DNA from: Alkalispirillum mobile
GTDB lineage: Bacteria > Pseudomonadota > Gammaproteobacteria > Nitrococcales > Halorhodospiraceae
Length of the DNA stretch: 64,000 nt
Direction of reading: 5' to 3'
Assembly (NCBI RefSeq): GCF_003664325.1
Contig: NZ_RCDA01000002.1
Coordinates: 186,001 to 250,000 of the forward strand
This document shows, one piece after another, positions 1 to 64,000 of the stretch. The notes below the pieces were generated by a model that worked only from the letters and a program-made list of their open reading frames with translations, ran no database searches and had not been told where the DNA came from. Numbering within the stretch: the stretch's first letter is position 1; each line of letters opens with the position of its first letter. The position numbers and the translations under genes were made by a program.

Positions 1-707
<707 letters not shown>

Positions 708-1376
708 ATGACAGGATTCAGTATCGGGCTCGATGAGCAACTCGGCACTTACCTGCAGAACGTCGGGGTGCGAGAGGACGACGTACTGATCCGCCTGCGC
801 GAGGCCACAGCGGAGCTGCCTAACGCCCAGATGCAGAGCGCGCCGGAGCAGGGGGCGCTGATGCAGTTGCTGCTGCGGCTGATGGGCGCGCGCCGGGTGA
901 TCGAGGTGGGCACCTTCACGGGCTATGGCGCCCTGTGGATGGCGCGGGGCCTGCCGGCGGACGGGCGGCTGGTCTGCTGCGAAATGGAGCAGCGCTACAT
1001 CGATTTCGCCCGACCCTATTGGCAGGAGGCCGGTGTCGAGGGGCGTATCGAGGTCCGCCTGGGGCCAGCGCTGGAGGCCCTGGACGAGCTGCTGGCGGCG
1101 GACCAGGCCGGGGCCTGGGACATGGCCTTCATCGACGCCGACAAGGCCGGCTATGTGGACTATTACGAGCGCTGTCTGCAACTGGTCCGGCCCAATGGGC
1201 TGATCCTGGTCGACAACACCCTCTGGTATGGCCGGGTGGCCGACCCTGAGGTCAAGGATGAGAGCACGGAGGCCATCCGGCATTTCAATCAGTACGTGGC
1301 CGATGACGACCGGGTGGATCTGGTGCTGGCGCCCGTTGCGGACGGCCTGACCTTCTGTCGCAAGCGGGCCGCCTGA
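708..1376 (+). CDS. Class I SAM-dependent O-methyltransferase (caffeoyl-CoA OMT-like, Methyltransf_3 family)
   Basis: The 222-residue protein has the SAM-binding motif VIEVGTFTGYGALWMA in its first third, then the family block FIDADKAGYVDYYE and a metal-site-like DNTLWYGRVADP. These define the small cation-dependent O-methyltransferases related to caffeoyl-CoA and catechol O-methyltransferases, which methylate hydroxyls on small aromatic or similar substrates; the substrate cannot be read from the sequence. I chose the ATG at 708 because AGGAG ends eight bases before it, rather than the in-frame TTG at 660. The gene lies nine bases before a CREST-family hydrolase on the same strand and may be co-transcribed with it. 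Confidence 0.85.
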   Translation: MTGFSIGLDEQLGTYLQNVGVREDDVLIRLREATAELPNAQMQSAPEQGALMQLLLRLMGARRVIEVGTFTGYGALWMARGLPADGRLVCCEMEQRYIDFARPYWQEAGVEGRIEVRLGPALEALDELLAADQAGAWDMAFIDADKAGYVDYYERCLQLVRPNGLILVDNTLWYGRVADPEVKDESTEAIRHFNQYVADDDRVDLVLAPVADGLTFCRKRAA

Positions 1377-1385
1377 GAGGGCAGC

Positions 1386-2192
1386 GTGTCCAGCCGGGCA
1401 GGCAAGGGCGTGCTGAGGCGCAGCGGCGGGCTCTGGCTGACCCTGCTCTGTGCCGCACTGGTGGTGGCCGCGTGGCTCTGGGTGCCGCCCTTTCCCCAAC
1501 CGGAGGCCTACCACGACTTCGCCGACCGCCGGCAGGTGCTGGGCATTCCCCATTTTGGCGACGTGGTCTCAAACGGGGTGTTCCTGCTTGTGGGGCTGTA
1601 CGGCCTGGCCCAGACGCGCCGGCTTCAGGCCCGCCACGCTTTCCGGCCCGCCACCGACGCCTGGCCCTATTACGCGCTGTTTCTGGCCACGCTGGGTGTC
1701 GCCTTCGGTTCCACCTATTACCACCTGGACCCGGACCATTGGCGGCTCTACTGGGACCGGTTGCCGATCAGCCTGGCCTTCATGGCGATCTTCTCGGCGG
1801 TGCTGGGGGAGCGTCTGCCGGCGCGGGCCACCCCCTGGCTGTTACCGTTGCTGCTGCTGACCGGTGCGGCTGGTGCGACCCACTGGTTGATCACGGAGTT
1901 GGCGGGGCAGGGTGATTTGCGCCTTTACCTGCTGGTGCAGGCGGTACCCATTCTGGTGGCGGTCGTCTGGATCGGGATGCGGGGCGGGCGCTACACCCGC
2001 GGTGGCGATGTGATCGCCGCCGCGGGTTGGTACCTGCTGGCCCTTTTACTGGAGAACATGGACGCACCGGTGTTCGAAGCCACCGGCGGTTGGGTAAGCG
2101 GCCATACCCTCAAACACCTGCTGGTGGGTGTAGCGCTGTACTGGCTGGTTCGGATGCTGCGCCTGCGCCGCCGGCGTGGCGCGATCGCCTGA
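1386..2192 (+). CDS. CREST-superfamily membrane hydrolase (alkaline ceramidase-like)
   Basis: This 268-residue protein is mostly hydrophobic, with about seven likely membrane segments. It shows the spaced residues of the CREST superfamily, which includes alkaline ceramidases and PAQR receptors: an IPHFGDVVSNGVF block near residue 55, FGSTYYHLDPDHW followed by YWDRLP near 106-125, and a late HTLKHLL near 240. The conserved His and Asp residues bind zinc and hydrolyse amide bonds in family members. It starts with GTG at 1386 after AGAGGG, nine bases after the methyltransferase. Its substrate is unknown; free-living proteobacteria usually lack ceramide, so another lipid amide is possible. Confidence 0.7.
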   Translation: MSSRAGKGVLRRSGGLWLTLLCAALVVAAWLWVPPFPQPEAYHDFADRRQVLGIPHFGDVVSNGVFLLVGLYGLAQTRRLQARHAFRPATDAWPYYALFLATLGVAFGSTYYHLDPDHWRLYWDRLPISLAFMAIFSAVLGERLPARATPWLLPLLLLTGAAGATHWLITELAGQGDLRLYLLVQAVPILVAVVWIGMRGGRYTRGGDVIAAAGWYLLALLLENMDAPVFEATGGWVSGHTLKHLLVGVALYWLVRMLRLRRRRGAIA

Positions 2193-2196
2193 GCGC

Positions 2197-2922
2197 TTAC
2201 CAGCCGCCACCCTCGGCGACGAACGGAGCGCTGCTGATCCGACTCACGTACCGCTCACCCGCTGCGCCGCCACCGCCGTTCATCACCCGGGTGATCCCGA
2301 CGTTGTAGGCGCGTAGCGCGCAGTCCCAATCGCTTTCGCACAGGTGGTAGTAGTTGGACAGCACCCGGGCGCCGGCGCGGATGTTCTCGCCGGGATCGTT
2401 CAGGTTGTACCCCAACTCGCTCCAGTACTCCGGGCGAAGTTGCGCCGGGCCCACGGCGCCCACCGACGAGCGGACGTCTACCCGGAAGGACGATTCCACG
2501 GCGATCACAGCCGCGAGCAACTCCGCCGGTACTTCGTAGGTGTCCGCAGCGCCCTCGATCCAGCCGGCGAATTGCCGGGCGCGCTCCATGCCCATGGGGT
2601 AGTGCTCGGCGATCAGGTCGTAAAGCGGCTTGGTCTCTGCCGGCGGTGTTTCCTGGCTCTCGGTGCCGGACAGGGTCTCGTGGCGACCGGCGGCCCAGAG
2701 CCGGGCCAGGTTTTCCATGGGGGGCTGCAGCCAGGGGTAGGTCTCCCAAAGGTGGCCGGAGGCGCTCAGCAGCCCCGTCTCGTCCGCCACCGCCAGGCCC
2801 GGATGAGCGGAGCGCCCGTCTTGTTCAAAGGCGAGAATACCCATCAGCGTGATGGCAGCCGCCAGCAGGCCGCTGACCAGAAGATCTGACAGGCTCAGCG
2901 CGTGTGGATTGTATGAATGCAT
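2197..2922 (-). CDS. Membrane-anchored lytic transglycosylase with SLT domain
   Basis: The 241-residue protein has one N-terminal membrane segment (about residues 13-32), a spacer of about 75 residues and a C-terminal SLT domain. The catalytic glutamate is E143 in AVIAVESSF, followed by GAVGPAQL, the classic Slt/MltC-type substrate loop. It should cleave peptidoglycan glycan strands in the periplasm. I placed the start at ATG 2922 because GGGAGG lies five bases upstream; the frame stays open further but without a ribosome site. It converges with the CREST hydrolase gene, with only four bases between stops. With a single SLT domain and no LysM, it resembles small housekeeping or envelope-machine transglycosylases; a specific role is not visible. 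Confidence 0.85.
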   Translation of the reverse strand: MHSYNPHALSLSDLLVSGLLAAAITLMGILAFEQDGRSAHPGLAVADETGLLSASGHLWETYPWLQPPMENLARLWAAGRHETLSGTESQETPPAETKPLYDLIAEHYPMGMERARQFAGWIEGAADTYEVPAELLAAVIAVESSFRVDVRSSVGAVGPAQLRPEYWSELGYNLNDPGENIRAGARVLSNYYHLCESDWDCALRAYNVGITRVMNGGGGAAGERYVSRISSAPFVAEGGGW

Positions 2923-3180
2923 ACGGACCTCCCGGCACATTCTTGGTGCGCTGCAGCATAGCGCGCAATTTGCTGCGGCGCAACAATCTGCTTTTGCCCG
3001 TTTTTTGGCGGTGTTGGCGTGGCCCTGGTGCCCAAGCCGGTTTGCCGTGTATCCGGTCAGCGGGCAAAATGAAGCGCCCCACGGGCGGGTCCGAATGCCA
3101 GCCCGCCAAATACCCGACGTTAACGTCGCCCCGGATACCAGCATCCAGCCGGGCCATACCGTTGTTTCAGGGAGACGCGC

Positions 3181-5430
3181 ATGGCGAGCAGCGCCGACAG
3201 TCTGGACTTTGAAACCCGACCGCTCCGAGAGTTCACTGAAAAGGCGTATCTGGACTACTCCATGTACGTCATTCTAGACCGGGCACTGCCGAACGTCGGT
3301 GACGGGCTCAAGCCCGTGCAGCGACGCATTGTCTACGCCATGTCCGAGCTGGGCCTGTCCAATCTGGCCAAGTACAAGAAGAGTGCGCGCACCGTGGGTG
3401 ACGTGCTGGGCAAATACCACCCGCACGGCGATTCGGCCTGCTACGAGGCCATGGTGCTGATGGCCCAGCCCTTCTCCTACCGCTACCCGCTGGTGGACGG
3501 TCAGGGCAACTGGGGGAGCGCCGACGACCCCAAGTCCTTCGCCGCCATGCGCTACACCGAGGCGCGCCTGGCCCCCTACGCCAAGGTGCTGCTGCAGGAG
3601 CTGGGGCAGGGCACCGTGGACTGGGTGCCCAACTTCGACGGGACCATGGAAGAGCCGGGGCTGTTGCCGGCCCGGGTGCCCAACGTGCTGCTCAACGGTG
3701 GTACCGGGATTGCGGTGGGCATGGCCACCGACATCCCGCCCCATAACCTGCGCGAGGTGGTCGCCGCCTGCATCCACCTGCTGGATGAGCCGGAGGCCGA
3801 CATCGATGCGCTGATGGACCACGTGCTGGCACCCGATTTCCCCACCGAGGCGGAGATCATCACCCCGCAGGCGGACATCCGCCGTATCTACGAAACCGGC
3901 AACGGCACGCTGCGCATGCGCGCCTGCTACGAGCGCGAGAATGGCGACATCATCGTCACCGCCCTCCCATATCAGGTCTCCGGCAGCAAGGTGCTGGAGC
4001 AGATCGCAGCGCAGATGCAGGGCAAGAAGCTGCCCATGGTCGAGGACCTGCGCGACGAATCCGACCATGAAAACCCCACGCGGCTGGTGATTACGCCGCG
4101 GTCCAAGCGGGTGGATGTGGAACGGGTAATGGAGCACCTGTTCGCCACTACCGACCTGGAGAAGAACTACCGGGTCAACCTGAACGTGATCGCCCTGGAT
4201 GGCCGGCCCAAGGTGCTGGGGCTGCGCGAGCTGCTGCTCGAGTGGCTGACCTTCCGCACCGACACCGTCCGCCGCCGGCTCAGCTGGCGGCTGGAGAAGG
4301 TGCAGGACCGGCTGCACATCCTCGAAGGTCTGCTGATCGCCTATCTGAACATCGACGAGGTGATCGCCATCATCCGCGAGGAGGATGAGCCCAAGCCGGT
4401 GTTGATGGAGCGATTCGGGCTCAGCGAGCGCCAGGCCGAGGCCATCCTGGAGCTGAAGCTGCGCCATCTGGCCAAGCTCGAGGAGATGAAGATCCGCGGC
4501 GAGCAGGGCGACCTGGAGCGGGAGCGCGATGAACTGCAGGCCATCCTCGGCTCCGATGAAAAACTGCGCGATCTCATCAAGGAGGAACTGCAGGCGGATG
4601 CCGAGCGGTACGGCGATGACCGGCGCTCGCCCTTGGTCACTCGCTCCGCCGCGCGGGCCCTGGATGAAACCGACCTCATGCCCAGCGAGCCCATTACCGT
4701 GGTGCTGTCCGAGAAGGGCTGGGTGCGGGCCGCCAAGGGGCACGATGTGGATGCGCCCGGGCTCAACTACAAGGCGGGTGACAAGTACCGCGATCACGCC
4801 GCCGGCAGGACCAACCAGCAGGCGGTCTTCCTGGACCAGACCGGGCGCAGCTACTCACTGCCCGCCCACACCTTCCCCTCGGCCCGGGGGCAGGGCGAGC
4901 CACTCACCGGGCGGCTCTCCCCGGCCACCGGCGCCCGGTTCGAGCAGGTGCTCTGTGGTGATCCGGACAGCCTCTGGCTGCTGGCCACCGATGCCGGTTA
5001 CGGGTTTGTCTGCGCGCTCGCCGACATGTACGCCAAGAACCGCTCCGGCAAGGCGTTGCTCACCGTGCCGCAGGGGGCGCAGATCCTGGCGCCGGTGCCG
5101 GCGGGGGATGACGAGGGCGCGGAGCTGGCGGCGGTTTCCAGCAGCGGGCGCCTGCTGGTGTTCCCGCTGGAGGAACTGCCCCGGCTGGCCAAGGGCAAGG
5201 GCAACAAGATCATCGGTATCCCGGCCGCAGCGGTAAAGTCGCGCGAGGAACTGCTGACGGGGCTTGCGGTGGTGCGACCCGGGCAGGGGCTCAGCCTGAC
5301 CGTGGGTAAGCGCGGCATGACGTTGAAGCCGGACGACCTGGCCGCCTACCGGGCCCCGCGCGGCCGGCGCGGCGCACTGCTGCCCCGCGGTCTGCGCCGG
5401 GTGGATGCCATCGAGCCGGTGGATCTTTGA
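3181..5430 (+). CDS. parC: DNA topoisomerase IV subunit A
   Basis: The 749-residue protein matches ParC over its full usual length. It has the N-terminal winged-helix block ([14 protein letters not shown]), the quinolone-resistance region [11 protein letters not shown] and the catalytic tyrosine Y125 in [10 protein letters not shown], then a six-bladed C-terminal domain. With ParE it decatenates replicated chromosomes. The positions matching E. coli S80 and E84 are S85 and E89, the drug-sensitive residues. The C-terminal domain does not carry the GyrA box seen in gyrase, which supports ParC over GyrA. No parE is adjacent. It is a lone gene, ending at a hairpin shared with the convergent metal transporter operon. 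Confidence 0.97.
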
Positions 5431-5438
5431 CGGACTGG

Positions 5439-5467
5439 GGCGGGCACGTCGTCGGGGCGTGCCCGCC
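5439..5467. terminator. Hairpin between convergent parC and znuB
   Basis: A 10-bp perfect stem (GGCGGGCACG at 5439-5448 pairing with CGTGCCCGCC at 5458-5467) and a 9-base loop sit between the two converging genes. No long T run follows on either side, so intrinsic termination is likely but not certain. Confidence 0.6.
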
Positions 5468-5482
5468 ACCAGGCAAGTCTTC

Positions 5483-6268
5483 TTAGCGGCCGCCCGCCGG
5501 CAGGCGCAGCGCGGCCACCGCGGCCAGTAGCGCCACCAGTACCGGCGAGAAAGGCAGGTCCGCCCCCATGGCCAGCACGAAGGCGGCCAGGTAACAGACC
5601 ACCCCCAGCCCCATCGCCCAGGCGATTGCCCGGCGCCAGCTCGCCGCCCGGCGGTAGGCCACCCAGGCGGGAATGAAGATGAGGGCGAAGGCGGACATGA
5701 CGCCCATGGCGGTGGCCGCCACCGCGATGCCGGCTGCGGCCAGTGCCTCGAAGGCGAGTACCGTGCGCAGGACCGGTCGGTGGTTGGCGCGGTCATGGCC
5801 GGGGAAGATCCGTTCCCGCAAAAGCCGGGGGGACAGCCAGGGCAGGGCGATGGCGCCCAGCACCGCCAGGCCCAGCGCCAACTGCAGGTGATCCACGCCC
5901 GTGAAATAGAGCTGGCCGTCGATCAGCGCCTGGCCGGTCAGCTTGGCGTGATGGCTCAGTGACGCGCCCAGCAGCATCGCACTCCAGCCCAGCACGATCA
6001 GCAGGGCGTAGACGTCGTTGCCGGCACGGCGCATCAGTCCTTTCACGCCCACCGCCACCAGGGCGGTGAGCAGGGCCGCCGGCAGCAGCGGGGCAGCGAC
6101 CAGGCTACCGGCCACCGCCCCCGCCCCGGCCACGTGGGCGAAACCCAGAGCGGCCAGCCACTCCTCGCGCAGGCGCAGGTAAAGCCCCAGCACGGGCAAC
6201 AGGGCCGAGAGCAACAGGCCGGTGAAAAAGGGCATCCGGAAGAGCGGGTCGAAGAGCAGTTCCATCAT
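5483..6268 (-). CDS. znuB: Zinc/manganese-type ABC transporter permease
   Basis: The 261-residue protein has about eight hydrophobic segments and belongs to the ABC-3 (ZnuB/MntB) permease family: it starts with FDPLFRMPFFTGLLLS and has the central GVMSAFALIFIPAW region typical of these permeases. It forms the inner-membrane channel for a metal imported from the periplasm. Its start overlaps the end of the ATPase gene by four bases (ATGA), so the two are translationally coupled. The order in the transcript is binding protein, ATPase, permease. The metal is probably zinc, judged from the three-histidine binding protein and the histidine-rich porin upstream. Confidence 0.9.
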   Translation of the reverse strand: MMELLFDPLFRMPFFTGLLLSALLPVLGLYLRLREEWLAALGFAHVAGAGAVAGSLVAAPLLPAALLTALVAVGVKGLMRRAGNDVYALLIVLGWSAMLLGASLSHHAKLTGQALIDGQLYFTGVDHLQLALGLAVLGAIALPWLSPRLLRERIFPGHDRANHRPVLRTVLAFEALAAAGIAVAATAMGVMSAFALIFIPAWVAYRRAASWRRAIAWAMGLGVVCYLAAFVLAMGADLPFSPVLVALLAAVAALRLPAGGR

Positions 6269-6840
6269 GGCGCGGAGGCCTCCATGTCCACGACCCGGTG
6301 GCAGACCCGTTCCACCAGGTGCTGCTCGTGGCTGACCATGAGCACGGCCCGGTCGGCGGGCAGTGCGGTCAGCGCGTCGGCCAGCAGTTCCGTGCCCTCC
6401 CGGTCCAGGTTGTTGCCCGGCTCATCCAGCAGGATCAGCCGAGCGCCGCTGTAGAGGACTGCCCAGACGGCCAGGATCTGGCGCTGGCCGCCGCTGAGCC
6501 GGTCGATCCGGCGGCGGGTCAGGCGATCCAGCCGTGGCGGCAGGCCGCGGCCGTCATGCCCCATCAGCCGCAGCAGCTCGCCGCCGGTGAGCGGGATCTC
6601 GCCGCGGGTGGCCGGGCTCTGCGCCTGCAGGGCGATGCCGGCGGCGGTGTCGCGCTCGATGTGACCGTCGAAGATGCGGGCCTCGCCGGTCACGGCCTTC
6701 AGGACGGTGGATTTGCCGCAGCCGTTGGGGCCGGTGAGGCCGATGATCTCGCCGGCGCGGGCCTGCAACGAAAAGGGGCCGACTACCGGAGTCCGGTAGC
6801 CGGCCCGCAGGTTGCGGATGTCGAGTAGGGGTTCGCTCAT
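6265..6840 (-). CDS. znuC: Zinc/manganese-type ABC transporter ATP-binding protein
   Basis: The 191-residue protein is a compact ABC ATPase: Walker A GPNGCGKST (residues 37-45), signature LSGGQ (115-119), Walker B LILLDEP (135-141) and the switch histidine in VMVSHEQH. It lacks the C-terminal extension of E. coli ZnuC, which is about 250 residues, so it is close to a minimal nucleotide-binding domain. It powers uptake through the adjacent permease and follows the binding-protein gene after five bases. Confidence 0.9.
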   Translation of the reverse strand: MSEPLLDIRNLRAGYRTPVVGPFSLQARAGEIIGLTGPNGCGKSTVLKAVTGEARIFDGHIERDTAAGIALQAQSPATRGEIPLTGGELLRLMGHDGRGLPPRLDRLTRRRIDRLSGGQRQILAVWAVLYSGARLILLDEPGNNLDREGTELLADALTALPADRAVLMVSHEQHLVERVCHRVVDMEASAP

Positions 6841-6845
6841 GCCGC

Positions 6846-7724
6846 TTAGGGAACCATGGCCTCCACCCAGCGATCAATCAGTGCCAGGTAGTCCTCCTGA
6901 TCCCCGTCCACCGGGACGCCGGTGGGCAGGGCGTGGTGCGGCCAGCCCAGTTGCTCGGCCATGAAGGCGGGGCCGCGCTCGGGCTGGAACTCGGCGCGCA
7001 GGATGACGCCATCGCTGCCCTCGAGCTGCCGGACCAGGTCCCGCAGGTGGGAGGCGGTGGGCTCCACGCCCGGCAGGGGCTCCACGTAGCCGAGCAGCTC
7101 CACGCCCAGACGCTCCAGCAGGTAGTCGGCGTCCTCGTGGTAGAGGAGGGCGCCGGGGCTCTGCGCCGCCTGGGCCTCCCAGTCGTCCATACGGGCCGCC
7201 ACGGCGTCGGCGAACGCTTCCGCATTGGCGGCGTAGGCATCGGCATTGGCCTCGTCCAGCTCGCCCATTCGCTCGGCCAGCACCTCGGCGATGGTCGCCA
7301 TGCGCACCGGGTCCAGGTAGACGTGGGGGTTGCCCTCCGGGTGCACGTCACCCTGGGCGCGGTCGGCCACGACGTCCGTACCGATACGGTCCACCTGGGC
7401 GGCCGCCTCGAAATAACCGCTGCGCCCGGGCCGCACGGCCGGGTTGGCGGCGCCGTCGATTGCCGGGGGCAGCCAGCCGATCTCCAGCTCCGCACCGACA
7501 GAGACCACCAGGTCGGCCCGACGCAGGTGGGTCATCATGTTGGGGCGGACGGACAGGTAGTGGGCGTCGCGATCCGGCGGCGCCAGCACCGTGACGTTGA
7601 CGTTCTCGCCGCCGACGGTGCGGGCGAGCATGCCCATGTTGCTGGTGGTGGCGACCACGTTCATACCGGCTTGGGCAAGACCGGCGAATAACAGCAGGGC
7701 AATTGCGAGTATCCAGCGGTACAT
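6846..7724 (-). CDS. znuA: Periplasmic zinc (or manganese) binding protein of the ABC transporter
   Basis: The 292-residue protein starts with a clear signal peptide (MYRWILAIALLLFAGLAQA) and belongs to the cluster A-I (TroA/ZnuA) metal-binding proteins. Likely ligands are H55 (DRDAHYLSV), H134 (GNPHVYLDP) and H196 (LLYHEDADYL). A histidine at the third position is the zinc-type pattern, whereas manganese proteins usually have glutamate there. The long histidine-rich loop of E. coli ZnuA is missing. It delivers the metal to the permease and ATPase encoded just downstream. A histidine-rich porin gene lies 89 bases upstream on the same strand, which suggests a joint outer- and inner-membrane route. 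Confidence 0.85.
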   Translation of the reverse strand: MYRWILAIALLLFAGLAQAGMNVVATTSNMGMLARTVGGENVNVTVLAPPDRDAHYLSVRPNMMTHLRRADLVVSVGAELEIGWLPPAIDGAANPAVRPGRSGYFEAAAQVDRIGTDVVADRAQGDVHPEGNPHVYLDPVRMATIAEVLAERMGELDEANADAYAANAEAFADAVAARMDDWEAQAAQSPGALLYHEDADYLLERLGVELLGYVEPLPGVEPTASHLRDLVRQLEGSDGVILRAEFQPERGPAFMAEQLGWPHHALPTGVPVDGDQEDYLALIDRWVEAMVP

Positions 7725-7813
7725 TCTGTGTCTCCTCGCGTTGGAAGGCGTTGGGATGCGGTTGTCCCGACGGGCGTGGCAGCCCGCCGGGGCAACAGAT
7801 CAACCCGGTCTGA

Positions 7814-9262
7814 TCAGAAGGGGTGGGCGCCGTGCACGCCGAGGCTCAGGTTGTACTGCAACATCACCTCGGCACCCCGGTTGGTGTGCCCGTTGTCCTT
7901 GGCGAAGTCGTTGTAGTTCACCTGCGCCCGCAGGGCGGAGAAGTGGGTGGGCCGCCAGGTGGTGCTCAGCCCGTAGCGGTAGCTGGTATCAAAGCTCTCG
8001 AACTCGCCGGCGTCCCGATCTGGGACCACCGAGTCATTGGTGAGACCAAGGGCCTCGAAGCGCGCCCCGACCTCCCACCGGGGGGCAAAGCCGTACACGG
8101 CTTGCATGTAGAGCCCGTCCTGGCGGCGACGGTCGGAGAATTGATCGGCGACTTCCCCGCCATCACGGTTCCAGCCTGTTGGCACGACGTTGGTGTATTC
8201 CAAGTCGAGTTCCCGCATGAAGTATTCTGCTTGCAACTGCAGGTTGCCGTGACCGTAGGCACCCCCGCTGTCGTGCTTGTAGACGGCGTCGAGGCCGGCG
8301 AACCAACCATCGCCATCCCAGACATCGGCGCGCCCGCTACCGTGGGTCTCCACGTTCTGGAAGGTATCAACGTAGCCGTAGGACAGACCGAACTGAGCGG
8401 CGTGGTCGTAACCCAGGTCCGGGGCTACCTTGAAGAAGCCAGTGAAGAGACGGGGGCCGGATTTGTCTTCAAGGCCGAAGTCTACCTCACTGCGCTGACG
8501 TCCCTCGCCGGGGTCACTTGCGCCGGTGTCATATCCGGTGATGGTATGGCTACCCGAACCCTCGTAGTTGGCAATCCCGCTGGATTCGCCCTGCAGGATC
8601 TCCACACCGAACCGGGTGTAGACCGGCGTGGCCGGCGTCCAGGAGATCTGCACACCCTTCTCCTGCAGGCCGTGGTCACCGAAAAGGAACTCGTTGACCA
8701 GCGGGCGATCGACGAAGTCCCAGTCGTGCGGGTGCTGCTTATTGATGTAGCCGATGTCGGAGAGGAACTTGCCCGCCTTCACCTGCAGGCCCGCCGGCAG
8801 GCTCTGCGTGGTCAGATAGGCCTCTTCTACCTCGATACCGGAATCGCCTTCCAGGGCGAGGATGACCATGGCATCGAAGTAGTTGTCCACCGATGCGGAG
8901 AAGGCGAGCTCCGTCTCGCGCAGGTTGAAGCCCTCGTCCAGATCGTGGTCGTGCCCATGGCCGTGGCTGTGGCTGTGTCCGCTGTCGAAGCCGGCTGGGC
9001 TATCCCACTCCCCGCTTATCTCCGAGTAGTACACGCCGTCGAGGATTACCGACAGCGCCGGGTTGAAAGCGGTGCCGGAATCCACCTGGTCACGGCTGCC
9101 GCCGAGGGGCAGAGCCTGGCTGCGCAGGCCCGGCTGGTCCAGCGGGTCCCGCTGCATCTGTGACGTCGTCTCATCGCCTCCGGCCGAATCCGCCAGCACG
9201 ATGGACGGGGCCAGCACCGCTGCGCAGGCGAGGGCGCCGAGTGCTTTTCTGATCATCATCAT
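7814..9262 (-). CDS. Outer-membrane porin with a histidine-rich segment, probably zinc-related
   Basis: The 482-residue product has a signal peptide (about residues 1-24), then an N-terminal section with a metal-binding-like stretch GHSHSHGHGHDHD at about 95-107, then alternating beta-strand-rich sequence ending in VHGAHPF, a terminal aromatic residue as in outer-membrane barrels. It has no TonB box or plug domain that I can see, so it looks like a passive, porin-type barrel rather than a TonB receptor. Three consecutive ATG codons start at 9262, 9259 and 9256 behind GGGGGGA; the second or third has better spacing. It heads the metal locus and carries two operator-like palindromes upstream. 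Zinc passage is inferred from the histidines and neighbours. Confidence 0.75.
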   Translation of the reverse strand: MMMIRKALGALACAAVLAPSIVLADSAGGDETTSQMQRDPLDQPGLRSQALPLGGSRDQVDSGTAFNPALSVILDGVYYSEISGEWDSPAGFDSGHSHSHGHGHDHDLDEGFNLRETELAFSASVDNYFDAMVILALEGDSGIEVEEAYLTTQSLPAGLQVKAGKFLSDIGYINKQHPHDWDFVDRPLVNEFLFGDHGLQEKGVQISWTPATPVYTRFGVEILQGESSGIANYEGSGSHTITGYDTGASDPGEGRQRSEVDFGLEDKSGPRLFTGFFKVAPDLGYDHAAQFGLSYGYVDTFQNVETHGSGRADVWDGDGWFAGLDAVYKHDSGGAYGHGNLQLQAEYFMRELDLEYTNVVPTGWNRDGGEVADQFSDRRRQDGLYMQAVYGFAPRWEVGARFEALGLTNDSVVPDRDAGEFESFDTSYRYGLSTTWRPTHFSALRAQVNYNDFAKDNGHTNRGAEVMLQYNLSLGVHGAHPF

Positions 9263-9316
9263 GGATCCCCCCAAATGGATGATGGTGGTGGGACGTGCAC
9301 GCCAGCGCGTGCGAGA

Positions 9317-9333
9317 ATGCAACAGTGTTGCGT
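9317..9333. promoter_or_regulatory. Operator-like palindrome 1 upstream of the histidine-rich porin
   Basis: ATGCAACAGTGTTGCGT has half-sites ATGCAA and TTGCGT around five bases. The same design recurs 24 bp away. It is compatible with a Fur-family (Zur-like) site, but the regulator is not in the window and the sequence is not a textbook Zur box. Confidence 0.5.
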
Positions 9334-9340
9334 TAAGCTC

Positions 9341-9357
9341 ATGCAATTTATTTGCAT
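9341..9357. promoter_or_regulatory. Operator-like palindrome 2 upstream of the histidine-rich porin
   Basis: ATGCAATTTATTTGCAT is a perfect 6-5-6 inverted repeat (ATGCAA, five bases, TTGCAT). Together with the preceding copy it lies roughly 55-95 bases before the porin start, where a zinc-responsive repressor would act. Confidence 0.5.
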
Positions 9358-9433
9358 TAGATGGGAGTGTCAAGCGCGCCGCTGTGACGATGGGGGGATT
9401 CCGTTAAACTGGGGGCCAAGCGCTGGTGCCGCC

Positions 9434-9449
9434 TGGCACTGGTTTTGCA
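9434..9449 (+). promoter_or_regulatory. Sigma-54 promoter of the fliL operon
   Basis: TGGCAC, five bases, TTGCA matches the -24/-12 consensus exactly, with GG at 9435 and GC at 9447 (12 bp apart). It lies 46 bases before the fliL start. Polar flagellar operons of this type are normally driven by RpoN with a FleQ/FlrC-type activator. Confidence 0.85.
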
Positions 9450-9494
9450 GCTAATACCGCAAAGACGGATTTCTGTCGGGAGGACAGGCAGTCG

Positions 9495-9980
9495 ATGGCA
9501 AAAGCCGTAAGCAAGCAGCAGGGGATGTCCAAACTGGTGGTCATCCTGCTGGCGTCGATCCTGGTGGTGTTGTTGGCCGTGGGGGGTGCGGTGGCCGCGT
9601 ATCTCACCGGCATGATCGGAGGGCCAGGAGACGATGAGCCAGCGGTGGAGGAACCACTGGAAGAGTCCGTCTATATCGAGCTCGATCCGGCGCTGACGGT
9701 CAACTTCGAGCGCAGCGGCCGCATCAGTTACCTGCAGGCGGAGGTGCAACTGGAGACCCGGTACGCCTCCGTGGAGGAGGCCATTGAGCGGCATATGCCG
9801 GTGATCCGGAATAATCTTCTCGATCTTTTTGCCGATCAGGACTGGCAGGAGATCAACACCCGCGCCGGCCGGCAGGCACTCCGCGAGGAGTCCCTGGACG
9901 AGATCAACCGGGTGCTGGCGGATCGCGGTGTTGAGCAAGAGGTGGAGGCGGTCTACTTCACCCGCTTTGTCATGCAATAG
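9495..9980 (+). CDS. fliL: Flagellar basal-body-associated protein FliL
   Basis: The 161-residue protein has a short cytoplasmic start, a single membrane segment (about 14-38) and a periplasmic FliL domain ending in the conserved YFTRFVMQ. FliL surrounds the stator units and supports torque or stator recruitment. I chose the ATG at 9495, preceded by GGGAGG 11 bases upstream, over an upstream in-frame codon at 9426 that lies before the sigma-54 promoter. It is the first gene of the fliLMNOPQR operon, with fliM 11 bases downstream. Confidence 0.93.
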   Translation: MAKAVSKQQGMSKLVVILLASILVVLLAVGGAVAAYLTGMIGGPGDDEPAVEEPLEESVYIELDPALTVNFERSGRISYLQAEVQLETRYASVEEAIERHMPVIRNNLLDLFADQDWQEINTRAGRQALREESLDEINRVLADRGVEQEVEAVYFTRFVMQ

Positions 9981-9991
9981 GGGTAAACCCG

Positions 9992-11170
9992 ATGGCCCAG
10001 GACATACTCAGCCAGGACGAAATCGATGCGCTGCTCCACGGCGTGGATGATGGCGCCGTCGATACGGAGGACGATGCCGACCCTGGCGAGTTGCGTTCGT
10101 ACAACTTCACCGCCGAGGAGCGGATCGTGCGTGGGCGGATGCCCACGCTGGAGATGATCAACGAGCGCTTCGCCCGGCTGTTCCGCATCGGCCTGTTCAA
10201 CATGCTGCGCCGCACGCCGGAGGTTTCGGTGGTGGGCGTGGAGATGATGAAGTTCGGCGAGTACGTCCACACCCTGTTCGTGCCCACCAGCCTGAACCTG
10301 ATGCGGGTCCATCCGCTGCGCGGCACGGGGCTGTTCATCATCGATCCGAAGCTGGTCTTCATCGTGGTGGACAATTTCTTTGGGGGGGATGGCCGTTTCT
10401 TCGTCAAGATCGAGGGGCGCGAGTTCACGCCCACCGAGCTGCGGGTCATCCGGATGATGATCGACCAGGCCTTCGAGAACCTGGAGGAGGCCTGGAACCC
10501 GGTGATGAATGCCGAGTTCGAGTACATGCACTCCGAGGTGAACCCGCAGTTCGCCAACATCGTCAGCCCCAGCGAAGTGGTGGTGGTCAGCAAATTCCAC
10601 GTCGAGCTGGACGGCGGTGGCGGGGATATCCACGTCACGTTGCCCTACACCATGATCGAGCCGATCCGCGAGCTGCTCGACGCCGGGGTGCAGTCGGACC
10701 GCAACGAGGTGGATGAGCGCTGGACGCGCTCGCTGCGCGAAGAGATGAAATTCGCCGAGGTGGGGCTCTCCAGCCTGCTCACCGAGGTGGACGTGAGCCT
10801 GCGCGATGTCCTGAACATGAAGGCCGGTGACATCATTCCGCTGGAGCTCCCCGAGCGGGTCACGTTGTACGCCGAGGACATGCCGGTCTTCCGAGGCCGG
10901 TACGGGGTGCGCAACGGTAACGCCGCGATCAAGATTACCGAGCGCGTCGAGCCCCGTGGTGATCAGGATGCCATGCCCTGGCTAGAGGAAGAGGACAAGG
11001 CGGAGAGAAGCGACGAGAAGGCGCCAGCCGGCGGGGCGCAGACGGACGAGAAAACCAAGCCGGAGCGGGATGACTACTCGGAGTCCAGGCGCGCCGGCGA
11101 GAGCGGGACGGCGCGGCGTCGGACGGACAGGAAGACGCGAAGCCGTAAGAAGGGCGGTGAACAGCCATGA
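9992..11170 (+). CDS. fliM: Flagellar motor switch protein FliM with a long charged tail
   Basis: FliM is the middle layer of the C-ring and the main docking site for CheY-P. The N-terminal docking peptide LSQDEIDALL is at residues 6-15, followed by the CheC-like middle domain and a SpoA domain ending near 320. The protein has 392 residues against about 330 in E. coli: the last 60 or so are a Glu/Lys/Arg-rich, probably disordered tail with no homology I recognise. The stop overlaps the fliN start by four bases. Base composition of the tail matches the rest, so I see no sign of a recent frameshift. Confidence 0.95.
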   Translation: MAQDILSQDEIDALLHGVDDGAVDTEDDADPGELRSYNFTAEERIVRGRMPTLEMINERFARLFRIGLFNMLRRTPEVSVVGVEMMKFGEYVHTLFVPTSLNLMRVHPLRGTGLFIIDPKLVFIVVDNFFGGDGRFFVKIEGREFTPTELRVIRMMIDQAFENLEEAWNPVMNAEFEYMHSEVNPQFANIVSPSEVVVVSKFHVELDGGGGDIHVTLPYTMIEPIRELLDAGVQSDRNEVDERWTRSLREEMKFAEVGLSSLLTEVDVSLRDVLNMKAGDIIPLELPERVTLYAEDMPVFRGRYGVRNGNAAIKITERVEPRGDQDAMPWLEEEDKAERSDEKAPAGGAQTDEKTKPERDDYSESRRAGESGTARRRTDRKTRSRKKGGEQP

Positions 11171-11865
11171 GTGACGACAAGCAGGATCAGAACAGCGTGG
11201 ATGCGGCCTGGGAGGATGCCCTGGCAGAGCAGCACGGGAGCGAGGCCGGCCGCAAACCGGAGGCGTCGGATGAGGAGGGCGCTGCCGGCGCCGAGGCTGA
11301 ACAGGACACCGGGCAGGGCGATGCGTCCGACGGTGACGTGGACCAGGACGCCATGGCCGAGGAGTGGGCCAGGGCCATGGAGGAGCAGGGCGACGAGGAA
11401 GGTGTGTCGGATGGCGGCGCTGCGGCGGAGGCCTCCGACGCCGGCGACGCCGACGCGGCGATGATGGAGGCGGAACAGCAGCGCGAGGCCGAACGCCAGG
11501 CCCGCCGGGAGGCTGACGAGGCTCGCCGCGAACAGAACTGGCAGGCTGAGAAGGCGGAGCTGGACGAGTTGCAGCCCGACGCCGGGCCCAACCTCGGGGA
11601 CGAGGAGGCCAACCTCGAAGTCATCATGGACATCCCCGTCACCCTGTCCATGGAGATCGGCCGCACGCAGATCAGCATCCGCCACCTGCTGCAGCTCAAC
11701 CAGGGCTCGGTGGTGGAGTTGGACCGGTTGGCCGGCGAGCCACTGGACGTGATGGTAAACGGCACGTTGATCGCCCACGGTGAGGTGGTGGTGGTCAACG
11801 AGCGCTTCGGCATCCGCCTGACGGATGTCATCAGCGCTGCCGAACGGGTGAAGAAGCTGCGCTGA
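11167..11865 (+). CDS. fliN: Flagellar motor switch protein FliN with an extended acidic N-terminus
   Basis: The last 85 residues form a normal FliN SpoA domain (IMDIPVTLSMEIG to ERVKKLR), which builds the base of the C-ring and binds FliH of the export apparatus. The protein has 232 residues, whereas FliN is usually 110-150. The extra N-terminal part is very rich in Glu, Asp, Ala and Gln. It holds two versions of the short motif that opens E. coli FliN (WAEALSEQ): WEDALAEQ at residues 15-22 and WARAMEEQ at 67-74. Its start lies inside the end of fliM. Confidence 0.94.
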   Translation: MSDDKQDQNSVDAAWEDALAEQHGSEAGRKPEASDEEGAAGAEAEQDTGQGDASDGDVDQDAMAEEWARAMEEQGDEEGVSDGGAAAEASDAGDADAAMMEAEQQREAERQARREADEARREQNWQAEKAELDELQPDAGPNLGDEEANLEVIMDIPVTLSMEIGRTQISIRHLLQLNQGSVVELDRLAGEPLDVMVNGTLIAHGEVVVVNERFGIRLTDVISAAERVKKLR

Positions 11866-12353
11866 TGGTTTTTCGTCGCTCGCCTCGCGCCCTCCTGTCC
11901 GCCGGGTGTCGGAAACTCGGCGTTGCCGGTGTCGGGCTAATGGCCTGGCTGCTGCCGGGCCTGGCCTGGGCGGAGGAAGGGGGCGTGCCCAGCGTGGATA
12001 TCACCGGTCTGGCCCGGGTCATCGTCGGGCTGCTGGTGGTGCTGGCGCTGATTGGCGGGCTGATGCTGGCACTGCGCCGCATGGGCGGTGTCGGCGGGTC
12101 GGCCAACGGGCAGATGCGGGTCCTCGGCGCCCTGTCCGTGGGCCAGAGAGAGAAAGTCGTACTGGTAAAGGTCGGTTCCACCCAGCTTCTCGTGGGGGTG
12201 GCTCCGGGGCGGGTACAGACTTTGCATGTGCTGGATGAGCCCCTTGAGGGGCTGGAGGCGGACGCCAAGCGCGCCGCTCCGGACATGCAGGGTAGCCCGT
12301 TCGCGGAGCGGCTGCGTCGGGTGATGCAGCAACACCACCACGAGAAGAAATGA
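11865..12353 (+). CDS. fliO: Flagellar biosynthesis protein FliO
   Basis: The 162-residue protein has a hydrophobic leader ending near AWAEE, a second membrane segment (about 46-70) and a cytoplasmic part with [12 protein letters not shown] and LLVGVAPG, typical of FliO. FliO helps FliP assemble into the export gate. The ATG overlaps the fliN stop by one base, and the stop overlaps fliP. FliO is weakly conserved, but position and topology make the call safe. Confidence 0.9.
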
Positions 12354-13102
12354 TGGCGCGACGTACATTCCTGATCCTGATCGCCCTGGCCGGGCTGCTG
12401 GTACCGGCCGTGGCCCTGGCGCAGCCGCCGGGCCTGGAGGCGTTGACCATCACCGAGGGTGAAGACGGCCAGACCTGGAGCCTGAGCATCCAGGTGCTGG
12501 TGCTCATGACGCTGCTGACCCTGCTCCCGGCAGGGTTGCTGATGATGACCAGCTTCACCCGGATCATCATCGTGCTGGCCATCCTGCGCCAGGCCATGGG
12601 CACGGCGTCCACGCCCTCCAACCAGGTGCTCATTGGACTCGCGCTGTTCCTGACCCTTTTCGTGATGGCCCCGGTCTTTCAGGAGGTCAACGACACGGCG
12701 CTGCAGCCCTACCTGGCCGAGGAGATGGCCCCGGATGAGGCCCTGGAGGCGGCCAGCGAGCCCATGCGCGATTTCATGGTCGCTCAGACCCGAGAGTCCG
12801 ACCTGGGGCTGTTCCTGCGGATTGCCGGCTACGACCAGGTGGAGGGGCCCGAGGACGTCCCCTTCACCGTGTTGGTGCCCGCCTTCATGACCAGCGAGCT
12901 CAAGACGGCCTTCACCATCGGTTTCATCATCTATCTGCCCTTCCTGGTGATCGACCTGGTGGTGGCCAGCACGCTGATGTCCATGGGCATGCTGATGCTC
13001 TCGCCCATGATCATCTCCCTGCCCTTCAAGATTCTGCTCTTCGTGCTGGTGGATGGCTGGTCGCTGTTGATGGGCACCCTGGCCGCCAGCTTCTTCATAT
13101 GA
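12350..13102 (+). CDS. fliP: Flagellar export gate protein FliP
   Basis: The 250-residue protein has a cleavable signal peptide (to about residue 25) and the FliP core: [20 protein letters not shown], then [16 protein letters not shown] and the closing [12 protein letters not shown]. Five FliP copies form the ring of the type III export gate with FliQ and FliR. Two ATG codons at 12350 and 12353 overlap the fliO stop, and either may be used. Confidence 0.97.
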
Positions 13103-13136
13103 CCGCTGCCACAGTACCGACGCGGAGGACTAAGCC

Positions 13137-13406
13137 ATGACGCCGGAACTCGCCATCGAACTGGGTAAACAGGCGCTGACCGTGGCCGTGCTGCTGGCCG
13201 GTCCCATCCTGCTGGCGGCGCTGATCACCGGTCTGCTGATCGGTCTCTTCCAGGCTGCCACCCAGATCAACGAACAGACACTGAGCTTCGTGCCGAAACT
13301 GGGCGTGATGGCGTTGGTGCTGTTCATCATGACGCCCTGGATGCACACCATCCTCACCGACTTCACCGAACAGCTGTTCCGGGGCATCCCCGGCTTCATC
13401 GGCTGA
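13137..13406 (+). CDS. fliQ: Flagellar export gate protein FliQ
   Basis: The 89-residue protein with two membrane hairpins matches FliQ: the family block GLLIGLFQAATQINEQTLSF is near the middle. It is part of the FliPQR gate. It follows fliP after 34 bases and precedes fliR by 18. Confidence 0.97.
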   Translation: MTPELAIELGKQALTVAVLLAGPILLAALITGLLIGLFQAATQINEQTLSFVPKLGVMALVLFIMTPWMHTILTDFTEQLFRGIPGFIG

Positions 13407-13424
13407 CCACCAGGGTAGCGCGGC

Positions 13425-14207
13425 GTGGAGCTCACCATCGGCGAGATCACCGCCTGGGTCGGCAGCCTGATGTGGCCGCTGATGCGCGTGGGCGCCATGG
13501 TGATGGTGGCGCCGGTCTTCGGCAATGACCTGATGCCGGTCCGTATCCGCGTCTTCTTCGGCCTGGCGCTCACGGTCGCCATCCTGCCGGCCGTGGGCGA
13601 GGTGCCGGCGGTGGATCCGCTCTCCGCCGAGGGGGTGATGATCAGCGTCCAACAGGTGCTGATCGGTCTCATCATGGGGTTCATGCTGCTGATGGCCGTC
13701 AACGTGGTGGTCGTGGCGGGGGAGAGCATGGCTTTGGCCATGGGCCTGGGCTTTGCCACCATGGTTGACCCGCAGACCGGCATGTCGGTACCGGTGCTCT
13801 CCCAAGTGATGCTGGTCATCGTCACGCTGGTATTCCTCGGGATGGGCGGGCATCTGATGCTCATTGAGCTGACGGCCGAGAGCTTTGCCGCGATGCCCAT
13901 CGCCGCCGAGGGGGTCGGGCGGGAGGCGTTCTTCGAGGTGGCCTCATGGGCCGCGCAGATGTTCGCCGGTGCGGTGCTGATCGCGCTGCCGGTGGTCACC
14001 GTGCTGCTCATCATCAACCTGGCACTGGGCGTGATGACCCGCGCCGCCCCGCAGATGAACGTCTTCTCCGTCGGGCTGCCGATCACGATGCTGGTGGGGC
14101 CGGTGCTGGTGCTGGGCCTGGTCCTTCCGGTGCTGCCAACCCGCATGGCGATGATGTGGTCCAACGCCTTCGCCGTCGTCCGCGATATCCTCACCATCAC
14201 GACCTGA
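13425..14207 (+). CDS. fliR: Flagellar export gate protein FliR
   Basis: The 260-residue protein has six likely membrane segments and the family features RVGAMVMVAPVFGNDLMP at the start and GVMTRAAPQMNVFSVGLP near residue 205. FliR completes the FliP5Q4R1 gate and contacts FlhB. It starts with GTG at 13425. It is the last gene of the fliL operon before a new sigma-54 promoter. Confidence 0.96.
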   Translation: MELTIGEITAWVGSLMWPLMRVGAMVMVAPVFGNDLMPVRIRVFFGLALTVAILPAVGEVPAVDPLSAEGVMISVQQVLIGLIMGFMLLMAVNVVVVAGESMALAMGLGFATMVDPQTGMSVPVLSQVMLVIVTLVFLGMGGHLMLIELTAESFAAMPIAAEGVGREAFFEVASWAAQMFAGAVLIALPVVTVLLIINLALGVMTRAAPQMNVFSVGLPITMLVGPVLVLGLVLPVLPTRMAMMWSNAFAVVRDILTITT

Positions 14208-14230
14208 CCGCCTCCTCCCGGCCCACGTGC

Positions 14231-14246
14231 TGGCAGATAAATTGCA
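14231..14246 (+). promoter_or_regulatory. Sigma-54 promoter upstream of flhB
   Basis: TGGCAG, five bases (ATAAA), TTGCA has GG and GC elements 12 bp apart, with the same geometry as the fliL promoter and one mismatch to consensus. It lies in the 142-base gap between fliR and flhB, about 100 bases before flhB. Confidence 0.75.
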
Positions 14247-14349
14247 CCTACCTCCACCGGGCCCGCCGGCGACGGAATGCTGGCGGAAACGGGGCGGCCA
14301 GGCCGGGCAAGGGAGTTAGCGCACCGGCGCGGGGAAGACGGGGGTGCTC

Positions 14350-15522
14350 ATGGCCGAGGAGAGCGAAAACGGTCAGGAGAAAACCGAACAGCCAACCCCG
14401 AAACGGCTACAGGACGCGAAAAAGAAGGGTCAGATTCCGCGCTCGCGCGAGCTGACCACCACGCTGCTGATGCTGTTCGCCGCCCTGGGGATGCTGATGT
14501 TCGGCGGCTACATGGGTGAAGGGATCGTCGGTCTGCTGGAATGGTCCTTCCAGCCTGGCCGCGAGGAGATCTTCGACCCGAAGGAGCCCATCGCCCGGGT
14601 TCACGAGGCCCTGGGCCGGGGCCTGCTGATCGTCGCCCCCTTCGCCGGCCTGATGATGCTGGTGGCCCTGATCGGGCCGGTAGCGCTCGGGGGCTGGACC
14701 TTCAGCGCCCAGCCGATGATCCCGAAGCCGGAAAAGATGAACCCGGTGAAGGGCATCAAGCGCATATTCGGCCCCAAGGCGCTGATCGAGCTGGCCAAGG
14801 GCATCGCCAAGATCCTGGTGGTGGGCTCGGTGGCGGCGCTGTTCTTCTACCTGTTCCAGCAGGAGTTGCGCTCGCTGGCGCTGGCCCCGCTGCAGTCGGC
14901 CATGGCCCACGCCATCGAGCTGTTCTTCATCGCCTTCTTCATTTTGGCTGCTTCCCTGATCGTCGTGGTGGCGGTCGATGTCCCCTACCAGCTCTGGGAC
15001 CACCAGAAGAAGCTGCGCATGACCCGCCAGGAGGTGAAGGACGAATTCAAGCAGACCGAGGGCAAGCCCGAGGTCAAGGGCAAGATCCGTCAGTTGCAGC
15101 GGGAGGCCGCCCAGCGCCGAATGATGGAGAAGGTGCCCGAGGCGGACGTGGTGGTGACCAACCCCACGCACTACTCCGTGGCGCTGCAGTACGACCAGCT
15201 GAAGATGCGTGCGCCACGGGTGATCGCCCTGGGCAAGGACCAGGTGGCGCTGCGCATCCGCGAGATCGCCAGTGAAAACGGCATCCCGCTGTTCGAGGCG
15301 CCGCCGTTGGCACGGGCCTTGTATCACACTACGGACATCGACCAGGAGATCCCCGCCGGCCTGTACATGGCCGTGGCCCAGGTGCTGGCCTACATCTACC
15401 AGCTCCGGGCCGCGCGGGGCGGGCAAGGCGAGGCACCGCGCCGCCCGGCGCCGGACATCCCGGAGGAGTTCCGGCCCTACGCCGACAAGGGGGCGCCGGA
15501 TAGCGGGGCGTCAGAGCGATGA
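14350..15522 (+). CDS. flhB: Flagellar type III export switch protein FlhB
   Basis: The 390-residue protein starts MAEESENGQEKTEQPT and has four membrane segments and a cytoplasmic domain. The self-cleavage motif NPTH begins at N271, and its cleavage switches export from rod/hook to filament substrates. I prefer the ATG at 14350, which matches the family start, over the GTG at 14344. A tail after residue 355 is Arg/Pro-rich. The gene has its own sigma-54 promoter and precedes flhA by 70 bases. Confidence 0.96.
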   Translation: MAEESENGQEKTEQPTPKRLQDAKKKGQIPRSRELTTTLLMLFAALGMLMFGGYMGEGIVGLLEWSFQPGREEIFDPKEPIARVHEALGRGLLIVAPFAGLMMLVALIGPVALGGWTFSAQPMIPKPEKMNPVKGIKRIFGPKALIELAKGIAKILVVGSVAALFFYLFQQELRSLALAPLQSAMAHAIELFFIAFFILAASLIVVVAVDVPYQLWDHQKKLRMTRQEVKDEFKQTEGKPEVKGKIRQLQREAAQRRMMEKVPEADVVVTNPTHYSVALQYDQLKMRAPRVIALGKDQVALRIREIASENGIPLFEAPPLARALYHTTDIDQEIPAGLYMAVAQVLAYIYQLRAARGGQGEAPRRPAPDIPEEFRPYADKGAPDSGASER

Positions 15523-15592
15523 CGGGCCGGGTGACGGAAACCCGGCGACCAGGGCCCGATAAGGGGCCGCGAGCAGGAGCAGACCAGAGACG

Positions 15593-17713
15593 ATGAACGC
15601 CACCCTGATGGACAACCTGCGCAGCGTCGGCCCCCTGGGCCTGGGCACGCCCCTGCTGGTGGTGGCCCTGCTGATGATGCTGGTGGTGCCGCTGCCGCCC
15701 ATCGGGCTGGACCTGCTGTTCACCTTCAACATCGTCCTGTCACTGTCCATCCTGCTGGTCACCGTCTACGCCATGCGGCCGCTGGACTTCGCGGTCTTCC
15801 CCACCATATTGCTCATCGCCACGTTGCTGCGTCTGGCGCTGAACGTGGCCTCCACCCGCATCATCCTGCTGGACGGCCATACCGGCACCGCCGCCGCCGG
15901 CCGGGTGATCGAGTCCTTCGGCGAATTCGTCATCGGCGGCAACTACGCCGTCGGGCTGGTGGTGTTCGCCATCCTGATCATCATCAACTTCGTGGTGGTC
16001 ACCAAGGGCGCGGGCCGGGTGGCGGAGGTGTCCGCCCGCTTCACCCTGGACGCGCTGCCCGGCAAGCAGATGGCCATCGACGCCGACCTGAACGCCGGCA
16101 TCATCGACCAGAAGCAGGCCAAGGAGCGGCGCGAGGATGTGGCGCGCGAGGCGGACTTCTACGGTTCCATGGACGGGGCCAGCAAGTTCGTGCGCGGCGA
16201 CGCCATCGCCGGCATCCTGATCCTGGTGATCAACCTGATCGGCGGGCTGTCCATCGGCATGCTGCAGCACGACATGATCTTCGGCGATGCCGTGCGCAAC
16301 TACTCGCTGCTGACCATCGGCGACGGCCTGGTGGCGCAGATCCCTTCGCTGGTGCTGTCTACTGCCACGGCGATCATTGTTACCCGGGTGGCGGACAGCC
16401 AGAAGATGAGCGATGCGGTCACCAGCCAGCTCTTCAGCAACCCGCGGGTGCTGTGGGTGGTCGGTGGCGTGATCTTCTTCCTGGGCCTGATTCCCGGCAT
16501 GCCGCTGCTCCCCTTCGCCTTCTTCGGCACCGTCTGCCTGACGGCCGCTTACCTGATCACTCAACGCCAGAAGGAGACCGCCGAGGCCGAGGCGCAAGGT
16601 AGCGCCGCCGCTGCCGGCGAGCAGGCCGAGGAGAAATCCCCGGAGCAGCGCGAGCTCAGCTGGGATGACGTGCCGCCAGTGGATGTGGTCGGCCTGGAGG
16701 TGGGCTACGGCCTGATTCCGATGGTGGACCGCAACCAGGGTGGGCAGCTGCTCACCCGGATCAAGGGCGTGCGCAAGAAGCTCTCGCAGGATCTCGGCTT
16801 CCTGGTGCAGCCGGTGCATATCCGCGACAACCTGGACCTGGGGCCGAACGCCTACCGGATCTCCATCAAGGGCGTGCCGGTGGCCGAGGCAGAGGTGCAG
16901 CCGGGGCGCGAGCTGGCCATCAACCCGGGCAGTGTGCAGGGCGAGCTGAAGGGTATCCCCACCAAGGACCCGGCCTTCGGCCTGGAGGCGGTCTGGATCG
17001 AGTCTTCGCAGCGGGATTACGCCCAGACTCTGGGCTACACGGTGGTGGACACCAGCACGGTGATCGCCACCCACCTGTCGCAGCTGGTGCAACAGAACGC
17101 CCACCGCCTGCTGGGGCACGAGGAGGTGCAGAAGCTGCTGGATATCCTCGGCCAGAGCCAGCCCAAGCTGGTGGAGGAGGTGGTGCCCAACACCCTGCCG
17201 TTGTCGGTGGTGGTGAAGGTGTTGCAGAACCTGCTGGAGGAGCGCATCCCGGTCCGCGACATGCGCAGCATCGTGGAGACGCTGGCCGAGTACGGCGCCC
17301 GCAGCAAGGACCCGGCCCAGCTTACCCAGGCGGTGCGTGAGGCCCTGGGCCGGCAGATCGTGCAGAACATCGCCGGCATGACCCGCGAGTTGCCGGTGAT
17401 GACCCTCGATCCGCAACTGGAACAGATGTTGCTTAATGCAGTACAGGGCGGCGGGGAATCGTCGGGCGGCTTCGAGCCGGGCCTGGCGGAGCGCCTCCAG
17501 CAGTCGCTGGCGGACACCACCCGCAAGCAGGAGATGTCCGGCCAGCCGGCAGTCCTGCTCACCTCGCCGCAACTGAGGAATTGGCTGCAGCGGCTTATCC
17601 GCCACAGCGTGCCCAGCCTGCACGTGCTCTCGTACAACGAGATCCCGGATGACCGCCAGGTTCGCATCGTAGCCACCGTGGGCCAGCAACAGCAGGTCGG
17701 CAGTGGCCAGTAA
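15593..17713 (+). CDS. flhA: Flagellar export apparatus protein FlhA
   Basis: The 706-residue protein has about eight membrane segments in its first half, the cytoplasmic loop block RVAEVSARFTLDALPGKQ with MDGASKFVRGDAIAG (the most conserved FHIPEP signature area), and the C-terminal domain that forms the nonameric docking ring for chaperone-substrate complexes. Length is normal. It lies between flhB and flhF, in the order used by polarly flagellated gammaproteobacteria. Confidence 0.97.
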   Translation: MNATLMDNLRSVGPLGLGTPLLVVALLMMLVVPLPPIGLDLLFTFNIVLSLSILLVTVYAMRPLDFAVFPTILLIATLLRLALNVASTRIILLDGHTGTAAAGRVIESFGEFVIGGNYAVGLVVFAILIIINFVVVTKGAGRVAEVSARFTLDALPGKQMAIDADLNAGIIDQKQAKERREDVAREADFYGSMDGASKFVRGDAIAGILILVINLIGGLSIGMLQHDMIFGDAVRNYSLLTIGDGLVAQIPSLVLSTATAIIVTRVADSQKMSDAVTSQLFSNPRVLWVVGGVIFFLGLIPGMPLLPFAFFGTVCLTAAYLITQRQKETAEAEAQGSAAAAGEQAEEKSPEQRELSWDDVPPVDVVGLEVGYGLIPMVDRNQGGQLLTRIKGVRKKLSQDLGFLVQPVHIRDNLDLGPNAYRISIKGVPVAEAEVQPGRELAINPGSVQGELKGIPTKDPAFGLEAVWIESSQRDYAQTLGYTVVDTSTVIATHLSQLVQQNAHRLLGHEEVQKLLDILGQSQPKLVEEVVPNTLPLSVVVKVLQNLLEERIPVRDMRSIVETLAEYGARSKDPAQLTQAVREALGRQIVQNIAGMTRELPVMTLDPQLEQMLLNAVQGGGESSGGFEPGLAERLQQSLADTTRKQEMSGQPAVLLTSPQLRNWLQRLIRHSVPSLHVLSYNEIPDDRQVRIVATVGQQQQVGSGQ

Positions 17714-17731
17714 AGGACAAGAGGGCAGGCG

Positions 17732-19204
17732 ATGAAGATCCAGCGCATTTTCGCCGAGGACATGCGGCAGGCCATTCGCAAGGTACGCGAGGAGCACGGC
17801 CCGGATGCGGTCATCCTCTCCACCAAGCAGGTGGAGGGGGGCGTGGAGGTCATTTCGGCCATCGATTACGACAAGCAGGCGGTGGAACAGGCCGCCGACG
17901 GTGGTGAGCCGGGGCGCGGCCTGGGGCGGCCCGGCGGGTTGCCGCTGGGGGCGATCGGCGAGAACCGTGCGCGGCGGGAGGAGCAGCAGGAGGCCCCCTC
18001 GACGGGAACGGGCGGTGGGTTCCCCGATCCCGCCCGCCTGAACAGTGACAAAAACCCGGCGCCTGACGGGGGTACGTCGCCCCGCCGGAAGCTCGACATC
18101 ACCGTGGGTGACGATGACGAGGACGAGTTGTTCGCCGACCTGCAGCAGGCTCACGCCGAGTCCGCGCGCGAGGCCCGGCAGCGGGAGGGCGCCGCGTCCG
18201 GAGAACGGCGGCCGGCAGCAAGGCGTACGCGCGGGGCGAGCCCCACGCCGCGGGTGGAGTGGGCGCAGGACCCGGCCATGAATCAGATGCGCGAGGAGAT
18301 CCGCCAGCTCCGCGGGTTGTTCGAGAGCCAGCTGAGCCTGATGGAGTGGAGCCAGATGGGCCAGCGGCACCCGGCCCGGGCCGGGTTGCTCAAGCGGCTG
18401 GCTGACATGGGGATGGGCAGCGACGTGGCGCGCCGGTTGGCGGATCACGTGCAGGCGGAGGCCGACCCGGAGGAGGCCTGGGCCCACGCCTTGCAGATCA
18501 TCGAGCGCAATGTCGCCATCGCCGAGGATGACATCCTGGAGCAGGGGGGCGTGATGGCCCTGGTCGGTCCCACAGGCGTGGGCAAGACCACCACCGTGGC
18601 CAAGCTGGCCGCCCGCTTCGCCCTGAAACAGGGTCGGGACCAGGTGGCGTTGGTGTCCACCGATACCTTCCGTATCGGCGCGCAGGACCAGTTACGGAAT
18701 TTCGCCGGTATCCTGCAGGTGCCGGTCTACAACGCGGCCAGCGGCGAGGAACTCGCCGAGGTGCTGGACAGCCTGCAGGACAAGCGCCTGGTGCTGGTGG
18801 ACACCGCCGGCATGAGCCAGCGGGACGTGCGGCTTGCCGAACAGTTCACGGCCCTGCGGGAGAGCAGTCGCCGGCTGCGCACCTGCCTGGTACTGTCGGC
18901 AGCCACCCAGTTGAGCACGCTCACCGAATCCATGCGTGCCTTTGCCGCCGCCGAGCCGCAGGGCTGCATCTTCACCAAGCTGGACGAGGCGACCAGTCTG
19001 GGCGGTATGCTGACCGTGGCGCTGCGCAGCCGCCTGCCCGTGACCTGGCTGGGGACCGGGCAGCGGGTACCGGAAGACCTTGAGATCGCCAGGGGTGATA
19101 AACTGGTCGAGCGCGCCGGCGCCCTGGTGGACGAGTACCAGCAGGAGGTGGACGAGGAGGCCCTGGCGTTGAGCCTGGGTGGCGCGCGACATGCTGGTGA
19201 ATAA
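17732..19204 (+). CDS. flhF: SRP-like GTPase FlhF, polar flagellum placement
   Basis: The 490-residue protein has the family start MKIQRIFAEDMRQAIRKV, a long variable B region (about 60-185), and the NG domain with P-loop GPTGVGKTTT (near residue 280), the DTFRIGAQ motif and DTAGMSQRD. FlhF marks the pole for flagellar assembly and works against FleN/FlhG, encoded next. Their reading frames overlap by 14 bases. Confidence 0.96.
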   Translation: MKIQRIFAEDMRQAIRKVREEHGPDAVILSTKQVEGGVEVISAIDYDKQAVEQAADGGEPGRGLGRPGGLPLGAIGENRARREEQQEAPSTGTGGGFPDPARLNSDKNPAPDGGTSPRRKLDITVGDDDEDELFADLQQAHAESAREARQREGAASGERRPAARRTRGASPTPRVEWAQDPAMNQMREEIRQLRGLFESQLSLMEWSQMGQRHPARAGLLKRLADMGMGSDVARRLADHVQAEADPEEAWAHALQIIERNVAIAEDDILEQGGVMALVGPTGVGKTTTVAKLAARFALKQGRDQVALVSTDTFRIGAQDQLRNFAGILQVPVYNAASGEELAEVLDSLQDKRLVLVDTAGMSQRDVRLAEQFTALRESSRRLRTCLVLSAATQLSTLTESMRAFAAAEPQGCIFTKLDEATSLGGMLTVALRSRLPVTWLGTGQRVPEDLEIARGDKLVERAGALVDEYQQEVDEEALALSLGGARHAGE

Positions 19205-20069
19205 CACGGGTTTCGATCAGGCAGCAGGACTGAGACGCATGGCTAATCCCAGACCGGTAAAGGTCATCGCCATAACCAGCGGCAAGGGTGGCGTCGGCAA
19301 GACCAACGTGTCCGTCAACCTGGCGGCCGCGCTCAGTGCCCGGAATCAGCGGGTCATGCTGATGGACGCCGACCTGGGGTTGGCGAACGTGGACGTGATG
19401 CTGGGGCTGTCGCCGCGGAAGAACCTCTCCCACGTGATCGACGGTACCGCCACGCTGGACGAGGTGCTGCTGCGTGCCCCCGGCGATTTCACCATCGTGC
19501 CCGCCTCGTCGGGTACCCAGCGCATGGCCGAGCTCACCCCGGCAGAGCACGCTGGGTTGATCCGCAGCTTCAGCGAGCTCAGCCACGACCTGGACTACCT
19601 GCTGGTGGACACCGCGGCGGGCATCTCCGATGGCGTTATGAGCTTCGCCAAGGCCTCCCGCGAGGTGATGGTGGTGGTCTGCGACGAGCCCTCATCCATC
19701 ACCGACGCCTACGCGCTTATCAAGGTGCTGAACCGCGATCACGGGGTGGAGCGCTTCCACATGGTGGCCAACCGGGTGCGCTCGCCGGAGGAGGGGCGGA
19801 TGCTCTTCCGCAAGCTCTCCGCGGCCACCGACCGCTTCCTCGACCTGGCCATCGATTACGTGGGCATGGTGCCGGAGGATGACTGCCTGCGGCGCGCCGT
19901 CCAGAAGCAGCAGCCGGTGGTTACCAGCTTCCCCGGTAGCCCGGCAGCGCGGGCCTTCAAGGACATGGCCATGCGCGTGCAGAAGTGGCCCATGCCGGCA
20001 CAGATGGTCGGCAACCTGGAGTTCTTCGTTGAGCGCCTGGTGCAATACAGTGCCGGGGAGGTGTCCTGA
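19191..20069 (+). CDS. fleN: MinD-like ATPase FleN/FlhG, flagellar number regulator
   Basis: The 292-residue ATPase has the deviant Walker A GKGGVGKTNVS near residue 26, DADLGLANVDVMLG, and DTAAGISD. It opens with DQAAGLRRM, the short helix that in FlhG proteins stimulates FlhF GTPase, which supports the ATG at 19191 over the upstream GTG. FleN limits flagellar number and restrains the FleQ-type activator. The stop overlaps the fliA start (TGATG). Confidence 0.95.
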   Translation: MLVNNTGFDQAAGLRRMANPRPVKVIAITSGKGGVGKTNVSVNLAAALSARNQRVMLMDADLGLANVDVMLGLSPRKNLSHVIDGTATLDEVLLRAPGDFTIVPASSGTQRMAELTPAEHAGLIRSFSELSHDLDYLLVDTAAGISDGVMSFAKASREVMVVVCDEPSSITDAYALIKVLNRDHGVERFHMVANRVRSPEEGRMLFRKLSAATDRFLDLAIDYVGMVPEDDCLRRAVQKQQPVVTSFPGSPAARAFKDMAMRVQKWPMPAQMVGNLEFFVERLVQYSAGEVS

Positions 20070-20797
20070 TGAACGGACATGCCATGTACGCCGAAGTGGC
20101 GGCGCAGAGCCAGAATGACCTGCTGGTGAGGCACGCCTCGCTGGTCAAGCGCATCGCCCACCACCTGGCCGGCCGATTGCCGCCCAGCGTGCAGTTGGAC
20201 GACCTGATCCAGGCGGGCATGGTGGGGCTGTTGGAAGCGGCCCAGCAGTACGATGCCGGCCAGGGGGCGAGCTTCCAGACCTACGCCGGGATCCGCATTC
20301 GCGGGGCCATGCTGGACGAGATCCGGCGGTTGGACTGGACCCCGCGCTCGGTGCACCGCAAGGGCCGCTCGGTGGCCGAAGCGATCCGGACCATTGAGCA
20401 CCGCACCGGGCGGGATGCCCGCGATCACGAGGTGGCCCACGAACTGGGCATCACCCTCGACGAGTACCACCAGATCCTGCAGGATGTTTCCACATCCCGC
20501 GTCTTCAGTATCGATCAGGAGGATCCGGCGACCGGCGAACCGCACCAGCTACCGGGCGACCACCCGGAGCCCTTTGCCGAGATCACCGACGAGGGCTTTC
20601 AGCAGGCACTGGCCGAGGCCATCCGCCAGTTGCCGGAGCGGGAACAGCTCATCATGGCCCTGTACTACGACGAAGAGCTCAACCTGCGCGAGATCGGCCA
20701 GGTGCTCAATATCACCGAGTCGCGCGTCAGCCAGATTCACGGCCGTATCGTCGTCAAGCTGCGCGACTTGCTCAAGGACTGGCTGAGCCGCGGCTAA
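20069..20797 (+). CDS. fliA: Flagellar sigma factor FliA (sigma-28)
   Basis: The 242-residue protein has sigma-70-family regions 2 to 4: HASLVKRIAHHLAGRLP and DDLIQAGMVGLLEA (region 2), RGAMLDEIRRLDWTPRSV, which is typical of FliA, and the region 4 helix-turn-helix LREIGQVLNITESRVSQIH. It directs RNA polymerase to late flagellar and chemotaxis promoters. I found no clear sigma-28 promoter inside this window. It overlaps fleN by one base. Confidence 0.97.
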   Translation: MNGHAMYAEVAAQSQNDLLVRHASLVKRIAHHLAGRLPPSVQLDDLIQAGMVGLLEAAQQYDAGQGASFQTYAGIRIRGAMLDEIRRLDWTPRSVHRKGRSVAEAIRTIEHRTGRDARDHEVAHELGITLDEYHQILQDVSTSRVFSIDQEDPATGEPHQLPGDHPEPFAEITDEGFQQALAEAIRQLPEREQLIMALYYDEELNLREIGQVLNITESRVSQIHGRIVVKLRDLLKDWLSRG

Positions 20798-20849
20798 CGC
20801 CGCCTCTGTGTGCTAACGGGCCGGATGTAATAGGGGGACTGTCACAGCC

Positions 20850-21245
20850 ATGAACAAGAACATGAAGATCCTCATCGTGGATGATTTCTCCACGATGAGA
20901 CGCATCATCAAGAACCTGCTGCGGGATCTGGGTTTCAACAACACCGTCGAGGCCGACGACGGCAAGACGGCCCTGCCTATCCTCAAGCGCGGCGGCATCG
21001 ACTTCCTGGTCACCGACTGGAACATGCCGGGCATGACCGGGCTGGAATTGCTCAAGGAAGTGCGAGCCGATCCCGATCTCAAGGACCTGCCGGTGCTCAT
21101 GGTCACCGCCGAGGCCAAACGTGATCAGATCGTGGCCGCCGCCCAGGCCGGCGTGAACGGATACATCGTCAAGCCGTTCACCGCCGTCACGCTCAAGGAG
21201 AAGATCGAGAAGATCTTCGAGCGGATCGACGCCGAGGGGGCGTGA
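20850..21245 (+). CDS. cheY: Chemotaxis response regulator CheY
   Basis: The 131-residue single receiver domain has the acidic pair D11-D12 (ILIVDD), phosphoacceptor D56 (LVTDWNMPG), the switch threonine in MVTAEA and the lysine in YIVKPF. Phosphorylated by CheA, it binds the FliM N-terminus and FliN to reverse the motor. The start ATG follows a GGGGGA stretch. cheZ begins four bases after its stop. Confidence 0.97.
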
Positions 21246-21249
21246 ACGC

Positions 21250-22041
21250 ATGAGCGCAGAATCCATGAGCGATGGCCAGGCCAATCACCCGCAGGAGGAT
21301 AGCCTGGCGCGTTACCGCGAGGCGGCGGAACGCCTGATGCAGGCGGTTGACCGGGGGGACCAGGGCGAGGCCGACGCGGTGGTGGACGAGCTGACCCACC
21401 TGCGCGAGACCGAGCTCTTCCAGCAGCTGGGCCAGTTGACCCGCGACCTGCACGAGGCGATCAAGTCCTTCAAGCTGGACACGCGGCTGTCAGACATCGC
21501 CGCCACCGAGATCCCCGACGCCCGGGAGCGCCTGAACTACGTCATCACCATGACCGAGCAGGCGGCCCACCGCACCCTGGGCATCATCGAAGAGTCCATG
21601 CCGCTCACCGACGAGCTCCGCGACCAGTCCGCGGAGCTGGCCGAGCGCTGGCGCGCCTTCCGTCGCCGGGAGCTCTCCGCCGAAGAGTTCCGCGAACTCT
21701 CGCGGGACATCGACGGCTTCCTGGGGCGCGCCCGGCTGTCCGCGTCCGATCTGCACAATAAGCTCTCCGAGGCCCTGATGGCCCAGGACTACCAGGACAT
21801 CACCGGGCAGGTCATCCGTCGGGTGATCGGGCTGGTCGAGGAGGTCGAGGAGAACCTGGTGCAGATGGTGGCCCTGTCCGGCAAGGCCCGGGGTGAAGAA
21901 TCCCGGAAAACGGCCGATAAGGGCAAAGAGAACAAGGAAACCGATATGCGGGGCGAAGGGCCACAAATGCCCAGCAAGGGTGAGGATGTGGTCAAGGGCC
22001 AGGACGACGTGGACGATCTGCTGTCCAGCCTGGGCTTCTGA
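21250..22041 (+). CDS. cheZ: CheY-P phosphatase CheZ
   Basis: The 263-residue helical protein has the catalytic block QDYQDITGQ at about 179-187 and the C-terminal CheY-binding peptide DDLLSSLGF at the very end, joined by a charged linker (about 215-245). It dephosphorylates CheY-P. A second ATG at codon 6 could also be used. Confidence 0.96.
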   Translation: MSAESMSDGQANHPQEDSLARYREAAERLMQAVDRGDQGEADAVVDELTHLRETELFQQLGQLTRDLHEAIKSFKLDTRLSDIAATEIPDARERLNYVITMTEQAAHRTLGIIEESMPLTDELRDQSAELAERWRAFRRRELSAEEFRELSRDIDGFLGRARLSASDLHNKLSEALMAQDYQDITGQVIRRVIGLVEEVEENLVQMVALSGKARGEESRKTADKGKENKETDMRGEGPQMPSKGEDVVKGQDDVDDLLSSLGF

Positions 22042-22103
22042 TTGGACACGCGCCCGGCTCCTGCCGGCTGAGCAGGGCACCGCATGAATCACAGGGGGCA
22101 GGC

Positions 22104-24344
22104 ATGGGGATCGACATCGAAGACGACATCGTTCAGGACTTTCTGGTGGAGTCCCGGGAAATCCTGGAGAACCTCGGCGAGCAGTTGGTGGACCTGGAGC
22201 AGAGTCCCGACGACCGCGATCTGCTCAACGCCGTCTTCCGCGGTTTCCACACCATCAAGGGCGGTGCGGGCTTCCTGAGCCTGGACCCGTTGGTGGAGGT
22301 CTGTCACCGCACCGAGGACGTCTTCAATCTGCTGCGCAATGGCGATCGCACCGTCACCCCGGAGTTGATGGACACGGTGCTGCAGGCGCTTGACGTGGTG
22401 GTCAACCAGTTCAACAGCATCGAGAACGGCGAGGACCCCGAGCCCGCCGACCCGGCACTGCTGCGCGACCTGGAGGCCCTGAACATCACCGACGAGCAAC
22501 GGCTGGCCGGGGAGGGCGCTCCGCAGGGCGACACGGCCGCCGCCGACCCGCCGGTACAAGGGAAGAGGCAGGCCGAGGGTGCCCCTGGTCAGGGGGAAGA
22601 GGGCGACATCAGCGACCAGGAATTCGAGCAGTTGCTCGACGCCCTGGAGGACGAGCAATCCGCGCCCGCTGCAGATCCCGCCGGTACCGACCAGGGCGCC
22701 AGCAGCAGCGACGAGATCACCGACGACGAATTCGAAGCCCTGCTGGACGAGCTGCACGGCAAGGGCAAGCACGCCGGCGTGCCCGAAAAGGAGCCGGCTT
22801 CCGCCTCCACCGGCGACCAGGGTGGGACCCAGGCTGCCCCGGATCAGCCTCAGGGCAACGGCGACGAGGAGATATCCGAGGACGAGTTCGAGGCCCTGCT
22901 AGACGACCTGCACGGCAAGGGCGGCGCCCCCGGGAAGGGAGCGGCGGACGACAAGGCGGACCGCGGTTCTGCATCGGCCTCCGAGGCCCCGCCTGCCGCC
23001 CCCCGGGAGCCGACGCCCAAGGCCCGGGCGGAGCAACCCGCGCAGCCCGCCAAGCCGGCCGCGGGTGGCGGTTCCGGTGGCCAGAAAGGGGGCGGTGGTA
23101 CGGGGGGGCAGTCCTCGGGCGGTGGGGGTGCCGGCAAGGCACCCGCACCCAAACCGGAAGCCACCGTGCGCGTGGATACCGCCAAGCTGGACGACATCAT
23201 GAACCTGGTCGGGGAGCTGGTCCTGGTCCGGAATCGGCTGGCCACGTTGCGCGGCGTGCTGGGCGATGAGCGCATGGGGCAGGCGGTCTCAGACCTGGAA
23301 CTGGTTACCTCCGACTTGCAGACCGCGGTCATGAAGACCCGGATGCAGCCGATCAAGAAGGTCTTCGGGCGCTTCCCCCGCCTGATCCGTGATCTCGCGC
23401 GGAACATGGACAAGGACATCAAGCTGGAGACCCGCGGCGAGGACACCGACCTGGACAAGAACATGGTCGAGGCCCTGGCCGATCCCATGGTCCACCTGGT
23501 GCGCAACGCCGTGGACCACGGCATCGAACCCCCGGACGAGCGTGAGGCAGCGGGCAAGCCCCGCGCCGGCACAGTCCTGCTGGCCGCCGAACAGGAGGGG
23601 GATCACATCCTGCTCACCATCGCCGACGACGGCCGGGGTATGGATGCCGAGAAGCTGCGTAACATCGCGGTGGAAAAGGGCGTGATGGACCGAGAGTCCG
23701 CCAACCGGCTGGACGAGAAAGAGTGCTACAACCTGATCTTCGCCGCTGGCTTCTCCACCAAGGAGGAGATCTCCGACGTCTCTGGGCGCGGGGTGGGCAT
23801 GGACGTGGTCAAGAACAGCATCTCGCGTCTGAACGGCACGGTGGATATCGACTCCGAGATGGGTGTCGGCACCACCATGAAGGTTCAGCTGCCGCTGACG
23901 CTCGCCATCCTGCCCACGCTGATGGTCAAGGTCGGGGGGCGCAAGTTCGCCTTGCCCATGTCCGTGGTCCGCGAGATCTTCGAGCTCAACCACAAGCGGA
24001 CGAACGTGGTGAACGGGCGGCTGGTGGTCATGGTGCGCAACAAGGCCATGCCGCTGTTCTTCCTCGAGCGCTGGCTGCAGCAGATGGGCGAGGGTACCGT
24101 GCGGAGCATGCACGAGGCCGGCAGCGACGACGAGCGCCAGGTGGTGACCGTGATCCTCGGCAACCAGGCCGTGGGCTTCGTGGTGGACGAGGTCATCGGG
24201 CTCGAGGAGGTGGTCATCAAACCCCTGGGTGCCATGCTCCAGGGGCTGCCCGGCCTGGCCGGGTCCACCATCACCGGCGACGGCAAGATCGCCCTCATCG
24301 TCGACATCCCCAGTCTGGTCAAGGCTTACGGTACCCGGCTCTGA
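22104..24344 (+). CDS. cheA: Chemotaxis histidine kinase CheA with three FliM-like linker motifs
   Basis: The 746-residue protein has the HPt domain with phosphorylated H49 (FRGFHTIKGGAGF), a low-complexity linker (about 115-355), the dimerisation domain from ELVLVRNRL (371), the ATPase with HLVRNAVDHGIE and GRGVGMDVV, and a C-terminal CheW-like domain. It passes phosphate to CheY and CheB. No globular P2 domain is visible. Instead the linker carries three related acidic peptides: ISDQEFEQLL (169-178), ITDDEFEALL (205-214) and ISEDEFEALL (257-266). All resemble the CheY-binding peptide of FliM (LSQDEIDALL). Confidence 0.96.
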   Translation: MGIDIEDDIVQDFLVESREILENLGEQLVDLEQSPDDRDLLNAVFRGFHTIKGGAGFLSLDPLVEVCHRTEDVFNLLRNGDRTVTPELMDTVLQALDVVVNQFNSIENGEDPEPADPALLRDLEALNITDEQRLAGEGAPQGDTAAADPPVQGKRQAEGAPGQGEEGDISDQEFEQLLDALEDEQSAPAADPAGTDQGASSSDEITDDEFEALLDELHGKGKHAGVPEKEPASASTGDQGGTQAAPDQPQGNGDEEISEDEFEALLDDLHGKGGAPGKGAADDKADRGSASASEAPPAAPREPTPKARAEQPAQPAKPAAGGGSGGQKGGGGTGGQSSGGGGAGKAPAPKPEATVRVDTAKLDDIMNLVGELVLVRNRLATLRGVLGDERMGQAVSDLELVTSDLQTAVMKTRMQPIKKVFGRFPRLIRDLARNMDKDIKLETRGEDTDLDKNMVEALADPMVHLVRNAVDHGIEPPDEREAAGKPRAGTVLLAAEQEGDHILLTIADDGRGMDAEKLRNIAVEKGVMDRESANRLDEKECYNLIFAAGFSTKEEISDVSGRGVGMDVVKNSISRLNGTVDIDSEMGVGTTMKVQLPLTLAILPTLMVKVGGRKFALPMSVVREIFELNHKRTNVVNGRLVVMVRNKAMPLFFLERWLQQMGEGTVRSMHEAGSDDERQVVTVILGNQAVGFVVDEVIGLEEVVIKPLGAMLQGLPGLAGSTITGDGKIALIVDIPSLVKAYGTRL
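22605..22922 (+). repeat. Three diverged copies of an acidic LL motif inside cheA
   Basis: Copies lie at 22605-22646, 22713-22766 and 22869-22922. The last two also share ELHGKG or DLHGKG after the motif. The copies are similar at protein level but well diverged at DNA level, so they are old and kept by selection rather than recent slippage. Confidence 0.75.
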
Positions 24345-24457
24345 CCGGGTGCCGTCGGCCAATGCCCCCCGGTCCGGCCCCGCTGAGCCCGCCTGATACG
24401 GTAGACTGCGACTACCGAGACATGAACGTCCCTGCATCGGGAACTGGGAGGTAATGG

Positions 24458-25645
24458 GTGAAAGTACGTGCGCTGGTGGTGGATGACTCCGGCTTCTTCC
24501 GCCGCCGTATCAAGGCCATGTTGCAGGAGCATCCCCGCATCGAGGTGGTGGGGGAAGCGGCCAATGGACGGGAGGCGGTGGCGCAGGTGCAGAAGCTCCG
24601 CCCGGACGTGGTCACCATGGACATCGAGATGCCGGAGATGGACGGCATCACTGCCGTGCGCGAGATCATGCGCCAGCAGCCCACCCCGGTGCTCATGTTC
24701 TCCTCGCTGACCTACGACGGCGCCCGCGAGACCCTCGATGCCCTTGATGCCGGGGCGTCCGATTTCATTCCCAAGCGGTTCGCGGACATCTCCGGCGACA
24801 TGGAGCAGGTCAAGCGCCAGTTGCAGGAGCGCGTGATCGCGCTGGGCGGTGGCCGCGGCGCGCCGGCCAGTCGTGCCCCGCGCCCCTCCGCGCCCACCAG
24901 CCCGCCGCCGGCCCGGAGCGAAGCGCAGCGCCCGGCAACCCCCGCGGCCCGGGCCGGCACGGAAAAAACCGGCGTTGCAACGGCGCGGTCGCGTGCGACA
25001 ACACCATCCGCACCAGCCGCCGCGCCGGCAGAGGCCCCGCCGCCCCGTGCTGATCGCGGGCATCGGGTGCGCGCCGGGGACCTGAAGCTGGTCGTGATCG
25101 GGACATCCACCGGCGGCCCGGTCGCCCTGCAGCGGGTCATGACCCAGCTGCCGGCGGGTTACCCGCTGCCAGTGCTAATCATCCAGCACATGCCGGCGAG
25201 CTTCACGCCCGCCTTCGCCGAACGCCTCAACGAGTTGTGCCGAATCCAGGTGCGCGAGGCCCAAAACGGTGACGAATTGCGCCCGGGGCAGGCGCTGCTG
25301 GCACCCGGTGGCCGACAGGCCGCAGTGGAGGAGCGCGGCGGTAAATTGACGGTTCGTGTTTTTGACGCGTCGTCTGAGCAGTTCTACAAGCCGAGCGTGG
25401 ATATCGCCTTCGCCTCCGCGGCCAAGTATTGCCCCGGCAAGACATTGGGTGTCGTGCTCACCGGCATGGGGGCCGATGGCTGCGAGGGTGCCAAGCTGAT
25501 GAAGCGTGCGGGGAGCCCGATCTGGTCCCAGGACGAAGCCACCAGTGTCATTTACGGCATGCCGGCCGCTGTGGCCAAGGCGGGGCTCACCGACCGCGTC
25601 CTGCCCCTGGACCAGGTGGGCGAGGAGTTGGCCCGGCTGCGCTGA
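24458..25645 (+). CDS. cheB: Chemotaxis methylesterase/glutaminase CheB
   Basis: The 395-residue protein has a receiver domain with D55 (VTMDIEMPEMDG), a Pro/Ala-rich linker (about 125-200) that is much longer than in E. coli, and the methylesterase domain with the catalytic serine in IGTSTGGP, histidine in IIQHMP and aspartate in GMGADGCEG. It resets receptor methylation. It starts with GTG behind a strong GGGAGG. No cheR is next to it in this window. Confidence 0.95.
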   Translation: MKVRALVVDDSGFFRRRIKAMLQEHPRIEVVGEAANGREAVAQVQKLRPDVVTMDIEMPEMDGITAVREIMRQQPTPVLMFSSLTYDGARETLDALDAGASDFIPKRFADISGDMEQVKRQLQERVIALGGGRGAPASRAPRPSAPTSPPPARSEAQRPATPAARAGTEKTGVATARSRATTPSAPAAAPAEAPPPRADRGHRVRAGDLKLVVIGTSTGGPVALQRVMTQLPAGYPLPVLIIQHMPASFTPAFAERLNELCRIQVREAQNGDELRPGQALLAPGGRQAAVEERGGKLTVRVFDASSEQFYKPSVDIAFASAAKYCPGKTLGVVLTGMGADGCEGAKLMKRAGSPIWSQDEATSVIYGMPAAVAKAGLTDRVLPLDQVGEELARLR

Positions 25646-25657
25646 GCCCGGGGGGGT

Positions 25658-25673
25658 TGGCCCGCTGCTTGCA
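25658..25673 (+). promoter_or_regulatory. Candidate sigma-54 promoter upstream of the ParC-like gene
   Basis: TGGCCC, five bases (GCTGC), TTGCA has GG and GC exactly 12 bp apart, as in the fliL and flhB promoters, with one mismatch to TGGCAC. It ends 47 bases before the ParC-like start. Confidence 0.55.
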
Positions 25674-25720
25674 TCATATGGCCTGTATTCCAGGCACACG
25701 GAGAACCGACGGCCAAGCCC

Positions 25721-26518
25721 ATGAGGATCTGGACAGTCGCCAATCAAAAAGGCGGGGTCGGCAAGACCACCACCGCAGTCAGTTTGGGCGGCCTGCTTGC
25801 GCTCAAGCGCCGCCGTTGCGTGCTGGTGGATCTGGATCCTCACGGCTCGCTCACCGCCTACTTCGGCTACGACCCGGAGACCGTGCAGCCCAGCATTTAC
25901 GATCTGTTCGACACACCGGGCAAGGCCCCGCCGGCGCGGGAGCTGTTGCACGACACCGGCGTGGAGGGCCTGAAGCTGATTCCCGCCTCCACGGCACTGG
26001 CGACCCTGGACCGTCAGCTGGGCAGCCGGCAGGGTATGGGGCTCGTGGTTCAGCGGGGTCTGGCGACGCTGGAGGATGACTTCGAGTTCGCCTTCCTGGA
26101 CTGCGCGCCGATGCTGGGGGTGCTCATGGTCAACGCCCTGGCGGCCTGCGGCCACCTGCTGATACCGGTGCAGACCGAGTTTCTGGCACTGAAAGGCCTG
26201 GAGCGGATGATCCGGACCCTGGACATGGTGCAGCGTTCGCGCAGTCGGCCGTTACCCTACACCATCGTACCCACGCTCTATGACCGGCGTACCCGCGCCT
26301 CGGTGGAGTCGCTCAAGGAGATCCGCCGCGTCTACGGTGATAAGGCCTGGGAGGGCGCGATCCCGGTGGATACCCAGTTCCGCGATGCCAGCCGCGCGGG
26401 CCGGCCGCTGACGGTGATGCAGCCCTGGGCCCGCGGCAGTATTGCTTATCGCAAACTGCTGGACACTTTGGATACCGATGGGGCGGACGATGACCGGCCG
26501 GAGGTGCAGCATGGCTGA
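25721..26518 (+). CDS. ParA-family ATPase, ParC-like positioning factor for chemoreceptor arrays
   Basis: The 265-residue ATPase has the deviant Walker A QKGGVGKTTTAVS near residue 9, LVDLDPHGSLT, and LDCAPMLGVL. Its place between cheB and a CheW-domain gene matches the ParC/ParP pair of vibrios and the equivalent ParA homologue in the pseudomonad chemotaxis cluster. There it recruits the chemotaxis array to the cell pole. It is not a plasmid or chromosome partition gene, since no parB or parS is near. I leave the symbol empty to avoid confusion with topoisomerase parC at 3181. Confidence 0.88.
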   Translation: MRIWTVANQKGGVGKTTTAVSLGGLLALKRRRCVLVDLDPHGSLTAYFGYDPETVQPSIYDLFDTPGKAPPARELLHDTGVEGLKLIPASTALATLDRQLGSRQGMGLVVQRGLATLEDDFEFAFLDCAPMLGVLMVNALAACGHLLIPVQTEFLALKGLERMIRTLDMVQRSRSRPLPYTIVPTLYDRRTRASVESLKEIRRVYGDKAWEGAIPVDTQFRDASRAGRPLTVMQPWARGSIAYRKLLDTLDTDGADDDRPEVQHG

Positions 26519-27344
26519 CCGGCGGAACGGAGAGGACCCGGCGCTGGTGCGCCAGGACCAGGCCCTCAGCAGCTACCTGGAGGACCTGCTCTCGGCTATC
26601 CCGGAGGGCGACGAAGAGGCGTCCGGGCGGGAAGAAGCCCCGGAGCCGGAGCCCGCCCCGCACCCACCCCGACCGGTGTTGGATACCCCGGCCCGGCCGG
26701 TGACGCACCTGCCCACCGTGGCACCGCCGGAGCCCGCAGAGCCGGCGGTGAAGCCAGCCCCGGCGGAAGCCCCGCCCGCGGAGACGCCCGAGGAGCCCCC
26801 GCCAGCGGAGGTCCCTGCCGTTGATACGCCATCGGTCGCGGCCCGGCGGGCGCCGGCGCCAGAGCCAGAACCCGAAGGGCCTCATGACCCGATCCCGGAA
26901 TGGGCCCGCCCCGATTTCCAGGCGCTCATTTTCTATGTGGGCGGGCTGCGGCTGGCTGTCCCCCTGGTCAAGCTGAACAGTGTGGTGCCGTATCCGCGGA
27001 AGGTTGCCCCAACGCCCGGCAAGCCGGACTGGTTCCGCGGCCTGTTCCATTACCGGGGGCGCAACGTGAAGGTGGTGGACACGGCTACCCTGGTGCTGGA
27101 CCGGCACCGCAACCGGCTGTCCGACGAAGACCTGTCGCCCCGGAAGCTGCTGGTGGTAGGTGACAGCGAGTGGGCGTTGGCCTGCCGGGATGTGGGCGAG
27201 GTGATGCGGTTGAAACCGGACCAGGTGCAATGGCGCACCAGTCGCGGCCAACGCCGGTGGTTGGCCGGCACGGTGCGCGAGCACCTCTGCGCGCTGATGG
27301 ACACCGACGCCTTCGCGGAATTGCTGGAGGAACACCGGACTTGA
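26511..27344 (+). CDS. parP: ParP-like CheW-domain protein linking CheA to the ParC-like ATPase
   Basis: The 277-residue protein has a short helical N-terminus, a long Pro/Glu/Ala-rich segment (about 35-130) and a C-terminal CheW-like domain (from about 140: LIFYVGGLRLAVPLVKLNSVV). In vibrios ParP binds ParC through its N-terminus and CheA through its C-terminus. The ATG at 26511 overlaps the preceding gene by eight bases and follows GGAGG. The upstream in-frame start at 26442 would lie deep inside the ATPase gene, so I rejected it. Confidence 0.8.
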   Translation: MADRRNGEDPALVRQDQALSSYLEDLLSAIPEGDEEASGREEAPEPEPAPHPPRPVLDTPARPVTHLPTVAPPEPAEPAVKPAPAEAPPAETPEEPPPAEVPAVDTPSVAARRAPAPEPEPEGPHDPIPEWARPDFQALIFYVGGLRLAVPLVKLNSVVPYPRKVAPTPGKPDWFRGLFHYRGRNVKVVDTATLVLDRHRNRLSDEDLSPRKLLVVGDSEWALACRDVGEVMRLKPDQVQWRTSRGQRRWLAGTVREHLCALMDTDAFAELLEEHRT

Positions 27345-27424
27345 GTTTTCGGCGTGGGCGCCGACATGGTAGATATAAACCACCCGCAGCGCCGGGAATA
27401 GACAAGAACACGAGGACGTGAGAC

Positions 27425-27913
27425 ATGGCGCAGCAGCAAGAAGACGAGCAGCAATACGAGCAGGGGCCCACCAGCCAGTGGGTGACCTTCCGCCTGGACG
27501 ACGAGACCTACGGCATCAACGTCATGCAGGTGCAGGAGGTGCTCCCGCTGTCCGAGATCGCGCCGGTGCCCGGTGCACCGCCCTTCGTCATGGGTATCAT
27601 CAACCTGCGTGGCAAAGTGGTCACGGTGATCGACACCCGGCTGCGCTTCGGGCTGCCCGAGCGCGAACCGGACAAGAACAGCCGTATTGTTGTCATTGAG
27701 GCGGGGTCCCACATTGCCGGCATCATGGTGGACAGCGTGGCGGAGGTGGTGAACGTCGCCGAGCACGAGATCGATACCGCCCCCAACGTGGGCAACGAGG
27801 AGTCCTCGCGCTACATCTACGGCGTGGTCAGCCGCAAGGAGGGGTTGCTGATCCTGGTGGATGTCAATCGTATGCTCACGCAGGAGGAGTGGGACGACGT
27901 CGCCAGCGTGTAG
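27425..27913 (+). CDS. cheW: Chemotaxis coupling protein CheW
   Basis: The 162-residue CheW domain (WVTFRLDDETYGINVMQVQE, then GIINLRGKVVTVIDTR and GIMVDSVAEVV) couples receptors to CheA. An N-terminal Gln/Glu-rich tail of about 18 residues precedes it. It is the last gene of the motility block. Confidence 0.95.
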   Translation: MAQQQEDEQQYEQGPTSQWVTFRLDDETYGINVMQVQEVLPLSEIAPVPGAPPFVMGIINLRGKVVTVIDTRLRFGLPEREPDKNSRIVVIEAGSHIAGIMVDSVAEVVNVAEHEIDTAPNVGNEESSRYIYGVVSRKEGLLILVDVNRMLTQEEWDDVASV

Positions 27914-27957
27914 TCGGCTGGCTTGTCCCGGGGGATTCGCGGTGCTAGATTAAAACT

Positions 27958-28001
27958 CCCACATCGGATGTGGGACCCAGGATCACCGCACGCTGGTGCG
28001 G
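27958..28001 (+). promoter_or_regulatory. Tandem hairpins in the comEA leader
   Basis: Two inverted repeats follow each other: CCCACATC/GATGTGGG (27958-27974) and CCGCAC/GTGCGG with loop GCTG (27986-28001). No T run follows, so they could end the cheW transcript through Rho, or fold the 5' leader of the comEA-like gene. They match no riboswitch class I know. Confidence 0.45.
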
Positions 28002-28034
28002 TACAGGCCAACGGAAGAAAGGAGTTCAAAGGCC

Positions 28035-28307
28035 ATGAAACGACATGTTGTTACCCGCTTTTTCACCGCTCTTGCGCTCTCCTCCCTGTCCGCCCTCGCC
28101 GTGGCATCGGGCGGTATTGATATCAACACCGCATCTGCCGAGCAGCTGGCTGAGCACCTTTCGGGCGTGGGCGAGGCCCGCGCACAGGCGATCATCGACT
28201 ATCGGGAAGAGAACGGCCCGTTTGCCACGGCCGACGACCTGACCCGGGTCAGCGGGGTGGGCCCGGCCACCGTGGAACAGAACCGGCAACACATTCTGAC
28301 CGAGTGA
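28035..28307 (+). CDS. ComEA-family helix-hairpin-helix DNA-binding protein
   Basis: The 90-residue precursor has a signal peptide (MKRHVVTRFFTALALSSLSA, cleaved near AVASG) and a single HhH domain: INTASAEQLAEHLSGVGEARA and a second helix pair ending VSGVGPATVEQN. Short ComEA homologues bind incoming DNA in the periplasm during natural transformation. AAAGGAG lies upstream of ATG 28035. No other competence gene is adjacent here, apart perhaps from the GspF-domain protein at 31399. Confidence 0.85.
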   Translation: MKRHVVTRFFTALALSSLSALAVASGGIDINTASAEQLAEHLSGVGEARAQAIIDYREENGPFATADDLTRVSGVGPATVEQNRQHILTE

Positions 28308-28320
28308 CCCTATAGCGTTG

Positions 28321-28350
28321 CCGGCCCCACCGCCGTGGCGGTGGGGCCGG
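28321..28350. terminator. Strong bidirectional hairpin between comEA and the reductase
   Basis: A 14-bp perfect stem (28321-28334 with 28337-28350) of nearly pure GC separates two convergent genes. It lacks a T tract, but its strength and place point to termination in both directions. Confidence 0.75.
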
Positions 28351-28391
28351 GGGTCGAAAGCGGTCCCTGCCTGTGCGGTAACCCGGCCGGC

Positions 28392-29135
28392 TTACATGTA
28401 CACGCCACCGTTGATGTTCAGCTGCTGACCGGTGATGTAGGCACCCTCTGCGGCCAGGTAGGCCACGCCGCGGGCTACTTCCTCCGGTTCGCCGAAACGC
28501 TGCTGCGGCACATTGGCGAGAATCTTCTCCTGCACCTTTTCCGGGATGGCCGCCACCATCTCGGTGGCGGTGAAGCCCGGCGCCACCGCGTTCACGGTGA
28601 TGTTGTTGCGGGCCACTTCCTTCGCCAGGCTCTTGGTGAAGGCGATAACCGCACCCTTGCTGGCCGCGTAGTTGGTCTGGCCGAAGTTGCCTGCCTGACC
28701 CACAAACGAGCTGATGTTGATGATTCGCCCGAAGTTGTTCTCGAGCATGGAGGGCAGGGCCGCACTGGTGACGTAGTACACGCTGTTCAGGTTGGTATTG
28801 ATGACCGCGTGCCAGGCTTCGTCGGTCATCTTCTTGAACGTGGTGTCCTTGGTGATGCCGGCGTTGTTCACCAGCACATCCAGCCGGCCCCACTGGTCGA
28901 GCACCTGCTTGACCATATTGCGCGCGGACTCGGCCTCGCCGACGTCGGCCTGGATGACTAGCGCCTCGGTGCCGAGGGCCCGGATCTCCTCAGCGACAGC
29001 ATCGGCCTTGTCCTTGCTGCCATGGTAGTTAATGGCCACCTTGGCACCCAGTTTGGCCAACTCCAGTGCGATGGATTTGCCGATACCGCGGGAGCCACCG
29101 GTAACCAGTGCGATTTTATCGTCGAGTCTTTGCAT
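28392..29135 (-). CDS. Acetoacetyl-CoA / 3-oxoacyl-ACP reductase (PhaB/FabG-family SDR)
   Basis: The 247-residue short-chain dehydrogenase has the NADP(H) motif TGGSRGIGK, the NNAG block, and the catalytic Ser-Tyr-Lys in ISSFVGQAGNFGQTNYAASKG. The phrase GNFGQTNYAASK and the C-terminus INGGVYM are reminiscent of PhaB, the reductase of polyhydroxybutyrate synthesis, but FabG of fatty-acid synthesis cannot be excluded without phylogeny. No phaA or phaC is near, and no fab genes either. The start at 29135 follows AGGAGGAG; an upstream extension is open but has no ribosome site. Confidence 0.8.
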   Translation of the reverse strand: MQRLDDKIALVTGGSRGIGKSIALELAKLGAKVAINYHGSKDKADAVAEEIRALGTEALVIQADVGEAESARNMVKQVLDQWGRLDVLVNNAGITKDTTFKKMTDEAWHAVINTNLNSVYYVTSAALPSMLENNFGRIINISSFVGQAGNFGQTNYAASKGAVIAFTKSLAKEVARNNITVNAVAPGFTATEMVAAIPEKVQEKILANVPQQRFGEPEEVARGVAYLAAEGAYITGQQLNINGGVYM

Positions 29136-29257
29136 GGGGTAAACACTCCTCCTGTCTAGCCCTTTTTTGTGGATGATTAGCGCACCTGCAGTAAACAGTA
29201 TAGGTACAATATTTTGCAAACTGCCTCCCCCGTCATCCCGGTGAGCACAATCCAGGC
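29136..29257. promoter_or_regulatory. Divergent promoter region between the reductase and dinG
   Basis: This short gap is the most AT-rich stretch nearby (29190-29220, with TATAGG and TACAAT hexamers) and separates divergent genes, so it probably holds both promoters. I could not pair -35 and -10 boxes convincingly. Confidence 0.4.
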
Positions 29258-31393
29258 ATGCTTGAAGAAGCGGTAAAGGAAGAAATACGCGAGGCCCTGC
29301 GCAATGTGGGGGAGAATGTATCGGGCTTTCGCAGCCGGTCGCAGCAGCGTCAGATGATCGCCGAAGTGGCCCGCACCCTGGCCGGCGACTGTGACGGGCG
29401 CCGCCTGCTGGCCATCGAGGGTCCCACGGGCACGGGCAAGAGCCTGGCCTATCTGCTGGCGGGTATCCCCGTGGCGCGTGCCGAGGGGCGCCAGCTCATC
29501 ATCTCCACGGCGACGGTCGCGCTGCAGGAGCAGATCGTCGACCGCGATCTGCCGGCGCTGCAACGCAATTCCGGGCTGGATTTCACCTATGCACTGATCA
29601 AGGGGCGGCGGCGTTACGTCTGCACCCGCAACCTGGAGCAGCTGGTGGGCGGTGCGGCACAGGGGGAGATGGACCTGGGCAGCGCATCAGTAGGCCCGGC
29701 GCACTGGCCGCGTAAGCCCGAAGCCGGCGAGTTGGATGCGCTTCAGGCCCTCTACCAGGATCTGCTCGACGGCCGCTGGGATGGTGATCTGGACCGGCGG
29801 CCAGCCCCCGCCGCGGATCTACACGGCCCCATGACCACCGACCGGCATGGGTGCACCGGCCGCGGTTGCCCCCACGTCCGCGACTGCCCCTTCCACGTCG
29901 CACGCCGGGGCATGGAAGAGCAGGACGTACTGGTGGCCAACCACGACCTCGTGCTGGCGGACCTGGCCATGGGGGGCGGGGTGATTCTGCCGCCGCCGGA
30001 ACAGGTCTTCTACGTATTTGACGAGGCGCACCATCTGGCAGCCCGGGCGACCGACGCCTTCCGGGCGGAGGCACCGCTCCAGGGCTCGGTCCAATGGCTG
30101 GAGAAGCTGCCGCGCCTGGCCGGGCAGGCCATCACGTTGTTGCCGGAGGACGCCGGCCGCCATCTGGAGGCGCTGGAGCGCTCCGTGAATGAGCTGTCGG
30201 CCATGCTGCATGAAATGCAGGGCATGATCCGCCGCGACTGGCGACAGAACAGCCGGGACGGCGTATGGCGCTTTCCCGCCGGTGAGTTGCCCGAGCCGAT
30301 GGGCGACCTGGTGCCCGGGTTGCGCGATGCCAGTGCTGATGTGGAGAAGCATTTCGGGCGCATCGGTCAGGCCTTTGCCAAGGTCACCGCGGACGAGGGC
30401 GTCACTCCCGGTAGCGTGGCGGAACGCCTGGCGCCGGAGTTGGGCGAGGCGGCCTCCCGTGTCGAGCACCTGGCCGCCACCTGGCGGCTGGTCGCCCGCG
30501 AGCAGCCGCCGGAGGCGCCGCCGGTGGCCCGTTGGGTCACAGCCCTGGGCCACGGCCGACCGGATTACCTGGTCGCCGCCTCCCCGGTCTCCGCCGCCGC
30601 CATGCTGCGTGCCGGCCTCTGGTCGCGGGCCGCCGGGGCCGTGCTCACCTCCGCCACCCTCACGGCCCTGGGCCGCTTCGACCGGATGCGGTTGGCGTGC
30701 GGGCTGGAGGAGGACGACGGCACGCGCTACATCTCGCTGGCATCGCCCTTCGACTACCGCAACCGCGCGGTGCTGCACGTGCCGCGGATGGACTCCGACC
30801 CCCGAGACCCCGAGGGCCACACCGACGAACTGATCCGTGTCCTGCCCGGGCTGCTGGGGGCCGAACCCGGCGGCACCCTGGTGCTGTTTGCGTCCGCCCG
30901 GCAACTGGACGCCGTCTTCGAGGCTCTGCCGGCGGATTGCCAGGCGCGGGTACTGCGTCAGCGGGAGCAACCCCGCGCCGACCTGCTGGCCGCCCACGCC
31001 CGGGCGGTGGAGGCGGGCGGCGCATCGGTCATCTTCGGACTGGCCGGCTTTGCCGAGGGGGTGGACCTCCCCGGCGAGCTCTGTCGCCACGTGATCATCG
31101 CCAAGCTCCCCTTTGCGGTGCCCGACAGCCCAGTGGAGGCAACCCTGGCCGAGTGGCTGGAATCGCGGGGGCGCAACCCCTTTATGGACATCACCGTGCC
31201 GGACGCGGGCATGAAGCTGGTACAGGCCTGCGGGCGGCTGCTGCGCTCCGAGAGCGACAGCGGCCGGGTCACAGTGCTCGACCGCCGCCTGATCACCCAC
31301 CGTTACGGCAAGGCGCTGCTGAGCGGCCTGCCCCCCTTCGGTCGGGAGATGGGCACCCCGCTCACAGCCCCGCCCCCTACCGGCACCGGTTAA
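29258..31393 (+). CDS. dinG: ATP-dependent DNA helicase DinG/YoaA family
   Basis: The 711-residue XPD-like SF2 helicase has Walker A EGPTGTGKS (residues 54-62), four cysteines fit for a [4Fe-4S] cluster (C122, C199, C204, C210), the DEAH box in VFDEAHHLA and C-terminal motifs GLAGFAEGVD and QACGRLLRSESD. It unwinds forked and R-loop DNA in repair. Length equals E. coli DinG (716). The spacing between the first and second cysteine is rather long. Confidence 0.92.
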   Translation: MLEEAVKEEIREALRNVGENVSGFRSRSQQRQMIAEVARTLAGDCDGRRLLAIEGPTGTGKSLAYLLAGIPVARAEGRQLIISTATVALQEQIVDRDLPALQRNSGLDFTYALIKGRRRYVCTRNLEQLVGGAAQGEMDLGSASVGPAHWPRKPEAGELDALQALYQDLLDGRWDGDLDRRPAPAADLHGPMTTDRHGCTGRGCPHVRDCPFHVARRGMEEQDVLVANHDLVLADLAMGGGVILPPPEQVFYVFDEAHHLAARATDAFRAEAPLQGSVQWLEKLPRLAGQAITLLPEDAGRHLEALERSVNELSAMLHEMQGMIRRDWRQNSRDGVWRFPAGELPEPMGDLVPGLRDASADVEKHFGRIGQAFAKVTADEGVTPGSVAERLAPELGEAASRVEHLAATWRLVAREQPPEAPPVARWVTALGHGRPDYLVAASPVSAAAMLRAGLWSRAAGAVLTSATLTALGRFDRMRLACGLEEDDGTRYISLASPFDYRNRAVLHVPRMDSDPRDPEGHTDELIRVLPGLLGAEPGGTLVLFASARQLDAVFEALPADCQARVLRQREQPRADLLAAHARAVEAGGASVIFGLAGFAEGVDLPGELCRHVIIAKLPFAVPDSPVEATLAEWLESRGRNPFMDITVPDAGMKLVQACGRLLRSESDSGRVTVLDRRLITHRYGKALLSGLPPFGREMGTPLTAPPPTGTG

Positions 31394-31398
31394 CCCCC

Positions 31399-32301
31399 AT
31401 GCGCCCGGTGCGAGCCCGCGCCACGCTGCTACAGGACCTGGCAACCCTGCTGGAGAGCGGGCTCCCGGCGCGCGAGGCCGTGAATGCCTTGCGGCAGGCG
31501 CACCCGGCAAGCGAGCGCCCGCTGCGAAAAGTCGCCGCCGCGGCGGGGGCGGGGCGTGCGCTGTCCGGGGCGCTGGTTCGTGGCGGGATGCTCGCGCCCC
31601 ATGAGCGCGCCTGGGTGGAGGCCCTGGAGGCGTGCGGCCGGGTCGATCTGGCGTTGCGCGAGTTGGGTGAGTGGGTCGTCCGGGATGAACGGGCCTGGGC
31701 CGCGGTGCGGGCGCGGCTGTTCTACCCGGCCGCGGTGTTTCTGCTCGTCCTGCTGCTGCGGCCCCTGCCGGCCCTGGCTGCCGGGCACATCGGGCCGGCC
31801 GGTTACCTGGTCGGAGTGGGGCAGCCCCTGGCCCTGGTGGGTGTGCTGGTGTTGTTGTTCGTCCGTGGCCGCCACGCCCTGATGCGGGTGCTGCGCCGGC
31901 TCCGTGCCGCGACCGGTGCGCTGCCGCTGACCAGCCGCTGGAAGCTCTACCGGCTGCTCTCCGTCCTGTTGTCGGCCGGCGTGCCGGCAGGCCGGGGCCT
32001 GGCCCATGCGGTACAGGTGGTGGAGGCGCCCTGGGACCGAGCATTGCGGCGCGCCAGTGCGGAGGTGAGCGCTGGCAGCCCCGTGGTGGCTGCACTGGAC
32101 ACGGCCGGGTGCCTGTCGGACCGGGCGGATCGCAGGCTACTGGAAGCGGCGGAACAGGGGGGGCGGCTGCCGGAGCTTTTCGCTCACCGGGCTCAGGCGC
32201 TGGATGAGCGCCTCTCCCTCCGCCGCGCGCTATGGCGCGAATGGCTGCCACGGCTCGCCTACGGCCTTGTGGTGGTCTGGTTGTTAATGGGCTTTGTTTG
32301 A
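31399..32301 (+). CDS. Stand-alone type II secretion/type IV pilus F-domain membrane protein
   Basis: The 300-residue protein has two GspF-like helical bundles (TLLQDLATLLESGLPAREAV and YRLLSVLLSAGVPAGRGL) and three membrane segments (about 105-125, 137-155 and near the C-terminus). GspF, PilC and TadC proteins form the inner-membrane platform of secretion systems, pili and competence pseudopili. It lacks the normal neighbours (ATPase, pseudopilins). It begins five bases after dinG and is shorter than PilC (about 400). The function is unknown. The ATG at 31399 has a poor ribosome site, which suggests coupling to dinG. Confidence 0.7.
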   Translation: MRPVRARATLLQDLATLLESGLPAREAVNALRQAHPASERPLRKVAAAAGAGRALSGALVRGGMLAPHERAWVEALEACGRVDLALRELGEWVVRDERAWAAVRARLFYPAAVFLLVLLLRPLPALAAGHIGPAGYLVGVGQPLALVGVLVLLFVRGRHALMRVLRRLRAATGALPLTSRWKLYRLLSVLLSAGVPAGRGLAHAVQVVEAPWDRALRRASAEVSAGSPVVAALDTAGCLSDRADRRLLEAAEQGGRLPELFAHRAQALDERLSLRRALWREWLPRLAYGLVVVWLLMGFV

Positions 32302-32320
32302 CATACCGCTGTCACTTGAA

Positions 32321-32351
32321 CCCGGGCAGGTCGGGGTAAATACTGCCCGGG
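32321..32351. terminator. Possible hairpin after the F-domain gene
   Basis: A 9-bp stem (CCCGGGCAG with CTGCCCGGG) has a 13-base loop and no T tract. It may end the dinG transcript or shape the leader of the acetyltransferase gene. Confidence 0.4.
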
Positions 32352-32385
32352 CGGAGATGGCCCGCAACGACAACGGGGACTGGGG

Positions 32386-32988
32386 ATGATCGAGCATTTG
32401 CAGTTGGACACGATCCGCGGGACGAGCATCGCTGATCATATCGACGCCCTGGCGGCGTTGCGGATCCGTGTTTTCCGGGAGTACCCCTACCTGTACGAGG
32501 GCAGTGAGGCCTACGAGCGCCGTTACCTGCGCACCTACGTGGACTCGCCCGACAGCATCCTGGTCACGGTACACGACGGCGACCAACTGGTCGGTGCCAC
32601 CACCGGCCTGCCGCTGCAGGACGAGACAGGAGAGGTCCGCAACCCCTTCGAGGCCTACGGCATGCCGGTAGACCGGATCTTCTACCTGGGGGAATCCATG
32701 TTGCTGCCCGAGTACCGGGGGCAGGGCCTGGGGGTTCGCTTTTTCGAGGAGCGGGAGCGCCATGCGCGGGCACTGGGCGGCTTCACGCATACTACTTTCT
32801 GCGCGGTGGGACGGCCTGAAGACCACCCCAGGCGCCCGCGCGATTACCAGCCCCTCGATGCGTTCTGGAACCGGCGGGGATACCGCCGGCATCCGGAACT
32901 GAGCACCGAGTTCACCTGGCCCGACCTGGGTGGTGACGGCACCGAAACGGCCAAGCCGATGGTGTTCTGGCTAAAGACGCTGGACTGA
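32386..32988 (+). CDS. GNAT-family N-acetyltransferase
   Basis: The 200-residue protein carries the acetyl-CoA-binding motif LLPEYRGQGLGVRFFEERE (about 105-123) after a typical beta-sheet N-terminal half (IRVFREYPYLYEG). The substrate is unknown. The C-terminal part contains PMVFWLKTL, common in a subfamily of uncharacterised GNATs from proteobacteria. It converges with the nar operon. Confidence 0.75.
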   Translation: MIEHLQLDTIRGTSIADHIDALAALRIRVFREYPYLYEGSEAYERRYLRTYVDSPDSILVTVHDGDQLVGATTGLPLQDETGEVRNPFEAYGMPVDRIFYLGESMLLPEYRGQGLGVRFFEERERHARALGGFTHTTFCAVGRPEDHPRRPRDYQPLDAFWNRRGYRRHPELSTEFTWPDLGGDGTETAKPMVFWLKTLD

Positions 32989-33009
32989 GCCGGAGCCGAG
33001 GGGCGGTTA

Positions 33010-33429
33010 TTATTCCGCCCCAAGGTTGCTCTGCAGGCGCACCGGGCTGCCCGCGCGGTCAAAGACCGCGTAACCGGACAGGTCGGCACCGTGCTCCACC
33101 GCCTCGGCCATCTTTTTCAGGTAGGGCTCCGCCTCTTCGGAGCTGGGCAGGCGGCCCTCGGCCGACAGGCTGGAGACCAGGATCAGATCCCACGGCTGGC
33201 CGACCTTGTCCGCCTCTTCGGCCAGCACGTCCAGCCGGAGTTCCGGGGTCAGCTCCCGGTCGGTGGCCATCACCGGCACCAGGTGACCGCTCCCCTCGAT
33301 GACTTTCTCGTCGGCACTGGGTCGCGTGTCATCGTCCGGCTCCGCGCGCAGCAGGACCATCAGGAGCCGCTGCGGGTTTTCCTGCTGGAGGCCGGCGGTC
33401 TTGAGGTCGTCAAAACTCTTGATCTGCAT
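33010..33429 (-). CDS. Conserved small protein of unknown function at the end of the nar operon
   Basis: The 139-residue soluble protein starts MQIKSFDDLKTAGLQQENPQ and has an alternating hydrophobic pattern suggesting an alpha/beta fold (QRLLMVLLRAE, HLVPVMATDRELTPE, PWDLILVSSLS). I recall homologues in other gammaproteobacteria, next to nar or ppiC genes, sometimes labelled as ribonucleotide reductase alpha; nothing in the sequence supports that label. It lies 15 bases after ppiC and is the last gene of the nar transcript. No metal-binding or catalytic motif is obvious. Confidence 0.7.
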   Translation of the reverse strand: MQIKSFDDLKTAGLQQENPQRLLMVLLRAEPDDDTRPSADEKVIEGSGHLVPVMATDRELTPELRLDVLAEEADKVGQPWDLILVSSLSAEGRLPSSEEAEPYLKKMAEAVEHGADLSGYAVFDRAGSPVRLQSNLGAE

Positions 33430-33444
33430 GGGGTTTTCAAGCTC

Positions 33445-34218
33445 CTATTGAATCAGGGGCGAATCCGAGGCATCCAGCTTGATGCCCTTGATGTCCGCCT
33501 CGCCGGCCAGCAATCGGATGTACTGGCTCATGGCGCGCTGGCGGGACACGGCCTCCAGGTATTCGGCGATCGGCGCCTGCACCGCCTCAAAGGGTAGCGC
33601 AGTGCCGGGTACGTGCTGCAACACCTCCACCACGTGAAAGCCGTAGCGGGTCTTGATCGGTTGCGGGGACAGCCCGACGGGCAGCCGCAGCACCGCGTCC
33701 TCGAACTCCGGCACCGTTTCGCCCTGGCTTACCTGCCCCAGCAGGCCGCCGCTGTCCGCCGAGGGACAGCGGGAGTGGGCCCGGGCGAGGTCGGCAAACG
33801 CCGATGGATCGGCCTGCAGTTGCTCGATGAGCTGTTCCGCTAGGGTCCGGGCCTGGTTGCGTTCCTCCAGGTCCTCGGGGTGTCCGGCGATCAGGATGTG
33901 CCGGACCTCGGCCAGGTCCGGGGTGCGGAACCGTTCCGGGTTCTGCTCGTACCAGCGGCGGCAGGTGGCCTCGTCGGCTTCGGGGATCTCCACCTCTTGC
34001 TCCAAGAGCTGGTCGATGACCGCATCCAGCCCGGTCTCATCCTCGGGTACTTCCAGACCCACCTCAGTGGCCCGCTGCCTGAGCAGCTCCCGGATGGTCA
34101 GGGCCAGTGCGGCCTGCTCCTGCGCCTCGCGCGGATCGGTATCGGCCAGCTTGTGGTAGGCGGATTCCACGTTGATGGCCTGGTCGCTGATGGCGACTCC
34201 GTTGACTTCTATGCTCAT
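33445..34218 (-). CDS. PpiC-type (parvulin) peptidyl-prolyl isomerase of the nar operon
   Basis: The 257-residue protein has a helical N-terminal arm (1-100) and a parvulin domain (about 103-210) with EVRHILIAG, ADLARAHSRCPSADSGGLLG and TRYGFHVVEVL. It has no signal peptide, so it should act in the cytoplasm, like NifM, which helps mature a metalloenzyme. Similar genes follow narI in pseudomonads. It may assist folding of NarGH. AGGAG precedes its ATG. Confidence 0.88.
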   Translation of the reverse strand: MSIEVNGVAISDQAINVESAYHKLADTDPREAQEQAALALTIRELLRQRATEVGLEVPEDETGLDAVIDQLLEQEVEIPEADEATCRRWYEQNPERFRTPDLAEVRHILIAGHPEDLEERNQARTLAEQLIEQLQADPSAFADLARAHSRCPSADSGGLLGQVSQGETVPEFEDAVLRLPVGLSPQPIKTRYGFHVVEVLQHVPGTALPFEAVQAPIAEYLEAVSRQRAMSQYIRLLAGEADIKGIKLDASDSPLIQ

Positions 34219-34233
34219 TGGCGTCTCCTAGGC

Positions 34234-34263
34234 GGGGGTGGGGCGCGGCGCGCCACCACCCCC
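34234..34263. promoter_or_regulatory. Intercistronic hairpin between narI and ppiC
   Basis: GGGGGTGG (34234-34241) can pair with CCACCCCC (34256-34263) around a GC-rich loop. In the transcript it would separate narGHJI from the two accessory genes and could reduce readthrough or protect the 3' end. Confidence 0.45.
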
Positions 34264-34276
34264 CAGCGAGAAGGGC

Positions 34277-34972
34277 TCAGGACACGGCCCGGGCACGGAC
34301 CACCTGGTAAGCGCGCCAGATATAGCCGTAGGGCACGCTCCAGATGTGAACCAGCCGGGTGAAGGGGAAGACCAGGAACATCAGCATGCCCAGGAACATG
34401 TGGATCTTGTAGATCCAGTGGATGTCGTAGATGGTCGCCGCCGCATCCGCCTGGAAGGTAACCAGACCCTGGGCCCAGGCGACGATCTTCAGCATCGTGC
34501 CGCCGTCCAGCGAGCCCATGGAGGCAGGGACGGTCAGCAGCCCGGTCACCAGTTGCAGCGCCAGCAGGATCAGGATGAACGAATCCATGGGGTAGCTGGT
34601 CTTGCGGACCCGCGGATCGGTCAGCCGCCGGTGCAGCAGGATGGCCACACCGACGAGGGTGATCAGGCCAAAGATGGTGCCGGCGACGATGGCCAGGATC
34701 TGCTTTCCGCCCGCGGTGAGGCCGACCGCGCTGTAAACGGCCTGGGGCGTGAGCAGCCCGAACAGGTGGCCGAAAAACAGGGCGATAATGCCGATATGGA
34801 ACAGGTTGATCCCCAGGCGGAAACGATCACCGCCGGACATCAGCTGGGTGGTGTTGCTCTTCCAGGTGTACTGGCTCTTTTCAAAGCGCAGCAGACTCCC
34901 TATCAGGAACACCGTACCGGCGATGTAGGGGAACACCGCGAATGCTAAATCATGAAGGTAGGTGGCAAACAT
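34277..34972 (-). CDS. narI: Respiratory nitrate reductase gamma subunit (cytochrome b)
   Basis: The 231-residue membrane protein has five membrane segments and the four haem-binding histidines in two pairs: FHIGIIALFFGH in segment 2, and IHMFLGMLMF with RLVHIWS in segment 5. It takes electrons from quinol at the periplasmic side and passes them to NarH. It is 18 bases downstream of narJ. Confidence 0.96.
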   Translation of the reverse strand: MFATYLHDLAFAVFPYIAGTVFLIGSLLRFEKSQYTWKSNTTQLMSGGDRFRLGINLFHIGIIALFFGHLFGLLTPQAVYSAVGLTAGGKQILAIVAGTIFGLITLVGVAILLHRRLTDPRVRKTSYPMDSFILILLALQLVTGLLTVPASMGSLDGGTMLKIVAWAQGLVTFQADAAATIYDIHWIYKIHMFLGMLMFLVFPFTRLVHIWSVPYGYIWRAYQVVRARAVS

Positions 34973-34990
34973 GGTGGTGACTCCTCAAGT

Positions 34991-35686
34991 TCAGGCACTC
35001 TTGCGGGGGATGGTCGACCAGGACACCGGTACGGCCTGCCCCTGATTGGTTTTGGCACCTCCGCAACCGCCCGCGGTCGGGCCGAAGGTTACGGGCTCCT
35101 CGGCCCAGACGCGGTCCAGTGCCTCTGCCGTGTCGTCGCGCTCCTCTTCCCCGAGTTGCCGCTGCATCTGTTCGTCGGCGGTCTCCAGGCCGGCGATGTC
35201 CAGTAGCGCCTTGAACAGCCACTGGTAATCGCTCTCCCGTTGTTCCAGCCGGCCGTGCAGCTTCTGCAGCAGGTACTGGGATTCCACCAGCCAGCCCAGC
35301 GCCGCCGGGCGGGTAAGGCGGGAGCAGAACTCCAGGAACAGGGGCACGTAGTCCGGCAACTCCTTGCTGTCGATGACCAGGCCCTGCTCCTCGTAGAAGC
35401 CGATCAGGTCCACCATCGCCTGACCCCGGTCCCGGGACTCGCCGTGCACATGCTCGAACAGGTACAGCGACAGGGCCCGGCCCCGGTCGAACTGGGCGGT
35501 GTACTCCGCCTGCAGCTCGAGCAGGTCCGTGGCGGCCATCCGGCGCACCAGGGCGGTCAGGCCCCGGCGCGTCTCCATGTCGATGGCCTCGTCGGCGGCG
35601 AACAGCGCCTCAAGGTCCTCCGCGTGCGTCTGGATGACGGCCGAGGGGTAGTCGAGTAGCAGTGAGATCGCCTTCAGCGTCTTCAT
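34991..35686 (-). CDS. narJ: Nitrate reductase assembly chaperone (delta subunit)
   Basis: The 231-residue helical protein matches NarJ (LLDYPSAVIQTHAEDLEALF, ADLPDYVPLFLEF-type block, YQWLFKALL). NarJ holds apo-NarGH during molybdenum cofactor insertion and before docking to NarI. The C-terminal 40 residues include GGCGGAK. Its start overlaps the narH stop by four bases (ATGA at 35683-35686), so I chose it over the longer open frame. Confidence 0.94.
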   Translation of the reverse strand: MKTLKAISLLLDYPSAVIQTHAEDLEALFAADEAIDMETRRGLTALVRRMAATDLLELQAEYTAQFDRGRALSLYLFEHVHGESRDRGQAMVDLIGFYEEQGLVIDSKELPDYVPLFLEFCSRLTRPAALGWLVESQYLLQKLHGRLEQRESDYQWLFKALLDIAGLETADEQMQRQLGEEERDDTAEALDRVWAEEPVTFGPTAGGCGGAKTNQGQAVPVSWSTIPRKSA

Positions 35687-37254
35687 GAGACGTCCTCCTT
35701 GCTGCTCTCCGGCTTCTTGAACTCCACCCGCTGGGGATAGGCCCGCCGGCTGGCGCGACGCCCGCCGAAGATGTCGGTCTTGGTGGCGCCATTGCTGGCG
35801 GCATTGCAACCGTCACCGAAGCTGAAGCCGCAGCCGGCCCGTTCGCCGTAGGCATCCTCGGCGGCCATCTCCTTGTTGGCCCCGGGGATGTCGAATCGGT
35901 CCTCGTAGTTGGCGATGGCCATGATCTGGTACATGTCCTCGACCATCGCCTCGTCCATACCCACCTGCTTCAGGACCTCGTGGTCCGGCTCGCCGTCCAC
36001 GGTCTGGCTGCGCTTGAAGCGGCGCATGGCGAGCATGCGCTCCAGCGCCTTGATGACCGGGCGCTCGTCGCCGGCGGTGAGCATGTTGGCCAGGTACTTG
36101 ACCGGGATCCGCAGCGAGCCCACGTCAGGGATCAGCCCCTCGTTGTCGATGGCGCCGGAGTCGGCCGCCGACTGGATCGGCGAGAGCGGCGGCACGTACC
36201 AGACCATCGGCAGTGTCCGGTACTCCGGGTGCAGCGGGAACGCCACTTTCCAGTCCATGGCCATCTTGTAGACCGGGGAACGCTGGGCCGCCTCCAGCCA
36301 GGCCTGCGGGATGCCGGCCTTCTTCGCCTCGGCAATCACCTCCGGGTCGTGCGGGTCCAGGAATACCGACATCTGCTGCTCGTAGAGGTCCTGCTCCGAG
36401 CCGGTGGCAGCGGCTTCGGCAATGCGGTCCGCGTCGTAGAGGATGACCCCCAGGTAGCGGATACGGCCGACACAGGTCTCCGAGCACACCGTTGGCTGAC
36501 CCACCTCGATGCGGGGGAAGCAGAAGGTGCACTTCTCCGATTTGCCGCTCTGCCAGTTGTAGTAGATCTTCTTGTAGGGGCAGCCACTGATGCACATGCG
36601 CCAGCCGCGGCACTTGTCCTGGTCGATCAGGACGATGCCGTCCTCCTCCCGCTTGTAGATCGCGCCGGAGGGGCAGGAGGCCACGCAGGTGGGGTTGAGG
36701 CAGTGCTCGCACAGCCTCGGCAGGTACATCATGAAGGTGTTCTCGAACTGCCCGTAGATCTCCTTCTGCACCTTGGCGAAGTTATAGTCCTGCGAGCGTT
36801 TCTCGAACTCCCCACCCAGGATCTCCTCCCAGTTGGGCCCCCATTCGATCTTGTCCATGGGGTAACCGGTCAGGGCGGAGAAGGGCTTGGCCACCGGCTG
36901 GTACTTCGATGGCGCCGCGTTCTGCAGCCGCTGGTAGTCGAAGTTGAACGGCTCGTAGTAGTCGTCGATGGACGGCAGATCGGGGTTGTAGAAGATGTTG
37001 GCCAGGATCCGCCACTTGCTGCCCGCCTTGGGCTGCAGGCGGCCGCTCTTCAGCGTCCAGCCGCCGTTCCAGCGGTCCTGGTTCTCCCAGTCCTTCGGAT
37101 ACCCCACGCCGGGTTTGGTCTCCACGTTGTTGAACCACGCGTACTCCATGCCCTCGCGGGAGGTCCATACGTTTTTGCAGGTCACCGAGCACGTGTGGCA
37201 CCCGATGCACTTGTCCAAGTTCAGGACCTTGCCAATTTGCGCCCGGACTCTCAT
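35683..37254 (-). CDS. narH: Respiratory nitrate reductase beta subunit
   Basis: The 523-residue iron-sulfur protein has four cysteine clusters: CIGCHTCSVTCKN, CEHCLNPTCVASC, CRGWRMCISGC, where tryptophan replaces one cysteine as usual for the [3Fe-4S] centre, and CTFCFPRIEVGQPTVCSETC. It wires NarI haem to the NarG catalytic site. The start overlaps narG by four bases. Confidence 0.97.
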   Translation of the reverse strand: MRVRAQIGKVLNLDKCIGCHTCSVTCKNVWTSREGMEYAWFNNVETKPGVGYPKDWENQDRWNGGWTLKSGRLQPKAGSKWRILANIFYNPDLPSIDDYYEPFNFDYQRLQNAAPSKYQPVAKPFSALTGYPMDKIEWGPNWEEILGGEFEKRSQDYNFAKVQKEIYGQFENTFMMYLPRLCEHCLNPTCVASCPSGAIYKREEDGIVLIDQDKCRGWRMCISGCPYKKIYYNWQSGKSEKCTFCFPRIEVGQPTVCSETCVGRIRYLGVILYDADRIAEAAATGSEQDLYEQQMSVFLDPHDPEVIAEAKKAGIPQAWLEAAQRSPVYKMAMDWKVAFPLHPEYRTLPMVWYVPPLSPIQSAADSGAIDNEGLIPDVGSLRIPVKYLANMLTAGDERPVIKALERMLAMRRFKRSQTVDGEPDHEVLKQVGMDEAMVEDMYQIMAIANYEDRFDIPGANKEMAAEDAYGERAGCGFSFGDGCNAASNGATKTDIFGGRRASRRAYPQRVEFKKPESSKEDVS

Positions 37255-40200
37255 GCCTGTTCCTCCGCCTGATAGATGCTTTCGTCGTCACCGTCGAGCC
37301 AGTCGACCCGGTCCATCTTGCGCACGACCACGAACTCGTCGCGGTTGGAGCCGACGGTGCCGTAGTAGTTGAAGCCGTAGCTGAGCTGCGCGTAGCCCCC
37401 GATCATGTGGGTCGGCTTGATGACCGCGCGGGTGACCGAGTTGTGGATGCCGCCGCGCTGGCCGGTGATCTCGGACCCGGGGGTGTTCACGATCTTCTCC
37501 TGGGCGTGGTACATCATCACCATGCCCTCGCGGACACGCTGACTGACCACGGCACGGGCGACCAGCGAGCCGTTGCTGTTGAAGCACTCGATCCAGTCGT
37601 TGTCCTTGATGCCGACCTTCTTGGCGTCGATCTCGCTGATCCAGACACAGGGCCCGCCGCGAGACAGCGTGAGCATCAGCAGGTTGTCGGTGTAGGTGCT
37701 GTGGATGCCCCACTTCTGGTGCGGGGTGATCCAGTTCAGCGCGATCTCCTCGTGGCCGTTGCCGCGCACGCCCTGCACCGTCTGCGTGGTCCGCATGTTC
37801 ACCGGCGGCCGGTAGCAGACGAACCCTTCGCCGAAGGCGCGCATCCAGGGGTGGTCCTGGTAGAGCTGCTGACGTCCGGTCAGCGTCCGCCAGGGGATCT
37901 GCTCGTGGACGTTGGTGTAGCCGGCGTTGTAGGAGACATGCTCCGACTCCAGACCCGACCAGGTGGGCGAGGAGATGATCTTGCGTGGCTGGGCGGCAAT
38001 GTCGCGGAAGCGGATCTTGTCCTCCTCCCGCGGCAGCGCCAGGTGGGTGTGGTCAAGCCCGGTCTGCTTGGACAGGGCGGCCCACGCCTTCACCGCCACT
38101 TCGCCGTTGGTCTCCGGCGCCAGGCTCATGATGGTCTCGGCCGCATCAATCGCGGTCTCGATCTTCGGCAGGCCCTTGTTGGCGGCACCCTCCTGCAGGT
38201 GCTTGCCGTTGAGCTTGCCCAGCAGTTCCACCTCGTGCTCGGTGTTCCAGGCGATGCCCTTGCCGCCGTTGCCGATGTCGGTCATCAGCGGGCCGAGGGC
38301 GGTGAACCGGGCGTAGACGTTGGGGTAATCCCGCTCCACGGGGACCAGGTTGGGCATGGTCTTGCCCGGGATGGGGTCGCACTCGCCCTTGTACCACTCC
38401 TTCACCTCCAGCGGCTGGGCCAGCTCTGCCGGGCTGTCGTGTAGCAGCGGCAGGGTGACGAGATCGGTCTCCTTGCCCAGGTGGCCCTCCACCAGTTGCG
38501 AGAAGGTCTTGGCCAGCCCCTTGTAGATATCCCAGTCGGACCGGGACTCCCAGCAGGGGTTGACCGCCTCGCAGAGCGGGTGGATGAACGGGTGCATGTC
38601 CGAGGTGTTGAGGTCGTTCTTCTCGTACCAGGTCGCGGTGGGCAGCACCACGTCCGAGTAGAGGCAGGTGGTGGACATGCGGAAGTCCAGGGTGGTGAGC
38701 AGGTCGAGCTTGCCGCGGGCCTCCTCTTCGCGCCAGACCACCTCCAGCGGTTTCTCGCCCCCTTCCTCACCCAGGTCCTTGCCCTGCACGCCGTGGTGGG
38801 TGCCCAGCAGGTGCTTGAGGAAGTACTCGTGGCCCTTGCCGCTGGCCCCGAGCAGGTTGGAGCGCCAGACGAACAGGTTGCGCGGGAAGTTGGCCGGGTT
38901 GTCCGGGTCTTCGCAGGCCATGCGGAGCCGGCCGCTCTTCAACTGCTCGACCACGAAGTCCTTCGGGTCCTTGCCCGCTGCCTTGGCATCGCGGACGACC
39001 TGCAGCGGGTTGGCGCCCAGCTGCGGGGCAGAGGGCAGCCAGCCCATGCGCTCGGAACGGACGTTGAAGTCGATCAGGCTGCCCTGGAAGTCCTCCTTGT
39101 TGGCGAGCGGCGAGAGCATGTCCGCCACGTTCAGCTTCTCGTAGCGCCACTGGTCGGTGTGGGCGTAGAAGAACGAGGTGGAGTTCATGTGACGGGGCGG
39201 GCGGGCCCAGTCCAGCGCGAAGGCCAGCGGCTGCCAGCCGGTCTGCGGGCGGAGCTTCTCCTGGCCCACGTAGTGCGCCCAGCCACCACCGCTCTGCCCG
39301 ATGCAGCCGCAGAACACCAGCATGTTGATGATGGTGCGGTAGTTCATGTCCATGTGGTACCAGTGGTTCAGACCGGCACCGAGGATGATCATGGATCGGC
39401 CGTGGGTCTTGTCGGCGTTCTGGGCAAACCGCCGGGCCACCTTGATCACCTTCTTGCGATCCACGCCGGTGATCTGCTCCTGCCAGGCGGGGGTATAGGG
39501 CTTGTTGTCGTCGTAGCTGGTGGGCGTGTTCTCGCACTCCAGGCCGCGGTCCACGCCGTAGTGGGCGGTGATCAGGTCGAAGACCGATGCGGCCAGCACC
39601 TCCTCGCCATCGGCCAGCTTGATCTTGCGAACGGGCACCTTGCGATAGATGACCTCGTCCTGGGGGTTGCTGGTGAACCGGCCCAGTTCGTGTTCCAGCC
39701 CGCCGAAGTAGGGGAAGCCGACCTGTGCGACCTCATCGTGCTTCTGCAGGTTGGACAGGCGCAGCTCGGTCTCCTTGCCGCCCGCGGCCTTCTCCTCCAG
39801 GTTCCAGCGGCCGTCCTCGCCCCAGCGGAAGCCGATGGAGCCGTGGGGAACCACCAGCGAGTCGCTCTTTTCGTCCCAGGCGACGGTCTTCCACTCGGGG
39901 TTGTTGTCCTGCTCCAGCGCCTTGTCGAAGTCGGAGGCGCGCAGGAAGCGGCCGGCCTGGTAGCCCTTGTCGGTCTTGTCCAGGCGGACCAGGCAGGGCA
40001 TGTCGGTGTAGCGGCGGGCGTAGTCGCGGAAGTAGTCGCTGGGGTTGTCCACGTGGAATTCCTTGAGAATCACGTGGCCCAGCGCCATGCCCAGCGCGGA
40101 GTCGGTGCCCTGTTGCGGGTTCAGCCACATGTCACCGAACTTGGACGCCTCGGAGTAGTCCGGGCAGACGGTGACGATTTCGGTGCCCTTGTAGCGCACC

Positions 40201-41009
40201 TCGGTCATGAAGTGGGCGTCCGGCGTCCGGGTCTGCGGCACGTTGGAGCCCCACATCATGATGAAGCCGGAGTTGTACCAGTCGGCCGACTCGGGCACGT
40301 CGGTCTGCTCGCCCCAGGTTTGCGGAGAGCTGGGGGGCAGGTCGCAGTACCAGTCGTAGAAGCTCATGCAGGTGCCGCCCAGCAGCGACATGTAGCGTGA
40401 GCCCGCGGCGTAGCTGACCATGGACATGGCCGGGATGGGCGAGAAGCCGATGATCCGGTCGGGGCCATGCTCCTTGATGGTGTGGATGTTGGCCGAGGCG
40501 ATGAGCTCGTTTACCTCGTCCCAGTCGGTCCGCACCATGTCGCCCAGGCCACGGCGGCTTTTGTAGAGCGCGGCCTTCTCCTCGTCGCCCACGATGGAGG
40601 CCCAGGCGTCTACCGGGTCCTGATGCTCCTTGCGGGCCTCGCGCCACATCCGCAGCAGCGTGCCGCGCACCATCGGGTACTTCAGCCGGTTGGCGCTGTA
40701 GATGTACCAGGAGTAGCTGGCGCCGCGGGCGCAGCCCCGGGGCTCGTGGTTGGGCATGTCCGGCCGGGTGCGCGGGTAGTCGGTCTGCTGGGTCTCCCAG
40801 GTGACCAGCCCGTTCTTGACGTAGATCTTCCAGCTGCAGGAGCCGGTGCAGTTCACCCCGTGGGTGGAGCGCACCACCTTGTCGTGCTGCCAGCGGCTGC
40901 GGTAGGCGTCCTCCCAGCGGCGGGGCTCGTCGGTGACGATGCCGTGGCCGTCCGAGAACTCATCCTGCACCCTCTTGAAGAAGGTCAGTTTGTCGAGAAA
41001 GAAACTCAT
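37251..41009 (-). CDS. narG: Respiratory nitrate reductase alpha subunit (molybdopterin)
   Basis: The 1252-residue protein has the NarG N-terminal motif HGVNCTGSCSWKIYV, with the histidine plus three cysteines of the FS0 cluster, and the region WGSNVPQTRTPDAHF holding the cofactor pocket. Length is that of E. coli NarG (1247). It reduces nitrate to nitrite on the cytoplasmic face. It has no twin-arginine signal. It shows features of true NarG, not of the arsenite oxidase ArxA, which belongs to another DMSO-reductase branch and carries a signal. It follows narK after a hairpin. Confidence 0.97.
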   Translation of the reverse strand: MSFFLDKLTFFKRVQDEFSDGHGIVTDEPRRWEDAYRSRWQHDKVVRSTHGVNCTGSCSWKIYVKNGLVTWETQQTDYPRTRPDMPNHEPRGCARGASYSWYIYSANRLKYPMVRGTLLRMWREARKEHQDPVDAWASIVGDEEKAALYKSRRGLGDMVRTDWDEVNELIASANIHTIKEHGPDRIIGFSPIPAMSMVSYAAGSRYMSLLGGTCMSFYDWYCDLPPSSPQTWGEQTDVPESADWYNSGFIMMWGSNVPQTRTPDAHFMTEVRYKGTEIVTVCPDYSEASKFGDMWLNPQQGTDSALGMALGHVILKEFHVDNPSDYFRDYARRYTDMPCLVRLDKTDKGYQAGRFLRASDFDKALEQDNNPEWKTVAWDEKSDSLVVPHGSIGFRWGEDGRWNLEEKAAGGKETELRLSNLQKHDEVAQVGFPYFGGLEHELGRFTSNPQDEVIYRKVPVRKIKLADGEEVLAASVFDLITAHYGVDRGLECENTPTSYDDNKPYTPAWQEQITGVDRKKVIKVARRFAQNADKTHGRSMIILGAGLNHWYHMDMNYRTIINMLVFCGCIGQSGGGWAHYVGQEKLRPQTGWQPLAFALDWARPPRHMNSTSFFYAHTDQWRYEKLNVADMLSPLANKEDFQGSLIDFNVRSERMGWLPSAPQLGANPLQVVRDAKAAGKDPKDFVVEQLKSGRLRMACEDPDNPANFPRNLFVWRSNLLGASGKGHEYFLKHLLGTHHGVQGKDLGEEGGEKPLEVVWREEEARGKLDLLTTLDFRMSTTCLYSDVVLPTATWYEKNDLNTSDMHPFIHPLCEAVNPCWESRSDWDIYKGLAKTFSQLVEGHLGKETDLVTLPLLHDSPAELAQPLEVKEWYKGECDPIPGKTMPNLVPVERDYPNVYARFTALGPLMTDIGNGGKGIAWNTEHEVELLGKLNGKHLQEGAANKGLPKIETAIDAAETIMSLAPETNGEVAVKAWAALSKQTGLDHTHLALPREEDKIRFRDIAAQPRKIISSPTWSGLESEHVSYNAGYTNVHEQIPWRTLTGRQQLYQDHPWMRAFGEGFVCYRPPVNMRTTQTVQGVRGNGHEEIALNWITPHQKWGIHSTYTDNLLMLTLSRGGPCVWISEIDAKKVGIKDNDWIECFNSNGSLVARAVVSQRVREGMVMMYHAQEKIVNTPGSEITGQRGGIHNSVTRAVIKPTHMIGGYAQLSYGFNYYGTVGSNRDEFVVVRKMDRVDWLDGDDESIYQAEEQA

Positions 41010-41030
41010 GGTGTGGTCTCCTCGCTAAAT

Positions 41031-41081
41031 CGAATCATCGATTCGCTGTTTTTCCAGGCACCCACCCCGCGGGTGGGTGCC
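41031..41081. promoter_or_regulatory. Hairpins between narK and narG
   Basis: Two inverted repeats occupy the gap: CGAATC-ATC-GATTCG (41031-41045) and an 11-bp GC-rich stem (41057-41067 with 41071-41081). Read in the direction of narK to narG, the strong stem is followed by A residues, not T, so it is not a classic terminator. It may tune the ratio of narK to narG transcripts. Confidence 0.45.
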
Positions 41082-41106
41082 GGTCATTGCACGCAATGGC
41101 AAGGGG

Positions 41107-42720
41107 TCAGGGGTTTTTGATGTAGGCGTTCTTCCGCAGGTAGAACCACCAGTTGATGACCAGGCAGAGGGCGTAGAACACGGCGAAGCCGTACATGGCG
41201 AGTTCCGGCGTGCCGGCCTCGATCTGCTCGCCCATCACACGGGGGGCCACGAAGGCGCCGTAGGCGGCCACCGCGGAGGTCCAGCCCAGCACCGGCCCCT
41301 TCTGGTGCTGGTCGAAGACCACGCCCACGGTGCGGAAGGTGGAGCCATTGCCGATGCCGCTGGCGGCAAAGAGCACGATGAACAGCAGCAGGAAGGGCCA
41401 GAACCAGGTGTTCGGGTCGGGGGAGTTGTAGGCCATCATCATGACCCAGCCGGCGGCTGCAGAGGCGATCACCATTACCACCGAGATCGCCTGGGTCACG
41501 ATGGAGCCGCCCACCTTGTCAGACAGCCAGCCACCCAGGGGCCGGATCAGCGCCCCCACGAAGGGCCCCATCCAGGCGTAGGTCAGGGCGCTGGGGGCAT
41601 CCGGGTTGTCCACCCGCGTGGTTGAGCCGTCGGCCGCCGTCTCCATCATGGAGCCGAAAATGACCTCGATGGACAGGGGCAGCGCGGCGGAGAACCCGAT
41701 GAAGGAGCCGAAGGTCAAGATGTACAGCACCGTCATCGACCAGGTGTGCTTGTTCTGGAAGATGGCGAACTGCTTCTTGATGTTCGGGCGGATCTGCTCC
41801 CCCGGCATCAGGCGCATCAGGCCAAGGGTGATGACAATCACCAACGGCAGGGCAACCCACATGTTCAGCACGCCCAGGCCCACGGGGCGGGGCAGGAAGA
41901 GATACAGGCCGATGGCGGCAGCCACGAATGCCACCCCGTACAGGGCGAGGATCTTGCCGAAGGCCTCGAAGGCGCTGCCGGGGTTCGGCGAGATGGTGCG
42001 CAGGTTGTTCATCCCGAACCAGCTGGCGAAAGCCAGCGGGATAAGCGCTACCAGCCAGAGCAGGCCGGCATTCTGGATGTAGGTCTCGGTGCCCGCCTCG
42101 ATGCGCCCGATCAGTGTGCCGCTGGCGCGCTCCAGGACCATCGGGTCACCGCCCAGCGCGCCGAAAATCCCCACGGTCATCGCCACCGGGATCAGGATCT
42201 GCATGGTGGTGACGCCGAAGTTGCCGAGCCCGGCGTTAAGGCCCAGGGCCAGGCCCTGTTTACGCTTGGGGAAGAAGGTGCTGATATTGCTCATTGAGCA
42301 GGCGAAATTGCCGCCGCCGATCCCCGACAGGAAGGCCATCAGCTGGAAGACCCAGAGCGGCGTCTCCTGTGACTGCAGCGCCAGGCCGGTGCCCAGGGCC
42401 GGGATCATCAGCAGCGACGTGGTCAGGAAGATCGTGTATCGCCCGCCGGAGATGCGGATCATGAACGAGGCGGGGATGCGAAGAGTAGCGCCGGTCAGGC
42501 CCGCGATAGCGGCCAGGGTGAAGAGTTGGGTATCCTCGAACGGAAAGCCGAGGTTACGCATCTGGACCGTGATCATCCCCCACATCATCCAGATGATGAA
42601 GCCCATCAACAGGCTGGGAATGGAGATCCAGAGGTTCCGGTTGGCCACGCGCTTGCCGTAGCTTTCCCACTGCTCCTGGTCTTCCGGGTCCCATTTCTCG
42701 ATGTCTTTGTTCGCGGCCAC
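41107..42720 (-). CDS. narK: Nitrate/nitrite transporter NarK (antiporter-type)
   Basis: The 537-residue major facilitator has 12 likely membrane segments and the nitrate signatures GLGNFGVTTMQ and GIGNGSTFRTV. Cytoplasmic and loop sections are longer than in E. coli NarK (463). Judged on motif style (PVLGWTSAVAAYGAF) it fits the NarK2/NarT group that exchanges nitrate for nitrite. It heads the narKGHJI operon, upstream of narG. Confidence 0.92.
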   Translation of the reverse strand: MAANKDIEKWDPEDQEQWESYGKRVANRNLWISIPSLLMGFIIWMMWGMITVQMRNLGFPFEDTQLFTLAAIAGLTGATLRIPASFMIRISGGRYTIFLTTSLLMIPALGTGLALQSQETPLWVFQLMAFLSGIGGGNFACSMSNISTFFPKRKQGLALGLNAGLGNFGVTTMQILIPVAMTVGIFGALGGDPMVLERASGTLIGRIEAGTETYIQNAGLLWLVALIPLAFASWFGMNNLRTISPNPGSAFEAFGKILALYGVAFVAAAIGLYLFLPRPVGLGVLNMWVALPLVIVITLGLMRLMPGEQIRPNIKKQFAIFQNKHTWSMTVLYILTFGSFIGFSAALPLSIEVIFGSMMETAADGSTTRVDNPDAPSALTYAWMGPFVGALIRPLGGWLSDKVGGSIVTQAISVVMVIASAAAGWVMMMAYNSPDPNTWFWPFLLLFIVLFAASGIGNGSTFRTVGVVFDQHQKGPVLGWTSAVAAYGAFVAPRVMGEQIEAGTPELAMYGFAVFYALCLVINWWFYLRKNAYIKNP

Positions 42721-42967
42721 TATGACCTCCTATCGCAAACGACCTTGCTTTGAGGGTTACTGCGGATTAAAGCTAAACGGGCCCCGGGGGCCGGTAAATG
42801 GGGTATAACCGGGCGTAACACTCGGAAAAACCAGGCAAATACCCCGCAAGAGGTAGTCGGGGGTAATCTGCTAAGCTGTTGAATAGAAAAAGCAAACTGG
42901 AGCGCCGCTGAGTCAGGCGGTGGGCGGCAATACCGGCGGGACTATTTAGGGGTAGCACGAGGTTTCT
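42721..42967. promoter_or_regulatory. Divergent nar control region with NarL-type heptamers
   Basis: This region separates narK from narX. It has two exact matches to the NarL heptamer (TACYYMT, read as AKRRGTA): AGAGGTA at 42849-42855 and AGGGGTA at 42948-42954. One-mismatch versions occur at about 42859 and 42840. I found no FNR/Anr box (TTGAT-N4-ATCAA), which is unexpected for an anaerobic operon. Confidence 0.5.
42940..42966 (+). repeat. 27-bp near-direct repeat, copy 1, in front of narX
   Basis: From GACTATTT to CGAGGTTTC, this copy ends one base before the narX ATG and includes an exact NarL heptamer. It agrees with copy 2 at 47896-47922 in 24 of 27 positions. Confidence 0.7.
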
Positions 42968-44851
42968 ATGCGAATAATGCTCCTCGGCGGCAAGCGTAGG
43001 CGGCTGTCCCTGGCCGGGTCACTGTTTGCCGTTCTGCTGGCGGTGGCGGCCGCCTCGATGTTCGGGATGTTCTACTCCGCCTTCGTGGCCAACACGGCGC
43101 AACATGACGCGGCGGCCATCAACGTGGCCGGCTCCTTGCGCATGCAGTCCTACCGTATCGCCACCCACCTGCTGGACGGTCGCGAGCGAGGCGGGCGGAC
43201 GCTGGCCGATGAGGTGGCCGCCTTCGAGGAGCGCTTGCACAGTGAAGAGCTGTTGCGGCCGATTTCCGGTCGGGCCGATGACGAGGTGCGCATTGCCTGG
43301 GAAAACGTCCTCCAGCGCTGGGAACAGGACCTCAAGCCGATCATCGCCGACAACCCCAGTCCCGAGGACGTCGAGGCGTATGTCGTCCGGGTGGACCGCT
43401 TCGTGGAGACCGTGGATGACCTGGTGGTCGCGGCCCAGCACGCCGCGGAAGACCGGATGCTCGGCATGCAGGTGGCCCACGGCCTGGGCATTGCGCTGCT
43501 CACCGGCCTGGTCTTCTTCGGGCTTTACCGATTGCAAACCCGACTCGCGCTGCCGCTTCGCGAACTGACCCGCACGGCCGATCGCCTCAACCGGGGCGAT
43601 CTGGAGGCCCGCGCCCGAATCGACAGCCGCGACGAGCTCGGCATATACGCCCGCACTTTCAACCGCATGGCCGATTCGCTCATAGAGATGCAACGCGGCC
43701 TGGAATTCCGGGTCGATGAAAAGACCGCGGAGCTGCGGCGGCGTAACAGCGCCCTGGAACTGATCTACAATGCCACTCGGGACCTGAGCGCCGGTGCGAT
43801 GGAGCCCAGCCACCTCAAGGCCATGCTGGAAACCCTCGAACGGGTCACCGAACTCGGGCCGCTTACCCTGTGCTTTTCCCAACCGGGCGCCCGTCAGGCC
43901 TTCGAGACATTGACCACCGACAAAGGGGCCCGCCCCGGCTTCTGTACCGCCCCCTTGTGTGAGAATTGCCTGCGGGCCGGCGTGCAGGGCAGTAGCAGTC
44001 AGGTGGCATCGGGGGTATTGTCATTGCCGCTGGAAAACCGCGGGGTGCGTTATGGCACGCTGCTAGTGGCCCACCGCCCCGGCAGCCAGCCCACCGGCTG
44101 GCAGCTGCGCTTGGCGGAGACGGTCGCCGGGCATATCGCCGCGGCCCGTGCCCGGGAGCGCGACCTGGACAGTGAACACCGCATCATGTTGATGGAGGAG
44201 CGCGCGGTGATCGCGCGGGAGTTGCACGACTCGCTGGCGCAGGCGCTGTCCTACATGAAAATCCAGGTGGCGCGGATGCAGGCGATCAGCCGCCAGCATG
44301 AGACCGCGCCGCAAATGGCCCCTGTGCTGTCAGAATTGCGCGAGGGGCTGAATTCGGCTTACCAGCAGCTCCGGGAACTGCTCACCACCTTCCGGCTCGG
44401 TATGGACTCGCCCGGGCTCGAGGCGGGGCTCACCAAGGCCGTCCGGGAGTTCTCCGAGCGGGGCGGCATCGGTATCCGCCTGGACTATCGACTGAGCCAC
44501 TGGCCCCTCAATGCCAACGAGGAGATCCACCTGTTGCAGATCGCCCGGGAGGCCCTGGCCAACGTCATCAACCACAGCGGTGCCACCAGCGCGGACGTGG
44601 TGGTGGCACCGGGTGAGAACAACGATGTGGTCCTGGAGGTGTTGGATAACGGCATGGGCATCGATACCAGCCAGGAACAGCGGGCCCACCACTACGGCAC
44701 CTCCATCATGCGGGAACGGGCGGAGGGCCTGGGTGGCATCCTGCGCCTTGGCAACCGCGCCGGCGGCGGCGCGCGCGTCATGCTCACCTTCCGCCCGGAG
44801 TCCATGTCCCGGGTCTCCGAGTTCGAAAATGAACAAATTCAGAACGGGTAG
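42968..44851 (+). CDS. narX: Nitrate/nitrite sensor histidine kinase NarX
   Basis: The 627-residue kinase has a membrane segment (about 15-38), the nitrate-binding P-box INVAGSLRMQSYRIA (51-65), a periplasmic four-helix sensor, a second membrane segment near 180, HAMP, a GAF-like central domain with a Cys cluster (CTAPLCENC), and a HisKA_3 domain with H420 in ARELHDSLAQALSYM. It phosphorylates NarL in response to nitrate. The neighbouring narL starts seven bases downstream. Confidence 0.95.
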   Translation: MRIMLLGGKRRRLSLAGSLFAVLLAVAAASMFGMFYSAFVANTAQHDAAAINVAGSLRMQSYRIATHLLDGRERGGRTLADEVAAFEERLHSEELLRPISGRADDEVRIAWENVLQRWEQDLKPIIADNPSPEDVEAYVVRVDRFVETVDDLVVAAQHAAEDRMLGMQVAHGLGIALLTGLVFFGLYRLQTRLALPLRELTRTADRLNRGDLEARARIDSRDELGIYARTFNRMADSLIEMQRGLEFRVDEKTAELRRRNSALELIYNATRDLSAGAMEPSHLKAMLETLERVTELGPLTLCFSQPGARQAFETLTTDKGARPGFCTAPLCENCLRAGVQGSSSQVASGVLSLPLENRGVRYGTLLVAHRPGSQPTGWQLRLAETVAGHIAAARARERDLDSEHRIMLMEERAVIARELHDSLAQALSYMKIQVARMQAISRQHETAPQMAPVLSELREGLNSAYQQLRELLTTFRLGMDSPGLEAGLTKAVREFSERGGIGIRLDYRLSHWPLNANEEIHLLQIAREALANVINHSGATSADVVVAPGENNDVVLEVLDNGMGIDTSQEQRAHHYGTSIMRERAEGLGGILRLGNRAGGGARVMLTFRPESMSRVSEFENEQIQNG

Positions 44852-44858
44852 GTAAGAA

Positions 44859-45527
44859 ATGGATTCGAGTGCCGCGCCGAAACGCGTTTTTCTCGTGGAT
44901 GATCACCCCCTGTTGCGCCGGGGTCTGTGTCAGTTACTGGAGCTGGAGCCGGACCTGGAAGTGGCGGGTGAGGCCGGGAGCGGAGAAGAGGCACTGGAGC
45001 GGCTCCCCTCGGCCAGTGCGGACCTGGTCTTGCTCGACCTGAACATGCGGGGGCTGGGCGGGGTGCAGACCCTGGAGGCCATCCGGGCCACGGGGCTCAA
45101 GGTCCGCGTGGTCGTGTTGACGGTCTCCGACGCCGCGGACGACGTGCAGGCGGCGTTGCGGGCGGGGGCCGACGGCTACCTGCTGAAGGACATGGAACCG
45201 GAAATGCTGGTGGCGGAACTCCGGCGGGCCACCCAGGGCGACCTGGTGGTCTCGCCGGCCCTGGCGGCGGTCCTTGCCCAGGCCGTCACCAAGGCGAATC
45301 ACTCGCCGACAGAACAGGCACTGGATGCGCTGACCGCCAGGGAAAACGAAATACTGCATCACCTGGCGCTAGGGCAGTCCAATAAGCTGATCGCGCGGGA
45401 TCTCGACCTGACGGAGGGCACCGTCAAGGTGCACGTCAAGAGCATACTGAAGAAGCTGCGGATGCACTCCCGGGTTGAGGTGGCCATCTGGGCCGTTCAG
45501 CACGGCCTGCACCAGAAACAGGCCTGA
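44859..45527 (+). CDS. narL: Nitrate/nitrite response regulator NarL
   Basis: The 222-residue protein has a receiver with D60 (LVLLDLNMRG) and a LuxR-type helix-turn-helix (LTARENEILHHLALGQSNK, VKVHVKSILKKLRMHSRVEV). Phosphorylated by NarX, it activates nar genes at TACYYMT heptamers. TAGGTAAG precedes its ATG. Confidence 0.95.
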   Translation: MDSSAAPKRVFLVDDHPLLRRGLCQLLELEPDLEVAGEAGSGEEALERLPSASADLVLLDLNMRGLGGVQTLEAIRATGLKVRVVVLTVSDAADDVQAALRAGADGYLLKDMEPEMLVAELRRATQGDLVVSPALAAVLAQAVTKANHSPTEQALDALTARENEILHHLALGQSNKLIARDLDLTEGTVKVHVKSILKKLRMHSRVEVAIWAVQHGLHQKQA

Positions 45528-45545
45528 GGCGGTCGGGCCGAACCG

Positions 45546-45576
45546 GCATGGAGCCGCCCCTGGGGCGGCTCCATGC
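45546..45576. terminator. Bidirectional hairpin between narL and the second narK
   Basis: A 15-bp near-perfect stem centred on T45561 separates convergent genes. The T tract is weak, but the stem is strong enough to expect termination both ways. Confidence 0.75.
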
Positions 45577-45600
45577 GTTCGGGCAAGGTACGGAGGGGCG

Positions 45601-47109
45601 TTAGCGGGTCCAGGTTTCCTGCCGGGCCTTGCGTTGCTCCTCCTCTTCGATCATCCGATCCACCGATGAGACGTGGTAGTCCTCGGCGAAGGCCCCTTCG
45701 GGCTCCTTCAGCATCAGCAGACAGATCACCCAGCTGATGAAGGCACCGGTGGCGATGATGAAGAAGAACTGCGTGGGCGTCACGAAGGTGAAAATCGTCA
45801 GGTAGACCACCGCGCCCACGTTGCCGTAGGCGCCGGCCATGCCCGAGATCTGGCCGGTGATGCGCCGTTTGATTGACGGGATGATCCCGAAGGTGGCGCC
45901 CTCGGAGCCCTGGACGAAGAACGAGGTCATCATGGTGATGGCAATGGCGACGATCAGGGGCCAGTTGGAGTCCAGCAGCCCCATGAGCACGAAGCCAATC
46001 CCGATCCCGAACATGTAACTGAGCATGACGAACCGGCGGTTCCCCATGCGGTCCGAGACCAGGCCGCCCATCGGCCGGGCCACCAGGTTGACGAAGGCGA
46101 AGGACGCGGCAATCGCACCCGCAGCCGCCGCGCCCAGACCCCAGGTCTCCTCGAAGAACATGGGCAGCATCGAGACCACGGCCAGTTCGGCACCGAAGTT
46201 GGCGAAATAGGTGCTGTTCAGGGCGATGACGCTGTTGAAGTGGTACTTGTCATCTTTGGGCACGCCCTTTTTGAGGATCGGGATATTCACCCGCAGGATC
46301 TGCACGACCTGGTAAATCACGATCGCCGCGATGGCGAGGTAGAGAATGGTCGCGCCGGTCGGGGTAATGTAACCCATGTTCTGCACGCGCCACACCAAGA
46401 GACCGAGCACCCCCACCAGCGGGATGGTAAAGATGATCAGCTTGATCATGTCGCCCCAGGTGCTCACCTCCATGGCCAGCGCGTTACGGGTGCGCTTGTG
46501 GGAGGTGGCGTGGGGGCCATCGGTGATCGCAAACCAGTAGAAGACGCCGTAGCCGGCCATAACGAGCGCACTCACCGCCATTGCCCAGCGCCAGCCATCC
46601 TCCCCGCCGAACATGGTCAGGGCGATGGTCGGCAGGGTCATGGCCGCGGCGGCGGAGCCGAAGTTGCCCCAACCGGCGTAGAACCCCTCGGCAAACCCGA
46701 TATCCCGCGGCCGGAACCAAAGCGCAGTCATGTGAATGCCTACCACGAAACTGGCCCCGACGGAGCTGAGCACCAGTCGTGATATCAGCAACTGGGTCAT
46801 GGTGTTGCCGAAGGCGAAGAACAGCGCCGGTATCGCCATGAGGATCATCAGGATGGAAAACACCCGGCGTGGGCCGAACCGGTCCAGCGCCATGCCCACG
46901 ATGATGCGGGCGGGGATGGTCAGGGCCACGTTACATATGGCAAATAGCCGTATGTCATCCTGGGTTAGCCAGTCCACGCTGCGCAACATGCTGGTGGCCA
47001 GCGGCGCCATGTTGAACCAGACGTAGAAGGTGATGAAAAAGGCAATCCAGGTGAGGTGAAGGGCCTTGATTTCCCGACTGCGAAATTTAAATATGTCAGC
47101 AACTTGCAT
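45601..47109 (-). CDS. narK: Second nitrate/nitrite transporter of the NarK/NrtP type
   Basis: The 502-residue major facilitator has 12 membrane segments and the motifs GWGNFGSAAAAM and ISGMAGAYGNVGAV. The latter resembles the NarK1/NrtP proton-nitrate symporter group, so this protein probably complements the antiporter-type NarK at 41107. Paired NarK1 and NarK2 occur in other denitrifiers. Its C-terminal tail is Glu/Arg-rich. It is convergent with narL and 42 bases after usp. Confidence 0.9.
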   Translation of the reverse strand: MQVADIFKFRSREIKALHLTWIAFFITFYVWFNMAPLATSMLRSVDWLTQDDIRLFAICNVALTIPARIIVGMALDRFGPRRVFSILMILMAIPALFFAFGNTMTQLLISRLVLSSVGASFVVGIHMTALWFRPRDIGFAEGFYAGWGNFGSAAAAMTLPTIALTMFGGEDGWRWAMAVSALVMAGYGVFYWFAITDGPHATSHKRTRNALAMEVSTWGDMIKLIIFTIPLVGVLGLLVWRVQNMGYITPTGATILYLAIAAIVIYQVVQILRVNIPILKKGVPKDDKYHFNSVIALNSTYFANFGAELAVVSMLPMFFEETWGLGAAAAGAIAASFAFVNLVARPMGGLVSDRMGNRRFVMLSYMFGIGIGFVLMGLLDSNWPLIVAIAITMMTSFFVQGSEGATFGIIPSIKRRITGQISGMAGAYGNVGAVVYLTIFTFVTPTQFFFIIATGAFISWVICLLMLKEPEGAFAEDYHVSSVDRMIEEEEQRKARQETWTR

Positions 47110-47150
47110 CGTGCTCTCCCGAGGTGGTTGGGGGCATTAGTTAAGGGGGA

Positions 47151-47609
47151 TCACGGGGCCGGATAGATCAGCAGGGGGCACTCCACCCGCCGCGAGAGAA
47201 AAGCGCTGACACTGCCGAAGGTCATGTAGTCGATTTCGTCGACAAAGTAGGTGAGGGACTGGGCAATGATCCCGCCGTCTGGCTTGTTGCTGTGGCGGGC
47301 AATGACCAGCAGGTCGGGCTCGCGCCGTTTCGAGGCGGCGAGGATCATTTTGCGCGGGTCACCCTCGGCCAGGATGATCTCGCTCTCCAGCTTCTGCTCG
47401 GTGACGAACTCGGCGCCCTCCTCAAGGGCCTGTTTCACCTCGTTGTATTCCTCCTCGAACAGCTCAACATTCCGCTCGGTGGAATCGCGGGGTTCCTCCG
47501 CAACACCGATCAACAGGAGCTTGGGGCGCAGCCCCTTGAACATATCCACGGTCTGGGCGAGGGCGAGCTTGGCGTTTCTGGAGCCGTCGTAGGCGATCAT
47601 GATTTTCAT
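47151..47609 (-). CDS. Universal stress protein (UspA family)
   Basis: The 152-residue protein has the Usp start MKIMIAYDGSRNAKLAL, and a C-terminal nucleotide-binding region with ILAEGDPRKMI and LVIARHSNKPDGG. It ends in VECPLLIYP. The family binds ATP or AMP and acts in stress or anaerobic adaptation. The G-2x-G-9x-G(S/T) ATP motif is only partly visible. Its place upstream of a nitrate transporter is common. The start was set at 47609 because the family begins there. Confidence 0.85.
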   Translation of the reverse strand: MKIMIAYDGSRNAKLALAQTVDMFKGLRPKLLLIGVAEEPRDSTERNVELFEEEYNEVKQALEEGAEFVTEQKLESEIILAEGDPRKMILAASKRREPDLLVIARHSNKPDGGIIAQSLTYFVDEIDYMTFGSVSAFLSRRVECPLLIYPAP

Positions 47610-48102
47610 CGGTGTTCTCCGGTGATCTCCGGGAAAACAGCCACGCCCGGCCAACAGGACAGTAGGGTGTTCCGTGCTGCGATTGCGCGGTGGCTGGGCG
47701 TGACCCATTACGTAAACTGCATAGCAAGCTAACTTCGGCGAGAGGAGGGGGTAAATATCGTGGATTGCGCTAAAAACTGTGTGCAAAACTCAGCAATATC
47801 CCAAACGGGTTATTTTTTCTGACCTTCCAGGTTGCTGATTTTTAGATTTTTAATGCGTTTGCTGGGGCTTGGGTGGCACGGGTATCGGGTGTTATGACTA
47901 TTTGGAGGTAGCCCGAGGTTTCCCGCCGAGACGCTGCGTTGGTGCCACCGCCCAGGGGGCCCCGCAGGGCGATTGGGCAACACGGGCGGGCGGCTCGGGT
48001 TTTGCGCGATGGCGCACGAATTGTCGTGGGCATTACAGCGTTAGGGCTGCTATGGTCAGGGGTGTGGCAGTCGCGGGGAGGCGTGCCAGTGGGGGAGTCA
48101 CA
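47610..48102. other. 493-base non-coding region between usp and the solute-binding protein
   Basis: The section 47755-47870 is clearly AT-rich, with T runs (47812-47819 and 47839-47851), and should contain promoter elements for usp on the minus strand and for the next gene. It also contains copy 2 of the 27-bp repeat. Frames open in 47842-48100 have no codon signal or family similarity I can recognise. I see no tRNA or other RNA gene. Confidence 0.4.
47896..47922 (+). repeat. 27-bp near-direct repeat, copy 2, upstream of the solute-binding protein
   Basis: This copy matches the narX leader copy at 42940-42966 in 24 of 27 positions and has the same orientation. No start codon follows it directly. 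The NarL-like heptamer is GGAGGTA, one mismatch from consensus. Confidence 0.65.
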
Positions 48103-48825
48103 GTGAGGATCAAACTCGGGCGGTTTACAGTCGCGTTACTGGGTATGGTGGGGGGTGCTGCACTGGCGACGGAACCGCTGGTCTTCAACACCGAAGACTA
48201 CCCACCCTTCAACTACGAGCGCCCCAGTGGCCGGGTTTCCGGAATCTCCACGGAGATCCTGCGTGAGGCCGCGGAGCGGGCAGAGGTGGATGCCACCTTC
48301 CGGATGCAACCCTGGGCCAGGTCTTACGCCATGGCCCAGCGCCAGGCCGGCCACTGCGTTTACTCCACGAGCCGGACCGACGAGCGCGAGGATGCCTTTA
48401 CCTGGGTGGGGCCGCTGGCGGACAACGACTGGGCGGTATTTGCCCGGCCTGACGCCGATATCCAGATCAACGACCTCGAGGACCTGCACGATTACCGGGT
48501 GGGCGGTTTCCGAGACGATGCCACCACGCAGTACCTGGAATCCCGCGGAATTGACGTGGCCACGGTCAGCCGGGACAGCGTGAATGCGCGTTTACTCTCG
48601 GTGGGACGGATCGACCTCTGGGCAACCGGTGGGCGGGTCGCGCCCTGGTTGGCCGAGCGGGAAGGTGCCGGTGAGGTGGAGGCCTTGCACGTCTTCCGGC
48701 AGGTGGATCTTTACCTGGCGTGCCACCCGGATACGCCGGCGGCCACGTTGGAGGCCCTGCAAGAGGCACTGGACGAAATGCGCGCTGACGGTGCCATGCA
48801 GTCCATACGGGACGACTATGGTTGA
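48103..48825 (+). CDS. Periplasmic solute-binding protein family 3 (amino-acid-type)
   Basis: The 240-residue protein has a signal peptide (RIKLGRFTVALLGMVGGAA) and the SBP_bac_3 fold: LVFNTEDYPPFNYE, GISTEILREAAERA, a hinge around YRVGGFRDDATTQYL and DLYLACHPD at the C-terminal lobe. The GTG at 48103 has GGGGGAG at good distance; an ATG at 48052 is an alternative. No permease or ATPase is near, so it is more likely a sensing partner than a transporter part. It is encoded directly upstream of the Sia locus on the same strand, 158 bases before siaB. Confidence 0.8.
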   Translation: MRIKLGRFTVALLGMVGGAALATEPLVFNTEDYPPFNYERPSGRVSGISTEILREAAERAEVDATFRMQPWARSYAMAQRQAGHCVYSTSRTDEREDAFTWVGPLADNDWAVFARPDADIQINDLEDLHDYRVGGFRDDATTQYLESRGIDVATVSRDSVNARLLSVGRIDLWATGGRVAPWLAEREGAGEVEALHVFRQVDLYLACHPDTPAATLEALQEALDEMRADGAMQSIRDDYG

Positions 48826-48983
48826 TGCCCCGATTTTCCGTTCTAACCTTCCGGGCACGCGCAAAATCTATGCGTCCGGTCCAAGTCGGTTTGCCGGACT
48901 GTCATCGGCCGGTGGTTGCGGTATATTCTGTGTTCTGATCCGGCATAGATCTGCCAATAAAACCAATTAAAGTGCGGGATTAT

Positions 48984-49562
48984 ATGATGCCAAGTGTATT
49001 TGGGGGCGGCATGCTGGCCAATGACTACCTGCGATTCCGCGATGACCTTGCAGGTAAGGGGATTATCTTCTCGTTCACCGGGTATGTGACGGAGAGCATT
49101 CTCACCGCGCTGGGCGAGGCACTGCGGCACAAGATGCGCCTGGATGACGCGGACCCCCAGGTGACGCGCAAGGTTTTCTCGGTTTTCGTCGAGCAGGTGC
49201 AGAACATCATCCGCTACTCGGCCGACCGGGAGGAGCAAGGCGCGGCAGAGCCCCTGGCGCTGAGCTCGGGCATGGTCACGGTGGGGCGCGACGAGGGGCG
49301 GTTTTTCGTGGTCTGCGGTAACACCGTGACGCCGGCCGATGCGCGCAAGTTGGAGGCACGGCTGAGTGAGCTGGCCCGCATGGATCGCGACGAGCTCCGT
49401 AAATACTACAAGACGAAGCTGCGGGAGCCGCCTGAGGAAGACAGCAAGGGGGCCAGTATCGGCCTTATCGAGATTGCCCGTCGGGCTAGCGAACCCATCG
49501 AGTTCGACTTCCTCGAGCTGGACGCCCAGCGCGTATTTTTTTGTCTCAAGGCTTATATCTGA
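48984..49562 (+). CDS. siaB: SiaB-family protein kinase
   Basis: The 192-residue protein belongs to the SiaB group, a GHKL-like kinase that phosphorylates SiaC. Seen are the start FRDDLAGKGIIFSFTGYVTE, the N-box-like FVEQVQNIIRYSAD, and a G-box-like GASIGLIEIARRAS. The ATG at 48984 is chosen over GTG 48972 by comparison with the family start; the ribosome site is weak. It is the first gene of the siaB-C-D-A block, with siaC one base after its stop. Confidence 0.85.
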   Translation: MMPSVFGGGMLANDYLRFRDDLAGKGIIFSFTGYVTESILTALGEALRHKMRLDDADPQVTRKVFSVFVEQVQNIIRYSADREEQGAAEPLALSSGMVTVGRDEGRFFVVCGNTVTPADARKLEARLSELARMDRDELRKYYKTKLREPPEEDSKGASIGLIEIARRASEPIEFDFLELDAQRVFFCLKAYI

Positions 49563-49563
49563 G

Positions 49564-49971
49564 ATGACAATGGATGCGATCAATCAGCAAGCCACGGACC
49601 GCACACCTCGGGTGCTGTTCGACCCGCAAGCCGGCCGGTTCGAGATGTCCGGCGAATCCTACCCGGAGGATGCGGCCAGTTTTTTCGGGCCCATCATGGA
49701 GCAGCTCAGCGCCTTTGTGGCGGAGGACCAGGGGCCGGCGCTCCACGTGGCGCTGGAGATGGCCTATTTCAACAGCAGCAGTGCCAAGGCGCTGATGAAC
49801 ATGTTCCAGATGCTGGAGGATGCGGCCGAACGCGGCCGGGAGATCACCGTGGACTGGTACTACCAGGCCGGGGACGACACCATGGAAGAGTTCGGCGAGG
49901 ACTTCTCCGAAGATTTCGAGTGCGCCGAGTTTCGCCTCAATGAGCGGGATGATGCCTCCACTTCCATTTGA
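49564..49971 (+). CDS. siaC: SiaC-type anti-sigma-like switch protein (DUF1987)
   Basis: The 135-residue SiaC protein is the phospho-switch of the network: unphosphorylated SiaC binds and activates the SiaD cyclase. It has the family block MSGESYPEDAASFFGP and YFNSSSAKALMNMF. In the Pseudomonas aeruginosa protein the phosphorylated residue is a threonine in the equivalent YLNTSS block. Here the same spot is serine (S71). The ending is acidic. siaD begins 15 bases later. Confidence 0.88.
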   Translation: MTMDAINQQATDRTPRVLFDPQAGRFEMSGESYPEDAASFFGPIMEQLSAFVAEDQGPALHVALEMAYFNSSSAKALMNMFQMLEDAAERGREITVDWYYQAGDDTMEEFGEDFSEDFECAEFRLNERDDASTSI

Positions 49972-49986
49972 CGACAGGTCAAGCCC

Positions 49987-50889
49987 ATGAATAGCTCGCG
50001 CGAGAAACTCCCCGGTAATTGGTCCAGCGCCAGTAACAACGAAAAGGGCCCCCGCTTCTCTCTGTTCGATCAGGAAGAGGCGCTCTTGCAGCACGCTGAT
50101 CAAATGGTCGACAAGCTGGACCAGGTGGCTGACGGGGTGCGCGAGCTGGCCAATGCCTACCGCCAGAGCTATCGCTCGCAAACGCGGTTGCTGCGCATGA
50201 GCGACCGGATGCAACTGGACCTGCAGCAGGCCAACCAGAAACTGGAGGCGCAGGCGGAATCCCTGCGCACGCTCAACGAGGCGCTGGAGCAGGAGGTCCA
50301 GGCCCGGGAGCAGCTGGCCGACGAATTACACCGGCTGGCAATGATGGACGACCTAACCGGAGTGTACTCTCGCCGGCAGGTGCTGGAGGTGGGTGAGCGT
50401 GAGCTGGCGCGCCGACGGCGCCAGGGTCTCACGCCGCTCACCCTGCTCATGATGGACCTGGACCACTTCAAGCGGATCAACGATCGCTTTGGCCACGCTG
50501 CCGGGGATACCGTGCTGGTGGCCTTTGCCGAGGTGTTGCATCGGAACCTGCGGGAGTCCGACGCTGTTGGCCGCCTGGGGGGCGAGGAGTTCCTCGCCGT
50601 GCTGCCTGAAGTGGACCTGCGTGGGGGCATGACGCTGGCAGAGCGGATTCGTGAAGAGGTGGCCGCGCTTCGAATCCCCTGGGAGCAGCAGGGGGACGGG
50701 AGCGGCAGCGTGGACCTGGATCTGACGGTCAGCATCGGCGTGGCCGCCCTGCGCAGCACCCATGAATCCCTGGACACGGCGATCATGCGCGCCGACGACG
50801 CCCTTTATCAGGCCAAGCTCTCTGGCCGCAACCGCGTGATGCTGGCCAAGGCGGAGGAGCGCGGTAACCAGTCGGACCCGGAGGTTTGA
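49987..50889 (+). CDS. siaD: SiaD diguanylate cyclase
   Basis: The 300-residue protein has a helical N-terminal region (about 30-115), as needed for the SiaC-binding stalk, and a GGDEF domain with GGEEF at 198-202. The inhibitory RxxD site (RESD, 189-192) lies five residues upstream, so the enzyme should be product-inhibited. It makes cyclic-di-GMP from two GTP and has no membrane segment. Its stop overlaps the siaA start (TGATG). Confidence 0.9.
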   Translation: MNSSREKLPGNWSSASNNEKGPRFSLFDQEEALLQHADQMVDKLDQVADGVRELANAYRQSYRSQTRLLRMSDRMQLDLQQANQKLEAQAESLRTLNEALEQEVQAREQLADELHRLAMMDDLTGVYSRRQVLEVGERELARRRRQGLTPLTLLMMDLDHFKRINDRFGHAAGDTVLVAFAEVLHRNLRESDAVGRLGGEEFLAVLPEVDLRGGMTLAERIREEVAALRIPWEQQGDGSGSVDLDLTVSIGVAALRSTHESLDTAIMRADDALYQAKLSGRNRVMLAKAEERGNQSDPEV

Positions 50890-52559
50890 TGCGGGGAGGC
50901 GCGAATGGGGAGCGTGCCATTTCCCGCGGGCTGACCTTCAAGCAGGCGCTCACCACCCTGGTAGTGGTGTTCGTGCTGGGGCTGTTGGCGGCGGCGGTGG
51001 AAATCTTCGCGGATTGGCGCACCATGCGTACCGAAGTGCGGGATCACATGGGCCAGACCCTCGCCATGGTGGAGGGCAGCGCCGTGGACGCCGCCTTTGA
51101 GATGAACGCTGACGCGGCGCGGCAGGTGGTGCGGGGGCTCTCCGAGTACGAGTTTATCCAGCGGGTGGAACTCTACGACAACTTCGGTGACCGCCTCGCC
51201 TTATTCGACCGTCCCCGCCATTGGGACGCCAACGGGGTCACCGGCCGGCTCTTCGACGACATCGCCCACTGGGAGCAGCCGTTAATCCGGCAGGATATCG
51301 TCGGGCGGACGGAAGAGGTCGGTGAGCTTCGGGTCCGGCTGGACCCCGACGTCATTGCCAGCGGCTTCATGCAGCGGACCGCCGTCAATGCAGGGGTCAA
51401 CTTTACCAAGGCCATCGCGATCTCCCTTCTGGTGGTGGCCATCTTCCACTTCCTCATTACCCGACCCCTGTTACGCCTCAACACGGCCATCGGCGAGGTG
51501 GATCCGCACCAGCCGGGCGCCTGGCCCGTGCCCGCCATGCCCGGCCATCAGCGAGATGAGCTCGGCCAGATTGTCGGGTCGCTGGATGACCTGCTAAAGG
51601 CGTTCCAACGGGGGCTTAACGAACGGGACCAGGCCGAGGACGAGCTCAGGGCCCTGACCGAGGAGCTCGAGCAGCGGGTCCAGGACCGGACCCGGAAGCT
51701 GGAAGACGCGATGCACGAGCTGGCGGCCGAGAAGGAGGAGACCGAAACGGCCTACCAGCGCCTGGGCGAGACCCACCGGGAATTGGAAAAGGCGAACCAT
51801 CTCGTCCTGGAGAGCATCCGCTACGCCCGGCGGATTCAGACGGCGATGCTGCCGGACAAGTCCGCCCTGGGCGATGCCGTCAAGGAAATCTACGTTTGCT
51901 GGGAGCCGCTTCACCTGGTGGGGGGCGACTACTTCTGGCTGGAGCGGTTCGGACGTCGCAGCCTTATCGTGGTGGTGGATTGCACCGGCCACGGTGTGCC
52001 GGGGGCCTTTATTACCCTCGTGGTGGCCTCGGCGCTGGATCGCATTCTGCACGAGCGCGACCTGCGCAGCCCGGCGGAGATCCTCACCGCGCTGGACGAG
52101 ATGGTCCGCGCCCGGTTGCGTCAGGATGGCGAGGCGCCGGAATCGGACGACGGACTGGACGCCAGCGTCTGCCTGTGGGACGAGGAGGACCGCAGCGTGA
52201 CCTTCTCCGGCGCCGGGCTGCCGCTCATTTACGTTGAGGACGGCGAGGCGCGGGAGATCAAGGGCAACCGGGCGGGGCTGGGCTATTACAGCCTGGTGCC
52301 GCGCAGGCCGTTCGAGGACCACCGCGTGCCGGTGAGGCCCGGCATGTCTTTCTACCAGCTCACGGACGGGATTCCCGACCACATGGGGGGTGAGCCGAAG
52401 CGCTTGCTGGGCCGGCGTCGCGTGCGGCGGTTGATCGCCCGCAACGCCCACCTCCCCATGGAGGACCAGATCCGCCGGCTGGAAACCGAACTCGAGCGCT
52501 ACCGTGGCCCGGAGCCGCGCCGCGACGACATGACGCTGGTGGGCTTCCAGCCCCTCTGA
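50889..52559 (+). CDS. siaA: SiaA membrane PP2C-type (SpoIIE) phosphatase
   Basis: The 556-residue protein has a membrane segment near 17-38, a periplasmic sensor domain (40-170), a second segment near 172-190, HAMP, a coiled coil (240-310) and a SpoIIE-type phosphatase with metal-site motifs GGDYFW, VDCTGHGVPGAF, TDGIPDHM and RRDDMTLVGF. It removes the SiaC phosphate and so switches SiaD on. In pseudomonads siaA comes first in the operon; here it comes last. Confidence 0.88.
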   Translation: MRGGANGERAISRGLTFKQALTTLVVVFVLGLLAAAVEIFADWRTMRTEVRDHMGQTLAMVEGSAVDAAFEMNADAARQVVRGLSEYEFIQRVELYDNFGDRLALFDRPRHWDANGVTGRLFDDIAHWEQPLIRQDIVGRTEEVGELRVRLDPDVIASGFMQRTAVNAGVNFTKAIAISLLVVAIFHFLITRPLLRLNTAIGEVDPHQPGAWPVPAMPGHQRDELGQIVGSLDDLLKAFQRGLNERDQAEDELRALTEELEQRVQDRTRKLEDAMHELAAEKEETETAYQRLGETHRELEKANHLVLESIRYARRIQTAMLPDKSALGDAVKEIYVCWEPLHLVGGDYFWLERFGRRSLIVVVDCTGHGVPGAFITLVVASALDRILHERDLRSPAEILTALDEMVRARLRQDGEAPESDDGLDASVCLWDEEDRSVTFSGAGLPLIYVEDGEAREIKGNRAGLGYYSLVPRRPFEDHRVPVRPGMSFYQLTDGIPDHMGGEPKRLLGRRRVRRLIARNAHLPMEDQIRRLETELERYRGPEPRRDDMTLVGFQPL

Positions 52560-54137
<1,578 letters not shown>

Positions 54138-54144
54138 ACGCGGC

Positions 54145-54179
54145 GGACCGGCGGGCCGCCTGGCGTGGCCCGCCGGTCC
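54145..54179 (+). terminator. Terminator of guaB
   Basis: A 13-bp perfect stem (54145-54157 with 54167-54179) has a 9-base loop and is followed by a T-rich stretch (TTACCCTTTATT). Confidence 0.8.
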
Positions 54180-54222
54180 TTACCCTTTATTGGCCTGAAC
54201 CCCGAGCACGGAATCGCCGGGG

Positions 54223-54978
54223 TCAGAATGCCTGTACCAGCATCGGTTCCAGCACGCGTCCCACCAGATAGGCGGCCACCGAGGCCGCGCCCCCCAGCAG
54301 CAGCGTCTCCAGCCCCGCGCGCAGGCGCGACATGTCCAGAATGACCCCCTTGGCGTAACCGATCCCGAACAGGGCCAGGGCGGTGCATACGGCGCTGGCG
54401 ATGAAGTACTCCCCACCGGTGAGGAAGGGGATCAGGAAGGGGGCGAGGGGCACGAAACCGACCAGCACAAAGGCCGTGAACGTGGTCAGGCCCGAGGTGA
54501 TGGCCGAGGGGCCGTGCAGGGACAGGCCGTGCTCCTCCATCAGCATGGTGTTCACCCACAGTTGGTGGTCGCGGGTGATGGTCTCCACGATGTGTTCCAG
54601 CGCCTCGCCATCAAATCCCTTGGCCTCGAAGATGGCCCGGATCTCCTCTCGCTCGCCGTGCGGGTCTGCCGCCACGTGGCGTTGCTCCTGCTGCCGCAGG
54701 CGGTGGCGCGCCTCCTCGGTGCTCTTGACTGCCTGGTAGTTGCTGACGGCCATGCTCAGGGCATCGGCGATCAGGCTGGCCACCCCGAGTACGAAGGCCA
54801 CCATGCCGGGCAGCCCCGCACCGGCCACGCTGGCCACCAGAGCCAGCGTGGTGATACAGCCGTCGATGCCGCCCAGAATGGCGTCGGGAAGATAGCCGCG
54901 GTGCTTGTCCTCGGCCAGCCGCTCGCGGATCGCGTCGGGGTGGTGGCTGTGCTCCAGTTCGGGTTCGTTGCGGGGCAT
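54223..54978 (-). CDS. VIT1/CCC1-family iron or manganese transporter
   Basis: The 251-residue protein has five likely membrane segments and the VIT1/CCC1 layout: DAILGGIDGCITTLALVASV in segment 1, a cytoplasmic acidic metal-binding domain (about 85-140, with several Glu residues) and SAITSGLTTFTAFVLVGFVP. Family members move Fe(II) or Mn(II) out of the cytoplasm. ATG codons at 54981 and 54978 both follow GGGAGGG; the second has better spacing. It is in the same strand and direction as the ATP-grasp gene, 35 bases upstream. Confidence 0.85.
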   Translation of the reverse strand: MPRNEPELEHSHHPDAIRERLAEDKHRGYLPDAILGGIDGCITTLALVASVAGAGLPGMVAFVLGVASLIADALSMAVSNYQAVKSTEEARHRLRQQEQRHVAADPHGEREEIRAIFEAKGFDGEALEHIVETITRDHQLWVNTMLMEEHGLSLHGPSAITSGLTTFTAFVLVGFVPLAPFLIPFLTGGEYFIASAVCTALALFGIGYAKGVILDMSRLRAGLETLLLGGAASVAAYLVGRVLEPMLVQAF

Positions 54979-55013
54979 CATTTCCCTCCCGGTCGTCGCC
55001 GGGCGGGCGACGT

Positions 55014-55826
55014 TCAGCTGGCGATGGGCCAGGGTGTGGGCGAGTTGTCCGGTCCGTCGTTGTCACTCTGACGGCGCAGCCAGTCGTGGATAAAGCCACC
55101 AAGGCGGATGCCGGCCTGGTTCAGGGCCTCGTTGCCGAACAGCAGGTTAAATTCGAGCACGTACCAGTGCCCGTGCACCCGGGCCAGGTCGAAGCCGGCG
55201 TGGTCCAGCCCCAGGCGGGTGGCGATCCGCTCGACCAGCTCCAGGGCGGCGCACGGGACATCCGTGAATTCAATCCGCCCGCCCTGCGCCACGTTGTTGT
55301 GGAAGCTGCCTTCGGCGCCGTGGCGCCAATAGGCGGAGATCACCCGGTCGCCCAACCAGACCACGCGCAGGTCCCGGTCGATCGGCAGATACTCCTGAAG
55401 ATACAGACGGTCCTCCCGTGCGGCAAAGGCCTGCAGCGCCTGGCGGTCCGCCAGCAGGAACACCCCCTGGCCCCGGGCGTTGCGTGGCTGTTTGCCCACC
55501 ATGGGGTAACCGAGTTGCTCCTCGGCCGCCTCGAGGCTGGTCTCCGTGGGCGGCAGGATCAGCGTCTCGGGCACGTGGGCCGGGCAGACGGTCCAGAAGG
55601 CGCGGGTCATCTCGATCTTGTCGTAGCCCAGATGATAGCCGGGCAGCGCCGGGAAGACGCGAGCGCCCAGGCCGTAGACCAGGCTGTTCACCTGCCAGGT
55701 CTCCGGGAACAGCACCCAGTCGGCGTGTCGAAGTAGCGCCTGCTCCCGGAACAGGTGTTCCGGCTTGATGTAGCGCACGCCCGGGACACCCAGGCTGCGG
55801 TATGCGTTGAAGCTGACCAGGTTCAT
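55014..55826 (-). CDS. RimK-like ATP-grasp ligase
   Basis: The 270-residue protein has an N-terminal pre-ATP-grasp section, then the lysine loop [26 protein letters not shown] (like the RimK glutamylase loop) and [21 protein letters not shown], with the metal ligands E and N. It should ligate an amino acid or peptide using ATP; the acceptor is unknown. The start was put at 55826 by family match; the frame extends upstream without support. It is divergent from guaA. Confidence 0.75.
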
Positions 55827-55982
55827 GGCGGGTGGGTCTCCTGGCGATCCTGTGGTCGGGGCGCCGGCCGGGGGCGCGGGTGCGCTCGGGGCACCGCTTG
55901 CGGTATGCTGTGGCGCCTTGTCGGCGGTTCTTTTAGCATGTGCCGCCCCCACGCGCCAGCACTCGTTCCAGCGGATCTATCA

Positions 55983-57560
55983 ATGACTCAGGACATACAC
56001 GCCCACCGTATTCTTATCCTCGATTTCGGCTCCCAGTACACCCAGTTGATCGCCCGCCGCGTGCGCGAGTCCGGTGTCTACTGCGAGATCTACGCCTGGG
56101 ACGCAGCGGAGCAGGCGGTACGCGACTTTGGCGCCGCCGGCTTCATCCTTTCCGGCGGCCCGGAGTCCATGACCGTGGACAACGGCCCTCGGGTGCCCGA
56201 GGCGGTATTCGAGGCCGGCGTGCCGGTGCTGGGCATCTGTTACGGGATGCAGGCGATGGCCGGTCAGCTGGGTGGCCGGGTGGAGGCCTCCGAGCACAAG
56301 GAGTTCGGGTACGCGCAGGTCCGGGCCCGCGGCCACTCCAACCTGCTGCGGGACATTGAGGACCACGCCAGTCCCGAGGGCTGGGGGCTGCTGGACGTCT
56401 GGATGAGCCACGGTGACCGGGTCGCCGAGTTGCCCGAGGGCTTCAAGCGCATTGCCAGTACCGACAGCTCGCCCATTGCCGGCATCGGAGACGATGAGCG
56501 GGGTTACTACGGGGTACAGTTCCACCCGGAGGTCACCCACACCCCGCAGGGGGCGCGCATTCTCTCCCGGTTCGTCCACGAGATCTGCGGCTGCCCGGCG
56601 GACTGGACGCCGGGTAATATCGTTGACGACCTGGTGGCGCGGGTCCGCCAGCAGGTGGGCGAAGACAAAGTGCTGTTGGGGTTGTCCGGCGGGGTGGACT
56701 CGTCGGTGGTGGCCGCCCTGCTGCACAAGGCCATCGGCGACCAGCTGACCTGCGTCTTCGTGGACAACGGCCTGCTGCGCAAGAACGAGGCCGATCAGGT
56801 GATGGCCACCTTCGCCCGCCACATGGGCGTCAACGTCATCCGGGTCGACGCCGAGGACCGTTTCCTGACCGCGCTCAAGGGCGTGGATGACCCGGAGCGC
56901 AAGCGAAAGATCATCGGCAACATGTTCATCGAGGTGTTCGACGAGGAGGCCGCCCGCCTGACCGACGTGGACTGGCTGGCCCAGGGCACCATTTATCCGG
57001 ACGTGATCGAGTCGGCTGGTTCCGCCACCGGCAAGGCCCATGTCATCAAGTCCCACCACAATGTGGGTGGGCTGCCCGAGGACATGAAGCTGAAACTGGT
57101 GGAGCCGCTGCGCGAGCTCTTCAAGGACGAGGTGCGGCGCATCGGCCTGGAGCTCGGCCTGCCGGCGGACATGGTCTACCGCCACCCCTTCCCCGGGCCG
57201 GGCCTGGGAGTGCGCATCCTGGGCGAGGTGCGCAAGGCGTACGCGGACCTGCTGCGCGAGGCCGACGCCATCTTCATCGAGGAACTGCGTGCCCACGACC
57301 TTTACGACCAGGTCAGCCAGGCCTTTGCCGTCTTCCTGCCGGTGAAGTCCGTGGGTGTCACCGGTGATGGCCGGCGCTACGAGTACGTGATCGCCTTGCG
57401 CGCGGTGGAGACCATCGATTTCATGACCGCCCGCTGGGCGCATCTGCCCTACGAGTTCCTTGATCACGTCTCCCGGCGTATTATCAATGAAATCCCCGGG
57501 ATTTCACGCGTTGCCTATGACATCTCCGGCAAGCCCCCGGCGACCATCGAGTGGGAGTGA
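55983..57560 (+). CDS. guaA: GMP synthase (glutamine-hydrolysing)
   Basis: The 525-residue enzyme converts XMP to GMP. It has a class I glutaminase with C86 (GICYGMQ), the ATP-pyrophosphatase P-loop GLSGGVDSS, and the C-terminal dimerisation domain ending in PPATIEWE. Length is exactly that of E. coli GuaA. It is normally adjacent to guaB; here two inverted genes lie between them. The ATG at 55983 matches the family start. Confidence 0.98.
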
Positions 57561-57593
57561 TGTGATCCGCGTGGGCGGGCGAGGAGGGACGGT

Positions 57594-62562
<4,969 letters not shown>

Positions 62563-62576
<14 letters not shown>

Positions 62577-63072
62577 TCTTTTGCCGGACGCCCCACCCAC
62601 CGATACCGGCGATGCGGATGACCGCTTCTGGATGCGGCGGGCGCTCGCCCTGGCCGACGAGGCTGAGGCGGCCGGCGAGGTGCCTGTCGGTGCGGTGCTG
62701 GTGCAGGGGCGGTGCGAGGTGGCGGCCGCCTGTAACCAGCCCATCGGCAGCCACGATCCCACCGCCCACGCCGAGGTGGTGGCACTGCGCGAAGCTGGAC
62801 GGGTATTGCAGGCGTATCGGTTACCGGGCACGACGCTTTACGTCACCCTGGAGCCCTGCCCCATGTGCATCGGTGCCATCATCCACGCCCGGGTGGCCCG
62901 GGTGGTCTTCGGGGCCAGTGACCCTAAAACCGGGGCCTGCGGGTCCGTGTTCGCACTGGACCGTGCGCCGGAGCACAATCATCGAGTGGAGGTCCATGGC
63001 GGGGTGCTGGCGGAGGAGGCGTCGGATCGGTTGCGGCAGTTCTTCCGCGCCCGCCGGCGTGCCCGCCGCTAG
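62563..63072 (+). CDS. tadA: tRNA-specific adenosine deaminase
   Basis: The 169-residue enzyme changes A34 of tRNA-Arg to inosine. The zinc site and proton donor are H69 and E71 (TAHAEV), C99 and C102 (PCPMC). The sequence resembles E. coli TadA throughout (FGASDPKTGACGS). It starts with GTG, 14 bases inside the kinase gene; the N-terminus is about 12 residues longer than in E. coli. Its stop overlaps that of mltF. Confidence 0.95.
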
Positions 63073-64000
63073 GGGGCGAGTGGTTCGGTCACTATGTCCG
63101 GCACGGTGTCGAGCAGCGGGGCCGGGGACTCGGGTACCGGCTCCTCGCCCAGGCGTTCGCCCGCCGGTACCTGCCGGCGCTGGGGCTCCGAGAAGCGCTG
63201 CAGCAGCTGATAATAGAGCCGCACGTTGCGTACGTAGTGGACGGGCTCCCAGCCCCGGGCGTAGCCGTGGCGGGTCTGGGTATACCAGTGGCGCTGGCTC
63301 AGCAACGGCAGGTGGTCGCGGACTACCCGCCAGTCATCCGGGTCATAGCCCCGCTGCCGGGCCAGCCGGCGTGCATCCTGCAGGTGGCCGTAGCCGACGT
63401 TATAGGCCGCCAATGCCATCCAGGTGCGGTCCGGCTCCTCCAGTTCCTCCGGCAGCTTGGCCAGTACCCGGGCGAAATAGCGGGCACCGCCGAAGATACT
63501 CTGCTTCGGGTCCAGGCGGTTATCCACGTCGACGGAGGCTGCGGTGTTCAAGGTGAGCATCATCAGGCCCCGGACCCCGGTGGGGGAGATGGCCTGGGGG
63601 TCCCAGTGGGACTCCTGGTAACCGATGGCCGCGAGCAGGCGCCAGTCCAGCCCGTACTCCCCGGCGGCCTCTTCAAACCAGGCGCGGTAGTCGGGCAGCC
63701 GTGCCGCCAGGTGCCGGTTGAAGGCCCGAAAGCCCACGTAATCGAACTGGCCCAGGTAACCGAAGTGCTGTTCGAGCATTGCGGAGAGCCGCCCCTCCAT
63801 GCGCAGGTCGGTGAAGTGGCGGGCGGCCTCGTCGTAGAGGCTCAAATCCTCGGTGCGCGGGAACGCCCAGGCCAGGCCCTCCAGACTGGTGATCTCGAAC
63901 GCCTTGCGCAGTTCCGGGTAGTAGGCGCGGTTGATGCTCAACTCGTGCGAGTCCGCGATGGTGTAGCGCACGTCCTCGTTCCAGACGGCGTAAAGCATGG
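63069..64000 (-). CDS. mltF: Membrane-bound lytic murein transglycosylase F, C-terminal part, cut by the window edge
   Basis: At least 309 residues are visible: the end of the solute-binding-like regulatory domain (YTIADSHELSINRAYYPEL), then the SLT domain with the catalytic glutamate in AIGYQESHWDP and TGVRGLMMLT, and a C-terminal tail. MltF anchors to the outer membrane and cleaves peptidoglycan. The start codon and signal peptide lie to the right, outside the window; the ATG at 63996-63998 is internal. Confidence 0.95.
   Translation of the reverse strand, partial: MLYAVWNEDVRYTIADSHELSINRAYYPELRKAFEITSLEGLAWAFPRTEDLSLYDEAARHFTDLRMEGRLSAMLEQHFGYLGQFDYVGFRAFNRHLAARLPDYRAWFEEAAGEYGLDWRLLAAIGYQESHWDPQAISPTGVRGLMMLTLNTAASVDVDNRLDPKQSIFGGARYFARVLAKLPEELEEPDRTWMALAAYNVGYGHLQDARRLARQRGYDPDDWRVVRDHLPLLSQRHWYTQTRHGYARGWEPVHYVRNVRLYYQLLQRFSEPQRRQVPAGERLGEEPVPESPAPLLDTVPDIVTEPLAP

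Follow-up and report, generated by a model that had tools for sequence, protein, structure and literature searches.

How does CheY reach the kinase CheA when no P2 domain can be recognized in it? In E. coli, CheY is reported to bind isolated P1 at about 900 micromolar and P2 at 0.5 micromolar (PMC5705603). Because binding to isolated P1 is so much weaker, a dock for CheY on the kinase is useful. It has also been reported that more than half of CheAs lack P2, its position being taken by an "extended unstructured region", and that the domain is dispensable (PMC10782961, in part). The question is raised here by a CheA encoded in the window, by which we mean the whole 64-kb stretch of DNA that was analysed. 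The first-pass annotation had noticed three FliM-like peptides in the linker of this CheA and proposed that they replace P2. Our analysis suggests that repeated short CheY-docking motifs probably do replace P2 in the CheA class of the window, which we take to be the F6-type class of polar-flagellum gammaproteobacteria; this reading is drawn from sequences and structure prediction. The surroundings of cheA in the window are a flagellar and chemotaxis cluster, and the features discussed below are as follows.

10007..10036, + strand: FliM N-terminal peptide LSQDEIDALL, within the FliM ORF 9992-11170 (Pfam confirms FliM)
20850..21245, + strand: CheY, presumed ligand of the motif (ORF, Pfam, alignment to E. 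coli CheY)
22000..22038, + strand: CheZ C-terminal peptide QDDVDDLLSSLGF, within the CheZ ORF 21250-22041
22104..24344, + strand: cheA, flagellar chemotaxis kinase, 746 aa (ORF and Pfam)
22434..23150, + strand: linker from Hpt to the dimerisation domain, aa ~111-349, mostly low-confidence or disordered in the prediction, without P2
22608..22637, + strand: motif copy 1, ISDQEFEQLL, aa 169-178, without LHG tail; predicted helix aa 171-185
22716..22760, + strand: motif copy 2, ITDDEFEALLDELHG, aa 205-219; predicted helix aa 207-218
22872..22916, + strand: motif copy 3, ISEDEFEALLDDLHG, aa 257-271; predicted helix aa 259-269
25721..26518, + strand: ParC-like ParA-family ATPase (named ParC from position and kinship, not from a curated model)
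26442..27344, + strand: ParP-like protein with a C-terminal CheW-like domain, aa 160-292 (assigned by position; no NCBIfam match)

The linker of the window CheA and the P2 domain

The linker carries the motif I-[ST]-[DE]-[DQ]-E-F-E-x-L-L-D three times, and this motif resembles the N-terminus of FliM and the C-terminus of CheZ, which read MAQDILSQDEIDALL and GQDDVDDLLSSLGF in the window. The cores of copies 2 and 3 are ITDDEFEALL (aa 205-214, 22716-22745) and ISEDEFEALL (aa 257-266, 22872-22901). These two, ISDQEFEQLL in copy 1 and LSQDEIDALL in FliM are exactly as the first-pass annotation had given them. Its statement that the CheA peptides match the FliM pattern holds for the acidic and LL core, and the two forms are not identical, the central residue being F in CheA and I or V in FliM. 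A strict pattern searched in six frames of the window matched at four places, the FliM peptide and the three peptides of CheA, and nowhere else. A DNA pattern back-translated from the CheA form matched the three CheA sites only, with 0.00 expected from 100 shuffles. Codons differ at 3-5 of the 9-12 shared residues in each pair of copies. This rules out a recent DNA duplication as their source and indicates that the copies are old and have been kept.

For comparison, 185 genomes of the class were searched for CheA, with matches in 143. We fetched 100 regions from the listing of this search and two of the genome of the window, resulting in 64 full-length orthologs (window included, more than 470 bits to the window CheA), which are the top of the score list and not a random sample, and 33 lower-scoring CheAs. 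A 2061-aa Chp-like CheA (L006) and the fragments L045, L046, L053, L066 and L088 were excluded before these counts; the fragments have no Hpt in their ORF, and L053 among them has one motif copy. All 64 orthologs, the window CheA among them, have the P1-P3-P4-P5 core at E<=0.1 in Pfam, and the CheW domain was found at E<=0.01 in 63 of the 64. In the window protein the core consists of Hpt (aa 8-99), H-kinase_dim (353-412), HATPase_c (461-599) and CheW (606-740).

In the window CheA, nothing passed the Pfam cut-off between Hpt and H-kinase_dim, and Pfam P2/CheY-binding (PF09078) was not found. The P2/CheY-binding models, searched among all 12 families at E<=0.01, matched 0/64 orthologs; among the lower-scoring CheAs P2/CheY-binding models matched only 1/33, low counts that agree with the Pfam P2 models being known as weak (PMC10782961, in part). 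We also built a P2 HMM from 28 paralogs, with L075, L105, L106, L108 and L134 removed from training. It recovered 28/28 in leave-one-out and 0/64 orthologs (best E 0.41). The P2 of L108, which is E. coli-like, escapes this HMM, and none of 80 named loci was matched by it. The HMM therefore recognizes one type of P2, and its silence alone says little. AlphaFold2 was applied to aa 1-357 of the window CheA, the one ortholog folded, with a 61-sequence alignment. The model has a confident P1, short helices at 117-125 and 130-137 adjoining Hpt, and a low-confidence linker, in which the only other helices are 171-185, 207-218 and 259-269, namely the motifs (10-residue pLDDT means of 89, 78 and 83), and there is no strand. 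L005, which is the second CheA encoded in this genome and has no motif, was predicted to have a beta-alpha domain at aa 158-243 with a pLDDT of about 94. The two models are not clearly told apart by Foldseek: 2lp4, a P1-P2 entry, ranked first for the L005 control (250 columns) and second for the window model (189 columns), whose remaining matches at E<=0.001 were P1 domains, along with a designed helical repeat. A P2 overlooked by Pfam was rejected, by structure prediction for the window and by Pfam and the P2 HMM for the orthologs. The earlier observation that the linker has no recognizable P2 is borne out by Pfam, the P2 HMM and AlphaFold, and a folded P2, which would have spoken against the proposal, does not appear in the window linker, where the prediction has motif helices and no beta-alpha domain. 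The motif and P2 are not strictly complementary; L075, L105 and L134 among the 33 lower-scoring CheAs have neither, and the same is true of many CheAs in other phyla.

SHOCT, GemA and MCM_C were also considered as domains of the window linker and rejected, as their matches are below the Pfam cut-offs and lie on the motif helices. They are taken as the likeness of short acidic helices. The same models are below the cut-offs, where listed, in four other proteins, and one of the 64 orthologs has SHOCT at E 3e-09. Weak matches to the SHOCT model occur in 53/64 orthologs at E<=0.1 and in 36/64 at E<=0.01. This suggests that the motif is a rather generic acidic amphipathic helix.

Distribution and conservation of the motif

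The motif was found in 63/64 full-length orthologs, in 154 copies, one to six in each protein (six in L037) and in the linker only; a scan of the 64 proteins found none outside the linker. Composition-preserving shuffles of the ortholog linkers (300 shuffles) gave 0.02 copies on average and 1 at most. L072, the only ortholog that misses the strict pattern, has two degenerate copies. Among the 33 lower-scoring CheAs, the pattern of the orthologs matched none and a looser pattern matched one (L106, without detectable P2). In a separate scan of 80 named loci, a set that overlaps in part with the 64 orthologs (L048/L163, apparently L063/L158), the motif was present in 43/45 CheAs above 500 bits. 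The motif is missing from a Nitrospiria CheA and from a fragment that has no linker. Carriers include Pseudomonas, Stutzerimonas, Vibrio, Photobacterium, Shewanella, Alteromonas, Moritella, Marinobacter, Dyella and Stenotrophomonas. Among named CheAs of lower score, 1/35 has the motif (L175, Acidithiobacillus). CheA of P. aeruginosa has four copies, at aa 165, 199, 245 and 300, and no Pfam P2, and a scan of E. coli CheA found no copy. The comparison of linkers across Gammaproteobacteria that had been suggested with the proposal thus confirmed that the motif in CheA is real and widespread, and not local to the window.

The commonest residues over 265 copies are D-E-I-T-D-D-E-F-E-A-L-L-D-Q-L-H-G-K-G. 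F is present in 265/265 copies, the second L in 262/265, the following D in 258/265 and the E before F in 262/265, in a count whose pattern allowed FILVM at the F position, LIVM at the second L, any residue at D and D/E at E. In FliM the central residue is I in 43 and V in 5 of 48 sequences, with any residue allowed. In an alignment of 61 N-terminal halves (L037, L048 and L103 are omitted), F262 and L266 are invariant, and otherwise only P1 residues and R356 are; the remaining linker mostly has no majority residue. Some copies lack the LHG tail, copy 1 of the window among them, and a family-specific tail follows the last motif in Vibrio and Photobacterium.

A tree was made from 102 of 181 CheA core rows with a quick SH-aLRT. 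All 42 motif rows grouped with betaproteobacterial CheAs (SH-aLRT 95), and all 16 P2 rows were on the opposite side. Where a gammaproteobacterial row on the motif side has no motif, it is a fragment or L072. Independent swaps of P2 for the motif are therefore not supported, because the tree shows a single deep split. The motif/P2 split follows this one division, so the swap is old and represents few evolutionary events. The case for the motif rests on conservation inside a disordered linker, not on repeated swaps.

Other groups have other islands. The betaproteobacterial sister CheAs have a PDW-x-x-LH-x-AV-like island and lack the motif, so a dock of the motif kind may be unnecessary. In Helicobacter/Campylobacter-like CheAs, an [LM]S-x-x-EVE-x-EI-x-RL island was found in 33/33 examined (the 30 best-scoring loci and L173, L185 and L188; L185 and L245 are one genome), and L190, from a Campylobacterales MAG, was found to be without it. 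The FliM profile was significant (p<=0.05) in only 14 of these 33. The island is thus only partly FliM-like, and as a second FliM mimic in Campylobacterota it is a lead suggested by sequence.

Relation to ligands of CheY

The motif is closest to peptides that bind CheY. The FliM N-terminal CheY-binding peptide, also present in FliY (complex 1f4v; PMC7355467, in part), has the core S/T-x-[DE]-E-hydrophobic-[DE]-x-L-L in common with the motif, and it is likewise a short helix on a flexible tether. The CheA motif has this core and, in the prediction, this helicity; it differs in being located in the kinase, in one to six copies, with F for I/V, D after LL and often an LHG-x-G tail. The C-terminal helix of CheZ, Q-D-[DE]-V-D-D-L-L-x-x-L, is a ligand of active CheY. 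Its acidic core and LL recur in the motif, as does the L at +3, whereas it is a single copy at a C-terminus and has V, not F.

A profile of FliM (48 N-termini, 17 distinct) was scanned over 2,900 ORFs. It ranked FliM first and then mostly CheZ C-termini; CheA came lower, among others such as FlhA-length ORFs. A score of at least 14 was reached by 48 FliM, 31 CheZ, 5 CheA and 7 others, and at least 11 by 48 FliM, 48 CheZ, 23 CheA and 23 others. Thus the CheZ C-terminus fits the FliM profile better than CheA does. The best linker match was above the 99th percentile of the shuffles in 52/64 orthologs vs 1/33 other CheAs, and the best match of the profile to CheA was inside the linker in 56/64 orthologs and elsewhere in 8/64. 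The motif pattern, scanned over 8,034 ORFs, gave 175 matches, and 172 of these are CheA, FliM, FliY/FliN-like or CheZ(-like): 113 CheA (3 fragments included), a count enriched by the choice of loci for CheA, 51 FliM, 5 CheZ or CheZ-like (one below the Pfam cut-off) and 3 FliY/FliN-like, with the peptide near the N-terminus. The three others are a FliR-family export protein, a DnaK-like start (by eye) and one further ORF. Since CheA and FliM had been seen before the pattern was written, their counts partly reflect its design; CheZ and FliY played no part in making it. That one pattern retrieves FliM, FliY, CheZ and CheA and little else suggests that the CheA peptides belong to the sequence class of CheY ligands.

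FliM and CheZ bind the alpha4-beta5-alpha5 face of CheY. Window CheY is identical to E. coli CheY at 82/128 residues, at 31/42 over E. coli residues 84-125 (the alpha4-beta5-alpha5 side) and at 11/13 FliM-contact residues of E. coli CheY, with two conservative changes. The proposal that FliM-like peptides replace P2 at the kinase therefore stands in part: there is no sign of a folded P2, and the peptides fall, by sequence, in the CheY-ligand class.

Possible partners of the motif

In the reading that we prefer, one to six amphipathic-helix motifs, set in the disordered tether that joins the phosphotransfer domain to the dimerisation domain, would act instead of P2. The P2/CheY-binding domain (Pfam P2, PF09078) has the same place in CheA and the same proposed job, whereas it is a folded beta-alpha domain and was undetected in the 64 orthologs by Pfam and the P2 HMM. 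Each copy would take up a helical form against the alpha4-beta5-alpha5 face of CheY, and receivers of CheB or CheV might be bound too. Docked CheY would stay close to the phosphorylated Hpt, and this would raise its local concentration; after release, FliM and CheZ would compete for the same CheY. Here we infer CheY binding, an effect on phosphotransfer and competition at the motor from what was observed above, namely the conservation, the undetected P2, the predicted helices and the likeness to CheY ligands, and from the occurrence of the motif where ParC or CheZ is undetected, described below.

The same binding step is compatible with another role, in which the motifs bind mainly CheY-P and form a multivalent buffer or product trap at the array and not a dock for the substrate. 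The closest relatives by sequence, FliM-N and the CheZ C-terminus, bind active CheY, the former with a preference for CheY-P over CheY of about 20-fold (PMC7355467, in part), and up to six copies occur in one CheA (L037). Given this preference, a CheA peptide that mimicked FliM faithfully could retain the product, whereas a substrate dock should not prefer CheY-P. Against this, the state preference could be altered in CheA, where F consistently replaces I/V and an LHG tail is frequent, and the constant F hints at such an alteration. We regard the trap as possible and clearly less probable than docking in general, and most of its probability lies within that of CheY docking.

A different partner is suggested by the LID of vibrio CheA, a region between P2 and P3 that binds ParP and is said to be exclusive to carriers of ParC/ParP (PMC5706961, PMC7534058, both in part). 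The motif could be the LID or part of it, keeping arrays polar by binding the AIF of ParP, and its likeness to FliM would then be secondary. The LID lies in the same linker of the same CheA class, and the motif region probably overlaps it. ParC-like and ParP-like genes are present in the window, ParC (at least 190 bits) is in the fetched stretch of 45/64 orthologs, several of these stretches being short, and the tail specific to Vibrio and Photobacterium also fits. However, the LID is defined by ParP binding and co-occurrence with ParC/ParP, and the motif is found also where ParC is undetected. Among 17 genomes searched for ParC, mostly chosen for having none near cheA and some of them drafts, 13 had no match above 141 bits (ParC beside cheA scores 193-398), and 12 of the 13 have the strict motif; the 13th (G025, with L072) has the degenerate copies. 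In the other four (G151, G157, G165 and G012), ParC is elsewhere or further off. As far as ParC tells, the motif is thus not restricted to ParC/ParP carriers. For ParP, an HMM gave 19-33 bits or nothing near cheA of the genomes where ParC is undetected. Its scores were no higher than 28-34 bits in L063, L065, L073, L074 and L179, where a real ParC lies alongside, so it cannot tell a divergent ParP from CheW. Moreover, ParP binding gives no reason for the likeness to FliM, FliY and CheZ. We therefore consider the LID unlikely as the explanation of the motif, though in vibrios this region could also serve ParP. Still less likely is a role of the motif in recruiting CheZ or some other array protein, or as an autoregulatory helix within CheA. 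The matches to the SHOCT model, being those of a generic acidic amphipathic helix, would suit such a role, whereas the motif pattern retrieves, besides CheA, CheY ligands and switch proteins almost exclusively. CheZ was undetected in 4/14 genomes searched (G022, G170, G101 and G148), and all four keep the motif, which speaks against CheZ as its partner, a possibility that the first-pass annotation had named as contrary to its proposal. G022 and G170, of one genus, keep it with neither ParC nor CheZ detectable. A general partnership of the motif with CheZ therefore seems unlikely, and so, to the extent that ParC is a guide, does one with ParP.

CheY docking by repeated motifs may be part of a wider arrangement. 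We tentatively propose that short linear motifs generally hold CheY in CheAs without P2, and that the gammaproteobacterial repeats keep CheY-P at the pole near the motor. The motif types would then be the gammaproteobacterial F-type repeats, the Helicobacter/Campylobacter-like island and the betaproteobacterial island, and kinase, phosphatase and motor would compete for one face of CheY. We hold this joint reading to be doubtful as a whole.

No description of FliM-like motifs in CheA was found in the openly licensed PubMed Central literature (CC0, CC BY, CC BY-SA), and one may exist elsewhere. CheA of P. putida was described with "five domains" (PMC11978298, in part), and in CheA of V. cholerae the LID was placed after "P2" (PMC7534058, in part). 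If the motifs dock CheY, the reading of CheA would change in such cases, where P2 was assumed, and a large share of the P2-less kinases would have a dock, namely a repeated short motif. Fast transfer without P2 would be explained, and one surface of CheY would link kinase, phosphatase and motor. Thus, repeated docking peptides may explain fast signalling by the P2-less CheAs of bacteria with polar flagella.

Motif-bearing CheA linkers

The FliM-like motif reaches six strict copies in one CheA, that of the comparison locus L037, and the linker of this protein also contains a long Ala-Pro-Lys repeat tract.

L037:3851-7054, minus strand: CheA, 1068 aa, six strict motif copies

In the Vibrionaceae CheA linkers (L138, L160 and L181), inspection by eye revealed a conserved GKGPS-x-EL-x-ATKP-like tail after the last motif. 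This tail is a candidate for the ParP-binding-specific portion of LID, the region of Vibrio CheA that binds ParP. In L045, L066 and L088, CheA is made up of two ORFs, with the motifs in the N-terminal piece and the kinase core in the C-terminal piece, which reflects either a frameshift or an assembly error. An 847 kb P. aeruginosa 'plasmid' record (L216) carries flhA-flhF-fleN-fliA-cheYZAB, either as a large chromosomal insertion or through an assembly issue. The contig of L161, labelled as a Klebsiella pneumoniae MAG, encodes an F6-type CheA and is probably mis-binned.

CheA linkers of other lineages

Helicobacter/Campylobacter-like and Sulfuricurvum CheAs have one linker island in common, [LM]S-x-x-EVE-x-EI-x-RL, which was found in all 33 CheAs examined and, by eye, in two copies in both Sulfuricurvum CheAs (loci L173, L182, L185, L188 and L230-L259). 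Its sequence resembles FliM in part. The CheA linker of L190, a Campylobacterales MAG, lacks this island. A different linker island, LILLPPEER..., is common by eye to the CheAs of L190 and L192 (Aquificota), which form a pair in the tree.

Visual inspection also showed that betaproteobacterial CheA linkers (L194, L198-L200, L204, L205 and L211) are short and conserve a PDW-x-x-LH-x-AV-[TS]-G-like island, most with a basic GRR stretch ahead of the dimerisation domain. Some P2-less CheAs of other phyla (L180, L187 and L210) contain GEILVxxG...-type linker stretches, which by eye look like MshEN-like modules.

FliM-type peptides in FliN-like proteins

Two gammaproteobacterial FliN-like proteins (Pfam FliMN_C) each carry a peptide of the FliM type close to their N-terminus: ISQDDVDSLM in L052 and NQDDIDALL in L092.

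L052:3905-4426, plus strand: FliN-like protein
L092:17134-17610, minus strand: FliN-like protein

It looks as if FliN had acquired a CheY-binding tail.
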